DNA of 61,194 bases, from assembly GCA_010023045.1 (NCBI GenBank), contig RGJX01000003.1:1-61194 (forward strand). Reading direction: 5' to 3'. Both the position numbers and the translations under genes were made by a program. This document shows, piece by piece, positions 1 through 61,194 of the stretch. The notes beneath the pieces are model-generated. The model had not been told where the DNA came from. It searched no databases and saw only the letters and a list, made by a program, of their open reading frames with translations. The number at the start of each line of letters is the position of its first letter. The stretch's first letter is position 1. The stretch is from Actinomycetota bacterium (GTDB lineage: Bacteria; Actinomycetota; Actinomycetes; Nanopelagicales; Nanopelagicaceae).

Positions 1-1
1 T

Positions 2-295
2 ACTGATTTTCGGACCAAACTCTTCCCTGGTTCCGCCCGACTAGTCGAGCTGGCCGATCGGGTTCAAACTTTGCAGGTGGAAGCGCTCTGCTGGTGCGGC
101 GAACGAGCCACTCACAACGCACGAACCCTAGATGGAGTAATGGTCACAGAAGGCGAACAAGTCGTGGTTGGAGACACTGGTGGACGAGATGTTGTCGCTT
201 ATGAAGTTCTATGTAGACGACATCACATGAGAAAAGTGACTGCACGGGCGAGCGGAGAGGCACATCAATCAACTGATCCGCTTCCCTTTTCGTAG
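2..295 (+). CDS. tdk: Thymidine kinase, C-terminal part (5' end outside window)
   Basis: Frame is open from base 2; 'CWCGERATHNAR..DG..V.EGEQVVVGD...YEVLCRRHH' matches the zinc-binding C-terminus of TK1-type thymidine kinase. Confidence 0.85.
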   Translation, partial: TDFRTKLFPGSARLVELADRVQTLQVEALCWCGERATHNARTLDGVMVTEGEQVVVGDTGGRDVVAYEVLCRRHHMRKVTARASGEAHQSTDPLPFS

Positions 296-330
296 CGAAT
301 TTCCTTCGCGACAATCGTAAACTGCGCTCT

Positions 331-1389
331 ATGAATATCTCAACGTCGAAGAAGGTTCGCGGTTATGCAGCGCTAGATCCGAAATCTGGTCTGGCCCCTT
401 ATGAGTTCTCGCGCCGCGAGTTGAGAATTGATGATATTGGGTTTGAAATTCTCTATGCCGGAATTTGTCACTCCGATATTCATCAAGTGCGAGAGGAGTG
501 GGGACCAGCGCTTTATCCCATGGTTCCTGGGCATGAGATTGTAGGAGTCGTAACGGAGATTGGTTCGGCGGTGAAGAAGTTCAAAGTTGGTGACCGTATT
601 GGGGTTGGGGTATTTATTGACTCATGTAGAAAATGTAGAAATTGCATCTCTGGCCTAGAACAGTATTGCTCTGAAGGAATGACTGGTACCTACAATGGGT
701 ATGAGCGAGATCGCAAAACTATTGCCTTCGGTGGCTATTCAAATTACTTCGTGATAAATGAACGATATGCGGTTACAGTTCCCGAGAACCTAGACCTTGC
801 AGGGGTTGCCCCGCTCTTATGTGCAGGAATCACGCTTTATTCTCCGATTCGTTATTGGAATGTCGGCAAAGGTAGCCGCGTCGCTGTAATGGGTCTAGGC
901 GGCTTGGGCCATATGGGCGTTAAATTCGCTGCCGCACTGGGAGCTGAAGTCACAGTCCTCAGTCATTCACCTTCCAAAGAGGTAGATGCAATCGGAATGG
1001 GTGCACATAAATTTATCCATACGAAGGGCGATGGCTGGAACGAGGGTCTTAAGAAGAGCTTCGATCTTGTTCTAAATACCATTTCCGCGGAAATTGATCT
1101 CGAACCTTATTTACAACTCCTTGACACCAATGGAACTCTTGTGGTGATCGGCCTACCTGGAAAACCATATGCCTTGAGCGCTGGGACTCTTTTGGACGGT
1201 CGCCGCTCGGTTGCTGGCTCCATGATCGGTGGCATGCCTGAATTGCAGGAAATGCTCAACTTCTGTGGCGAAAAAGGAATAGTAAGCGATGTTGAAGTTA
1301 TCAATGCAGATTACATCAATGAGGCATACATTCGGACGGTTGCTAGCGATGTTAAGTACCGCTTCGTAATCGATGGAAAAACTTTTTAG
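331..1389 (+). CDS. Zinc-dependent alcohol dehydrogenase (CAD/YahK-like)
   Basis: GICHSDIH, GHEIVGVV, zinc cysteines CRKCRNCISGLEQYC, Rossmann GLGGLGHMGVK. Confidence 0.9.
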   Translation: MNISTSKKVRGYAALDPKSGLAPYEFSRRELRIDDIGFEILYAGICHSDIHQVREEWGPALYPMVPGHEIVGVVTEIGSAVKKFKVGDRIGVGVFIDSCRKCRNCISGLEQYCSEGMTGTYNGYERDRKTIAFGGYSNYFVINERYAVTVPENLDLAGVAPLLCAGITLYSPIRYWNVGKGSRVAVMGLGGLGHMGVKFAAALGAEVTVLSHSPSKEVDAIGMGAHKFIHTKGDGWNEGLKKSFDLVLNTISAEIDLEPYLQLLDTNGTLVVIGLPGKPYALSAGTLLDGRRSVAGSMIGGMPELQEMLNFCGEKGIVSDVEVINADYINEAYIRTVASDVKYRFVIDGKTF

Positions 1390-2129
1390 AAATTCGATGC
1401 AAGAAGGGCGATGAGCGGCGCAAAAGCAAGTGCCGGCAATAAATCTCCAATTGCGATCTCTTTGATTCTCAATAGCTTCAAAGCTATTCCAAAAAGGAGT
1501 ACTCCCCCGGTAGCGGTCATTGACTGAATCTGATACTCAGTCAATACGTTGCCAAGACCAAATCCAACGATTGTCCATAGTCCTTGATAAATTCCTACTG
1601 AAAGAGCAGAGAACGCAACACCCCATCCCAAGCTAGCTGCGAATGCTATTGAAGCGAAGAAATCAAGGATACTTTTGAGCATAAGTTGATCAATGCCAGT
1701 TGACATTCCATCGCTAATGCTTCCAAGTATCGCCAGTGGCCCGATAACAAAGATTAGTGATGCAGTAACAAATCCCGCGATGAATTTCTCACTGCTTGCT
1801 GACGATTCCGAACTGGCAAATCGCCTATTTAATATCACTCCGAGACCGTTTAGACGTTCTTCAAGTCTCATTGATGAGCCTAATAGCCCGCCTAGGATTA
1901 GTGATGCAAGAACAATTAAAATGGGAAACCCGTTTGGGACTGAAGAAACAATCTCATCCTCAAAGAGTGAACCCACGGCAGATGCTGCACCAATTAGCGT
2001 TACTGCGCCCAGAACATCGGTTAGTAAATCTCTGGTGCGCGATTTAATTCGATTTCCAAAAAGCCTTCCGAGAAAGGTTCCGATGAGGATTGCAAATACA
2101 TTGAGAACCGTTCCCAAACCTACGAACAT
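1386..2129 (-). CDS. DUF554 family membrane protein
   Basis: Hydrophobic 247 aa; 'GTVLNVFAILIGTFLGRLFG' start and 'GGVLLFGIALKLL' end typical of DUF554. Confidence 0.8.
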   Translation of the reverse strand: MFVGLGTVLNVFAILIGTFLGRLFGNRIKSRTRDLLTDVLGAVTLIGAASAVGSLFEDEIVSSVPNGFPILIVLASLILGGLLGSSMRLEERLNGLGVILNRRFASSESSASSEKFIAGFVTASLIFVIGPLAILGSISDGMSTGIDQLMLKSILDFFASIAFAASLGWGVAFSALSVGIYQGLWTIVGFGLGNVLTEYQIQSMTATGGVLLFGIALKLLRIKEIAIGDLLPALAFAPLIALLASNF

Positions 2130-2156
2130 ATGAATATCTTAGAGTAGAGTGAGGAT

Positions 2157-2819
2157 GTGATTTCTTGGATGAACTTTTTTCGTCCGCACAAAACGGTACC
2201 AAAAACACCTTGGACTGGATCACACCCGTGGGATCTCGCTCCGATTCGGGTATTAATACTCTCTTCGGGCCTTTTTATTTTTGGATTGGGAGATTCGCTG
2301 GTAATTCAATCTACGCTTGGAAACGCGCCTTGGTCGGTGCTTGCACAAGGCATTTCGGGACAACTAAATATTTCCATCGGTACAGCAACGCTTCTCGTTA
2401 GCGCAGTCGTACTCGCTATGTGGCTCCCTTTGAGAGAGCGGCCCGGTTTTGGCACGATTATGAATATATTGATCATCGCCGGGGCAATTGATGTTGGTAT
2501 CTGGCTCTTTCCCTCACCTCAAGCGTTTCCTGCACAACTTGCCTATGTCTTAATAGGTATAGCGATGGTTGGCGCTGGTTCTGCCTTTTACATAACTTGC
2601 GGCCTGGGACCTGGTCCGCGCGATGGTTGGATGACCGCATTACATAAAAGAACTGGGGTTAGGGTGGGACGCGTCCGCCTCGGTATTGAACTATCTGTGC
2701 TCACCCTGGGGTGGCTTCTCGGTGGCACCGTTGGACTCGGAACTGCCCTTTTCGCGCTTCTTATCGGTCATTCGGTAGCAATCTCTTTTGGTGTCGTTTC
2801 CCGTTTTACTGCCCGGTAG
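2157..2819 (+). CDS. YczE/YitT-like integral membrane protein
   Basis: Multiple TM segments with 'GLGPGPRDGWMTAL' and 'GGTVGLGTALFALLIG'. Confidence 0.75.
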   Translation: MISWMNFFRPHKTVPKTPWTGSHPWDLAPIRVLILSSGLFIFGLGDSLVIQSTLGNAPWSVLAQGISGQLNISIGTATLLVSAVVLAMWLPLRERPGFGTIMNILIIAGAIDVGIWLFPSPQAFPAQLAYVLIGIAMVGAGSAFYITCGLGPGPRDGWMTALHKRTGVRVGRVRLGIELSVLTLGWLLGGTVGLGTALFALLIGHSVAISFGVVSRFTAR

Positions 2820-2932
2820 CAAATAGGTTTGGGCCTTCCCTCAGCTCGTGGACTGCCTCCACGCGGTGTCGCAACCACCACCGTTAAAAAATTAGCGATC
2901 TCTCACTTCAGTGTTGAGATGAAAGGCAGAAG

Positions 2933-4363
2933 ATGCTGGATACCTTCTTCAAAATCTCAGAACGCGGATCTTCCGTAGGTCAGGAAATTCGCGGCGGCGT
3001 TGTCACCTTCTTTACGATGGCTTACATCGTCGCTCTTAACCCATTAATCATCGGACTTGCAAAAGATGCCGATGGAAAATACATAGGCGGCGGAGATGCT
3101 CCTAATCTCGCTCTCATTGCTGCTGCAACTGCGCTAGTCGCGGGCGTTCTTTCGATTCTCATGGGCGTAGTTGCCAATTTCCCATTGGCGCTCGCAACTG
3201 GATTAGGTTTGAACACTTTCGTGGCAGTAGCAATCGCCTCACAAATGACCTGGCAAGATGCCATGGGACTTGTCGTCCTTGAAGGCATCATCATCACAAT
3301 CTTGGTCTTAACTGGCTTCCGTACTGCGGTATTCCGCGCTGTGCCGACCCAATTAAAGATCGCGATCTCTGTAGGTATCGGACTCTTCATAGCCCTTATT
3401 GGTCTTGTTGATGCCGGTTTCGTCCGTAGAACTGCTGCAGGCCCGGTTCCCGTCACCCTTGGTGATGGTGGCGAGCTCGTAGGCTGGCCAATCGTCGTCT
3501 TCTCCTTTGGACTCTTCTTAACCATCGGTTTGATGGTCCGAAAAGTTAAGGCTGCGCTTCTTCTTGGAATCGTAGTTTCGACGGCGCTCGCAGTTGCCAT
3601 AGAAAACGCATTCAAGATTGGTCCAAATTTCGACGGAACAAATGTAAACCCAAAGGGTTGGGGGCTAAATGTTCCTGCTGTTCCTTCGGAGATCGTTGCT
3701 ACTCCAGACTTCAGCCTTCTCGGACAATTTAATCTCTTTGGATCCTTCGAGAGAGTTCCGCTAATCACTGCGCTCTTGCTCGTATTCACACTTCTCTTGG
3801 CGGACTTCTTTGACACCATGGGAACCATGACTGCGATTGGTCAAGAAGCTGGCTTGAACGATAAAGACGGAACACCTCCAAATGCTGAGCGAATCCTCCT
3901 TGTGGACTCACTAGCTGCCGTTGCTGGCGGAGCCTCTTCGGTTTCCAGCAACACTTCTTATATCGAATCTGCTTCAGGCGTTGGCGAAGGTGCGCGTACC
4001 GGACTTGCTTCGGTTGTAACCGGAGTCCTCTTCCTCCTCACGACATTCCTATCTCCGCTTGTTGCAATCATTCCTTATGAAGCGGCCGTTCCTGCACTTA
4101 TCATCGTTGGATTCTTGATGATGACCCAGATTAAGTCGATTGATTGGGAAGATTATGGAATTGCAATTCCTTCCTTCTTAACAATTATCTTGATGCCATT
4201 TACCTACAATATCTCTGTAGGAATTGGTGCAGGATTCGTTTCATATGTTGTAATCCGTGCCCTTCAGGGTCGGACAAAAGACATTCATCCTCTTCTAGCT
4301 CTGGTTGCTGGTCTCTTCATGATTTATTTCTTGAGCGACCCAATCAATACCTGGATCGGATAA
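2933..4363 (+). CDS. NCS2 family (AzgA-like) purine/nucleobase permease
   Basis: 'RGGVVTFFTMAYIVALNP', 'ATGLGLNTFVA', 'DFFDTMGTMTAIGQEAGL', 'SVSSNTSYIESASGVGEGARTGLASVVTG'. Confidence 0.93.
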   Translation: MLDTFFKISERGSSVGQEIRGGVVTFFTMAYIVALNPLIIGLAKDADGKYIGGGDAPNLALIAAATALVAGVLSILMGVVANFPLALATGLGLNTFVAVAIASQMTWQDAMGLVVLEGIIITILVLTGFRTAVFRAVPTQLKIAISVGIGLFIALIGLVDAGFVRRTAAGPVPVTLGDGGELVGWPIVVFSFGLFLTIGLMVRKVKAALLLGIVVSTALAVAIENAFKIGPNFDGTNVNPKGWGLNVPAVPSEIVATPDFSLLGQFNLFGSFERVPLITALLLVFTLLLADFFDTMGTMTAIGQEAGLNDKDGTPPNAERILLVDSLAAVAGGASSVSSNTSYIESASGVGEGARTGLASVVTGVLFLLTTFLSPLVAIIPYEAAVPALIIVGFLMMTQIKSIDWEDYGIAIPSFLTIILMPFTYNISVGIGAGFVSYVVIRALQGRTKDIHPLLALVAGLFMIYFLSDPINTWIG

Positions 4364-4393
4364 GTTCGAAAAGCACGTTAATCAAAAGATTTC

Positions 4394-4425
4394 GGGGCTC
4401 GGGTAACCGGGCCTCGATTTCTTTT
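4394..4425 (+). terminator. Intrinsic terminator after NCS2 permease gene
   Basis: GGGGCTCGG-GTAA-CCGGGCCTC, 9-bp stem (two wobble pairs) with a GNRA loop, followed by GATTTCTTTT; lies between convergent genes. Confidence 0.75.
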
Positions 4426-5074
4426 ACCAAGAAATGGTCTCCTTGCCAATTTTCTCTAGGAGTGAATTAACCTTTGAGAAGGGCTTAGATCCCAGGAATC
4501 CTCGGTGCGCAGATAGTGGACTTGGATGTATACCTTCAACCAATCGTTCCGGTGGAAACAAGCTCGCTAATTCACGAGCGGAGTTACCCCAGAGCAATCC
4601 GATCGCACCACTTTCGCCACAGACTCGAGCGATCGTCTCTGTTACTGGCTCCCAACCCCACTTAGCGTGTGAGCCGCTGGCTCCCGCGGTCACAGTTAGG
4701 ACGCGATTTAGCAACATTACGCCTTGATTCGACCATCGAGTTAAGTCGCCATCTGCGGTATTAGTGAAACCAATATCAGTCAGTATCTCTTTCTGAATAT
4801 TCATTAGAGAACCTGGCAATCCGGATTTTCTTGGCTGAACCGAGAAAGCCAAGCCACAAGCATCTTGCACATTTGGGTATGGATCCTGGCCAATTACGAG
4901 TACTTTTACATCTTCAGGATCTATTTCCAGCGCTCGGAAAACCCATTTCTTATCAGGCAAGATTCGCTCGCCGGCATTTGCAAGATCCTGGAGTTTCACT
5001 CCTATCTGATTTACTACATCGCGGTGGCTTGAAAGATGCTGCTGCCACTTCTCCGGAATCGATTCAAAGAGCAT
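4424..5074 (-). CDS. ung: Uracil-DNA glycosylase, family 1
   Basis: 'VLVIGQDPYPN', 'LLLNRVLTV', 'HPSPLSAHRGFLGSKPFSKVN'. Confidence 0.95.
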   Translation of the reverse strand: MLFESIPEKWQQHLSSHRDVVNQIGVKLQDLANAGERILPDKKWVFRALEIDPEDVKVLVIGQDPYPNVQDACGLAFSVQPRKSGLPGSLMNIQKEILTDIGFTNTADGDLTRWSNQGVMLLNRVLTVTAGASGSHAKWGWEPVTETIARVCGESGAIGLLWGNSARELASLFPPERLVEGIHPSPLSAHRGFLGSKPFSKVNSLLEKIGKETISW

Positions 5075-5082
5075 CTCAAAGA

Positions 5083-5871
5083 TTAAGCTCGTCTTGAAAT
5101 CGCAGAATATCGAAGGCCATCATGCGATAAAGCTATATTGACACCGAAGAGTTGATTTAGATTTGATTCGGTTAACACTGAATCGATTTCACCGGCTGCA
5201 AAGACTTCTCCAGAGTTAAGGAGTAGTACATGCGTAGTGCCACGCGGGATCTCTTCGATGTGGTGAGTCACTATGACTGAAGCGGGTGCCCCTTCTTGAT
5301 CGAGGTATTGAGAGATGCGCTCCAAAATATCTTCCCGCCCGCCTAAATCAAGAGCGGCGGCCGGTTCATCTAGTAAGAGAATTTCTGGATCTGCCATTAA
5401 TGAGCGAGCAATCTGCACGCGCTTTCGCTCACCTTCGCTAAGCGTTCCATAGTTTCGATCGGCCAACTCTCGAACGCCAAAAATATCTAGGAGCGCTTTA
5501 GCCCGTGACTCATCCCAAAGGTCGTACTCTTCGATCCAACGACCAGTAATCGCATAGACTGCAGTAAGAACTAGATCTACCACCCTTTCATTGCTTGGTA
5601 ACGAATCTTGCAGCGCGCTAGAGGACATACCAATGCGCGGACGGAGTTCGAAGACATCGACACTTCCCATTCGATTACCCAGAATCTCGACCGATCCAGA
5701 ACTCGGGTGAATCAGCGCCCCTATGAGCGCTAACAAAGTTGTCTTCCCGGCGCCATTGGGACCGATAATCACCCAACGCTGACCAGTTGAAAGGCTCCAA
5801 GTGATTGGCCCGAGTATGACCTTTCCATCCCGAACGACAGAGACATCCTCCAGATTTAATAGGGTGCTCAT
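5083..5871 (-). CDS. ABC transporter ATP-binding protein (stand-alone)
   Basis: Walker A GPNGAGKTTLL, signature LSEGERKRVQIARSL, Walker B ILLLDEPAAALD. Confidence 0.9.
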   Translation of the reverse strand: MSTLLNLEDVSVVRDGKVILGPITWSLSTGQRWVIIGPNGAGKTTLLALIGALIHPSSGSVEILGNRMGSVDVFELRPRIGMSSSALQDSLPSNERVVDLVLTAVYAITGRWIEEYDLWDESRAKALLDIFGVRELADRNYGTLSEGERKRVQIARSLMADPEILLLDEPAAALDLGGREDILERISQYLDQEGAPASVIVTHHIEEIPRGTTHVLLLNSGEVFAAGEIDSVLTESNLNQLFGVNIALSHDGLRYSAISRRA

Positions 5872-5959
5872 GACCGAGAAAGATACCTGTCGCTCTTATA
5901 CAAAGTTGGAAAATCAGGTTATGCGGAGCGTCACGATGATCGCCCTCTAAGATTCCTGA

Positions 5960-6226
5960 GTGACGTCAAAATCGCATCTAACCGCAAGAGCGCTCGTTCT
6001 TGCTTCCGGCCCCGACAATCCTGCGGCCGCTGAGGTTGTAAGTAAGACTTTGAGTCAATTTGTCTATGAATTAATTGAACTTCAGCGGATCGATCTTGGA
6101 GGACGCACAATTATCGCCCTATTAATCGCTCATGATCCTGCGCACTTCGAAGCTATTCGACTGGATCTTGAAAAAATGGGGCCTGAGACAAACCTAGATA
6201 TCGCGATTCTTGAAATTGAAGATTAG
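5960..6226 (+). CDS. Small ACT-like domain protein, probable detached N-terminal domain of SerB
   Basis: 88 aa, GTG start, ends 5 nt before the serB GTG start; 'ARALVLASGPDNPAAAEVVSKTLSQ...' resembles an ACT domain. Confidence 0.6.
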   Translation: MTSKSHLTARALVLASGPDNPAAAEVVSKTLSQFVYELIELQRIDLGGRTIIALLIAHDPAHFEAIRLDLEKMGPETNLDIAILEIED

Positions 6227-6231
6227 TTGCC

Positions 6232-6864
6232 GTGAAATTCAAGCTAATTCTCTCCGATGTAGATTCCACATTGATCCAACAAGAGGTCATCGACCTCTTA
6301 GCAGCAGAATCAGGACATGGAAGTGAAGTTGCTGCCGTAACTGCAAGAGCCATGGCCGGCGAACTCGACTTTCAAGAAGCGCTGAAAGCACGGGTAAAAC
6401 TACTCGAAGGATTGCCAGAATCCGTCTTTGAGAAAGTAGCAACAAAAGTAACCCTCTCGCATGGGGCCACTGAATTGCGAGAGTTCTGTCGCGATCATCG
6501 AATCAAATTTGGCGCGATAAGCGGCGGTTTCATTCAAGTATTACAAAGAATTCCATTTTTTAACGATCTAGATTATCTAGTAGCGAACACGTTAGATGTA
6601 GCGACTGGTCATTTAACTGGCTTGGTCCGCGATCCAATAATTGATCGCGAGGGGAAACTCCATCATCTAAAACGTTTCGCGCAATCCCATAGAATCGATA
6701 TTTCAGGCACTATCGCTATTGGAGATGGGGCTAATGATCTGCTGATGGTAGAACATTCAGGATTTGGAGTGGCATACAACGCGAGACCTGTCCTTCGTAA
6801 GGTTGCAAAGCTCTCAATCGAAGATGATTTAGCTGAGCTAATCCCAATTCTGAAGAACTCCTAA
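6232..6864 (+). CDS. serB: Phosphoserine phosphatase (HAD family)
   Basis: 'LILSDVDSTLIQQEVIDLLA', 'GAISGGFIQVL', 'AIGDGANDLLMVEHSGFGVAYNARP'. Confidence 0.93.
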   Translation: MKFKLILSDVDSTLIQQEVIDLLAAESGHGSEVAAVTARAMAGELDFQEALKARVKLLEGLPESVFEKVATKVTLSHGATELREFCRDHRIKFGAISGGFIQVLQRIPFFNDLDYLVANTLDVATGHLTGLVRDPIIDREGKLHHLKRFAQSHRIDISGTIAIGDGANDLLMVEHSGFGVAYNARPVLRKVAKLSIEDDLAELIPILKNS

Positions 6865-6866
6865 GG

Positions 6867-7724
6867 TTAAAGGCGACAAGAATGAATATCGGTAACAAGA
6901 ATTCCGCGCCCACCAATTGCCCATAATTTATCCATCGCAAGGTGTACTTCGTTTCGCTTGACCATGGCTCGAACTGCTACCCAATCAGGTTTTGCCAAGG
7001 GAGAGATTGTTGGAGATTCAAGACCGGGGGTGATTTCACAAGCGCTCTCTAAATTCTTCTTCTCGATGTCATAGTCAACTAAGACATATTGACGAGCTAT
7101 AACCACACCGGAAATTCTTCTAATCAACGTTTCGACTTGAGGATTTGAGAAATTAGGTCGCCCAATCAGCAGCGCCTGGCTCTTGAGAATAGTTGGCCCG
7201 AATATTCTCAAGCCTGCCTGCTTTATAGTATTTCCTGTTGCTACGACATCAATGATTAGGTCTGCTACTCCGAGCTTGATCGCGCCTTCAACCGCGCCAT
7301 CCAAAGTTACAATTTCGGCTTTAACCCCTTTACCACTTAGGAAATCACTGACCAATCCTGGATATGCAGTCGCTATTCGCTTTCCTTCGATCTTTTGCTC
7401 GCTAATCTCTCCAGAATCTAATTGTTTAGTTGTAGCTGCCATCCGGAATTCGCTATGCCCAAAGTCAAGTTCCAGTTTCGCATCAGCACCCTTACCGCTA
7501 TCAAGAAGTAGATCGCGACCGGTGACTCCCAGATCGATCTGACTGGAGGCGACATAGGTCGCAATATCGCGAGGCCTCAAGTAGAAGAATTCAACATCAT
7601 TAATCGAATCTAGAAACGAGAGCTCCTTAGAGTCATTTCTCAAACGGTATCCAGCTTCTCGAAAGATCTGAGTGGCATCTTCTGCAAGGGCGCCTTTATT
7701 CGGCAGAGCAACTGAGAGCGTCAT
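6867..7724 (-). CDS. hisG: ATP phosphoribosyltransferase (long form)
   Basis: 'VALPNKGALAEDATQIFREAGY', 'DLGVTGRDLLLDSG', C-terminal regulatory domain. Confidence 0.95.
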   Translation of the reverse strand: MTLSVALPNKGALAEDATQIFREAGYRLRNDSKELSFLDSINDVEFFYLRPRDIATYVASSQIDLGVTGRDLLLDSGKGADAKLELDFGHSEFRMAATTKQLDSGEISEQKIEGKRIATAYPGLVSDFLSGKGVKAEIVTLDGAVEGAIKLGVADLIIDVVATGNTIKQAGLRIFGPTILKSQALLIGRPNFSNPQVETLIRRISGVVIARQYVLVDYDIEKKNLESACEITPGLESPTISPLAKPDWVAVRAMVKRNEVHLAMDKLWAIGGRGILVTDIHSCRL

Positions 7725-7726
7725 TC

Positions 7727-7990
7727 CTACAACCTCCGATATACGTCGTCGAGAGTCAGACCTCTATTCAGCATAAGGACTTGAACCCAGTAAAGTAATT
7801 GAGAGATCTCTAACGCAAGCGCATCATCGCCCTGAGCTTCGGCAGCTAATAGCACTTCGCCAGCTTCCTCTAGTACCTTCTTTGTTATCGCATGCGTTCC
7901 AAGGGATAGCGCCTCAACCGTCTTAGATGAGGGGTCGTTAGCAAGAGCTTTCGCAGAAAGTTCTAGCCACAACTCATCAAAAGTCTTCAT
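7727..7990 (-). CDS. hisE: Phosphoribosyl-ATP pyrophosphatase
   Basis: '[14 protein letters not shown]', '[14 protein letters not shown]', adjacent to hisG. Confidence 0.93.
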
Positions 7991-8002
7991 AGTTCTTGAA
8001 GT

Positions 8003-8665
8003 TTACTTGACTGCGGCTGCTAGTTGCCGAAGAGTTTCTACTATCCCGGCAGGATCAGGAGAGTTAAAGACGACCGATCCCGCTACAAAAGTGTCTGCAC
8101 CAGCTTGCTTTGCCTTTGAAATTGTCTCGAGATTGACTCCTCCATCTACTTGAAGCCAGGTATCGCCGAATCCCCCCTCATCAAGCCATCGCCTAGCGAC
8201 TTCAACCTTTGGCATCATCTCACTCATAAATTTCTGACCACCGAATCCCGGTTCAACGGTCATGACAAGGATCATATCCACGGCCGGAATTAGTTCCCTT
8301 ATCTCATCGATTGCGGTTCCTGGCTTGATTGCAATAGCTGATCGTTTGCCACGTCTACGAATCTCTGTAAGTAAACTCAATGGATCTGCACATGCTTCAA
8401 AATGAACTGTGATGCTAAATGCACTTGTATCTAAATATGGAAGAGCCTCTTTATCAGCGTTGGCGATCATTAGATGAACATCGACGGGAAGTTGGGAGCC
8501 CTCAATAATCTCGCGAGCGCGCTCAAAGCTAAACGTGAAATTAGGGACGAACTTGTTGTCCATTACATCAAGATGAAGCAAATCGCTTACCTGTGCTACT
8601 TTCGCGATCTCGCTTGGTAATTCATCGAAATTGGCGTTGAGAATGCTGGGACAAATCCGAATCAC
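8003..8665 (-). CDS. rpe: Ribulose-phosphate 3-epimerase
   Basis: 'CPSILNANF', 'LHLDVMDNKFVPNFTF', 'MTVEPGFGGQKF', 'QVDGGVN'. Confidence 0.96.
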   Translation of the reverse strand: MIRICPSILNANFDELPSEIAKVAQVSDLLHLDVMDNKFVPNFTFSFERAREIIEGSQLPVDVHLMIANADKEALPYLDTSAFSITVHFEACADPLSLLTEIRRRGKRSAIAIKPGTAIDEIRELIPAVDMILVMTVEPGFGGQKFMSEMMPKVEVARRWLDEGGFGDTWLQVDGGVNLETISKAKQAGADTFVAGSVVFNSPDPAGIVETLRQLAAAVK

Positions 8666-8683
8666 CTACGAACCATACCCTTC

Positions 8684-9997
8684 CTAACTTTGACGCTCGA
8701 GTAATGACAGATACATGCAGTCCGTACCATCTCGAAATGTCCAAAGTTGCAAGTCGCCATCATTGTCACCTCGAGGACCGATTTTGAGGCGGTTAAAATT
8801 GGGATGTCTCTTCAGGAAATCATTTACCTGCATCTTCGTCTCTGCAATATGGGGGCTACATGTTGCATAGCCGATGATTCCTCCAACGTTGACTCGAGTA
8901 GCGGCACTATCTAGAAGCTCCTGTTGAAGTTCGACTAGCGCACGTAAATCACTTGGTTTTCGTCGCCATCGAACTTCCGGTCTCCGGCGTAACGCTCCTA
9001 AACCAGTACATGGGGCATCGACCAAAATTCGATCAAACAGACCAAGTTGAACTGGAATTTGCCTACCATCGAACGATTCCACCTTTGAGCGTTTCACAAC
9101 TTGCGCCAGTAAATTCGCCCGCACTTGCGTCGGCTCATTTACAACCAACTCGTCTTCCGGCAAGAGCGATTCCATGTAGGCCGCTTTCCCACCTGGGCCG
9201 GCACAGAGATCGAGCCATCGCAGAGGATGGTTTTCTGACTTCGTAGCCACAAATGTTTCCGCAACAATCTGAGAGCCGAGATCTTGAACTCCCGCCCGCC
9301 GTTCTCTTATAGCGGGGATATCCCCCGGGTTACCTTTAAATGAAAAGGCATTCAACGTGCCAGGAATCATCGAAGCGCCAGCTGCAAGTAATTCTTCATG
9401 AGTAGATCTATCTGGCCAACAAACGAGGGTCGGAAGGGCAATTTCATTATTTGCCTCTAGCTGTCTCTTAACGAGCGCTTCATCCTTTAGAGAATCCTTG
9501 AAAGCATTTATCACCCACTCTGGATGCGAATACTCCTCCGACATCGAAGCTGGGCTAACATCGAGATTCTCCGAAAGTCGTCTCATGACAGCATTTACAT
9601 AGCTAGCTGCGCTCTTGCCGCAAACAACTTTTGCTAGATCAACGATTTCATTTACTGCTGCATGAACCGGCGTCTTCAAGATCAGTAATTGATAAGCGCC
9701 CATCCGAAGCACCGTCAAAACTTTGAGTTCAACGCTTGTAAGCTCTCTATCGAGATACTTTCGAATAGCGCCATCGAGAAATCCCCTCATGCGCAGAGTT
9801 CCGTAGACCAGATTCGTTACCAGCGCTCTATCTCGGGCTTCCAGGCTGGAGGAAGATAGAGTTCTGGGAACAACAAGGTTGCTATAAAGCTCAGAGTTGT
9901 CAATCTCGTAAAGCAACTCCCAAGCAATCTGTCGAGCGCTCTTATCTCTAAGTGATTTGCTATTCAAATTTCTCGCCAACTTGCAAGCGGACACCAC
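8684..9997 (-). CDS. rsmB: 16S rRNA (cytosine-5) methyltransferase, RsmB/Sun family (start may be further in)
   Basis: NusB-like N-domain plus 'LDLCAGPGGKAAYM', 'DAPCTGLGALRRRPEVRWRR', 'YATCSPHIAET'. Confidence 0.92.
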   Translation of the reverse strand: MVSACKLARNLNSKSLRDKSARQIAWELLYEIDNSELYSNLVVPRTLSSSSLEARDRALVTNLVYGTLRMRGFLDGAIRKYLDRELTSVELKVLTVLRMGAYQLLILKTPVHAAVNEIVDLAKVVCGKSAASYVNAVMRRLSENLDVSPASMSEEYSHPEWVINAFKDSLKDEALVKRQLEANNEIALPTLVCWPDRSTHEELLAAGASMIPGTLNAFSFKGNPGDIPAIRERRAGVQDLGSQIVAETFVATKSENHPLRWLDLCAGPGGKAAYMESLLPEDELVVNEPTQVRANLLAQVVKRSKVESFDGRQIPVQLGLFDRILVDAPCTGLGALRRRPEVRWRRKPSDLRALVELQQELLDSAATRVNVGGIIGYATCSPHIAETKMQVNDFLKRHPNFNRLKIGPRGDNDGDLQLWTFRDGTDCMYLSLLERQS

Positions 9998-10862
9998 GCG
10001 CCCACTCTTCGCTAGTCATAATCCGCTTACCTGCTTCTTGTAGTGAACCAATAAGTAGTGCCCCGTCTTTAGCTGCTACTAGAAGAGGTGAAACATTTAT
10101 GACTTCTCCGATACTTCCATTCGCGCCTGGCCTTACTTGCGCAGCTAGAAATTTGACACGATTTCCCTTGAACATGGCCCATGCTCCCGGTTTTGGTGCG
10201 AAGGCTCGGATCTGTCTTTCGATCTGATCAACCTTACGATCAAATGAGATACGAAGTTCATCAGGCGAAATCTTCTTAGCGAGAGTGGGCTCACCGCGTT
10301 GAGCGATAGGTTGAGAATTCTTTGAAATCAGCTCGATGGCCTCCAAGACTGCTTCGCTACCAATTCTCGCCATCACTTCCAAGGCAGCTCCACTATTCAT
10401 GTCCGCAATAGGTAGTTCTCTGGTCGAATAAATCGCTCCCGTATCCATGCCTTCATCCAGAGCGAATACCGTAACTCCGGAAAAGTTCTCGCCAGCCAAA
10501 ATAGCCCGTTGAACGGGAGCGGCTCCGCGAAACTTAGGTAGAAGAGAAAAATGCAGATTTATCCAACCGTGTTTCGGGAGAACTAGCGACTCTTGTCTAA
10601 CTAGCATGCCGAATGAAATCGCGACTACTAAATCGGCCTTTACGCGCCGTAAGGTCTCCGCTAATTCCTCTTGATTCGCGACGGTAAAAATTTGGTGCAA
10701 ACCATCAAGCTCAGAGACTAGTTCTTGGGCTTTACTCTCCATTCCTCTTCCTGAGGGCTTCTCAGGTTTGGTAAGGATGCCCAATATTTGATGGCTACTC
10801 TTTTCTAACAGTTCAAGAGTGGGAAGAGCAAGCCTCGACGTTGAGGCTAAGAGAATCTTCAA
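9960..10862 (-). CDS. fmt: Methionyl-tRNA formyltransferase
   Basis: 'NLHFSLLPKFRGAAPVQRAILAGE', 'DEGMDTGAIY'. Confidence 0.96.
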   Translation of the reverse strand: MKILLASTSRLALPTLELLEKSSHQILGILTKPEKPSGRGMESKAQELVSELDGLHQIFTVANQEELAETLRRVKADLVVAISFGMLVRQESLVLPKHGWINLHFSLLPKFRGAAPVQRAILAGENFSGVTVFALDEGMDTGAIYSTRELPIADMNSGAALEVMARIGSEAVLEAIELISKNSQPIAQRGEPTLAKKISPDELRISFDRKVDQIERQIRAFAPKPGAWAMFKGNRVKFLAAQVRPGANGSIGEVINVSPLLVAAKDGALLIGSLQEAGKRIMTSEEWARGVRLQVGEKFE

Positions 10863-11423
10863 CTAAATACCTTTTCCAAAAGTATTATGCGGAGAAACGC
10901 GTATCTCCGGAGCAAAGCCTGCTTCTTGTGACGCCAAGAACCACTCTGAGTTTCGAATATCTTTCATCGCCTGCTTTCGCAGCTCCCCCGAAAGACGATC
11001 AATAAACACGATTCCATTTAAGTGATCAGTCTCGTGTTGCAGAGCCCGTGCGAGAAAGGCCGTTCCCTCGACCACGATTGGATCGCCGTACATATTGAAT
11101 CCTTTAGCGACTGCCCGCATAGATCTTGGAGTGTCATACCTAAGCTCTGGGAAAGAGAGACACCCCTCTTCGCCTTCTTGCATCTCATCGCTGAGATCGA
11201 GCGTGGGATTGACCAGGTGACCAATCTCCTCATCAACATCCCAAACAAAAACTCGAAGCGGAACCCCTATTTGGGGTGCGGCGAGCCCTGCGCCCGGCGC
11301 ATCAACCATCGTGTCAATCAGATCTTTTACCAAAACTCGCAGCTCTTTATCAAAATCGAGAACTGGAGAGGCCGGGGTTGTTAAAACTGGATCTCCGAAA
11401 AATCGAATGGGTTGGATCGACAC
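10863..11423 (-). CDS. def: Peptide deformylase
   Basis: 'GAGLAAPQIGV', 'EGCLSFPE', 'QHETDHLNGIVF'. Confidence 0.96.
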   Translation of the reverse strand: MSIQPIRFFGDPVLTTPASPVLDFDKELRVLVKDLIDTMVDAPGAGLAAPQIGVPLRVFVWDVDEEIGHLVNPTLDLSDEMQEGEEGCLSFPELRYDTPRSMRAVAKGFNMYGDPIVVEGTAFLARALQHETDHLNGIVFIDRLSGELRKQAMKDIRNSEWFLASQEAGFAPEIRVSPHNTFGKGI

Positions 11424-11451
11424 CTCTATATTCTACCTATAATGCTTTTCT

Positions 11452-13212
11452 CTATAGATCATGCGGGTCGATTTGAACCGAAATTAACGCCTTCCTACTT
11501 GCTGAGCGATACTTAACTAAGGCATATATAGCTTGGATTACCCGCTCTGATTCTTCGACCGGAATCCGCAGCACGTATTCATGAGAATGTATAGATTTCG
11601 AAACTTCAGCATTCTTAAACTGCAATCTAAATTGTTCTTGTATCGCACCTAAATCCTCGCCTTGGATTCGCACGATCCGGTGCCATGGTGGCAACTTAAC
11701 TCTTCTTCGTTCCAGTAAAAGCGCCTTAGCCACTCTCATTGGGTTATCTGTATTGAGTGCCTGGGTCACACGATTGCTATAACTGAGGTCAACAAATATC
11801 GATGCGTCATCACGAACAAATTGCAGGAGAGAGAACCAATTGTCCAATAATCGCTCTTCGGCGCGCATAGTTGGCCGGTTAAGCTGTAATTCTCCATCTA
11901 GCAAAATTAATGCAGAATATTTCTTGTTCCGCGGCTCCATGCCTGGAGTTGCGATGACTATCCCAGTATTAGGGGCTTCTTCGATGGCCTTATTCGCAGT
12001 CGACATATATATCGGAATAGCGGGAAAAGCTTTCCCAAGCTCCTCCTCAATCCGTTGAGCTCCCCTTGATAAAAGCAGTTTCTCTTTGTTACCACACTCG
12101 GTGCATTTCCACTCCGAAGTAGAAAAACCACATGCAGAGCAGGAAAAGTCAGTTTTATTAAGCATTTTTAACTGGAAACCACATTCACAAGTCGGTCGAC
12201 ACCGGCAATTTTTGCAAATGACCAGCGTTGAATAATCCTTCGTTGCGACCTGAACAAGTACCACTCCAGTTTTTAAACCTTCGCGAATGCTTTGATGGTA
12301 ACTATCTGGCTTTGAACGCACCCTTCTTCGTTGCAAAAAGCCTCTTCTCGAAGACTTAACAAGGTTGAGATATCCGAGATCGAGCAATCTATAAATCTCC
12401 ATAGAAGCAAATCCACTATAGAAATGCAGGTCGATATTCTCGAGCCTTGATCTGATGAGAGCAACATCTCTAACATTCCAAAACGGACTTCGATCACTCC
12501 AATAATGATCGGAATTTTCATTGAAAATCACAATGGATGACAGGTCGGGAATCTGCCAGAAAATTGCAGCTCGTGTCCCGATAGTAATTGCCGATGTTGG
12601 GAACGTTTTCGGTCTTTTCGAACGGGCGAAAGCTTTTACACACCTTTCCTGGAAGCGCTCACTTAGTTGTGTAAAAAGCTCCTCAGCCTCTCGCTCAGTA
12701 GGAAGAAGTATTAGCGTAGTTTCAGACTCTGTGGAAAGTTGTTCTACTAATCTCGTCTTTGTTAGTGATGAGACATGCTCAAAGGTCCGACTGACTTCGA
12801 GCTTTCCACCGTGATATTTCTTTGAATACTCTCTTTCATAGTTTTCAGGAATGTAACGAAGAATCTTTACAATAGATGATGCGTAGCGCGAAGCTACTTC
12901 CGTAGCTAGCTTCAGGGCACTCTGGGAATATGCGTACCGGTTAAGTACCCTGATTATTGGTTTGCTTGTTGAGGGTTGATTCTCGAGAATTTCAAGAACG
13001 ATTCCCTCGCGCTCTTCACTCTTGAAAGGTACTAAGACCCTTGAACCAATCTCCACCTCTGATTTGAGATCCTCCGGCAAGCCGTAGGTGAAGGGTTGAT
13101 CAAGATGGGTAATCTCATGATCTATAAGGACATTGGCACTTGCTTTGAACCGAGATGCTCGTACGACTGTTTTTGCCCGCTCCCGTTTTAGCTTGAGCGG
13201 TTTCTCCGCCAC
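11452..13212 (-). CDS. priA: Primosomal protein N' (PriA), actinobacterial form without recognisable ATPase motifs
   Basis: N-terminal 'IDHEITHLDQPFTYGLPEDL...GSRVLVPF', zinc cysteines CKNCRCRPTCECG..CSACGFS..WKCTECGN; no Walker A or DExH. Confidence 0.85.
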   Translation of the reverse strand: MAEKPLKLKRERAKTVVRASRFKASANVLIDHEITHLDQPFTYGLPEDLKSEVEIGSRVLVPFKSEEREGIVLEILENQPSTSKPIIRVLNRYAYSQSALKLATEVASRYASSIVKILRYIPENYEREYSKKYHGGKLEVSRTFEHVSSLTKTRLVEQLSTESETTLILLPTEREAEELFTQLSERFQERCVKAFARSKRPKTFPTSAITIGTRAAIFWQIPDLSSIVIFNENSDHYWSDRSPFWNVRDVALIRSRLENIDLHFYSGFASMEIYRLLDLGYLNLVKSSRRGFLQRRRVRSKPDSYHQSIREGLKTGVVLVQVATKDYSTLVICKNCRCRPTCECGFQLKMLNKTDFSCSACGFSTSEWKCTECGNKEKLLLSRGAQRIEEELGKAFPAIPIYMSTANKAIEEAPNTGIVIATPGMEPRNKKYSALILLDGELQLNRPTMRAEERLLDNWFSLLQFVRDDASIFVDLSYSNRVTQALNTDNPMRVAKALLLERRRVKLPPWHRIVRIQGEDLGAIQEQFRLQFKNAEVSKSIHSHEYVLRIPVEESERVIQAIYALVKYRSASRKALISVQIDPHDL

Positions 13213-13217
13213 TTTCC

Positions 13218-14411
13218 CTAGCCTTTTACAGCATTAGCAAGTGCAGATGAGCGATCAGTTCTCTCCCAAGTGAACTCAGTAAGTTCGCGGCCAAAGTGAC
13301 CGTAAGCGCTAGTCTTTCTATAAATTGGACGCAACAAATCCAAATCCTTGATAATCGCCGCAGGCCGAAGATCAAAAACAGATAGGACTGCATCAGAGAT
13401 TTGCGATACTGGGACTAATTCTGTACCAAATGTCTCAACGAAGAGCCCAACCGGATGAGCTTTTCCGATGGCATAAGCAACTTGAACTTCGCAACGCTCA
13501 GCTAAGCCTGCAGCAACTACATTTTTGGCGACCCAACGCATTGCATAGGCTGCTGATCTATCTACTTTTGATGGATCCTTACCACTAAATGCGCCACCAC
13601 CATGACGGGACATTCCACCATAGGTATCTACAATGATTTTTCGTCCCGTTAGACCGGCATCTCCCATCGGACCACCGATGACAAATCTTCCGGTTGGATT
13701 GATCAGAGTTTTCATTGAATCAAATGGAATTGCAAATGTCGATAGGACTGGTTTGATAACCTGATCAATAATCTCAGGCGTCATTTTCTTCTCGATATCA
13801 ATATCAGGGGCATGCTGAGAGGAAACTACAACGGTATCAACAGCAAGTGCCTTGAAACCGTCGTATTCGATTGTTACCTGGGTTTTGCCATCCGGGCGAA
13901 GATAAGGCAAGGATCCGTTTTTGCGCACTTGGGTTAGTCGCTCCGCTAAACGGTGCGCCATAGCAATCGGAAGCGGCATTAGTTCCTTTGTGTCTTTCAC
14001 CGCGTAACCAAACATCAACCCTTGATCACCGGCGCCTTGCAGGTCAAATGGATCAACAGACTTTGTTACTCGCTCCTCTACTGCGTGATCAACGCCAGCT
14101 GCGATATCGCCACTTTGCGAGCCAAGAGAGACCGAGACTCCACAGCTATTGCCATCAAAGCCCTTCTCCGAGCTGTCATAACCAATCTCCAAAACCGTCT
14201 CTCGCACCAAAGACATAACGTCGGCATAGCCGTTTGTTGTGACTTCGCCGGCCACATGAACCTGGCCCGTTGTAATTAGAGTTTCACAGGCGACTCGGCT
14301 CTTGGGGTCCTGGGCAAGAAGCGAATCAAGAACTGAGTCGGAAATAGCATCTGCGATCTTGTCCGGATGGCCTTCGGTAACGCTCTCCGATGTAAATAGC
14401 CGCTTAGCCAT
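13218..14411 (-). CDS. metK: S-adenosylmethionine synthetase
   Basis: '[19 protein letters not shown]', '[12 protein letters not shown]', '[19 protein letters not shown]'. Confidence 0.98.
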
Positions 14412-15612
14412 TTATCACTCCTAACTCTTGAATAAGTTCAGACACAATGCGACGTCCTAATTCATGCTTATCTGCGGCCTTAAAGCTCCATTCACTTCCA
14501 CGCTTTGAGAGCAAAATTCCAGTCGTTTCCTTCTCTCCAAAAACCTTTCCATTAGAGACATCCGTAACGTAAAGAAAATCAACACCTTTACTATGCAACT
14601 TCTTGAGGCCTTTCTCCCGGATTCCATCACCAGTCTCAGCGGCAAAACCAACAAAAACTTGATTCTCTCTCTTATTCTTCGTCGACTCTGCCAAGATATC
14701 TGGATTCTTTACAAGTGAGAGCGCTCTAAAATCTTCCTTATTTACTTTCTCGCTTGATGCTATTTCCGGGCGAGCATCGGCCACCGCTGCAGCCATAACT
14801 AGCGCATCGGCGCTTTCCAACTCGGCAGATAGAGCATTTTGCATCTCCTGGGCAGTTTTAACATCGATACGCTTAATTCCACCTAAAACATACTCTTCGG
14901 TTATTCCACTTATGACAGTGACTTCAGCACCTTCGCGTAACGCTTCATAGGCGATTGCTAAGCCTTGTCGACCGCTTGATTTGTTTCCGATAAAGCGAAC
15001 TGGATCAATGGGCTCCATCGTGCCGCCCGTAGTTACAACTATCTTTTTACCCTTAAGGCCAGAGTTACTATCGCAAATCTCACGAACTTTGCCAATTATT
15101 CGAAGAGTTTCCGGGAAGCGACCGATACCAGAATCGGTGCCGGTAAGACGTCCTGTGTCCGGCTGCAAAATATAGAAGCCCCGAGCGATGAGCGTCTCAA
15201 GGTTTGCTTGTGTGGCTGGATTTAAATACATGCCCGGATGCATCGATGGAACTATTAATACTGGAGAACTAGCCGCTAGAACTGTTGTTGTTAATAGATC
15301 ATCGGCGCGACCAGAAGCAAGCCGAGAGATTAAGTCGGCAGTCGCGGGTGCAATCACAATCAAATCGGCAGCATCTGCGAGCGCCACATGTGATACTGAT
15401 TGAGTTCCTTCCCAAACTTCAGTCTTAACTTCTTTTCCCGAGAGCGCTTCCCATGTTGCTCTTCCAACGAAGTTCAGACTTGAATTTGTGGGAATAACGG
15501 TGACTTCAAAACCATCATCTTGTAGGCGTCGGAGGAGATCACAGGCTTTGTATGCAGCTATCCCCGCACCTACGCCTAATACAACCTGACGGCCGCGCGG
15601 GAAGGTAATCAT
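14404..15612 (-). CDS. coaBC: Bifunctional phosphopantothenoylcysteine decarboxylase/synthase
   Basis: '[18 protein letters not shown]', '[14 protein letters not shown]', '[24 protein letters not shown]'. Confidence 0.95.
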
Positions 15613-15876
15613 TTATTTATCCGACTGTGGCTCTAGATTCTCTATTGTCAGCAGATTGTCGTTGATTTCGCGGAGCGCGATTGAGAGTGGCTTCTCATGA
15701 ACATGTGTTTCAACTAGCGGACCCACGTATTCAAGTAACCCCTCGCCAAGTTGTGAATAGTAGGCATTAATCTGACGGGCACGCTTTGCGGCGTAAAGAA
15801 CGAGACTGTACTTCGAACCACTCTTATCTAGTAGATCATCTATTGGTGGATTGGTGATTCCATCGAGATTTGGCAC
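15613..15876 (-). CDS. rpoZ: RNA polymerase omega subunit
   Basis: '[35 protein letters not shown]', between gmk and coaBC. Confidence 0.94.
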
Positions 15877-15904
15877 TATCTCTCCTTGTTAGCTGTTATT
15901 GCGA

Positions 15905-16456
15905 TTAAGCCTGGCGGGTCGCTAAGGATACCAGCGCAGCTACCACCTCTTCGACTCGATGATTGACTACAACATGGTCAAATTCTGATGCAGCCGCCAT
16001 CTCCTCGCGGGCTAACTCGAGCCGGGCTTGTATCCGTTCCTCGGAGTCAGTCCTTCGCCCTCTTATCCGCTCCTCTAACTCCTCGAAAGAGGGAGGCTTG
16101 AGAAAGATTAACAAGGCCTCCGGACGTGCACTGCGGATCTGTCTTGCACCCTCAATCTCAATTTCAAGTAAAACATGCTTCCCAGATGAAAGGGCAACCT
16201 CTACTGGTGTTGTTGGAGTTCCATACTTATGACCTGCGAAGTTGGCCCATTCTAGAAACTCGCCATCCTTAATCATTCTTTCGAATTCCGATTCGGAGAC
16301 GAAGTGGTAAGCCTCGCCATCAATCTCTCCATTACGTGGCGCACGTGTTGTGGCCGAAACCGAGAAGAAAAATTCAGGATATTTCTTTAGTTCATTAACG
16401 ATTGTGCTCTTTCCGACGCCACCCGGCCCAGATAGAACTAGGAGTCGACCTTGCAT
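15905..16456 (-). CDS. gmk: Guanylate kinase
   Basis: 'LVLSGPGGVGKSTIVNEL', 'SVSATTRAPRNGEIDGEAYHFVS'. Confidence 0.96.
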   Translation of the reverse strand: MQGRLLVLSGPGGVGKSTIVNELKKYPEFFFSVSATTRAPRNGEIDGEAYHFVSESEFERMIKDGEFLEWANFAGHKYGTPTTPVEVALSSGKHVLLEIEIEGARQIRSARPEALLIFLKPPSFEELEERIRGRRTDSEERIQARLELAREEMAAASEFDHVVVNHRVEEVVAALVSLATRQA

Positions 16457-16771
16457 CTATCTTCCCTTCAACTCTCTCTGCAATTTCTCGCGTTGAGATA
16501 CTCCAAGGCCCTGAACCCGACGAGAGTGAGAAATTCCAGCACGATCAAGGATTGCGATCGCTCGAACGCTACCAAAGCCCGGGAGCGATTCAATCAACTC
16601 CTTCACGCGCATCTTTCGAATTGCGATATCGGTACTTTCCAAGGCATCACGCCAATCCCGTTTTCCCTCTCTTACCTCTTCTTTAAATCGAGCTCTTAGT
16701 TTGCGGTGCTCCGCTGCTTTGTATAGCGCAGCACGCCTCTCTTCGCGGGAAAGATTCGGCGGCTGGTGCAT
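16457..16771 (-). CDS. mihF: Integration host factor, actinobacterial type (mIHF)
   Basis: 'LPGFGSVRAIAILDRAGISHSRRVQGLGVSQREKL', upstream of gmk as in other Actinobacteria. Confidence 0.92.
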   Translation of the reverse strand: MHQPPNLSREERRAALYKAAEHRKLRARFKEEVREGKRDWRDALESTDIAIRKMRVKELIESLPGFGSVRAIAILDRAGISHSRRVQGLGVSQREKLQRELKGR

Positions 16772-16789
16772 GAGGCTAATTAAACCTAC

Positions 16790-17473
16790 TTATTCAAGGG
16801 ATTCAAAAACAGTTTTAGCTACGCTCCGCGGATCTTTAGCTTGAGTAATAGGTCTACCGATCACAAGAAAGTCCGCTCCCGCAGCAATCGCATCTCTCGG
16901 AGTCATCGTGCGCTTCTGATCATCATCCAGAGCGCTCGGTCTAATACCTGGAGTAATCAATGATATTTCTCTTGGGAGTAAGGCTCTTAAAGCTTTAACT
17001 TCAAGGGGCGAGGCAACAATGGCTCTTGCACCGGAGGCAACCGCAAGTTCGGCCCAACGTAGAGCTAACTCTCCGACAGGTTTCTCTATCCCTAAGGAGC
17101 TGAGCGTGTTTTGGTCCAAAGAGGTAAGGACAGTCACCGCTGTTACTCGAGTACCCGGCAGCGCCAAGGCCGCAGCCTTGATCATCTCCGAGCCACCTTG
17201 GGCATGTACCGTTAAGTAATCAACTTTAAGTTTCTCAAGACTTGTACTTGCCTTGCCAACTGTATTGGGAATGTCATGAAGTTTTAAATCTAGAAAAATG
17301 GAGATCTCAGGAAACTTTTTCTTAAGAATTACGACCCCGTTGGGGCCATTGGCAGCGAAGAATTCCAGACCCAATTTGAAGACACCTATGAAATCTGCTG
17401 TTAACTCGATCAACTCTTCACATCTTTCAACTTCTTGAGAATCCAACGCAAGAATGATTGGCGAATTAGCCAT
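16790..17473 (-). CDS. pyrF: Orotidine 5'-phosphate decarboxylase (type 1)
   Basis: 'ILALDSQEV', 'IFLDLKLHDIPNTV', 'TPGIRPS', 'GADFLVIGRPITQAKDP'. Confidence 0.95.
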   Translation of the reverse strand: MANSPIILALDSQEVERCEELIELTADFIGVFKLGLEFFAANGPNGVVILKKKFPEISIFLDLKLHDIPNTVGKASTSLEKLKVDYLTVHAQGGSEMIKAAALALPGTRVTAVTVLTSLDQNTLSSLGIEKPVGELALRWAELAVASGARAIVASPLEVKALRALLPREISLITPGIRPSALDDDQKRTMTPRDAIAAGADFLVIGRPITQAKDPRSVAKTVFESLE

Positions 17474-18401
17474 GGGCGATGCCGATCGCTTCTTGAAGTG
17501 AATTGAAACCCTTTGACTGAAGCAAACCTAAAAGCTCCTCTTTAACCTTTATAGCTGCGGTTGGATTTCCGAATGTTGCGGTTCCGATAGAGATACCAGA
17601 GGCCCCGGCGAAGATCATTTCAAGTGCATCTCGTCCAGTAGCTACCCCACCCATCCCAAGAATAGGAACGTTTGGAAGTGCTGCATGTACTTGGAAGATC
17701 GCTCGAACAGCTACAGGTCGTATTGCCGGGCCTGATAATCCTCCCGTAATTCCAGCCAGTTTTGGACGGACCGCATCAATATCGATAACCATTCCTAGGA
17801 TGGTATTTATCAGGGCTAAACCATCAGCGCCCGCAGAGACAACTTCCTTCGCTATCGACACAATGTCTGTGACATCTGGGGATAACTTAGCAATAATTGG
17901 ATAATCCCCTCCGATATTCCGACGAACCGCTTCAATTACGGCGCGTGAAGCGATTGGATCACACGCAAAAACCAGACCGCGATTTTCAACATTAGGGCAT
18001 GAGATGTTAACTTCAATTCCAAAGAGCGCATTGATTCCCCTTAACTTTCGCGCCAGGGTGGCATACTCCTCAACTGTCTCACCCGAGATGGAGACAATTA
18101 CTCGTGCCCCCTTACTCTGCAACCACGGGATATCGTTTGCTAAAAATTGATCAATTCCTGGTCCTTGCAACCCTATTGAATTAAGCATTCCGGAGGGTGT
18201 TTCAGCCATTCTTGGCGTCGCTCTGCCACTTCTCGGCTTTACCGCAATCGACTTGGTGACAACCGCTCCTAACTCATCGAGATCGAAAAATTGAGCCAAT
18301 TCCTTACCAGATCCAGCGCAACCACTTGCGGTAAAAATTGGAGAGGGAAAATATCGGCTGCCAAACTTGGTTCGGAAATCAAATGCTTTGAATTCACTCA
18401 T
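17466..18401 (-). CDS. pyrD: Dihydroorotate dehydrogenase B, catalytic subunit
   Basis: 'TASGCAGSGKE', 'NSIGLQGPG', 'EVNISCPNVENRG', 'GLSGPAIRPVAVR'; paired with pyrK. Confidence 0.95.
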   Translation of the reverse strand: MSEFKAFDFRTKFGSRYFPSPIFTASGCAGSGKELAQFFDLDELGAVVTKSIAVKPRSGRATPRMAETPSGMLNSIGLQGPGIDQFLANDIPWLQSKGARVIVSISGETVEEYATLARKLRGINALFGIEVNISCPNVENRGLVFACDPIASRAVIEAVRRNIGGDYPIIAKLSPDVTDIVSIAKEVVSAGADGLALINTILGMVIDIDAVRPKLAGITGGLSGPAIRPVAVRAIFQVHAALPNVPILGMGGVATGRDALEMIFAGASGISIGTATFGNPTAAIKVKEELLGLLQSKGFNSLQEAIGIAHG

Positions 18402-19255
18402 GAGCTAGATCCCCAAGTACCGGGTGGAATTTTGCGATTACTTCCCCAAATTACTTTGCTTCCATCAACGACCGGACCTTCGATACAGCTGCGCTGCATC
18501 CTTATGGATCCTGCTTCATCTTTCAATGGGATAACACAGGTCATGCAGACACCGATTCCACAAGCCATTGACTCCTCTACGGCGCATTGGTGAATTACTT
18601 GAGAACGTTGAGCTATCTCATCGACCGCCTCTAACATTGCCATCGGGCCGCATGAATAGATGATTTCCGTCTTGTGCTTCTCAATGAGTTGAGGAAGAAC
18701 ATCCGTCACTCTTCCTTTGACGCCAGCACCACCATCTTCGGTAGTAAGAGTCATAGTATTCACCGAACGTTTTCCTTCTAATGGAGCATAGATCTTGTTG
18801 GCATTTGACGCGCCTAAAACAATGTCGACTCGGCAACCACGTTGCTTGAGAACTTCGGCAAGTCCAAAAAGCGGAGCTGATCCATACCCACCACCAACCA
18901 GCAGCGCGCTAACCGGTTCGGTGGGAATACCAAAGGAAGTTCCTAAAGGACCCACCATGTCGACTCGATCATGGATTGCGCGTTCACTTAACCATCTACT
19001 ACCCGAACCATGAGCGGCGACGACCAATTCGATTGTGCCGCCGAAGTTTCCACGATCACTTGCTCTATATATCGCGAAAGCTCTTCGTAGCACCATCGCT
19101 GAAGACTCTCCACCAACAGCTATTGCAACGAAATTTCCTGGTTTTGCATGAAGTGCCATCTCACCTACCGAAAAGACCATATGGTGATAAGAGCCGACTT
19201 TCTTATTCGATAGAACTTCTACGCTCTTTTGAATGGCCCGCGGATTTATATTCAC
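18398..19255 (-). CDS. pyrK: Dihydroorotate dehydrogenase B, electron transfer (FAD/2Fe-2S) subunit
   Basis: '[23 protein letters not shown]'; 2Fe-2S cysteines '[12 protein letters not shown]'; GTG at 19255 overlaps the carB TGA as GTGA, so this start is preferred to the ORF-track start at 19357. Confidence 0.93.
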
Positions 19256-22200
19256 TTTTGGGTCCAATCCTGGAGCGACCTGGTCGAGATTGGGCCATTT
19301 CTTAAAGCTCTGATTCCCGCTACAGCTGCTTTGAGCCCTGGAACTGTCGTTATGCATGGAATCCCTCTTGCGACAGCAGAGCTCCTGATAAGCCAGCCAT
19401 CCTTCTTGGAATCTCGCCCAAAAGGGGTATTAATCACCAGGTTAATCTCGCCACTTTCGATTAGATCAACGGCCGACTTATTCCCTATTTCTGATTTCTC
19501 CGAATGCTTCATGACTAACTGGGTTTCAATACCTTCCTTGGCCAGAGTGGATTTAGTCCCCGCTGTGGCAAAGAGCTTAAACCCAAGTTGGTAAAGCGCA
19601 CGCGCAGACTCAACGGCGTGGCTCTTATCTTTATCTGCAAGAGAAATGAAAACATTTCCACTCTTCGGCAGCGCGCCAAATGCAGCAATCTGTGATTTAG
19701 CGAACGCGCTTCCAAAGTCGGGTGCAATTCCCATCACCTCACCAGTCGATTTCATTTCTGGTCCGAGAGTTGAATCAACATTCTTCCCATCGAGACGTCG
19801 GAATCTATTCCAAGGAAGAACCGCCTCTTTCACAGCTATCCCATAGCTAGTTCCTAAAGCGGCTTTGGGCAAGATTTGTTGATCGCGGAGTTCGGCAATG
19901 CTCTTTCCGGCAGCAATCAATGCCGCTGCTTTTGCCAGCGATACGCCAGTTGCCTTACTTACATATGGAACGGTGCGTGAGGCTCTTGGGTTAGCCTCGA
20001 TCACAAACAACTTGCCCTCGCTTATCGCATATTGAACATTAAGCAACCCTCTGACATCTATCGCTCGTGCAAGTTTCTCGGTCGTTGCAAATATTTCGTT
20101 CGTCATCGATTCTGAGATGGATTGTGGCGGTATAACACAGGCGGAATCTCCTGAATGAACACCAGCTTCCTCGATGTGCTCCATTATTCCCGCCAGATAA
20201 ACGCTATCGCCATCAAAGAGCGCATCAACGTCAATCTCTATCGCGTTATCGAGAAATCTATCAATAAGAACCGGATGATCAGGATTTATCTCTGTGGCCC
20301 TATCTATAAAACCATGTAGCGAATCCTCGTCATAAACGATTTCCATTCCTCGCCCGCCGAGTACAAATGACGGACGGACAAGTACGGGATAGCCAATCGA
20401 ATTGGCAACCTCTTTAGCCTCCAAATATGAGAAGGCGGTTCCAAATGCAGGGGCGTTTAGTCCCGTTTTCTTAAGTACCTCTCCAAACTCACCACGATCT
20501 TCAGCTTTGTGTATCGCAGATACCGAAGTTCCGATTATTGGCACGCCCTCTTTGGCAAGACCCGCTGCTAAACCAAGAGGAGTCTGCCCACCAAGTTGAG
20601 TAATTACTCCAAGCACCGGTCCCACCGAAGCTTCAGCGTGGAATACCTCTAAAACATCTTCCAGAGTAAGCGGCTCGAAATAAAGGCGATCAGATGTGTC
20701 ATAGTCAGTAGATACCGTTTCGGGATTACAGTTAATCATGATGGTTTCATAGCCTGCTTCACTAAGCGCAAAACAAGCATGCACACATGAATAATCGAAC
20801 TCAATACCTTGACCTATTCGGTTCGGCCCACTGCCCAAAATTATGATCGCCGGTTTTGTTCGGGGCTTTATTTCACTCGTTAGGTCATAAGAGGAATAGT
20901 GATAGGGCGTAAATGCTTCGAATTCACCGGCGCAAGTATCGACAGTCTTATAAACTGGACGCAACATATGACGCCAACGAAGCGCTCGTACCTCACTTTC
21001 ATCGATCCCACGGAGCCGCCCAATCTGGCGATCTGAAAATCCGATTCGTTTAGCACGCCGCAAGATTTCAAGGTTCAAATCAGCGTTACTTTTCAATTCT
21101 TCTGCAAGTTCATTTATGCGCTGAATTTGAGCGAGAAACCATGGGTCAATCCCAGTTGCCACATGGACCTCGTTAATCGATGCACCCAGGGCCATGCCTT
21201 GCTGAACTTCTTGCAGCCTAAATTCCGTTGGAACCTTCATGGACTCCAGTAACTCTTCTTTAGATCTGGTGAAATCCCAATTGAACTCAGAACCCTTCTT
21301 CTCTAGAGAACGGAGTGCTTTTTGAAGGGCTTCCGGGAAGGATCTCCCCATCGCCATCGCCTCGCCAACGCTCTTCATCGTTGTAGTAAGCCTCTGGTCA
21401 GCCTCCGGAAATTTTTCAAAGGCAAAGCGCGGAATCTTCACGACTATGTAATCCAAGGTTGGTTCAAAGGAAGCTGGAGTTTTCTCAGTTATGTCATTAG
21501 GAATTTCATCTAGGGAATAACCAATCGCGAGCTTTGTTGCAATTTTTGCGATTGGAAAGCCGGTTGCTTTCGAAGCAAGAGCGCTGCTGCGTGAGACACG
21601 GGGATTCATCTCGATTACGACAATTCGTCCATCTCGGGGGTTTACTGCGAATTGGATATTGCAGCCTCCCGTGGCAACTCCTACTTCGCGAATGATCGAG
21701 ATAGCAAGATTTCTAAGCTTCTGAAACTCGACATCTGTGAGTGTAAGCGCCGGCGCAACGGTAATCGAATCACCTGTGTGAACTCCCATCGGATCAACAT
21801 TCTCAATGCTGCAGACAATGACCACGTTATCCTTGTGATCCCGCATAACTTCAAGTTCATACTCTTTCCAACCAATGATTGACTCTTCAAGTAGAACTTC
21901 AGTAACTGGGCTGTACTGAAGCCCAGCTCCAGCGATGAGTCTTAGTTCGGCTTCGTTATAGGCAATACCGCTTCCTAATCCGCCCATAGTGAAAGAGGGG
22001 CGAACGACAACTGGATAATTTAAATTCTTGGCAGCCTCAAGGCACTCTGCAATTTCATGGCAGATTATCGAGCGCGCTGATTCTCCGCCAACTTTTTCGA
22101 CAATAGTTCTGAATTCTTCCCGGTTCTCCCCCCGCTTGATTGCCGGTATATCAGCTCCAATCAATCGAACCTGATACTTTGCAAGAATTCCTAATTCATC

Positions 22201-22506
22201 TAATTTCATGGCTGCATTTAGCGCGGTTTGACCTCCGAGAGTTGCCAAGATCGCATCGGGTTTCTCCTTCGCGATTATCGATTCCAAATATTCAGGCGTT
22301 ATTGGCTCTACGTAGGTTGCATCGGCGAATTCTGGGTCAGTCATGATTGTTGCTGGATTGCTATTTACAAGAACTACCCGTACTCCCTCGGCTCGCAAGA
22401 CGCGACATGCCTGAGTGCCGGAGTAATCAAATTCGCAAGCTTGTCCGATAACGATTGGTCCACTTCCAATGACCAGGACGCTCTTTATCGAATTATCTTT
22501 TGGCAT
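19252..22506 (-). CDS. carB: Carbamoyl-phosphate synthase large subunit
   Basis: 1084 aa, two ATP-grasp halves; '[25 protein letters not shown]' and '[23 protein letters not shown]'. Confidence 0.98.
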
Positions 22507-23620
22507 ATTTACCTAGCATGCTCACGAATTCATCAAAGAGATAATTTGCATCGTGCGGACCGCCTGCTGCCTCAGGGTGATATTGCACCGAAAAGGCGGG
22601 TCGATCCAGAAGCTTCAATCCCTCAACTACCCCATCATTTAAAGATATATGCGAGACAACTCCTTGACCGTAAACAGTCGAGAACTCTCCTTCAGTAGGC
22701 GCTTCGACTGCGAATCCATGATTGTGAGCTGTAATTTCCACGCGATCCTTCAAACGGTTCAAAACTGGTTGATTAATTCCTCTATGCCCAAAGCGCAATT
22801 TATATGTATCAAAACCCAGTGCTCTACCAAGTATTTGGTGACCAAAACAGATACCAAAGATCGGAATTTCAGCGTCCAATACGTTTCTTACATTTGCAAC
22901 CACATCATTCATACTCGAAGGATCGCCAGGACCGTTAGATAGGAAGACTCCATCAAAACCACCACGTTCAATTTCGCTAAAGTCGGTTGTGACCGGTAGC
23001 AACGTCGTTTCAACGCCACGCTTGGCAAAATTTCGTGGGGTCGCTGCCTTAATGCCGAGATCAAGAGCCGCAATTCGAAACTTCTTGCCATTTTCTGCGG
23101 GTATTACTTCGCTACTTTGAATGGAAACTGAATCTGCAAGGTATGAGCCGGCCATTTGTGGTGTTTTACGCACCCGAGTGACCATTTCCTCTCGAGTTAG
23201 GTTCACTTTTGTAAAGATTCCTACCCGCATCGCTCCGCGCTCTCGTATATGTAAGGTGACCGCGCGCGTATCGACGCCGGACAAGCCAACGACACCATAC
23301 TTCTCTAACTCGTCTTCCAACGATCTTTCTGAGCGCCAATTCGAAACTAGAGGCGAAGGATCCCTCACAACAAATGCACTTACCCAAATTCTTCTGGATT
23401 CTTCATCGCTCTTGTTCATTCCGGTATTACCAATGTGCGGTGCAGTCATTACAACCACTTGATTAAAGTAGGAGGGGTCTGTGAGCGTCTCTTGATATCC
23501 GGTCATCCCCGTGGTGAAGACAATCTCACCAAAAGCCTCTCCAGTTGCGCCCCAAGCCTCGCCCTCAAAAATGGTGCCATCATCCAAGACAAGATATCCC
23601 GATGAAGAGTTAACCATCAT
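22493..23620 (-). CDS. carA: Carbamoyl-phosphate synthase small subunit
   Basis: '[17 protein letters not shown]', glutaminase '[16 protein letters not shown]', '[12 protein letters not shown]'. Confidence 0.97.
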
Positions 23621-24885
23621 CGCGAGAAGACCTCCTTGCCGCGCAAGTACGTACTTTCTACTGTGACTGGCAGTTCCAATCCAAGGTAAGGCGAATTCTT
23701 ACTCTTGGAGCGAATCCCGAGGGTTTCGACCCGCCAAGTAGCGTCGATATCTACCAATGTGAAATTGGCTTCATTTCCTATCGCAAGGGAGCCATGCCCC
23801 TCATATCGTCCAATACGAGCTGGCGCTGTTGACATACGTTCTATCAAATCTCCAAGCTTCATCAAGCCGGAGTCGACGAGCGCTTTGTAAGAAACAGAGA
23901 GCGCCGTTTCTAGCCCGATCATTCCAAAAGATGCGGCGGCCCATTCGCAATCTTTATCTTCTGCAGGATGGGGCGCGTGATCGGTAGCTATTACATCAAT
24001 CGTTCCATCCGCAACACCTTCGCGCAGCGCCATGACATCTCTCTCAGTGCGCAGCGGCGGATTAACCTTATAAACAGGGTCATACGAGCGCGCTAATTCA
24101 TCAGTCAGTAGCAGATGATGCGGGGTGACTTCGGCAGTAACTTGAATTCCACGCTTCTTGGCCCAACGAACTAACTCCACTCCTCCTGCAGTTGTGAGGT
24201 GGCAGATGTGTAAGCGACTTCCGACATGCTCATTCAAGAGCAAATCTCGAGCGATGATCGACTCTTCGGCAGCTGCTGGCCATCCCTTCAAACCGAGCGC
24301 AGCTGAAACTTCTCCCTCGTTCATCTGGGAGCCGTGAGTCAGCCGTGGATCTTGAGCATGTTGGGCAATCACGCCATCAAAAGCTTTTACATATTCAAGC
24401 GCCCGTCTCATTACTAGCGAATCCCAAACGCAATGACCATCATCGCTAAAGATTCGAACCTTCGCTTCCGATGAATGCATCGCACCCATCTCAGAGAGGA
24501 TCTTGCCTTGCTGGCCTAACGTGACAGCTCCGATAGGGAAAACATCACAGAGATCATGAGACCTGCCAAGGCGGAAAACTTGTTCAACAACTCCAGCAGT
24601 GTCAGCGATTGGACTTGTGTTGGGCATCGCCGAAATCGCAGTAAATCCTCCGGCCACTGCGGCGGTTGAGCCCGAGAGGACCGTCTCTGCATCTTCCTTT
24701 CCGGGTTCACGCAGATGTGTGTGGAGATCGACCAGCCCTGGAATTGCTGTAAGTCCTTTTCCATCAATCAACTCAAAATTCGCTGATGCGCTATCAACTT
24801 TTACAAATCGGCCATTTGATACCGCAAGCTCTAGCGGCTTGCCGGCAGCATCTTTTAGATTCTTGAATAAATAACTTCTTGACAT
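23617..24885 (-). CDS. pyrC: Dihydroorotase
   Basis: 'PGLVDLHTHLREPGKEDAETV', 'VTPHHLLLTDE', 'IATDHAPHP'; GGAGG lies upstream of the ATG at 24885. Confidence 0.96.
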   Translation of the reverse strand: MSRSYLFKNLKDAAGKPLELAVSNGRFVKVDSASANFELIDGKGLTAIPGLVDLHTHLREPGKEDAETVLSGSTAAVAGGFTAISAMPNTSPIADTAGVVEQVFRLGRSHDLCDVFPIGAVTLGQQGKILSEMGAMHSSEAKVRIFSDDGHCVWDSLVMRRALEYVKAFDGVIAQHAQDPRLTHGSQMNEGEVSAALGLKGWPAAAEESIIARDLLLNEHVGSRLHICHLTTAGGVELVRWAKKRGIQVTAEVTPHHLLLTDELARSYDPVYKVNPPLRTERDVMALREGVADGTIDVIATDHAPHPAEDKDCEWAAASFGMIGLETALSVSYKALVDSGLMKLGDLIERMSTAPARIGRYEGHGSLAIGNEANFTLVDIDATWRVETLGIRSKSKNSPYLGLELPVTVESTYLRGKEVFSR

Positions 24886-24886
24886 T

Positions 24887-25816
24887 TCATTCACCTCCAA
24901 GAAGTAGATACAGGGCGGCCATTCGTACCGCTACGCCATTTTTAACTTGGTCGACTATTACAGATTTATCACTGTCTGCAGAATCCGCCGAAATCTCTAG
25001 TCCACGATTCATGGGCCCTGGGTGCATGACTATGCATCCCGAATTCAGTTGCGAAAGGCGCGCCGCATTCAATCCATATCTGCGTGCATATTCTCGCTCG
25101 CTTGGGAAGAAAGCGTCTTCCATACGTTCCCGTTGGACGCGTAACATCATTACAACGTCATACGTTTTAAGGTCAGAATCAAAATCATATTTAACGTTAC
25201 ATCCCCAGGAATTGACTGCAACGGGAAGCAACGTTGGAGGGGCAATGAGTGTAACTCTTGCACCAAGTTTCTTAAGAAGAAGGACATTGCTTCGAGCGAC
25301 GCGGCTATGTAGAACATCTCCCACAATCGCAACATTTAAGTCTGTTAAATCGCCAGTTGATTCTCTTAAGTTTTCTCTGATGGTGAAGGCGTCCAGCAAA
25401 GCTTGGGTCGGATGCTCGTGAGTGCCATCGCCTGCATTTATAACCGAACCACTCATCCATTCTTGTGACGCAAGGCGATGTGCCGCTCCAGAAGCTGGAT
25501 GGCGTATCACGACACCATCCGCTCCCATAGCTTGCAGGGTCAGCGCAGTGTCCTTGAGGCTCTCGCCTTTACTAAGAGAGGAACCTCTGGCCGAAAAGTT
25601 AATTACATCTGCCGAGAGTCGCTTTGCAGCGGCTTCGAATGAGATTCGAGTTCTTGTGGAGTCCTCAAAGAAGAGATTAACAATTGTGCGCCCCCTCAAG
25701 GTTGGTAATTTCTTAACCGGAGTTTCCGTAATCCGTGCTAATTCAGCGGCGGTGTCTAGAACATTAAGCGCTTCATCTTTACTCAAATCGGCGATAGAAA
25801 GAAGGTGTCTCTTCAT
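24887..25816 (-). CDS. pyrB: Aspartate carbamoyltransferase, catalytic subunit
   Basis: '[19 protein letters not shown]', '[12 protein letters not shown]', '[11 protein letters not shown]'. Confidence 0.97.
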
Positions 25817-26343
25817 AACCGGCCTTCGATCTTTACTTCGTCGAGATTATCGATTTCGGAAAGGCAGACTCGAACCCGCTCATTTCGATTGGTTGGTAGA
25901 TTCTTACCAACGTAATCAGCTCTTATCGGTAGCTCGCGGTGGCCTCTATCAATCAAAACTGCTAGCTGCACAGTTTTGGGGCGACCATGTTCGGATAACG
26001 CATCGAGAGCGGCGCGAATGGTGCGACCAGAGAAAAGCACGTCATCGACTAAAACCACATCCCTGTCGTGAACACCGCTAAGTGGGATTTCAGTCTTTCC
26101 CAGTGAACGAGGCGCCGAACTCCTTAGATCATCTCGATACATTGTCGTATCCAGAGATCCGGAGTGAATTTCCACTCCTTCAAGGGAGCTGAGTATCTTG
26201 GTTAATCGCGTGGCGAGAAAAGAGCCTCGAGTTGGGATTCCGATTAGTACTAGATTTGAAACGCCCTTGTTTCGTTCAATGATCTCGTGGGCAATTCTTT
26301 TTAACGCCCGGGCTATCTCTGCCTGATCTAAAACAATAGACAT
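25813..26343 (-). CDS. pyrR: PyrR pyrimidine operon regulator / uracil phosphoribosyltransferase
   Basis: '[17 protein letters not shown]', '[21 protein letters not shown]', heads the pyr operon. Confidence 0.96.
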
Positions 26344-26376
26344 AACACTTCCTTTTCCGCCTCTCTGGACGGCCTC
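26344..26376 (-). promoter_or_regulatory. Putative PyrR-binding RNA stem-loop in the pyr operon leader
   Basis: Minus strand GAGGCCGTCCAGAGAGGCGGAAAAGGAAGTG; GUCCAGAGAGGC matches the PyrR-binding consensus (UCCNGNGAGG core), flanked by CCG/CGG pairing and adjacent to the SD AAGGAAG. Confidence 0.75.
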
Positions 26377-26491
26377 TTAAAGGTTGGCGAATGCTAACGC
26401 ATCAAGTCAGCTTGTGTATAACGCCGAAGGAACGCGCCAAAGTCTCCTACCCTCGCCCCCTTCACCCAACTACTTTCCTGAGCGGAGCGTC

Positions 26492-26971
26492 ATGAATTCC
26501 AATTACACACGTTCACTTGCCCGGTTGCGCGCGATTCGCGTCGCTGCTGGACTGACCCTCCGACAGGTCGAAATTAAGAGCCGCGGGAAGTGGAAGGCGG
26601 TCGTGGTCGGCTCATACGAAAGAGGCACAAGGCACTTGAGTCTGATGCGAGCTGTTGAGCTTTGTGAGTTCTATGGTGCCGACCTCTCCGATCTCGGAGC
26701 GACTCATAACGATATCGAAATTTCGCGAATCATCTTGGACCTTAAGCGATTGGCGCTTGCTCGAAACCTTCCAGATGAACTGAGCAGAACGATCTCACGT
26801 TTAGCCGGGCGGATAACCAGTATGCGTGGCGATCAAAATGGAGAAGTCCTAAGCCTACGGAAGCAAGACTTAGAAAATCTCCAATTCTTGACTGATTTGA
26901 GTAGAACTGAACTAATTGGAGCTCTACGTCTTCGAGAACTCCTTCTTCTAGGTGATCGCCTAAAGAGATAA
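26492..26971 (+). CDS. bldD: BldD-family transcriptional regulator
   Basis: HTH 'RLRAIRVAAGLTLRQVEIKSRGKWKAVVVGSYERGTRHLSLMRAVELCEFYG'; C-terminal RGD-X8-RKQD; location between pyrR and nusB as in Streptomyces. ATG at 26492 preferred over 26384. Confidence 0.9.
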   Translation: MNSNYTRSLARLRAIRVAAGLTLRQVEIKSRGKWKAVVVGSYERGTRHLSLMRAVELCEFYGADLSDLGATHNDIEISRIILDLKRLALARNLPDELSRTISRLAGRITSMRGDQNGEVLSLRKQDLENLQFLTDLSRTELIGALRLRELLLLGDRLKR

Positions 26972-27370
26972 GTCCTTTTTAATCTCTCGAATTGCCGCGA
27001 GTACGCCATTGATATAAGTTGCTGAATCCTCCGTTGAAAGCGTCTTAGCAAGCTCAACTGATTCCGAAATGGCTACCTCTTCGGGAATCTGTTCCCCCCA
27101 TAGCAATTCAAATACGCCGACCCTAAGGATATTTCTGTCAACGACTGGCATTCGATCGAGGTCCCAATCCTTTGCGCGCATAGAGATGATTTCATCTATA
27201 CGGTCCCGTTTAGCCTCGACGCCATTCACTAGAGCTTCGGTGTAATCACGAATCAGGAAATCTAACTCAGTCTTTCTGAACCCCAGGAGAGAAGAAGCTG
27301 ATTTACCCCGAATATCACCCTCATAGAGAAAATCAAGCGCTGCTTTTCGCGCTTTAGAGCGGGCGCTCAC
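26960..27370 (-). CDS. nusB: Transcription antitermination factor NusB
   Basis: 'ARKAALDFLYEGDIRG', 'ISESVELAKTLSTEDSATYINGVLAAI'. Confidence 0.95.
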   Translation of the reverse strand: MSARSKARKAALDFLYEGDIRGKSASSLLGFRKTELDFLIRDYTEALVNGVEAKRDRIDEIISMRAKDWDLDRMPVVDRNILRVGVFELLWGEQIPEEVAISESVELAKTLSTEDSATYINGVLAAIREIKKDLSL

Positions 27371-27931
27371 TTAATTTGCTCGACCGAGGTAATCACCTGA
27401 GCGGGTATCGATAAGAATCAGCTCGTCCTGTTTGATGAATAGCGGGACTTGGACCGTGATGCCTGTTTCGACCGTGGCAGGCTTAGATCCTGCAGATGAA
27501 CGATCTCCTTGCAGGCCAGGTTCGGTGTAAGTGACGCGAAGTGCAACAGATGGCGGTAATTCGATGTAAAGCGGATTGCCTTCGTGTATGGCAACAATTA
27601 CCTCCATATTCTCAAGGAGATAATTCGAAGCTTCGGTGACAGTCTCCTCCGGAATGGTAACTTGATCAAAAGTGGTCGAATCCATGAAAACATATCCAGC
27701 ATTGTCTTTGTAAAGAAATTGCATCTCACGCTTTTCTAAAATGGCAACGTCTACCTTAACACCAGCATTAAATGTCCGTTCGACAACCTTGCCAGACAGA
27801 ACATTCTTTAACTTCGTTCTAACGAAGGCCGGTCCCTTTCCTGGTTTTACATGTTGAAATTCGACTACATTCCAGAGTTGTCCCTCAATATCCAGGGTCA
27901 TTCCGTTCTTCAAATCATTTGTGGTTGCCAT
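27371..27931 (-). CDS. efp: Elongation factor P
   Basis: '[41 protein letters not shown]'. Confidence 0.98.
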
Positions 27932-27955
27932 AATGCGCAGGGTACCTGTTGCCTG

Positions 27956-28405
27956 CTATTTTGCTAAATCAGCCAGGAGACTCTTCATTGCGATTAGCGC
28001 CAAGCGATAGGAGTTCAAACCAAATCCGGAGATAGTTCCGTTGACCACCCCAGACACTACAGAAGTGTGACGGAACTCTTCTCGAGAGAGCGGGTTTGAA
28101 AGATGAACCTCGATTACTGGAGCTTTTAGCATTAAGACCGCATCTCTGATTGCATACGAATAGTGCGTGAATGCAGCAGGATTAATGATCACTGGCAGTT
28201 TTTTATCGGCGGCTTCGTGAAGCCATCCGACTAGTTGGGATTCGTCATCTGTCTGTCTAATCTCCGTCTCTATTTCTAGATCTTTACCCGCTGCTGCTAC
28301 GAAATCCTCCAGGGCTTTGTAGTCGAAATCGCCGTAAATACTCTTCTCGCGCAGGTCTAGCCTCTTTAAGTTAGGTCCGTTGAGTACTAGCGCTCGCATA
28401 GCCAA
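27956..28405 (-). CDS. aroQ: 3-dehydroquinate dehydratase, type II
   Basis: 'VLNGPNLKRLDLRE', 'INPAAFTHYSYAIRDA', 'EVHLSNPLSREEFRHTSVVS'. Confidence 0.96.
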   Translation of the reverse strand: MAMRALVLNGPNLKRLDLREKSIYGDFDYKALEDFVAAAGKDLEIETEIRQTDDESQLVGWLHEAADKKLPVIINPAAFTHYSYAIRDAVLMLKAPVIEVHLSNPLSREEFRHTSVVSGVVNGTISGFGLNSYRLALIAMKSLLADLAK

Positions 28406-28408
28406 ATT

Positions 28409-29431
28409 CTACCTTCCCACCGATGCTTCATAAATCTCTTTTAGTCTTGCGGCTTCCACTTCCACTCGATCGGTCTTGCCTATGCTCTTTAGCGATACGA
28501 ACCTAATGGATTGTCCACGGCGCTTCTTATCTCTACCCATCAAGTTCATCAAGTTATTCCATGAATCTTTCTTGTACGAGCGAGGTAAATTCAGCTGATT
28601 CAGTATTGTGTAATGGAGATCAACTACATCTCGAGATAAACCAGATGCAACGTGAGAAACCTCTGCTGCAAAGACCATGCCAATCGAAACCGCCTCGCCA
28701 TGACTGAGCGTGTAATTAGAATCTCGCTCTACGGCGTGACCGAGGGTATGCCCATAGTTGAGAACTTCTCGCTCAAAACTCTCTCTGAAATCTCTTGATA
28801 CAACTCCGGCCTTTACCGCCACGGATCGATAAATAATTTCTGCAAGATTCTTCTCAAAACCATCTTGAAATAGCTCCAGAATTTTCGAATCAGAGATAAA
28901 GCCACATTTAACGCTCTCCGCCAATCCCGCACGCAGTTCACGATTTGGTAGCGTTGCAAGCCACCCTAAATCGACAATTACTTGAGCCGGAGAGTGAAAC
29001 GCGCCAGCAAGATTCTTTCCAGTAGGTAAATTGATGCCTGTTTTCCCTCCTATTGCAGCATCGACCATACCGGCGCTCGACGTTGGGATCGCTATCCAAT
29101 CAATACCCCGCATGTACGTCGCAGCCAAGAACCCGGCCAAATCAGTAGTCGCTCCCCCGCCTATTCCGATTATTAAGGAGTTACGACTCAGCGCACGGAG
29201 TGCCAATTCTTCCAAGAGCGTTGTAAAAGTAGATAGGGATTTCTGCTCTTCCCCATCGGCGGTGACAATTATTGAGTCCTCGGAAAATGTCGCTTTTACT
29301 CGATCACGAAGCTGAGCTTGAGTAATTATTACAAAGTGTCGATCGCCAATCAAAGATTTAAGTTCCCGAGACCAAGAGTCAGTGAAGGTGATGCCATAAT
29401 CGCGTTCGGCACTGACCTCTATCGGTTTCAT
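28409..29431 (-). CDS. aroB: 3-dehydroquinate synthase
   Basis: 'IGIGGGATTDLAGFLAATYMRGI', 'GKTGINLPTGKNLAGAFHSP', 'NYGHTLGHAVE'. Confidence 0.97.
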   Translation of the reverse strand: MKPIEVSAERDYGITFTDSWSRELKSLIGDRHFVIITQAQLRDRVKATFSEDSIIVTADGEEQKSLSTFTTLLEELALRALSRNSLIIGIGGGATTDLAGFLAATYMRGIDWIAIPTSSAGMVDAAIGGKTGINLPTGKNLAGAFHSPAQVIVDLGWLATLPNRELRAGLAESVKCGFISDSKILELFQDGFEKNLAEIIYRSVAVKAGVVSRDFRESFEREVLNYGHTLGHAVERDSNYTLSHGEAVSIGMVFAAEVSHVASGLSRDVVDLHYTILNQLNLPRSYKKDSWNNLMNLMGRDKKRRGQSIRFVSLKSIGKTDRVEVEAARLKEIYEASVGR

Positions 29432-29931
29432 GAAAGCAGCTCCTTAATCTCAAAAGCGCTCTCTTTGGCCTTCTTATTATCGGTACTCACTCGATATCGT
29501 GCGAGGCTCTCGTAACGATCTCTTCTCTCTTCGAAGAGTTTAAGCCATTGTTGACGCGGATTCGCAAGAAGCAACGGGCGTTCGGTGTTGAAGCCGACGC
29601 GCGGAGCCGCATTTGAAATGGAAACCTCTAGATAGACCACTTTAGGTTCTGCCGCTAATTGCTCGCATACCTCTTCATCAAGAATGGATCCACCGCCTAG
29701 CGAAATCACCGAGTCCTCCCGCTTCAGCGCATCCAAAACAACCTCTCGTTCGATTTTCCGAAAGCCCAACTCTCCTACTTCTAAGAAGATGTCGCCAATC
29801 TTCTTTCCGCTCTTTTCCTCAATCTCTCGATCAGTATCGATTGCTTTAAGCTTCAACTCCTCAGCAAGAATCTTTCCAACGCTGGTCTTTCCTGAACCAG
29901 GCGGTCCGATTAGAACGATTCTTGAACTCAT
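29428..29931 (-). CDS. aroK: Shikimate kinase
   Basis: 'IVLIGPPGSGKTSVGKILAEEL', 'DTDREIEEKSGKKIGDIF', 'SLGGGSIL'. Confidence 0.96.
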   Translation of the reverse strand: MSSRIVLIGPPGSGKTSVGKILAEELKLKAIDTDREIEEKSGKKIGDIFLEVGELGFRKIEREVVLDALKREDSVISLGGGSILDEEVCEQLAAEPKVVYLEVSISNAAPRVGFNTERPLLLANPRQQWLKLFEERRDRYESLARYRVSTDNKKAKESAFEIKELLS

Positions 29932-29945
29932 GAAGAAGTCTCGCT

Positions 29946-31127
29946 CTAGAACTTTGGTAGGTTTGCGAGAAATGAGTTGATATTGCGCTTTGTTTCATCG
30001 ACGCTATCGCCACCGAATTTTTCAAGTACAGCTTCGGCAAGAACCAACGCAACCATCGCCTCAGCGATTACCCCGGCTGCGGGTACGGCACAGACATCGG
30101 ATCTCTGGTTGATCGCCTTGGCTGCCTCCCCAGTGCTCATATCTATAGTGTCGAGTGATTTGGGAACAGTGGAAATAGGTTTCATTGCAGCTCTCACACG
30201 GAGCACTTCACCAGTACTCATCCCGCCTTCGGTGCCGCCTGCTCGATGTGTTCGTCGAGTGATTGCACCAGATGCACCTCTCTCAATCTCGTCGTGCGCA
30301 ACCGATCCTCTCCGCGCTGCGCTCAAAAACCCATCACCGACTTCAACTCCTTTAATTGCTTGAATGCCCATAAGCGCCCCTGCTAATCGAGCGTCAAGCC
30401 TGCGATCCCAATGAACATGTGAACCAAGTCCAGGCATTAAGTTGTAAGCGAGCACTTCTACAACCCCGCCTAACGTATCCCCCTCGCGATGAGCGGATTC
30501 AATCTCGGCGACCATTTGATCACTCACTTCTTTATCGCCACAACGGACCGGACTCTCATCTATTGACCCTTGCTCACTTGCTAAGGGCAATTTGTGATTC
30601 TCTGGTAGCGCCACAGAACCAATACGTACTACGTGGCTTAACACTTCGATTTCTGCAACTTGTTGAAGAAATGCTCTAGCTACTGCACCCAGTGCAACCC
30701 TAGTAGCTGTCTCTCGAGCCGATGCTCTCTCAAGAATTGCGCGTGCATCATCAAAACCGTATTTCTGCATACCGACTAAGTCGGCATGACCAGGTCTTGG
30801 TCTCGTTAACGGAGCGTTTCGAGCTAATTCCGCCAACTCTTCCTGAGAAACTGGATCGGCAGACATCACTTTCTGCCACTTGGGCCATTCGCTATTTGCA
30901 ATCTCTAGGCAGATCGGTCCACCTTGGCTCTTTCCATGTCGGATGCCACCGAGGATCCTTAGTTCATCGGCTTCAAACTTCTGTCGAGCGCCACGTCCAA
31001 AACCGAGACGACGTCTTGCCAAATGTTTCTGTATATCTTCAGTAGTGATTTCGATATGAGCAGGCAGTCCTTCAATGATTCCGACCAGGCTTGGTCCGTG
31101 TGACTCCCCCGCAGTTAGCCAACGCAT
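29946..31127 (-). CDS. aroC: Chorismate synthase
   Basis: '[23 protein letters not shown]', 'RPGHADL', '[24 protein letters not shown]'. Confidence 0.98.
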
Positions 31128-31149
31128 GGCTCATTATCTCAGTTCGGCG

Positions 31150-31542
31150 CTAGAGATGGTTGATGATTAAGGTGGCGGGAAGCAGAAAAGGTGCAAACGG
31201 TAAGGATGGTGATGAGTTCCTCTTGATCAATAGAAAGACACCCGCAAAGGTCCAGCCCAAAAGATGAATAGATAGTGAACCGGCTGGGGTAACAGCTTGA
31301 AAATCAATTGCTGCTGGCGCAAGTCGAACATCGCCATATCCCAAGCCTCCTCTAGAAAGTCGATAGAGAAGCGCATAGATCAACGATGCAAATAGCGAGG
31401 CGCTAAGGCTTGCTGTCTTCCCAGCAAACATGAGATAGACGGTGGTGATTGCTACTAACGTCAGATTCAATCCTTTTGGAATTACCCGATATCTCAGATC
31501 AGCTGCACTTATAAGGAATAAAGCAAGAGAGTACAGAAACAC
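31150..31542 (-). CDS. Small A24-family prepilin peptidase-like protein
   Basis: Polytopic 130 aa; 'AADLRYRVIP' and 'GGLGYGDVRL' match the two aspartate motifs (D..IP, GxGD). Confidence 0.75.
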   Translation of the reverse strand: MFLYSLALFLISAADLRYRVIPKGLNLTLVAITTVYLMFAGKTASLSASLFASLIYALLYRLSRGGLGYGDVRLAPAAIDFQAVTPAGSLSIHLLGWTFAGVFLLIKRNSSPSLPFAPFLLPATLIINHL

Positions 31543-31600
31543 ACCGGAAGGCTAGTGAATTTCGAGCCTACTTTGGTGTCCCCGAGAATCCTGTGGATTT

Positions 31601-32392
31601 CTAAATCGTCGCCCGCAATTCCGCAAAACTTGCAGCGTGATCTAGGGTTGCATCGCAGAAGATTTCATTTTGTCGGATTGCCTGAGCTACTAACAGGTCC
31701 TTACCCGAGAAATAATTAGATTGTGCGACCATCATAAGTGGAGTTGGCCAAGGGCTATAAAGAGAATCCAACAGGAAACCATTGAAATGATTGATTCTTA
31801 TGATGGACTCCATCGCTTCGACTGGTGCACAATTGATGAGAATTGACATTTGCAATGCGGTAGCACCTTCACTCCAGTCAAGAATTTCGACATCTGGATT
31901 AGCTTTCAATAACGCCTGGTCGCGCTCTGCACTTCTGCGAAAGACCTTAATTTCCTTGCCACTATCTCGGAGGGCTACTAGCGCCGCCCGCGCCGTTCCG
32001 CCTGCGCCAAGGATTGCAACGCTCTTTTCTCCTACAGATGAGGGGCTAACTTCCGGAATTTTCCCCAAAAGAAATCTAAAGCCAAAGACATCAGTGTTGT
32101 AACCAATCCATTCACTTCCAACTCGCTTTAAAGTATTAATTGCACTCGAATCGCTGGCTTCTTCCGTCAATGACTCACAATGCCGGATCCCCTCTTCTTT
32201 CAAAGGCATAGTGAGGGAGAATCCTTGCCACTCATTGGAGTTATGGCTTCTTAGAAAACTCCCCAAATCGTCGCGTGTGACCTCAAATCGACCATAAACG
32301 GCCGAAACTTCAAGTTTTTTAAAGAGGAAATTGTGGAGAGTTGGGGAAAGACTATGTTCAATAGGAGAACCAAGGACTGCGAATCTCTTCAT
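31601..32392 (-). CDS. aroE: Shikimate dehydrogenase
   Basis: 'FAVLGSPIEHSLSPTLHNF', 'LGAGGTARAAL', 'LDSLYSPWPTPLM'. Confidence 0.93.
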   Translation of the reverse strand: MKRFAVLGSPIEHSLSPTLHNFLFKKLEVSAVYGRFEVTRDDLGSFLRSHNSNEWQGFSLTMPLKEEGIRHCESLTEEASDSSAINTLKRVGSEWIGYNTDVFGFRFLLGKIPEVSPSSVGEKSVAILGAGGTARAALVALRDSGKEIKVFRRSAERDQALLKANPDVEILDWSEGATALQMSILINCAPVEAMESIIRINHFNGFLLDSLYSPWPTPLMMVAQSNYFSGKDLLVAQAIRQNEIFCDATLDHAASFAELRATI

Positions 32393-33408
32393 TCAAAGGC
32401 TCCGTTTGCGTAATTTCGCTTGTATTCTGCCTTGAATCTCAAGAATTCATCGTATGAGGAGGTGAACCGAGTCTCATTGGGAAGAACGGTTACAAAATAC
32501 AGCCAGTCGCCATCGGCTGGATTTAGCGTTGCCTCAATTGCTGCCCGCGTTGGGCTTCCTATCGGTCCAGGTGGAAGCCCCTCATAAACAAATGTGTTGT
32601 AGCGATTCCGAACCTGAGTGTCCTTTAAAGATAGTGCAATCTCTCCTCGTCGATCAAAAATATAGTGAACCGTTGAATCAAATTGGAGCTTCATGCCTTT
32701 ATCCAATCGGTTATAAATCACTCGGGCCACTTTTGCGAATACATCGGGCGTACCTTCTGACTCAACTAAGGAGGAGATGATGAGCAAATCCCTTCTTGAA
32801 AATCCTTGAAAGCGCCAATCTAGATCGCCAGTGCTTTGTTGGAAACGCAAAAGCATTGCCGACAAAGCTTCTTCCTCGTTTGTTCCACGTGCAAATGAGT
32901 AAAACGCGGGATAGAGAAAGCCTTCGACGTTTTGAAGTTTGAAATCCAGGGGCGGTTTCAACTTAGAAAGGGCTTTAGAAAGTTTCCTCTGCTCAAAGCC
33001 GGCCTTCACTAACGCATCCACTACTTCACTCACTCGCGCGCCATCACGCACTCGAACGAGATCAACTATTCGATCTGGATCCAATAACTGCAAAACCGCT
33101 TCGGCAGCCGGTATCTGGGTTTCAACTCTGTGTTCGCCTGGGGCAATCCGTTGACTATCCGCATTGGCAACAGCTGCACGGAAGTATGCGAGGGCAGATT
33201 TAACAACAGACTCACGTTCTAAAACTTCTCCAACTTGTGATCCGGTCATACCTGGATCAATGTGAATGACCACTTCCGGGCCACGAGAACTACCATCAAA
33301 GTCAGGTGCGGTGCGAGCTCCCGGAGCGATTTCCCGAAGTCCAAGGGTAACCAACACGACAAAGCAGAGTGTCAGACCTAAATTTCTCAGAGCATTCCTA
33401 GTGATCAT
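32389..33408 (-). CDS. mltG: Endolytic transglycosylase MltG (YceG-like)
   Basis: N-terminal TM; 'LIISSLVESEGTPDVFAKVARVIYNRLDKGMKLQFDSTVHY', 'YEGLPPGPIGSPTRAAIEATLNP'. Confidence 0.93.
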   Translation of the reverse strand: MITRNALRNLGLTLCFVVLVTLGLREIAPGARTAPDFDGSSRGPEVVIHIDPGMTGSQVGEVLERESVVKSALAYFRAAVANADSQRIAPGEHRVETQIPAAEAVLQLLDPDRIVDLVRVRDGARVSEVVDALVKAGFEQRKLSKALSKLKPPLDFKLQNVEGFLYPAFYSFARGTNEEEALSAMLLRFQQSTGDLDWRFQGFSRRDLLIISSLVESEGTPDVFAKVARVIYNRLDKGMKLQFDSTVHYIFDRRGEIALSLKDTQVRNRYNTFVYEGLPPGPIGSPTRAAIEATLNPADGDWLYFVTVLPNETRFTSSYDEFLRFKAEYKRNYANGAFE

Positions 33409-33835
33409 CGAGCTGACTTCCAAAAGGTCGATCTTGTAGACGTTCACCTTCGAGAGCGAATTTCAAAATCTCCAAGGCTGCCAACGCGTCAATCCCAAAT
33501 TTTGCAATCAGCGATTTGTCACTAGAAGCAGATGTAGTTGAGAGTCGCTCATCAACCAGACGGACTGGAGCAATATCTAACTGATTTATTCGATCGGCCA
33601 GCGCCCTTGCTAGTGATGCTGATTGACCTTCATCGCCGGACAAGTGGAGTGGAAGCCCTATGTAAATCGTGGAGATTAGGTTTTGCTCGGAGATTTTTAG
33701 CAATTTTTCTTCTAGTTCTGTGGCAGCGATAGTTCCTACGGGTGAAGCGATTAGTCCAGAACTATCGGACATAGCTATGCCTATCCACTTCTCACCGTAG
33801 TCAATCGCTATTCGATGACCGGGTCTTAGAGCCAT
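33398..33835 (-). CDS. ruvX: Putative pre-16S rRNA nuclease / Holliday junction resolvase-like (YqgF)
   Basis: 'IAIDYGEKWIGIAMSD', 'LPLHLSGDEGQSA', 'VRLVDERLSTTSA'. Confidence 0.93.
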   Translation of the reverse strand: MALRPGHRIAIDYGEKWIGIAMSDSSGLIASPVGTIAATELEEKLLKISEQNLISTIYIGLPLHLSGDEGQSASLARALADRINQLDIAPVRLVDERLSTTSASSDKSLIAKFGIDALAALEILKFALEGERLQDRPFGSQLDDH

Positions 33836-36510
33836 TATCTTTTCTGAAGATCAGATCTAAGAGCTTCGAAGGCTGCCTTAAGTTGAGCGACATCAGATCC
33901 GCCACCTTGCGCAAAATCATCTTTCCCGCCGCCCCCACCACCCAGGATTTGTGAGGCCCGCTTGGCTAATTCGCCAGCTTTGATCCCGACAGTTCGTGAG
34001 CGTTCATCAGTGGCGCAAACCAGAACAACTCGGCCATCCACTACTGAGGAGAGTATTACGACCGCACCCTTCAATTTTTCGCGGAGCTCTAAGGCAAGAT
34101 TTCTTAATTCATCTCCCCCAAGTTCGCCATCAAAGTTGTTTATGACAAGCGAGAGATCGCCCAACTTCTCGGCAGACGCAACAAGCCCTGGAATTTTTTC
34201 CCGTGCTTGCGCCAACTTTATGACCTTAAACTCTTTCTCCATCTCCTTCATTTTCTGTAGAAGTTTAGAAATTCTTTCAGGTAACTCTTCCGACCTAGTT
34301 CCCTTTATTAGTTCAGTTAAAGAGTTGAGAATGACATGCTCACGGGCCAGGTATGAAAACGCATCGACCCCTACGAGCGCTTCGACTCTTCTAACTCCTG
34401 ATCCAATCGAGGATTCTGATAGGAGTTTTACCAATCCAAGCTGTCCGGAGCGATGAACATGGGTTCCGCCACAGAGCTCGCGGGCCCAATCTCCAACACT
34501 AACTACACGAACCCGTTCACCGTATTTCTCTCCGAAAAGCGCCATAGCGCCGATTGATTTTGCTTCATCAATCGACATTTCCTGGGCAGTAACTTCTAGA
34601 TCGTCAGCCAACAAAGTATTTACTCTTAACTCAACCTCATCGAGCGAAGATTTAGGTACGGCGCCAGTAGAAGGAAAATCAAAACGGAACCTTCCTGGAG
34701 CATTTTCAGATCCGGCTTGCGTTGCTGTTTCGCCCAAAATCTCACGGAAGGCCTTATGAACCATATGAGTCGCAGTGTGAGCTCTTGAAATTCCGGCTCG
34801 CCGTTGGCGATCAATCTCAGCAAATACCTTTGCGCCACTTCTAACTTCGCCATCACTTACTCTTCCACGATGAACGAATAATCCTGGTAGTGGAGCTTGA
34901 ACATCGTCAATCTCGATTAAGGCGCCATCCGAAGTGCGGATCACGCCACCGTCGGCAAGTTGGCCACCACCTTCGGCATAGAAAGGTGTCCTATCGAGAA
35001 CGATCTCGATTTCGCTTCCGACCGAAACTGACTTCGCGAATTTTCCATTGACCAAAACTCCGACGATTGAGGCCTCGGCAGCAAGATGGTCGTACCCAAT
35101 AAATTCCAACGATTTCGCTTTCTCGGCAATATTCCGATACTCGCTTAAGTCGGTATGGCCAGTCTTCTTTGCTTTGGCATCAGCCTTTGCTCGCTCTTTC
35201 TGTTCTTGCATCAAGCGCTTGAAGCCCTCACCATCAATTTGCAAACCATTTTCGTTCGCCATTTCCAACGTTAGATCAAAAGGAAATCCATAAGTATCGT
35301 GAAGCTTGAATGCGTCCTCACCAGATATGACCTTGCTACCTCTTGAGGTTACTTCAGCTCGCGCTTGATCAAAAATCAGAGTTCCACTCTTTAGGGTCGA
35401 TAGAAATGCATCCTCTTCAGCCTCGGCAATCTTCTTGATTCTCTCTCGGTCTTTCTCTAGTTCTGGATATTGCGCTCCCATTGCCTGGATTGATGTTGAG
35501 ACCAATTCAGAGATATTCCTATCTTCTGCTCCAAGCAATCGCATATTTCTAATGGTTCGACGCATCATCCGGCGAAGCACGTAACCCCGCCCTTCATTTC
35601 CTGGGATGACGCCATCGCCGATCAACATAGTGGCCGTTCTTGCATGATCAGCTACTACTCTTAACGAGATATCACTCTTCTCATTCGAACCATAGTTAAC
35701 TCCGGAGAGATCGCTGGCACGATTTAAGATCATCGCAGTGGTATCAATCTCATAGATATTTTCAACGCCTTGAAGTAGCGCCGCCGTCCGTTCAAGTCCC
35801 AGGCCAGTATCTATGTTCTTTGCAGGTAACTCTCCAAGGATTGGATATCCCTCTTTTCCAGGACCATCTCCTCTGATGTTCTGCATGAAAACCAAATTCC
35901 ATATCTCCAGATACCTATCTTCATCTGCAATAGGTCCGCCTTCTCTTCCATACTCTGGTCCACGGTCGAAATAAATCTCGCTACATGGCCCACAAGGACC
36001 AGGCACGCCCATAGACCAGAAATTATCTGCCATACCGCGCCGTTGAATCTTCTCTTTAGGAACTCCCATTTTCTTATGCCAGATATCGGCCGCTTCATCA
36101 TCATCGAGATAGACCGTTACCCAGAGCTTTGATTCATCGAAACCATATCCACCAGCAGATTGTGGCTTGGTCAATAATTCCCACGCTAACTCAATCGCAC
36201 CTTCCTTGAAATAATCACCAAAGGAGAAGTTGCCACACATTTGGAAGAAAGACGCGTGTCGAGTCGTCTTGCCTACTTCATCAATATCAAGAGTTCGTAC
36301 ACATTTCTGAACCGAGGTCGCTCTTGGATATGGAGCGCTTATCTCGCCCAAGAAATAAGGTTTGAAAGGCACCATACCTGCGTTAACAAGAAGCAGGTTT
36401 GGGTCATTAAGAACTAGCGACGCAGATGGAACAACTGTATGGGTAAGACCTAAAGAGTTGCCGTTCTCAAAAAAATTGAGCCAGCGTTTTCGAATCTCGG
36501 CGGAGTTCAC
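33835..36510 (-). CDS. alaS: Alanyl-tRNA synthetase
   Basis: '[26 protein letters not shown]', '[15 protein letters not shown]', '[16 protein letters not shown]', '[15 protein letters not shown]'. Confidence 0.98.
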
Positions 36511-36516
36511 GCTCTT

Positions 36517-36939
36517 TTAGAACTCCTCATCATCGACGTATTGAGAACGCTCCGCTCTCTTGTTAGGCCCCTTTTTCTTTTTCTTGCCCTTTTTGCGCAA
36601 CTGAGCAGCCGTAAGCACGGCGCCCGCCGCCTTCATGGCAATCTGGTTCTTATCTAAAAATGACGAAGTTGACTCAGCGATTTTGCTGCTCATCTCATCG
36701 ATTGTTCGGGTGACTTTATTTATGCTCTCCAAGGGACCATTCACGAGCTCCACAGTTGTTGTGACTTCATTTAGAAGTGGAGTCGTTTCGTCAGAAATGT
36801 TCTTAACTGCGGTTCCTACTTCATCTATAGCTCTTCCTAGTCTAAAGACTGCGTATGCAATGGATATTGAAATGACGAAGAACGCCGAAGCAGCGATTAT
36901 GGCTGCGATTCCTGATGCACTCATTTCGCTGGCGAACAT
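36517..36939 (-). CDS. DUF948 domain-containing membrane protein
   Basis: Single TM plus coiled-coil 'VFRLGRAIDEVGTAVKNISDETTPLLNEVTTTVELVNGPLESINKVTRTI'; upstream of alaS. Confidence 0.8.
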   Translation of the reverse strand: MFASEMSASGIAAIIAASAFFVISISIAYAVFRLGRAIDEVGTAVKNISDETTPLLNEVTTTVELVNGPLESINKVTRTIDEMSSKIAESTSSFLDKNQIAMKAAGAVLTAAQLRKKGKKKKKGPNKRAERSQYVDDEEF

Positions 36940-36948
36940 GGGGCAAGC

Positions 36949-38709
36949 CTACCCAAGTTCATCTTCCTTCTTCTTGACCTCGACTACCGCATCAACGCCA
37001 CTCTCACGACGTTGCGCCACGGTTATCGGAGTTGGAGCGCCGGTCAATGGGTCGCCACCACTTGCTGTCTTTGGAAACGCGATTACCTCACGAATCGATT
37101 CAGCTCCTGCCAGTAATGCGCAGAGTCGATCTAGACCTAAGGCGATTCCACCGTGTGGCGGTGGTCCATAGTTAAAAGCTTCGAGAAGAAATCCGAACTT
37201 GTTTTGGGCCTCTTCATCGCTTAAACCAATTACTTTAAATACCTCTTTTTGAATATCGCGTTTATGTATACGGATAGATCCTCCGCCTATCTCATTTCCA
37301 TTAAGAACGATGTCATACGCATAGGCCAGCGCGTTTTCTGGATCTGTGGCAAAGCTCGCTTCATACTCTGGTTTTGGACCAGTAAATGGATGATGAACTG
37401 CAGTCCAACCACCGCCATCTGTTCTTTCAAACATAGGCGCATCAACCACCCAGAGAAACTCCCAGCGATTCTTATCTATTAGATTGCATCGTTCGCCAAT
37501 TTCAAGACGAACCGCTCCTAAGAGCGCTAGCGATGCGTTACGTTCGCCAGCTGCAAAAAAGATTGCATCACCATTCTTTGCTCCAACTACTTGGGCGATG
37601 CCCGAACTCTCCTCCGGTGAAAGGTTCTTTGCTACCGGCCCAGTAAGGCTTCCATCTTCGCCCACCAAAATGTAAGCAAGTCCTTTAGCTCCGCGCGCTT
37701 TAGCCCAGTCCTGCCAAGCATCTAATTCGCGACGTGGTGAATTTGCGCCTCCTGGCATCACGACAGCTCCAACATAAGGCGCTTGAAACACCCTAAACGA
37801 GGTGTTTTTGAAGAAATTGGTTACATCGACCAACTCATTCTCAAATCGTAGATCAGGTTTATCGGAGCCGAACCTGCGCATTGCTTCGTGATATGTCATT
37901 CGTGCTATCGGAGAAGATACTTCGTAGCCAACAGTGGCTTTGAAAACTCTCTTTAAAATAGTTTCGGCAACCTTGATAACATCTTCTTGATCAACAAAAG
38001 ACATTTCAATATCAAGTTGAGTAAATTCTGGCTGACGATCGGCTCGAAAGTCTTCATCTCTAAAGCAGCGAGCAATTTGGTAGTAACGCTCCATGCCAGC
38101 AACCATTAAGAGTTGCTTAAAGAGCTGAGGTGATTGCGGTAGCGCGTACCAAGATCCGGGCTGCAGTCTTACTGGCACAAGGAAATCTCGCGCACCTTCT
38201 GGGGTAGAGCGAGTTAGATATGGTGTTTCAATCTCCAAGAAATCGAGCTCGTCCATTGCGCTGCGAATCTCACTTGTGACCTTTGATCGTAATCTCAGCG
38301 CCTTGGATTGCTCTTCCCGGCGCAGATCGAGATACCGGTATTTAAGGCGAATTTCTTCACTTACGTTTACCTTCTCGCCGGAGTCAACTGGGAATGGGAG
38401 TGCAGCAGCCTCACTTAAAACCTCAAGCTCATCGCAGATAACTTCAATCTCTCCGGTCGGAATATTTGGATTCTCATTGCCGACTGGTCGCTTTGCAATC
38501 TTTCCAATGGCGAGCACGCACCACTCAGCTCTTAAAGATCCGGCAACTTTCTCGTCAGAGATGACGACTTGGACGCTGCCACTTGAATCTCGTAGATCAA
38601 TAAAGGCGACTCCGCCATGATCTCGGCGGCGAGCTACCCAACCAGCGAGACGAACCGTTTCGCCGACTTGGGAAGAACGCAGCTCACCCGCAAGATGAGA
38701 ACGGAGCAT
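36949..38709 (-). CDS. aspS: Aspartyl-tRNA synthetase
   Basis: '[26 protein letters not shown]', '[20 protein letters not shown]', '[28 protein letters not shown]'. Confidence 0.98.
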
Positions 38710-38746
38710 GAGCCACCTTTCAAATAAAGAGCGATTGAAGCGCTAT

Positions 38747-39942
38747 TTAAATAGCGTTCTTCAGAGTCGCAACTAAGGAGTCAAGAGTAATGGATTCTTC
38801 AATTCCGTCGGACATACGTTTTAGCCTGCCCTGTCCGGATTGAAGTTCAGCGTCTCCTAGTACCAGAACATGTCGTGCGTTTAATTTGTCAGCAGCCTTC
38901 ATTGCGCCTTTCAAGGCGCGATCTCCAAATCCCATATCGGCGACGAAGCCAACTTCTCGGACTTTCTCTATGAGAGAAATGGCTCGTAATTTGGCCGCAT
39001 CCCCAATGGGAATTATGAAGAGATCCAAATATCCGTCACCAAGTCTGGAATTCTCATTCGAGTTATCTATCAAACCTTCACTTTCCAGCGCCAGAATGAT
39101 CCGATCAATTCCCAATCCAAATCCAATTCCTGAAAGGTCCTGTCCGCCTAAAGTCTTCATCAATCCGTCGTAGCGCCCACCCCCGCCAATGCTGGCTTGA
39201 GCGCCGAGACCTTTATGGACAAACTCAAAGGCCGTTCCCGTGTAATAGTCCAAGCCGCGAACCATTCTTGGATTCACAACGAAGGGTATGTCAAGTGCAG
39301 TAAGCGCACTCTTTAACGCCTCGAACTTACTCGCACTCTCTGAAGTTAGAAAATCCAAAATAATTGGGGCTACTTTCAGTTTGGCTTGGATTTCAGATCG
39401 CTTGTCATCGAAAATTCGCAGTGGGTTTTTCTTCACCCGCTCTGCAGTTTCATCATCCAAATCTAGATTTGAAAGAAATTTCAAGAACTCCACACGATGT
39501 TTACCTCTACTCTCCTCATCCCCAAGTGAGGTAATTTGCAGTTCAAAATTCTGAAGACCTAAGGAGGCAAATCCTCGATAGGCAATAGAAATCACTTCTG
39601 CATCAAGAAATGGATCATCTAGCCCAACTGCTTCGATTCCAAACTGATAGAACTGGCGATACCTCCCGGCTTGTGGACGTTCAGCTCTAAAAAATGGACC
39701 TCTGTAATAGAGCTTCACGGGCAGTTGTCCGCGGTCCAGACCGTGTTCAATAATCGATCGGATTACGCCTGCTGTTCCCTCGGGACGGAGAGTGAGAGAG
39801 CGACCACCACTGGGAGCTCAATTAAATGATAGTTCGCCGCTAGGGAAACTTGTTCAAGTTTTCGAACCACTTTCTCAAAAATTCCCGAGCGAGGTGGAAA
39901 ATATTCTGAGACGCCCTTAGGGGCTTGAAAATCTCCGCTCAT
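38747..39942 (-). pseudogene. hisS: Histidyl-tRNA synthetase, interrupted by an internal deletion/frameshift near 39806-39811
   Basis: N-part from ATG 39942 reads MSGDFQAPKGVSEYFPPRSGIFEKVVRKLEQVSLAANYHLIELP; a different frame continues GGRSLTLRPEGTAGVIRSIIEHGLDRGQLPVKLYYRGPFFRAERPQAGRYRQFYQ. The usual ~29 residues between 'ELP' and 'GGRSLTLRPEGT' are absent. Confidence 0.88.
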
Positions 39943-40676
39943 CCGAGACGTCCTTGGAGCGCAGCCTGAATATAAGGATTCGTCGCAAGCTCAATCTCCA
40001 CTCGAGTCCTCTCCCCGTGGCCTGGAAGTACTTCCAAATGGCCGGGCTGAACCGCAATTTTCTCACGGAGAGTACGCTCCATGTCGGAAATTGAGCCACG
40101 TGGCAGGTCGGTTCTTCCAATTGCTCCCTTAAAAAGGGTATCGCCCGTAATCAGAATCTCATCTTCAACTCTTGCGATTATCGAGCCAGGCGTGTGTCCC
40201 GGAGATGATTCAATTTCAAATCTCATTCCAGCGATGCTCAAAGAGTTGTGCTCGGTGAGCTCAGTTACATCTTCTGGATCTTCAAATGCATGAGCTCCAT
40301 ACTTGCCCACCAATTCATTCATTAGGGCAAGGCCCTGCGCCCCCATGCCGCGCTCTGGCTTTTCTAAAAGATCTCTATCAAGTTTATGGACCAGTACTCC
40401 TGCTCCACAATCTCTTTGCAGTGGTAAGAGCGAGAAGTGGTGATCTAAATGGCCGTGAGTGATAAGAATTGCGACAGGTTTCAGATTTGCAGATTGAAGT
40501 CTCTCTTTTATCTTTCCCACTAAATCTGGGATAGCAATGCCTGGATCGACAATCACGCACTCCGAGTTCTTGCTTGGCGCAACAATCCAACAATTGGTAC
40601 CAAAGAAATCTGCTACAACCCGATCCACCAAGACGCCCAAAATTCTCCCCTCACCCTTCCAAGCTAGCTCGAGCAA
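39939..40676 (-). CDS. MBL-fold metallo-hydrolase (glyoxalase II-like); start may be near 40631
   Basis: 'ILITHGHLDHHFSL', 'SSPGHTPGSIIARVEDEILITGDTLFKGAIGRTDLP', 'VLPGHGERT'. Confidence 0.9.
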   Translation of the reverse strand: MLELAWKGEGRILGVLVDRVVADFFGTNCWIVAPSKNSECVIVDPGIAIPDLVGKIKERLQSANLKPVAILITHGHLDHHFSLLPLQRDCGAGVLVHKLDRDLLEKPERGMGAQGLALMNELVGKYGAHAFEDPEDVTELTEHNSLSIAGMRFEIESSPGHTPGSIIARVEDEILITGDTLFKGAIGRTDLPRGSISDMERTLREKIAVQPGHLEVLPGHGERTRVEIELATNPYIQAALQGRLG

Positions 40677-40825
40677 CGGCTTCGAATTCTCCCTTTTTCT
40701 CTATGCCAGACGGGAAAACCGCGCCCACCTTTTACAGATTCTCCCCCCGGGGGTACCTTGAGCCCTCTAAACCGCTGAACCCGCAACGGCCCTGGCCGCG
40801 CAACGAGAAGTGAGGTAGTAAACCG

Positions 40826-42124
40826 ATGAGCGCACAAGATTTACCAATCAACTCCGCCGCCGCCGCTTTAATAGGCGATCCTGCAAAATACGGTCGCGTC
40901 GATGACGCTGGAATGGTTTACGTACAAACTCCTGACGGTGAGCGCGTTGTTGGTTCATACCCTGGTAAAACTCCAGAAGAAGCTCTCGCATATTTCGTCC
41001 GTAAATTTGAAGTTGTAGCTGCCGAAGTGGCGCTCCTTGCCGCTCGTATCGTTTCCGGAGCAATGGTTCCTGATAACGCTCTTCAAGCGGTCAACAAATT
41101 ACGAAATCAGGTTGAACATCTAAATGGCGTGGGAAATATCGCCGCTCTCAAATCTTCACTCGAGCAGATCCCTTCACTAATCGATGAACACCGCTCGGCT
41201 TACGAAGCAAAACGTCAGGCTGAGATGGAAGCGAAGGCTGCCAAACGCGCTGCGGCACTTGAGGGCAAAGAAAAGATTGTTATTGAAGCCGAATCACTTA
41301 AAGATTCTGAGCAATGGAAGGCCACAGGTGATCGACTAAAGGATCTCCTTGAGGAGTGGAAGAAGGCGCCTCGATTAGATAAAAAGTCAGATACCGAACT
41401 TTGGAAGCGCTTTTCGGCTGCGCGGAATCACTTTGACAAGAAGCGCCGCACCCACTTCGCCTCTCTATCAAAGAAGCAAAGTGAAGTTAAAAGCGCAAAG
41501 GAAAAAATTGTCCAGGAGGCTGAAGCGCTTGCCAATTCAACTGATTGGGTTGCAACGGCACGTCGTTATAAGGCCCTTATGGATCAATGGAAGGCGTCTG
41601 GGCGCGGTAAGAAGAATGAGGATGCCAAGCTCTGGGAGCGATTCAAGGCCGCGCAAGATACATTCTTTGCAGCAAAGAATTCAGATTTAGAGAAGCGTTC
41701 CGAGTCATTTGCGGAAAACTTGGTTAAAAAAGAGGCTCTGGTTAGTGAGATCGAGGCTCTATTACCTATCGCTAACCTAGATGATGCAAAACGCAAATTC
41801 CGCGATTTGAAATCCAAGTATGCAAAAGCTGGAATGGTCGACCGGAATAAGAAGGCTCAACTGGATCGCAAGATTGAGAATGTAGAACTGAGCTTAAAAG
41901 AGGCCGAACAAGAGCAATGGCGACGTACCGATCCAGGGGCAAAGTCCCGCGCTCTGGAAGTGGTAAACCAACTAATTGCTGCGGTTGCGGATTATGAGGC
42001 GAAGGCAGCGCGCGCTGATGCAGCCGGCGACTCACGAAAAGCTGCCGAACTACGCGAGGCCGCTTCGGCTAGATCAATCTGGCTAGCTGAGGCCCAACGC
42101 GGATTAGCTGAGTTCAGCTCCTAA
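40826..42124 (+). CDS. DUF349 domain-containing protein
   Basis: Repeated 'EALANSTDWVATARRYKALMDQWKASGRGKKNEDAKLWERFKAAQDTFFAAK' helical units. Confidence 0.9.
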   Translation: MSAQDLPINSAAAALIGDPAKYGRVDDAGMVYVQTPDGERVVGSYPGKTPEEALAYFVRKFEVVAAEVALLAARIVSGAMVPDNALQAVNKLRNQVEHLNGVGNIAALKSSLEQIPSLIDEHRSAYEAKRQAEMEAKAAKRAAALEGKEKIVIEAESLKDSEQWKATGDRLKDLLEEWKKAPRLDKKSDTELWKRFSAARNHFDKKRRTHFASLSKKQSEVKSAKEKIVQEAEALANSTDWVATARRYKALMDQWKASGRGKKNEDAKLWERFKAAQDTFFAAKNSDLEKRSESFAENLVKKEALVSEIEALLPIANLDDAKRKFRDLKSKYAKAGMVDRNKKAQLDRKIENVELSLKEAEQEQWRRTDPGAKSRALEVVNQLIAAVADYEAKAARADAAGDSRKAAELREAASARSIWLAEAQRGLAEFSS

Positions 42125-44289
42125 TTATTTGTAATCCGATAGACGTCATAAACGCCATCAATTTTTCTAATTGAAGCAAGAACGACATCTAGATGTGATG
42201 CATCAGCCATTTCAAAAGTAAATCGAGAGATTGCCGTCTGATCCTTAGTCGTATTCACCGCCGCGTGCAGAATGTTTACTTCTTGATCGGAGAGCGCTCT
42301 TGTGATGTCAGAGAGAAGTCGGGCTCGATCGAGCGCCTCAATTTGAATATTCACGAGGAAGATTGTTTTAGCGCCGGGATCCCATGAGACTTTAACTATT
42401 CGATCACCCTGGTGGAACTTCAAATCTGCCACATTTACACAATCACTTCGATGGATACTCACGCCACTTCCTCTTGTAATGAATCCGGTAATTGGATCAC
42501 CCGGTACCGGAGTGCAGCAGCGCGCCAGTTTTATAAGCACATCTTCAACACCTTCGACATTTACTCCAGATGCGCTCCGCCTTGCAATTCTTGGCGGAGC
42601 TCCGGAACTTAGCATCTCCGTCAGAGGTGTTTCATGGGTTTCTTCAGTTCCTATTGATGCAATCAATTTTTCAACTACTGAAGATGAAGAGATATGGCCA
42701 TCACCGACCGCCGCATACAGGCTCTCTATATCTGGATAATTCAGATCATGAGCTAGTTGCAAGAGAGTCTGTCCAGCAAGAATCTTTTGAATGGGAAGTC
42801 CGGCTTTGCGCATCTGTCGAGCAATAGATTCTTTGCCAGCGTCGACCGCCTCCTCGCGGCGCTCACGTGTAAACCAAGCCTTGATCTTGGAACGAGCTCT
42901 TTGGGATTTAACGAAATTCAACCAATCCCTACTTGGGGCGGCGTTGTCCCCTTTGTTAGTAACCACTTCAATCACATCACCATTAGTCAATGGAGCTTCA
43001 AGTGATACAAGCTTCCCGTTGACTTTAGCGCCAACACACTTATTCCCTACTTCAGTATGGACTGCATAGGCAAAATCAACAGGCGTGGATCCTTGTGGAA
43101 GTGCAATCACGCTCCCCTTTGGAGTAAAGACGAAAACCTCGGGCGTTCTCAAATCAAAACGGAGCGCATCTAGAAATTCAGCGACATCGGTCGTCTCTTG
43201 TTGCCACTCATGGAGTTGTTTAAGCCATAAAACGTCAGGGGTATCTGATCCCGTGGTCTTTCCCTGTTTGTACTTCCAATGGGCTGCAATTCCGTACTCG
43301 GCACGGCGATGCATTTCATGAGTACGTATTTGAATCTCTACTGCCTTTCCAGTTGGTCCAATAACCGTGGTATGAAGCGATTGATAAAGATTGAACTTAG
43401 GCATAGCTATGTAATCTTTGAATCTTCCTGGTACTGGACTCCAGCGAGCATGAATAGCGCCAAGCACGGCGTAGCAATCACGAACATCGTTCACTAATAC
43501 TCGGATTCCAACTAGGTCATAGATATCGTTGAATTCTCTACCTCGAACGACCATTTTTTGGTAGACGCTGAAGAGATGCTTTTGTCTACCGGTTACTTTT
43601 GCATTGATACCCTCCGCAATGAGATCTTGTTCAACCGCCTTGATCACTTCATTTGTAAGCTTTTCGCGCGATGGCGAACGCTCTACTACGAGTCGTTCAA
43701 TTTCTTCAAATTTCTTCGGTTCTAGGAATTTGAATGACAGATCTTCAAGCTCCCATTTCACGGCGTTCATGCCTAGCCGGTGGGCAAGCGGAGCATAGAT
43801 GTCTAGGGTTTCACGAGCTTTACGAGCTGAGCTTTCTGGTGAGACGTATTGCCAGGTTCGCGCATTATGAAGACGATCTGCCAATTTGATAACAAGAACG
43901 CGAATGTCTTTTGCCATCGCAACAACCATTTTTCGTACGGTTTCTGCTTCGGCTGTTGGACCATAAGTAAGCCGATCAAGTTTGGTTACTCCATCAACGA
44001 GATTAGCTATCTCGTCGCCGAATTCTCTCCGAAGAAGTTCGGCCGAGTATGGGGTGTCCTCTACCGTGTCATGGAGTAAGGCTGCTGCAATCGTGTTTGG
44101 ATCTAGTCCTAGATCTGCGAGAATTTCAGCAACCGCTACCGGATGAGTTATATAGGCAGCGCCGCTTTTTCTTAATTGGCCTTCATGCGCTTGCTCTGCG
44201 CGTGCAAATGCCCGCTCGATTACTGTGATATCGGCATCTGGGTTGGCATGTCGGACTCGCTCAGCAACTGGTGCAAGTAGCGCGCTCAT
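42121..44289 (-). CDS. rsh: Bifunctional (p)ppGpp synthetase/hydrolase (RelA/SpoT homologue)
   Basis: HD motif 'ALLHDTVEDT', synthetase 'GRFKDYIAMPKFNLYQSLHT', TGS and ACT domains. Confidence 0.96.
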   Translation of the reverse strand: MSALLAPVAERVRHANPDADITVIERAFARAEQAHEGQLRKSGAAYITHPVAVAEILADLGLDPNTIAAALLHDTVEDTPYSAELLRREFGDEIANLVDGVTKLDRLTYGPTAEAETVRKMVVAMAKDIRVLVIKLADRLHNARTWQYVSPESSARKARETLDIYAPLAHRLGMNAVKWELEDLSFKFLEPKKFEEIERLVVERSPSREKLTNEVIKAVEQDLIAEGINAKVTGRQKHLFSVYQKMVVRGREFNDIYDLVGIRVLVNDVRDCYAVLGAIHARWSPVPGRFKDYIAMPKFNLYQSLHTTVIGPTGKAVEIQIRTHEMHRRAEYGIAAHWKYKQGKTTGSDTPDVLWLKQLHEWQQETTDVAEFLDALRFDLRTPEVFVFTPKGSVIALPQGSTPVDFAYAVHTEVGNKCVGAKVNGKLVSLEAPLTNGDVIEVVTNKGDNAAPSRDWLNFVKSQRARSKIKAWFTRERREEAVDAGKESIARQMRKAGLPIQKILAGQTLLQLAHDLNYPDIESLYAAVGDGHISSSSVVEKLIASIGTEETHETPLTEMLSSGAPPRIARRSASGVNVEGVEDVLIKLARCCTPVPGDPITGFITRGSGVSIHRSDCVNVADLKFHQGDRIVKVSWDPGAKTIFLVNIQIEALDRARLLSDITRALSDQEVNILHAAVNTTKDQTAISRFTFEMADASHLDVVLASIRKIDGVYDVYRITNN

Positions 44290-44303
44290 GCGCCGATTAT
44301 CCG

Positions 44304-45326
44304 CTAGCTGCGCTTTTTCCGCTTATCGCGTCGGTTCTGGATTCTCTGACTAGGTGTAGCAGAACCGCCACCTCTCGCTAGAACTCGTTGGTTGAGCGCC
44401 TTAATTGCGGGTTCGCGCTCGCGGAGCTGCACCAAGACGGGTGATGCAATGAAGATCGAAGAATAGGTTCCGGCTATAAGGCCGATAAAGAGCGCAAGTG
44501 AGAGATCTTTCAGAGTTCCTGCACCTAATAACCCAGCTCCAACAAAGAGAATCGCCGCAACCGGGAGTAAGGCAATTAGCGAAGTATTTAGTGAACGCAC
44601 GATGGTTTGATTTACTGCAAGGTTTGTGGCTTGGGCATAGGTGTAACGTCCTGTGGCCGTTATCGCCCTGGTGTTCTCTCTAACTTTATCGAAGACGACC
44701 ACCGTGTCATAAAGGGAGTAACCCAAAATAGTTAAGAATCCAATGACTGTAGAAGGCGATACCTCGAAGCCCACAAGCGCATAGATTCCAACAGTTATAA
44801 AAACATCATGAATTAACGCAACAATTGCGGCGAGTGCCATCTTTGGCTCAAAGGTCAGCGCCAGATAGATCATGATGATTACAAGGAATGCGATCAATCC
44901 TTGTAGCGCCTTTCGAGAAATCTCCTCACCCCAAGAAGGGCCCACGTTCTGGGTGTCAATAGACTCCACCGTTATTCCAAACTCCGCGGCAAGAGAATCT
45001 TGAATCGCATTCGAAAGGGATTGTTCGATCACGCCAGTTTGGATTCTGATCTTGTTATCGCCAATAGTTTGAATACGTAGCTCATTGGTATATCCAGCGC
45101 GCTCAACCGCGGAACTTGCTTGCTCGATAGTGCCATTTGGCGCAGTTACGGTAAATGAAGAACCGCCCTTAAACTCAATGGAAAGCTCTACCCCCCTTAC
45201 GCCTAGCGCAAACATCGATAGCAAGATGAAGACGGTCGAGAGTAGGTACCACTTCTTGCGACCAGCGATGATTTCAAGGGAAGTCTCGCCTCGGTAGAGT
45301 CGACCACCTAATCCACTGAATCTCAT
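44304..45326 (-). CDS. secF: Protein translocase subunit SecF
   Basis: 'VELSIEFKGGSSFTV', 'GYSLYDTVVVFDKVREN', 'VNQTIVRSLNTSLIALLPVAAIL'. Confidence 0.96.
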   Translation of the reverse strand: MRFSGLGGRLYRGETSLEIIAGRKKWYLLSTVFILLSMFALGVRGVELSIEFKGGSSFTVTAPNGTIEQASSAVERAGYTNELRIQTIGDNKIRIQTGVIEQSLSNAIQDSLAAEFGITVESIDTQNVGPSWGEEISRKALQGLIAFLVIIMIYLALTFEPKMALAAIVALIHDVFITVGIYALVGFEVSPSTVIGFLTILGYSLYDTVVVFDKVRENTRAITATGRYTYAQATNLAVNQTIVRSLNTSLIALLPVAAILFVGAGLLGAGTLKDLSLALFIGLIAGTYSSIFIASPVLVQLREREPAIKALNQRVLARGGGSATPSQRIQNRRDKRKKRS

Positions 45327-46855
45327 GACTTAACCTCCGCGGTAACAGCTTCCTTAACGATGCCAACGCTCCTTGAAGAGACTCCAGAGTACTTTGAACC
45401 ATTCTGGAAATAACTAGATCTTGCCAATAACGAAACCAATGGCTTGGTGAAGAAGAAAATAACTATCAAGTCGATAATCGTTGTTAGACCTAGCGTAAAT
45501 GCAAAGCCTTTCACGCTACCCACGGAGACTATATATAGAACTACTGCAGAGATACCGGAGACGAGGTCTGCGACAACTACAGTTCTACGTGCTCGCTGCC
45601 AACCTGTTTCTACCGCAACGCGAAGCGGTTTACCTTCGCGAATCTCATCTTTGATACGTTCGAAATAGACAATAAATGAGTCAGCCGTGACGCCGATCGC
45701 AACAATCGTTCCCGCGATTCCCGCGAGCGTAAGTGTGTAGCCAACAGACTCCGTTAAGAGAGCAAGGCTTAGTAGTACGTGCGCTGCCGCCAGAGCGAGC
45801 GAGCCAACAACCACAACGGAGAGCGCTCTGTAGTAAAGAATCGAGTAGAGAATTACTAAAAGTAACCCAAGTCCACCCGCTAATAATCCGGCGCGAAGCT
45901 GATCTCCGCCCAGGGTTGGTGAAACTTGTTGCACTTCGCCGCGATCAAATGCAAGAGGTAGGGATCCGTATTTAAGTACGTTCGCTAAATCTTGCGCTTC
46001 AAGTTGTGAGAATGAACCTGTAATTTGAGCCTGACCACCCAAGATTGCCTCGTTGATTCGTGGAGCTGAAACCACAACACCATCGAGAACTATTGCTACC
46101 TGATTTTGAGGCGCAGGAAGATTTACAACATCTTGAGTTAACTGACCAAATTTCTTCGTGCCATCACTCGTGAAATCAAGAGATACAAACCAACCGCTAA
46201 GGCTCTGGGGGTCAATTGCCGCAGTAGCCCCACTTACATCGCGACCAATTACAACAGCCGGAGCAAGTACATACCTTGCTACGCCGTTGCGATCGCAAGT
46301 TACGAGAACGGATTCAGGTTGGTCAATGGAGGCATTTGAATCAAAAGCGGTGCAATCAAGAGAAGTAAATCGAGCTTGATCTTCAGCAGAGATATTTAGT
46401 CCTGAAACCAATTCAGCATCGTTAGGTGTTGGAACTGATCCGGCCTCAACTAAAACTTGGCGAAAACGTAATTCTGCGGTCTGGCCAACTAAATCCACTA
46501 TTCGTCTACCGGTCTCCCCCGGCACAGCAATAACAATCTGGCGATTTGTGCCAGTTCCTTCTGCGGTTACTTCGCTTTCAGCAACGCCTAACGAATCCAC
46601 GCGCTGACGAATAATCGATACGGCCTGGTTAATAGCTTCCGGCGTAACCTGTCCGGTATCCCCATCCTGAATTCTGGGCTGGAGGGTGACGCTTGTTCCA
46701 CCACGAAGATCCAAACCGAGGTTTATTGAGGTAGCGCCAAGAGATATTGCAACTCCACCGAGTATTGCTGTTAGGAGCAGAGTAATGAAGAGAGTTCTGC
46801 CGGGGCGCGCCTTTTTGGCATCGCCTGAAGTGCGCTGGGGGGTTCCGTAGGACAT
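45323..46855 (-). CDS. secD: Protein translocase subunit SecD
   Basis: 'INLGLDLRGGTSVTLQP', 'GVVVSAPRINEAILGGQAQITGSF', 'GIAGTIVAIGVTADSFIVYFERIKDE'; ATG at 46855 preferred, as 46939 lies inside ruvB. Confidence 0.95.
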   Translation of the reverse strand: MSYGTPQRTSGDAKKARPGRTLFITLLLTAILGGVAISLGATSINLGLDLRGGTSVTLQPRIQDGDTGQVTPEAINQAVSIIRQRVDSLGVAESEVTAEGTGTNRQIVIAVPGETGRRIVDLVGQTAELRFRQVLVEAGSVPTPNDAELVSGLNISAEDQARFTSLDCTAFDSNASIDQPESVLVTCDRNGVARYVLAPAVVIGRDVSGATAAIDPQSLSGWFVSLDFTSDGTKKFGQLTQDVVNLPAPQNQVAIVLDGVVVSAPRINEAILGGQAQITGSFSQLEAQDLANVLKYGSLPLAFDRGEVQQVSPTLGGDQLRAGLLAGGLGLLLVILYSILYYRALSVVVVGSLALAAAHVLLSLALLTESVGYTLTLAGIAGTIVAIGVTADSFIVYFERIKDEIREGKPLRVAVETGWQRARRTVVVADLVSGISAVVLYIVSVGSVKGFAFTLGLTTIIDLIVIFFFTKPLVSLLARSSYFQNGSKYSGVSSRSVGIVKEAVTAEVKS

Positions 46856-46866
46856 GAGGCGAGAGT

Positions 46867-47907
46867 CTACTTTTCTAATTCTTCGCTGTCGAAAAGCCCT
46901 GGGGTTTGGGGTGGCGGAGTTTTTCCAAGGTGTTTCCACGCTAATGCGGTGGCAGCGCGACCCCTTGGTGAGCGAACCATAAAACCAGATCGAACGAGAA
47001 AGGGCTCAGCCATTGATTCAACAGTTTCGCGCTCCTCTCCAACAGCCATCGCAAGAGTATTTAAACCAACAGGTCCTCCAGCAAATTGCTCGATCAACGC
47101 CCGCAAAATTGCTAGATCCAATCTATCCAATCCTTTTTGATCTACTTCATAAATATCGAGCGCCTTTAGAGTCATCTTTCCTGAAACTGAACCATCACCA
47201 TGTACTTGGGCGTAGTCCCGAACTCTTCGCAGTAAACGATTGGCAATTCTTGGAGTTCCGCGAGAGCGCTTTCCTAATTCGCTAATTGCCGGCTCCTCAA
47301 TCCTCACTCCAAGTAGAGCAGCACTTCTCCTTACAATTAATTCAATTTCTTCCGCTTCGTAGTAATCCAAATGCGCTGTAAAACCAAATCTATCTCGCAA
47401 CGGTGCTGGAAGAAGTCCAGCCCGAGTAGTGGCTCCGACAAGGGTGAAATGCGGGAGACTTAACGGAATTGCCGTTGCACCTGGGCCTTTTCCTACGACA
47501 ACGTCGACCCGAAAATCCTCCATTGCCATGTACAACATTTCTTCGGCTGGTCGTGCTAATCGATGTATCTCATCTAAAAATAGAATTTCACCTTCCACAA
47601 GGGATGAAAGAATTGACGCCAAATCTCCCGCGTGCGTAATCGCAGGACCACTCGATATTCTTATCGGTGCTCCCATTTCTTGAGCAACAATCATTGCAAG
47701 AGTCGTTTTTCCCAATCCCGGCGGACCAGAGAGCAGAATGTGATCGGCGGGCGCTTTCCTGTCCCGCGCGGCCCTAAGAAGAAGACTTACCTGTTCACGT
47801 ACTCGATGCTGTCCGATAAATTCAGATAAATCTTGCGGTCGTAACGCTTGTTCGGCGGTGAATTCTTCTGCGCTTAAGTTCTCATCGAGAAAGTCTGGTT
47901 CTGTCAT
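46867..47907 (-). CDS. ruvB: Holliday junction branch migration helicase RuvB
   Basis: '[22 protein letters not shown]', '[22 protein letters not shown]', 'LFLDEIHRL'. Confidence 0.98.
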
Positions 47908-48497
47908 CTTGAATTCCGGGAATTCGCCAGCGTCTTTCGTAGCAACTCTGAAATCTCGAGCGATGCTGGGTCTGCATCCAAGCTCTTCAATGTTTGTTCG
48001 ATACTACGTTCGGCATCCTTTGTGGAGTATCCAAGCGAAGTTAGAGCATCCGTCAACGAATCTCTCCATCTTCCACTTGTTGTTCCTTTCGACTTTCCAG
48101 TGTTGTAACGCTCTCGTAGTTCCAAAATAATTCTTGAAGCTACTTTCTTTCCAATTCCCGGAACCTGTTCTAGCGCTAATTGATCCCCACTTCCGATGAT
48201 GTTTTGTAGTTCTTCAGGTGAAAAAGTATTAAGTAATGAGTGCGCAACCTTTGGCCCAATACCGGTCACGCTCTGTAACTCTTCAAAGAGGTTTCGCGCT
48301 GCTGAATTTTTATATCCATAGAGCTTCCAAGAATCTTCTCGGACCACCAGTGAGGTGAAGAGCTCAATCTCATCTCCGACTTTCGTCCTACTCGTGATTT
48401 CGGGGGCAACATTTACTTCATAACCCAAACCAGAAACGCTCACAACAATAGAGGTGAGACGCACCTCGAGTATTCGGCCAGAAATCTGAGATATCAA
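47904..48497 (-). CDS. ruvA: Holliday junction DNA helicase RuvA
   Basis: '[25 protein letters not shown]', '[19 protein letters not shown]'. Confidence 0.96.
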
Positions 48498-49060
48498 TTC
48501 TTGCTCCGCCTTCTCTGCAAATTAGACTCTCTTAGTTCTCCCAAGCGGGCTCGCTCCTTCTTTACTGCACTGGCAAGTGACTCTGCAGATGAACCGCGCC
48601 AATGATGGCAGATTGCCAGGGCTAGCGCATCGGTAGTGTCAACTGGCTTTGGCACTTCCTTCAATCCGAGAATTTTGACAACCATCTGCGCTACTTGAGC
48701 TTTATCAGCCCGACCAGATCCCGTAACTGCCGCCTTCACTTCAGTTGGAGTATGTAATGCAATCGGCAAACCACTCTTTGCCGCAAGGAGTAGCGCAACT
48801 CCAGCTGCTTGGCCGGTGGCCATGGCGGTTCGAACATTAAGTTGCGAGAAGACTCTCTCGACTGCGATGGCGTGTGGGGAGACTTTCTGTATCCACTCAT
48901 TTAAAGCCGAATCCAGAGACAACAGTCGTTCTTCAAGTGGAGCAGCAGATTCAGTGCGGATGACTCCGTAGTCAACGAGGCGCAATTTCTTACCCTGTTG
49001 TGATTCAACCACGCCGATTCCGCAGCGAGTTAACCCCGGATCGATGCCTAGTACGCGCAT
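48494..49060 (-). CDS. ruvC: Crossover junction endodeoxyribonuclease RuvC
   Basis: 'VLGIDPGLTRCGIGVVE', 'AVERVFSQLNVRTAMATGQAAGVA', 'DTTDALALAICH'. Confidence 0.97.
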   Translation of the reverse strand: MRVLGIDPGLTRCGIGVVESQQGKKLRLVDYGVIRTESAAPLEERLLSLDSALNEWIQKVSPHAIAVERVFSQLNVRTAMATGQAAGVALLLAAKSGLPIALHTPTEVKAAVTGSGRADKAQVAQMVVKILGLKEVPKPVDTTDALALAICHHWRGSSAESLASAVKKERARLGELRESNLQRRRSKN

Positions 49061-49091
49061 ACGGGAAGCCTAATTATCTAGGGAGTTTTGA

Positions 49092-49853
49092 CTAAGCCAG
49101 GCTCGCCATGACCTCGTCAGAAACATCAAAATTTCCGTAGACATTCTGAACATCTTCGAGATCTTCGATTGCATCAATCAATTCGAAGACCGATCTTGCG
49201 ATCTCGGCATCCACGCTGACGGAGACTGTTGGGAGAAACGAAACATCGGCAGACTCATATTCAATTCCAGCGCGTTTGAGCGCATCTCGGGCAGTTGAAA
49301 GTGCAGTTGGTGAAGTCACAACTTCGAAGTTTTCTCCCAAATCATTAACTTCCTCAGCTCCAGCTTCTAGTACAACTTCTAGCAGATCATCCTCAGACAC
49401 TTCTCTTCCAACTTGCTGCTTCTTTACAATGAGGACGCCCTTACGATTGAACATATAGGCAACAGAGCCTGGATCTGCAATGGTGCCACCGTTTCGAGTT
49501 ACAGCTACTCGCACATCAGAAGCCACTCGATTGCGATTATCTGAAAGACACTCAATTAGGAACGCCACTCCGCCCGGTCCATAACCTTCATACATAATCG
49601 TTTCGTAATTTGAGCCACCTGCTTCGGCGCCAGAAGCGCGCTTAAGTGCTCTATCGATATTTTCGCTTGGGACAGAATTCTTCTTCGCCTTCGCTATCGC
49701 ATCATAAAGAGTTGGATTACCGGCTGGATCTGCGCCACCATTTCGAGCCGCAACTTCGATTGCCTTGATGTGTTTGGCAAACGCCTTAGACCGTTTCGAA
49801 TCGATCAGCGCTTTCTTTCGTTTGATCGTCGCCCATTTGGAGTGACCGGACAT
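49092..49853 (-). CDS. YebC/PmpR family protein
   Basis: '[43 protein letters not shown]', '[22 protein letters not shown]'. Confidence 0.97.
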
Positions 49854-50449
49854 CAGACACCGACTCGTAAAGCTCTAGAACAAATCGTCTCAACGAAATA
49901 ACGATGAATCCGATTATCGCTAGTAAGTTCTGGGTGGAAGGAAGTTGCCAATAGATTTTTACTACGTACCGCCACAGGGTGGCCATCAATCTGTGCCAAG
50001 ACTTCAACGCCTTCGCCACAATCCTCAATCCAAGGTGCTCGAATAAAGATCGCTCGGAATTTAGGGCCAGTAATTCCTTTAAATTCGATATCACTCTCAA
50101 AAGAATCTACTTGGCGTCCAAAGGCATTGCGCCGTGCGGTCACATTTAGTCCACCAAAGCTCTCTTGGCCAACAATCGCATCCAAAACGCGATCTGCGAG
50201 AAGAATTAATCCAGCACAAGATCCATAAACAGGCATTCCCGTTCTTATTCGCTCTTGAAGTGTTTCGAAAAGACCGAAGGCTCTAGCTAATTTACTTATT
50301 GTGGTGGATTCTCCGCCTGGAATAACCAGCGCCTGTACGCTCTCAAGCTCGCTTAAGGTTCTTACTTCAATCGCTCCAACGCCACAATCACTTAACGCGC
50401 TTATGTGCTCTCGTACATCGCCTTGGAGCGCGAGGACTCCAACAATCAC
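49853..50449 (-). CDS. pdxT: PLP synthase glutaminase subunit
   Basis: '[16 protein letters not shown]', '[14 protein letters not shown]', '[12 protein letters not shown]', 'FHPELTSD'. Confidence 0.97.
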
Positions 50450-50454
50450 AGTCT

Positions 50455-51348
50455 TTACCAGCCCCGTTCAGCTAGACGATGCGGTACTGGAATATCAGCA
50501 ACATTAATGCCAACCATCGCTTCGCCAAGTCCGCGTGATTGTTCAGCAACGACCTTTGGATCGTTGTAAAAGGTTACTGATTTAACAATTGCGGAAGCGC
50601 GCTTAGCTGGATCTCCGCTCTTAAAGATTCCCGAGCCAACGAATACTCCATCTGCTCCAAGTTGCATCATCATCGCTGCGTCGGCAGGAGTTGCAATTCC
50701 GCCGGCAGTAAAGAGAACGACGGGTAATTTGCCGGTCTGCGCTACTTCTTTTACAAGATCGTATGGCGCCTGAAGCTCTTTGGCCGCAACATATAACTCA
50801 TCTTCGCGCATCGAGGTGAGTCTGCGAATCTCATCTGAGATTGAGCGCATATGAGTTGTGGCATTTGAGACGTCGCCCGTTCCAGCTTCTCCTTTGGAGC
50901 GAATCATCGCCGCACCTTCATTTATGCGCCGTAACGCCTCACCAAGATTTGTAGCGCCGCATACAAAAGGAACAGTGAAGTTCCATTTATCAATGTGATG
51001 TGTGTAATCCGCAGGGGTTAGTACTTCAGATTCATCAATGTAATCCACTCCAATGGCTTGGAGAATTTGAGCTTCCACGAAATGCCCAATACGTGCTTTT
51101 GCCATTACCGGAATTGAGACAGTGGCTTGAATCTCAGCGATCATGTCTGGGTCGGACATTCTTGCTACGCCACCTTGCGCGCGGATATCGGCAGGCACTC
51201 GTTCCAACGCCATTACCGCGACCGCGCCAGCGTCTTCGGCAATCTTCGCCTGATCAGCGTTGACTACATCCATAATCACGCCGCCCTTGAGCATCTCGGC
51301 CATTCCCCGCTTTACGCGCGATGTACCGGTTAAATGAGTCTCAGCCAT
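50455..51348 (-). CDS. pdxS: PLP synthase, lyase subunit
   Basis: '[45 protein letters not shown]'. Confidence 0.98.
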
Positions 51349-51390
51349 GGCCGGATTCTACTTAATTTCCCTAAACGGGCGAGTTCGCCT

Positions 51391-52398
51391 CTATTTGCCG
51401 TTGGAATCCTTGACGAGCGGATATGAAATCTCGGGTTCTTGATCGGTTAGGAAAATCCAGACCTGGCCGGTTGCAAAGTATGCCGGCTCCCCGTTTTCTA
51501 AAGTCCAACTAGTCGGGGATGTTGCACTCGCGCGTTTCCAAATCATCGGTGTGATGGTTCCGTCTCGTAGTAATAACGCCTTTCCAGCTCCAATTACATT
51601 TGTCTTTGGAGTTACTCCCCCGAATTTATCTCCGTACTCTGAAGGTTTGATCTCGGCAAATTGGATTACTAGATTATTTGAACCAAGTTGTAAACCAGAT
51701 TTAGCGAGATTGGGCTCACCATCGAAATTTAAGAGAAAGCGCTGCTCTTCTTCATTCCAGAGCGCTTCATAGGATGCATTGGGCCAATTCACTTTCACTC
51801 GCAAGACAGGTTTCGCTAACTCACTCAATTCGCCATGTGTCCAGCCAACAGGCTTTACCAAATCCACGCTCTCTGCTTTATCCAAAAGAAGTGGGATTCG
51901 AACCATCATCGAGTAAGGCGCAATCCTCTCTGGGTCATTGAAGTAAATCGACGGTGGATTACGTTCCGCACTTAAGTTCTCGAGATTTGCAGCCGCGATT
52001 ACAGGACGCAACTTGCTCTGAGCCCCGCTATACATAAAGCCAACCCGACCGAATTGGGCCAAGATGTCTATATCTGAAATCCGTGCCGATCTAATCGGGC
52101 CAACTTGCTCTGGATAATTTGAACTATATATCCCCATCAATCGCGTCAATCCAGCTTCAACCTGGGTAATGATCACAACGTCGGCCTTCTCAACTCCTTC
52201 TTGTGGATGTGCAGCGCGCGTATCATCGAATTTGATCGCTATAACTTTTCCATTGCTGCCTACCTCACCAGTAAGAACATTTCGCTCTGGTTCTGGGGTA
52301 GGTTCCATGAATGGCAGATTCGACAGTGAGCAACTAGTAAGGCTAAGTGCTGTTAGAAGCGGAAGAAGTGAAATCTTAAGGGACTTAAAGAACATCAT
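51391..52398 (-). CDS. DUF3048 domain-containing lipoprotein
   Basis: Signal with lipobox LTSC; 'AIKFDDTRAAHPQEGVEKADVVIITQVEAGLTRLMGIYSSNYPEQVGPIRSARISDI'; start near 52398 preferred. Confidence 0.88.
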   Translation of the reverse strand: MMFFKSLKISLLPLLTALSLTSCSLSNLPFMEPTPEPERNVLTGEVGSNGKVIAIKFDDTRAAHPQEGVEKADVVIITQVEAGLTRLMGIYSSNYPEQVGPIRSARISDIDILAQFGRVGFMYSGAQSKLRPVIAAANLENLSAERNPPSIYFNDPERIAPYSMMVRIPLLLDKAESVDLVKPVGWTHGELSELAKPVLRVKVNWPNASYEALWNEEEQRFLLNFDGEPNLAKSGLQLGSNNLVIQFAEIKPSEYGDKFGGVTPKTNVIGAGKALLLRDGTITPMIWKRASATSPTSWTLENGEPAYFATGQVWIFLTDQEPEISYPLVKDSNGK

Positions 52399-52882
52399 CT
52401 TCAAAAGGATAAGTGATAGGAAGCGGCGCTCTTCCAGCAAGGCGAAAAGCCCGAATTATGAGTTTTTCCCGACGTTTGCGGGTAGCAGTGACTGATTCTT
52501 GATGGATTGCAATTGCCGTGCGTAAGCGATCAGTTATTGAATCTAACTCGCTAAAAATTTCTGGGTATAACTCAGGTATGTCGCTCTCTTGCCGTAAAAG
52601 CTTTAGCGCCTCCGAGAGTCCACTCTCGGCTTCGCTTCGCTCCGAGATTTCGGCATCACGAGCTTGATGGGCTGCTGAAGTCAATAAAAGATTAGTAGCG
52701 GGATCTACCTCGTTTAAATGCGCAATCTCGCCTGCAAGAGCAGCGCGTCGCTGGAGAATTGAATCTAGATTAGCCCAAGAAGTCTCGACCCTATGATGTA
52801 GCCGATCTAACCTGTTTGCCGAAAACGTCAAGTACCAGATAAACGCTAGAGTTATAAGCAGTCCGATAATGAACTCACTCAA
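52385..52882 (-). CDS. Conserved membrane-anchored protein of unknown function (LemA-like helical layout)
   Basis: N-terminal TM then helical 'RLDRLHHRVETSWANLDSILQRRAALAGEIA'; directly downstream of pimA. Confidence 0.6.
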   Translation of the reverse strand: MSEFIIGLLITLAFIWYLTFSANRLDRLHHRVETSWANLDSILQRRAALAGEIAHLNEVDPATNLLLTSAAHQARDAEISERSEAESGLSEALKLLRQESDIPELYPEIFSELDSITDRLRTAIAIHQESVTATRKRREKLIIRAFRLAGRAPLPITYPFEDDVL

Positions 52883-54060
52883 CTTAGTTCACCTCTATCT
52901 TCTCGACTTAGGAACCGAAGCCAGGTTCGTGGTTCTGATCCAACTGTAACTTTCTCAGATTCGCCCTGAGCATGTTGGTATACGTTCATTATTTCTGGTC
53001 CCACTGTCTTCCAATCAAATTTCATCGCTCCTAGTTCGGCCTGTTCTCGCAGATCAGCAATTGCCTTTTGGTCTTTTGCGATCTTGATAATCTGCTTGGC
53101 AAGATGATTAGCGTCGCCATTTGTGAATGTTAAGCCGTACTTACCGTATCCGAGCACGCTTTCAAATGCCGGGAGATCGCTAGCAACGATTGCAGCTCCC
53201 GCAGCCATCGCCTCAGCCAGAATAATTCCAAATGATTCGCCTCCAGTATTTGGGGCGACATAAAGATCAACTGATTTAAGAAAGCTTGCTTTATCTTCCT
53301 CACTAAGTCGACCAAGAAAGACAATTCGATTTCGAAGGCTTGGATTTAACGCCTGCATTACCTCCAAACCCTCCCCCGGTCCGGCAATTAAAACCCGTAG
53401 ATTGGGAATAGCCCGTGTCAGGTTTGGGACCGCTTCCATTAGTACGTTCAGGCCCTTACGAGGCTCGGAGAAACGCCCCAGGAATCCGATGGTGAACTCG
53501 CGCTTCCATTCTGGATTCACATTGGCCGACGCGAAAAATGAGGTATCAATTCCATTAGGAATTACCACAGCATCGGTATCTAGATGAATTGTGAGAGTTT
53601 CGCGAGCAACTTCACTTACCGCAATTCGTGCTCTTAGTTTCTCGATAACCGGTTCAAGCAAGGGTGCAATTGCGAATGCGACTTTCTGTCGTGGAGCGGC
53701 CACATGGAATGTTCCCACCATCGGTCCTTCTGCGATTGAGCAAGCTAAAAGTGATAGCGATGGAATGGCGGGCTCATGTAGATGCATGACATCAAATTCA
53801 TTTCGAGCTATCCATTGACGGACCCTCGTTGCAGCAACCGGCCCAAAGAGAACCCGCGCAACTGCGCCGTTATATGGGATTGCGACCGGTCTACCAGCCG
53901 AGACCACAAACTCTTCAGCTACCGCTTCTTCATCAAGTGCTGGCGCCAGAACTGATACGTCGTGTCCCTCAGCTAAAAAATGATTAGCTAGATCCTTTAC
54001 ATGTGCCTGTACCCCACCTGGAACGTCCCAGGCGTATGGAGAGACCATTCCAATTTTCAC
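52879..54060 (-). CDS. pimA: GT4 glycosyltransferase, phosphatidylinositol alpha-mannosyltransferase (PimA-like)
   Basis: 'MVSPYAWDVPGGVQAHVKDLANHFLAEGHDVSVLAP', 'IGFLGRFSEPRKGLNVLMEA', 'SFGIILAEAMAAGAAIVASDLPAF'; adjacent to pgsA. Confidence 0.9.
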   Translation of the reverse strand: MKIGMVSPYAWDVPGGVQAHVKDLANHFLAEGHDVSVLAPALDEEAVAEEFVVSAGRPVAIPYNGAVARVLFGPVAATRVRQWIARNEFDVMHLHEPAIPSLSLLACSIAEGPMVGTFHVAAPRQKVAFAIAPLLEPVIEKLRARIAVSEVARETLTIHLDTDAVVIPNGIDTSFFASANVNPEWKREFTIGFLGRFSEPRKGLNVLMEAVPNLTRAIPNLRVLIAGPGEGLEVMQALNPSLRNRIVFLGRLSEEDKASFLKSVDLYVAPNTGGESFGIILAEAMAAGAAIVASDLPAFESVLGYGKYGLTFTNGDANHLAKQIIKIAKDQKAIADLREQAELGAMKFDWKTVGPEIMNVYQHAQGESEKVTVGSEPRTWLRFLSREDRGELS

Positions 54061-54944
54061 TTATTTACTCTCTCTACAAATATCCGTTGCTGCATATGCC
54101 ATGAAGATGGGTCACTCTTTATGTCACGAGCGAACTGATTGGCAAGCTCTTGAGTCAGGCGCTGGATTTCATCACTTTCGCTTTGACTTCTACGCACCAA
54201 AAATGGCCCACTGAATCTTATGTTGATACCAATATCCGTAAAGGAAACATAAGCGGTAATCAAATTAGCTTCCGTCTTTATCGCCAAGAGTGCCGGCCCT
54301 GCAGGCATCCGCGCATTAGCGTCAAAGAATTCAACATCCACACCACTTCGAGATAAATCCCGATCCGCAACAAGGGCAACAAGCTTTCCCTCTTGCAAAA
54401 AGTTAATTAGTTGGTCGGTTACCTTTTCCTCAAGGTCTAGAACCTTCATGCCCATCCGCTCTCTGTGGGCAAGAAACCTGCGAAATAGCCGTTCTGGCCG
54501 CAAATGCTCAGCGACCGTATGGACTTTTATTCCTTGCGAGCAGTAATAGAGGCCGGCATGGTCCCAGTTTCCCGCATGAGGTAAAGCGATTATCACACCC
54601 TTACCGCTTTTGACCGAGTCGAGAAAAAGTTCGTTGTTCTCTGTTGTGACCGTGGCTGCAACTCTCTCTTGGCTCCAGTCTGAAATACGAAATGTGTCGC
54701 ACCAATAGCGCATCGCACTAGATACTCCACTTCGAACCAGCGCCTCTAATTCATCATTTTCTAGCAAAGGTAGAACTTGCCTGTAGTTCTCTCTTAGTCG
54801 CGCAATTCGTTTTCCATTCTTTCGATAAGCGCGCTCTGCAATCCTTTCGAAAAATTTATATGCAGTTCTCTCCGGCAGCAGACGAACAATTCTCCAGAGC
54901 GCACTGTAAATAAGGTAAGTCAAGAACTCTTGAATCGCTTTCAC
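54057..54944 (-). CDS. Phosphatidylinositol mannoside acyltransferase-like (LpxL/HtrB family)
   Basis: 'ALPHAGNWDHAGLYY' (H-x4-D motif); GTG at 54944 overlaps the pgsA stop as GTGA. Confidence 0.85.
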   Translation of the reverse strand: MKAIQEFLTYLIYSALWRIVRLLPERTAYKFFERIAERAYRKNGKRIARLRENYRQVLPLLENDELEALVRSGVSSAMRYWCDTFRISDWSQERVAATVTTENNELFLDSVKSGKGVIIALPHAGNWDHAGLYYCSQGIKVHTVAEHLRPERLFRRFLAHRERMGMKVLDLEEKVTDQLINFLQEGKLVALVADRDLSRSGVDVEFFDANARMPAGPALLAIKTEANLITAYVSFTDIGINIRFSGPFLVRRSQSESDEIQRLTQELANQFARDIKSDPSSWHMQQRIFVERVNK

Positions 54945-55540
54945 GCTTGATGCACAGCTTTCATTCGCTGGATTACGGTGATCGAACTGATGAATACAAG
55001 GAGCCATAGCGAAAGACCTAGAGCGAAGTCCAGACCAAGACCATAGAGACCTGTTCCAACAAGAAGGATGATCAAACGTTCGGGACGTTCAGCAAAACCG
55101 ACCGAACACTCGATTCCAAGGCTCTCTGCTTTTGCCCTAATGTATGGAATAAGGCCCCCGAGAAATAAGGCGGCTATTGCCAATACGTGAAGATCAGAGC
55201 CCTCATTAAAGAGGTAGATCCATATACCAATCACGATAGCTGCATCACTGATTCGATCGAGAGTCGAATCCAGTAGCGCACCCCAAGGGGTTCCATCACT
55301 CTTGGATATCCGGGCCATCGTTCCATCAAAAAGATCACTTAAGGCAAAGAGAGAAACCAGCAAAGTTCCGAGAAAAAATTCTCCTCTTGCAAAGAAGTAG
55401 ATAGATGAGAAAGCCACTCCAGCCGCACCTATTACGGTGATCGCATTAGCGCTGAGTCCAATACGAAGCAGCGCCCGGCAGATGGGTGTGATGAAAGCCG
55501 TGACGGGGGCTTTGAAGTATCTCTGAATCATTGGATACAT
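54941..55540 (-). CDS. pgsA: CDP-alcohol phosphatidyltransferase, probable PI(P) synthase
   Basis: 'DLFDGTMARISKSDGTPWGALLDSTLDR' matches D-x2-DG-x2-AR-x8-G-x3-D-x3-D. Confidence 0.9.
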   Translation of the reverse strand: MYPMIQRYFKAPVTAFITPICRALLRIGLSANAITVIGAAGVAFSSIYFFARGEFFLGTLLVSLFALSDLFDGTMARISKSDGTPWGALLDSTLDRISDAAIVIGIWIYLFNEGSDLHVLAIAALFLGGLIPYIRAKAESLGIECSVGFAERPERLIILLVGTGLYGLGLDFALGLSLWLLVFISSITVIQRMKAVHQA

Positions 55541-55554
55541 CGTAGGCTCTCTTT

Positions 55555-56166
55555 ATGAGTGAGCCACTGATTAAGCTACTTCTCGCTCATCATCGAGATG
55601 TTAAGCCGGCACATACCCTCACTGCTCTAAAGGCCAACGTCGAGGTAATAGTTCTGCCTGCTCAACTATCCGAATTGGGTTCTTTTGAGTCAGTCGATCT
55701 CTTTGCTCTGCTAGTCGATGCTAGAAGTGGAATCTCGAAAGAGATGATCGAGCTATGGCATCACTTTCAAGAGCGACAATTCCCACGGGCCATGATTGTG
55801 CAAGGAATTGAGTTCTCCGAATCTGATTTCGACGACATTGTTTTGATTGGTAATCGAGTTCTTGAACAGTTCGCCACGCCATATCTAGTCCTCCATGACG
55901 ACCTTGGCCAACCAACGGCTCTAATTTCTCTAGAGGACAACCTTGTACATGATTATTCTGGCGCTGAAAAGAATCGCTACTCAGCCGATAGCGAACTTAT
56001 GGATTTGATTTCAGAATTTCAAGAAGAGTACTTACAGCTCTACAAAGAGTTGGGAGAAGAAGGTTTCTTTCAAGGAATATTTGCGATTGCAATTCCGATT
56101 GGAAGCGAGAAACCTTTTGGAATCCCAGAACTGAATATGGTTATTGAAGCGCTTTCCAAGCGTTAG
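55555..56166 (+). CDS. Degenerate EF-G/EF-G2-like GTPase-domain protein, no P-loop
   Basis: 'DLFALLVDARSGISKEMIELWHHFQERQFPRAMIVQGIEFSESDFDDIV' and 'PTALISLEDNLVHDYS' align by eye with EF-G2 G-domain; the NKxD position reads QGIE. Confidence 0.6.
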   Translation: MSEPLIKLLLAHHRDVKPAHTLTALKANVEVIVLPAQLSELGSFESVDLFALLVDARSGISKEMIELWHHFQERQFPRAMIVQGIEFSESDFDDIVLIGNRVLEQFATPYLVLHDDLGQPTALISLEDNLVHDYSGAEKNRYSADSELMDLISEFQEEYLQLYKELGEEGFFQGIFAIAIPIGSEKPFGIPELNMVIEALSKR

Positions 56167-56713
56167 CTAATTCTGCCCGCGTCTCAGTAAGAAGTTTTGG
56201 CAGTACTTTGGTCTGGCCAATTAAAGGCATGAAGTTCGCATCCCCCGACCATCTTGGAATCACATGTTGGTGGATATGTTCGGCTACCCCAGCTCCCGAA
56301 ACTGCGCCCTGGTTCATACCCAGATTGAAACCGGCGGGCTTCGAAACCTCTCTAATAACCCGCATGGCGTCCGAAGTTAATCTAAAAATCTCTTCGCGCT
56401 CTTCCTTTGAGATCTCTGTTAAGTCAGCAACATGTCTAAAGGTGCAGATGAGAAGATGTCCTGGGTTATAGGGATATAGATTAAGAACCGCGTAAGCAAG
56501 CTCCCCACGATAAACAATTAAAGAATTTTCATCATCGCCTTTTGGAATTTCGCAGAACGGACAAGCGACATCATTGCCTTTAAGAGGTCGATTTTCGCCC
56601 GATAAATACGCCATTCGATGTGGCGCCCAGAGACGTTGCCAGCGGTCAGGGATTCCAACGCCATCAATTTCAACGCCATCAATTTCAACGCCATCAGGCG
56701 CTTTTTCAGTCAT
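56141..56713 (-). CDS. HIT family protein
   Basis: 'CPFCEIPKGDDE', 'PYNPGHLLICTFRHVADL', HIT triad 'AEHIHQHVIPRW'. Confidence 0.94.
   Translation of the reverse strand: MTEKAPDGVEIDGVEIDGVGIPDRWQRLWAPHRMAYLSGENRPLKGNDVACPFCEIPKGDDENSLIVYRGELAYAVLNLYPYNPGHLLICTFRHVADLTEISKEEREEIFRLTSDAMRVIREVSKPAGFNLGMNQGAVSGAGVAEHIHQHVIPRWSGDANFMPLIGQTKVLPKLLTETRAELANAWKALQ
56656..56697 (-). repeat. 15-bp in-frame tandem repeat in the HIT gene N-terminus
   Basis: Plus strand CAACGCCATCAATTT twice, then CAACGCCATCAG; encodes DGVEI-DGVEI-DGVGI. Confidence 0.9.
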
Positions 56714-56724
56714 CTAATACTCTC

Positions 56725-58761
56725 TTAAACTTGAGTTCGCTCTAGAACAGTTTTTTGCACGAGAGCTATCGCCTCTTTTATCGGAACCCCATTTCGCTGT
56801 TCGCCGTTGCGGAACCGGAACGAGACGGACCCGGAATTCTGGTCTTCTTCCCCGGCAATCAGCATAAAAGGAATCTTTTCAGCTTGGGCGTTACGAATCT
56901 TTTTCTGCATCCGATCATCAGATGCATCAATTTCTGCACGTATTCCGACTTTCTTCATTTCTTGGATAACTTCGGCGAGATAAGGCACAAAAGCTTCAGC
57001 TACCGGGATGCCGCGAACTTGAACCGGTGCAAGCCAAGGTGGAAAGGCGCCGGCATAGTGTTCGGTGAGAACGCCAAAAAATCGTTCAATAGACCCAAAG
57101 AGCGCTCTATGGATCATTACTGGTCTCTGCCTTGAACCGTCGGAGGCTTGGTACTCCAACTCAAATCTCTGTGGGAGCTGGAAATCCACCTGAATTGTGG
57201 ACATCTGCCAAGTTCTTCCAATTGCATCTTTTGCTTGAACACTGACCTTAGGCCCATAGAAAGCCGCTCCACCCTTATCAAGAACGAGTTCTAGGCCTTG
57301 TTTTTCCGCCGCTCGCCGGAGCGTCTGCGTTGCGCGCTCCCAATCTTCATCTGTGCCGATGAACTTCTCTTCGTTTTTCGTAGATAACTCCAGGTAAAAA
57401 TCTTGTAAGCCATAGTCGCGAAGTAGATTTAGAACGAAAGTTAAGAGACTATCTAGTTCGTCTTCCATCTGTTCTGGTGTGCAATAGATGTGCGCATCAT
57501 CTTGGGTGAAACCGCGAGCGCGGGTAATTCCGTGGATTACCCCAGATTTCTCGTAGCGATAAACAGTCCCAAATTCAAAAAGTCGTAGTGGAAGTTCTCG
57601 ATATGAACGACCACGCGATGCGAAGACGAGATTATGAAACGGGCAGTTCATGGGTTTCATGTAGTACTTCTGGCCGGCCCGCTTTACCGTGCCATCAGCG
57701 TGGAGCTCTTCGTCCATAACCATCGGCGGATACATTCCTTCGGAGTACCAATCAAGATGCCCCGATTTTTCAAAGAGCGCAGCCTTTGTTAAGTGCGGCG
57801 AATAGACAAATTCATAACCCTCTTGGATATGGCGTTTCCTTGAATATTCCTCCATCGCCATTCGAATGATTCCGCCCTTGGGATGAAATACAGCCAAACC
57901 TGAGCCGATTTCGTCTGGGAATGAAAAGAGATCCAATTCTGAGCCGAGGCGGCGGTGATCTCTCTTCTCTGCTTCTGCTAATAAATTTAGATAATTATCA
58001 AGAGCATCTTGGGAGGGCCAAGCAGTTCCATAAATTCTCTGCAGCATGGGGTTTTTCTCAGATCCGCGCCAATAAGCACCGGCCGATCGCATCAGTTTAA
58101 ATGCCGGTATGTATTTTGTAGATGGGAGGTGAGGCCCTCTGCACAGGTCTGCCCAGACTGCCTTACCGTCTCTGCCCAGGTTGTCATAGATAGTTAATTC
58201 ACCAGCGCCCACTTCAACTGAGGCGCCCTCAGCCACATCGCCACTTTTCAACTTGATCAACTCACACTTATATTTTTCATTCTTCAATTCAGCGAGCGCT
58301 TCACTCTCGCTAACGACTCTGCGCTTAAAGCGTTGTCCGTCCTTGATGATCTTGCGCATTCCACTCTCGAGTTTTTCTAAATCTTCAGGAGTAAAGGGGC
58401 GCTCAGGATCAAAGTCATAATAAAAACCATCGGTTATCGGTGGGCCAATACCAAGGCGAGTTTGCGAGAAAAGGTTTTGGACGCTCTGGGCAAGAACGTG
58501 AGCGGTTGAGTGTCGAAGTACATTCAACCCTTCCTCACTATCAATCTTGATTGTTTCGACAACATCGCCTTCAGATAGCTCACTCCATAAATCCTTAAGT
58601 ACTCCATTCACCCGGCAGACCACGATGGCGCTTGGACCTGGTTTCATGGCATCTGGGTAAACCTCTTCGCAAACTTGGGTCACCTTAAATTCAGATGAAA
58701 CTCTTCTAGACGCTCCATCTAAAGTGATTGATATAGAGGCTGAACTTTCCGAGCTACTCAC
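56725..58761 (-). CDS. thrS: Threonyl-tRNA synthetase
   Basis: TGS domain, '[17 protein letters not shown]', '[12 protein letters not shown]', '[16 protein letters not shown]'. Confidence 0.98.
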
Positions 58762-58789
58762 GAAGCGAGGCTACCAAAGCACTGATAAA

Positions 58790-59107
58790 TCAAGCGTAAA
58801 GAATTACCAACACCACGATAGAAAAGAGCGCTCCACCGGCAATTAGAAGGTATTTGACCCAGAGTGGAATTCGGAATCTCTCTGAGGTGGATTGGGCAAT
58901 CGACTTTGTCTTACGAATTGCATTCGCCGCCCATGCATATTCAGTAGCCAAAATACCAAGACCTGCGAGGAGTACTAGTAGTCCAGGTCCGGGAGCGAAT
59001 AAGAAGATTGTTCCGATAATTGTGATTAGACCGCCAATAACTCCGATGAACACCCGCCAAACCAGCGAGCCATAAGGGTTCGATTTGATTTGCTGGCGGA
59101 AGTTCAC
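58790..59107 (-). CDS. Small PGPGW-type transmembrane protein
   Basis: 'LFAPGPGLLVLLAGLGILATEYAWA' with TM helices. Confidence 0.75.
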   Translation of the reverse strand: MNFRQQIKSNPYGSLVWRVFIGVIGGLITIIGTIFLFAPGPGLLVLLAGLGILATEYAWAANAIRKTKSIAQSTSERFRIPLWVKYLLIAGGALFSIVVLVILYA

Positions 59108-59862
59108 AGGGCAAGATTACCTAATATCCAACTATGAAAACTCTCCTGAAGTTCACGAAACCGATTAGAACTTGGGGTGTCTTTTCCGTCAATTGCCTTA
59201 ATGGATTGAATCTCCCGCAAGCTGGAGACAGCCCCGAGGGAATCTGCGCCAAGTAATGAATCTAATTCCAACTTACCTTCCGTAAACCCAAAGTTATCAA
59301 TCAGCGCCTTGCGAGTTACCCCCGGCAGCGCTCCACTCTCGATCCTTGGGGTCATCCAATTTCCATCGATTAGGGCTATTAAGTTCGAAGTAGACAATTC
59401 ACTTACCTCTCCACTTTCCTGGAGAAGAATTGCATCATCAAACCCCGCACGTTCGGCTCGGCGACGGGCGCTTAGGCGTGATGAATAAGAGGCGCTCTTA
59501 TAACCAAGCCCCGCATGTGGGCTTTTAAGAATCGTGCACCGAATTCCATCTGTTGGGGCTTTGTATTCTCTATGCGAGAGGATCCAATTACCATCTGAGT
59601 AGAACGAAATTCTCAAGGAACCGTTTGGGAAGTTATCCAGCATCAGAATTTTCTCGACGCCCTCGATGATTTTCTCGCGGCGATAAGAATTAGTTGACGC
59701 CCCTCCCAATTCAGCTAACCCCACTTCAAGTCGATCAAGGTGGGCGGTCAGGGCGAAGAGTTTTCCACTATAGCTTCGCAAAGTTTCAAATACTCCGTCG
59801 CCCAAGAGAATCGCATCGCTTAACTCCGAACTTTGCGAGGGCTCACCATTGAAGAGAATCAT
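59104..59862 (-). CDS. pabC: Class IV aminotransferase, probable aminodeoxychorismate lyase
   Basis: 'GDGVFETLRSYSGKLFALTAHLDRLE', 'EVSELSTSNLIAL', 'GALPGVTRKALI'; next to pabB. Confidence 0.85.
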   Translation of the reverse strand: MILFNGEPSQSSELSDAILLGDGVFETLRSYSGKLFALTAHLDRLEVGLAELGGASTNSYRREKIIEGVEKILMLDNFPNGSLRISFYSDGNWILSHREYKAPTDGIRCTILKSPHAGLGYKSASYSSRLSARRRAERAGFDDAILLQESGEVSELSTSNLIALIDGNWMTPRIESGALPGVTRKALIDNFGFTEGKLELDSLLGADSLGAVSSLREIQSIKAIDGKDTPSSNRFRELQESFHSWILGNLAL

Positions 59863-60821
59863 TGAGTAAGAGAGATAAGGCGTCGCGCCTTTAGCTCAGT
59901 CTCCTCCCACTCAGATTCTGGGTCACTGTCCCATGTAATGCCTGCACCTGTACCAAATTTAATCTCATCTTTGCTTCGCCAGAAGAGTCTGATTCCTACG
60001 CTCAACTCCATGCGATCCCCGTCAGACCATCCAAAAACGCCACAATAAGGTCCGCGCTCTTCTTCATTAGATCTAATGATCTGTAGCGCGCTTGATTTCG
60101 GAGCTCCACTTATTGATCCAGGCGGCATTACCTCAGAGATTGCTTGAGAGAGCGTAATCTCCTTCTTGAGGGAGCCACTCACATCAGAAACCAAATGGAA
60201 GAGACCAGGATGTTTTTCGGTAGCTAGCAATCTCGGAGTGGTAATTGAACCCGTCTCGCAAATCCTCCCCAGATCATTTCTAATCAGATCCACAATCATG
60301 AGATTTTCCGCTCTATCCTTTGCTAAAAACTCGCTTGTAGGCGAAGTTCCCTTTATTGGGCTTGAGGTGATTCGACTCCCGTCCTTAGAGATAAATCGCT
60401 CAGGTGATGCCGATGCAATCTCTAGCCCTGGTAATGAGAGATAGCCGGCAAAGGGAGCGGGATTCTGCGAAAGAATTCGAGTAAATAGTCCTGAGAGATT
60501 TCCTTCTTCAAGAATCTTCGAAGTCATAATCCGGCAGGCATTGACCTGGTACACCTCACCAGCTGCAATCAGAGATCGGATCTCTTCAACATAACTCTTA
60601 TATTCATCCCGAGATTTGGATGATTGCCACTTCCCGACCTTTATCGCGCGCCCTTCACTAACAAACTCTTTTTTCGAAAATTCTTTAAATCGGGCAAGCG
60701 TCCAGCTCCCTTCGAAGGTTCCAACAATTGACCAGAACCCCGGTTCGTTGATGGCTTCCAGGTCGCTCCGTATTTCTTGCAGATTTTCGCCCTGAATGCC
60801 GCCCATCCAGAACCGCTCCAC
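59859..60821 (-). CDS. pabB: Aminodeoxychorismate synthase component I (short form)
   Basis: 'YQVNACRIM', 'ASPERFIS', 'SSPIKGTSPTSEFLAKDRAENLMIVDLIRNDLGR', 'PPGSISGAPK'; PIKGT favours PabB over TrpE. Confidence 0.88.
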   Translation of the reverse strand: MERFWMGGIQGENLQEIRSDLEAINEPGFWSIVGTFEGSWTLARFKEFSKKEFVSEGRAIKVGKWQSSKSRDEYKSYVEEIRSLIAAGEVYQVNACRIMTSKILEEGNLSGLFTRILSQNPAPFAGYLSLPGLEIASASPERFISKDGSRITSSPIKGTSPTSEFLAKDRAENLMIVDLIRNDLGRICETGSITTPRLLATEKHPGLFHLVSDVSGSLKKEITLSQAISEVMPPGSISGAPKSSALQIIRSNEEERGPYCGVFGWSDGDRMELSVGIRLFWRSKDEIKFGTGAGITWDSDPESEWEETELKARRLISLTQ

Positions 60822-60927
60822 AATCCACCGCCTCTAGATTTCCGTATTCATTTGGGAAGCCCTCTAAATCTAGGATAGATTTCCCCTCCTTGATCATCGG
60901 TGCCGGTCGGTGGCGAGATCAAGTTTT

Positions 60928-61000
60928 GCGGACGTAGCGCAGTTGGTAGCGCGGAACCTTGCCAAGGTTCAGGTCGCGGGTTCGACCCCCGTCGTCCGCT
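60928..61000 (+). tRNA. tRNA-Gly (GCC)
   Basis: Acceptor GCGGACG/CGTCCGC, anticodon loop CTTGCCAAGG, T-arm GGGTTCGACCC; CCA not encoded. Confidence 0.96.
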
Positions 61001-61041
61001 CGATGATCTGAGTTTGGAGAGCTAGAAATAGCTAGCGATTT

Positions 61042-61112
61042 GGTGGAGTGGCCGAGAGGCGAGGCTCGGGACTGCAAATCCCGCTACACGGGTTCAAATC
61101 CCGTCTCCACCT
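61042..61112 (+). tRNA. tRNA-Cys (GCA)
   Basis: Acceptor GGTGGAG/CTCCACC, anticodon loop ACTGCAAAT, T-arm GGGTTCAAATCCC. Confidence 0.96.
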
Positions 61113-61148
61113 CGATAAATTTAGGAAAAAATCTTCACAACTAAATAC

Positions 61149-61194
61149 GGACGATTAGCGCAGCGGTAGCGCACTTCCTTGACATGGAAGGGGT
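61149..61194 (+). tRNA. tRNA-Val (GAC), truncated by window end
   Basis: GGACGATTAGCGCAGCGGTAGCGCACTTCCTTGACATGGAAGGGGT; anticodon stem CTTCC/GGAAG around GAC. Confidence 0.92.

Follow-up and report, generated by a model that had tools for sequence, protein, structure and literature searches.

A silent 85-bp block loss in the hisS gene of a draft Nanopelagicaceae genome, very probably an assembly artefact

The gene for histidyl-tRNA synthetase (HisRS), hisS, is split in the draft genome G000 by the absence of exactly 85 bp (28 codons and one base) that are present in its three closest relatives. On comparison with related sequences, this lesion is very probably an artefact of a low-quality draft assembly rather than a trait of the bacterium, whose own hisS is most likely intact and about 426 codons long. 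The window, that is the whole stretch of DNA analysed here (61,194 nucleotides), is a complete contig (C34) of this draft, which consists of 1.19 Mb in 121 contigs with a completeness of 85% and a contamination of 1%. The nearest relatives of the draft are Nanopelagicaceae metagenome-assembled genomes (MAGs), and the draft itself is most likely one as well. The features of the locus are as follows.

36949..38709, minus strand: aspS-like ORF (named from its translation), intact, downstream of hisS, in the same order as in relatives
38747..39808, minus strand: hisS 3' part, codons 73/74-426, in a shifted frame and otherwise intact, with motifs 2 and 3 kept
39763..39765, minus strand: TAA stop, met by the original frame when read through the junction
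39808..39810, minus strand: junction, with 85 bp (codons 45/46-73) absent relative to G013, G016 and G019
39808..39942, minus strand: hisS 5' part, codons 1-44 and the first bases of codon 45 (MSGDFQ...HLIELPV)
39939..40676, minus strand: MBL-fold hydrolase ORF, intact, upstream of hisS and overlapping it as ATGA

The reading frames bear out the first-pass annotation, which had placed the hisS start at ATG 39942, overlapping the stop of the MBL gene as ATGA and followed by a good HisRS N-terminus. From this ATG the frame encodes MSGDFQAPKGVSEYFPPRSGIFEKVVRKLEQVSLAANYHLIELPV, then noise (VVALSLSVPREQQA) as far as the TAA at 39765-39763. A second frame starting at 39808 encodes GGRSLTLRPEGTAGVIRSIIEHGLDRGQLPVKLYYRG..., and continues with the remainder of HisRS (GGRSLTLRPEGTAG...) as far as 38750; the listed ORF of 323 codons opens at the first start codon of this frame, GTG 39718. 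In profile searches the 5' part matched positions 1-41 of TIGR00442 and the 3' part positions 69-405, the latter alone scoring 358-361 bits, above the curated cut-off of 286.75 bits, and containing HisRS motif 2 (RGPFFRAERPQAGRYRQFYQ) and motif 3 (GFGLGIDR). The 5' part is 98-100% identical in amino acid sequence to the relatives. No continuous frame runs over the HisRS catalytic domain including the TDVVxKEMYTFxDR block in the window, whereas this frame is intact in the relatives. The comparison with close relatives that had been proposed at first pass found an intact 426-codon hisS in the same gene order in G013 (L050), G019 (L049) and G016 (L051), which are three species within the draft's genus. 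With both halves at the expected HisRS sites and three syntenic relatives intact, the split is far beyond chance, and the frames, profile matches and relatives together uphold the original description of a hisS gene broken by an internal deletion and frameshift.

The shift in alignment diagonal that defines the missing block is present against all three relatives. The lost block reads FEDTxLFTRGVGESTDVVxKEMYTFEDR and corresponds approximately to residues 46-73 of E. coli HisRS (phmmer alignment to 1kmm), within the catalytic domain. Because 28 residues and one base are gone, neither frame nor a frameshift restores HisRS. Loss of a conserved block of the FEETxLFxRGVGxxTDVV type, with the frame running out at a TAA, had been predicted from the sequence and holds against the three relatives; the predicted size, about 29 codons or 86-89 bp, was slightly too large. 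The placement of the junction is ambiguous by 2-3 bases, and GTGGTGGTCG, suggested as a possible breakpoint motif, proved to be ordinary Gly-Gly-Arg coding sequence after a 2-base overlap. This is the sole block loss inside the window, where the remaining ORFs are intact.

Beyond the MBL gene, at window positions 40690-40830, about 110 bp separate this gene (40676, minus strand) from a divergent DUF349-like gene (40826, plus strand). This stretch is near-identical in G016, G019 and G013, more conserved than its coding flanks, and is hardly found among more distant members of the family. It gave no Rfam match and no folding signal, and is possibly a shared promoter region.

The hisS lesion is one of many in the draft. 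Approximately 735 kb of the 1.19-Mb draft were compared with approximately 760 kb of G016, of which about 408 kb aligned, and differences in length of 28 bp or more with good alignment on both sides were counted. The draft lacks at least 16 clean blocks of 56-275 bp each, while in the reverse direction G016 lacks no block longer than 27 bp. The same census shows one in-alignment gap of 44 bp in the draft; three length differences (C3:24780, 27071 and 27744) are not counted among the 16, as they lie in variable or repetitive sequence. Eleven of the 16 losses break the frames of genes that are whole in G016:

hisS: 85 bp lost
rpoC: 193 bp lost, including the start codon and the first 59 codons
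rpsB: 73 bp lost
gatB: 86 bp lost
whiA: 178 bp lost
ilvH/ilvN: 275 bp lost, including the start
pepA: 80 bp lost
amino-acid ABC permease: 73 bp lost
potC-like permease (named by eye): 74 bp lost
glycosyltransferase (named by eye): 185 bp lost
unnamed 172-aa protein: 82 bp lost

Nine of the loss sites (G000:C30 9118; C67 35475, 44172 and 48798; C56 32484; C1 11564; L286 (C36) 1379 and 8984; L285 (C33) 12806) lie in rpoC, rpsB, ilvH/ilvN, gatB, whiA, the ABC permease, pepA, the 172-aa protein and the glycosyltransferase. Three further losses are in frame (RlmD on C78, 102 bp; C14, 87 bp; an ABC exporter on C56, 159 bp) and could be natural, and another two come after tRNA genes, where there is no long conserved ORF. 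Polarity was examined in several genomes for hisS, rpoC and gatB only. The rpoC query is uninterrupted (401/401) in 15 other genomes of the genus and the draft alone lacks its first 186 bases; similarly, the gatB stretch is uninterrupted in 22 other genomes of the genus and split in the draft alone. In the draft, rpsB is single-copy and split. The relative G019 has a 28-bp loss of its own (L131, G019:C101 58352-58723, opposite window positions 2157-2819), which breaks a 220-aa gene that both the window and G016 have whole.

HisRS is indispensable, and as tRNA-His(GTG) is present in the draft (G000:C3), the enzyme is needed. The dN/dS of the hisS 3' part against the relatives is 0.06-0.08, equal to that of the intact relatives among themselves, which indicates that the codons downstream of the junction are under normal purifying selection. 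With the 3' part still evolving as a working gene does, the lesion must be either very recent or not real. A genuine 85-bp deletion that arose very recently in the cell or strain sampled (then part of a dying or dead lineage, or compensated elsewhere) would agree with this constraint, with the clean junction and its overlap of 2-3 bases, and with the absence of any other lesion from the window. Such a deletion is nevertheless very improbable, given that HisRS is indispensable with its tRNA present, that rpoC, rpsB and gatB carry comparable lesions in this assembly, and that a consensus contig would require a lethal deletion in most of the molecules sequenced. Dispensability of this hisS through an intact second HisRS elsewhere is, in our estimation, less probable again. 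The draft is 85% complete and such a copy could sit in the missing part, but the 1.19 Mb assembled contain neither another hisS nor the missing block, no relative in the genus has two matches above the hisS cut-off among the matches listed, and a second HisRS would leave the lesions in rpoC, rpsB and gatB unexplained.

The high identity to HisRS that both fragments have kept might be taken to suggest a functional split or recoded enzyme, its fragments cooperating or being linked by ribosomal frameshifting. This we consider scarcely credible: the 28 conserved residues are missing in any frame, the first start available to the 3' fragment is GTG 39718, already inside the conserved catalytic domain, and there is no split relative. 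Equally slight is the chance that the lineage truly lost the block from its sole hisS and charges tRNA-His with a split or otherwise unknown enzyme. Among the three causes offered by the first-pass annotation, the evidence thus strongly favours an assembly or sequencing deletion over a second HisRS or a very recent lesion.

The hisS lesion is absent from close relatives, and like lesions, all on the draft's side of the comparison, recur across the assembly and affect indispensable single-copy genes as well. As a cell with all of these lesions (rpoC, rpsB, gatB, hisS and others) could not live, their common cause is technical. The assembly procedure would have joined the flanks of short stretches, dropping the sequence between them (85 bp at hisS), at no fewer than 16 places in the compared part of the genome; the cause is probably a faulty join or low coverage at these sites, and the source reads would be expected to show an intact hisS. 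Counting against an artefact, no run of N marks the gap and hisS is the only such loss in the 61-kb window. No internal N runs marking gaps were found in any of the longer contigs read (at least 3 kb), and the joins at block losses are therefore silent. Of 45 draft contigs whose lengths were compared (C1-C40 and others), 29 have a length that is a multiple of 30 give or take one base, where 4.5 would be expected, compared with 4 of 61 contigs of G016; this is a strong artificial signature of assembly or post-processing. The block losses themselves are not quantised in this way, as the junction positions have no period of 30. Over the 16 events junction overlap was not above that of random breakpoints (1.75 vs 1.27, P 0.14), and the lost blocks had no distinctive GC content (0.48 vs 0.48) and folded no more strongly than random. 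Such random-like junctions fit unsequenced or dropped stretches that were joined unmarked, by a mechanism whose exact form we infer. A chimera with another lineage at the hisS junction was also considered and was not convincing: the 27 bases to the right of the junction are 56-67% identical to the relatives, 3-7% of all 27-base hisS windows are as low in identity, and outside matches reach 23/27 at best.

The hisS lesion therefore has no biological importance of its own and represents nothing novel. Its significance is that at least 11 genes of the draft, rpoC, rpsB, gatB and hisS among them, have short blocks missing without any sign, although the draft passes ordinary completeness and contamination figures. 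Without the reads, gene losses or pseudogenes reported from it are not trustworthy. A one-sided indel census is a cheap test for drafts with silent block losses of this kind.

Essential genes are documented to be absent from MAGs for other technical reasons (PMC9723686), and assembly errors are a known source of spurious pseudogenes (PMC11017572). The likeness to such cases is of a conserved gene broken in one assembly in which many others are broken too; the abstract of that paper describes frameshifts and internal stops, in contrast to the block losses of 56-275 bp in this draft. The window hisS resembles the HisRS family (TIGR00442; structures 1qe0 and 1kmm) over its whole length except the missing block, and shares with its relatives the gene site between the MBL gene and aspS. 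Unlike the family, in the draft assembly it has lost 28 residues of the catalytic domain and its frame is broken.
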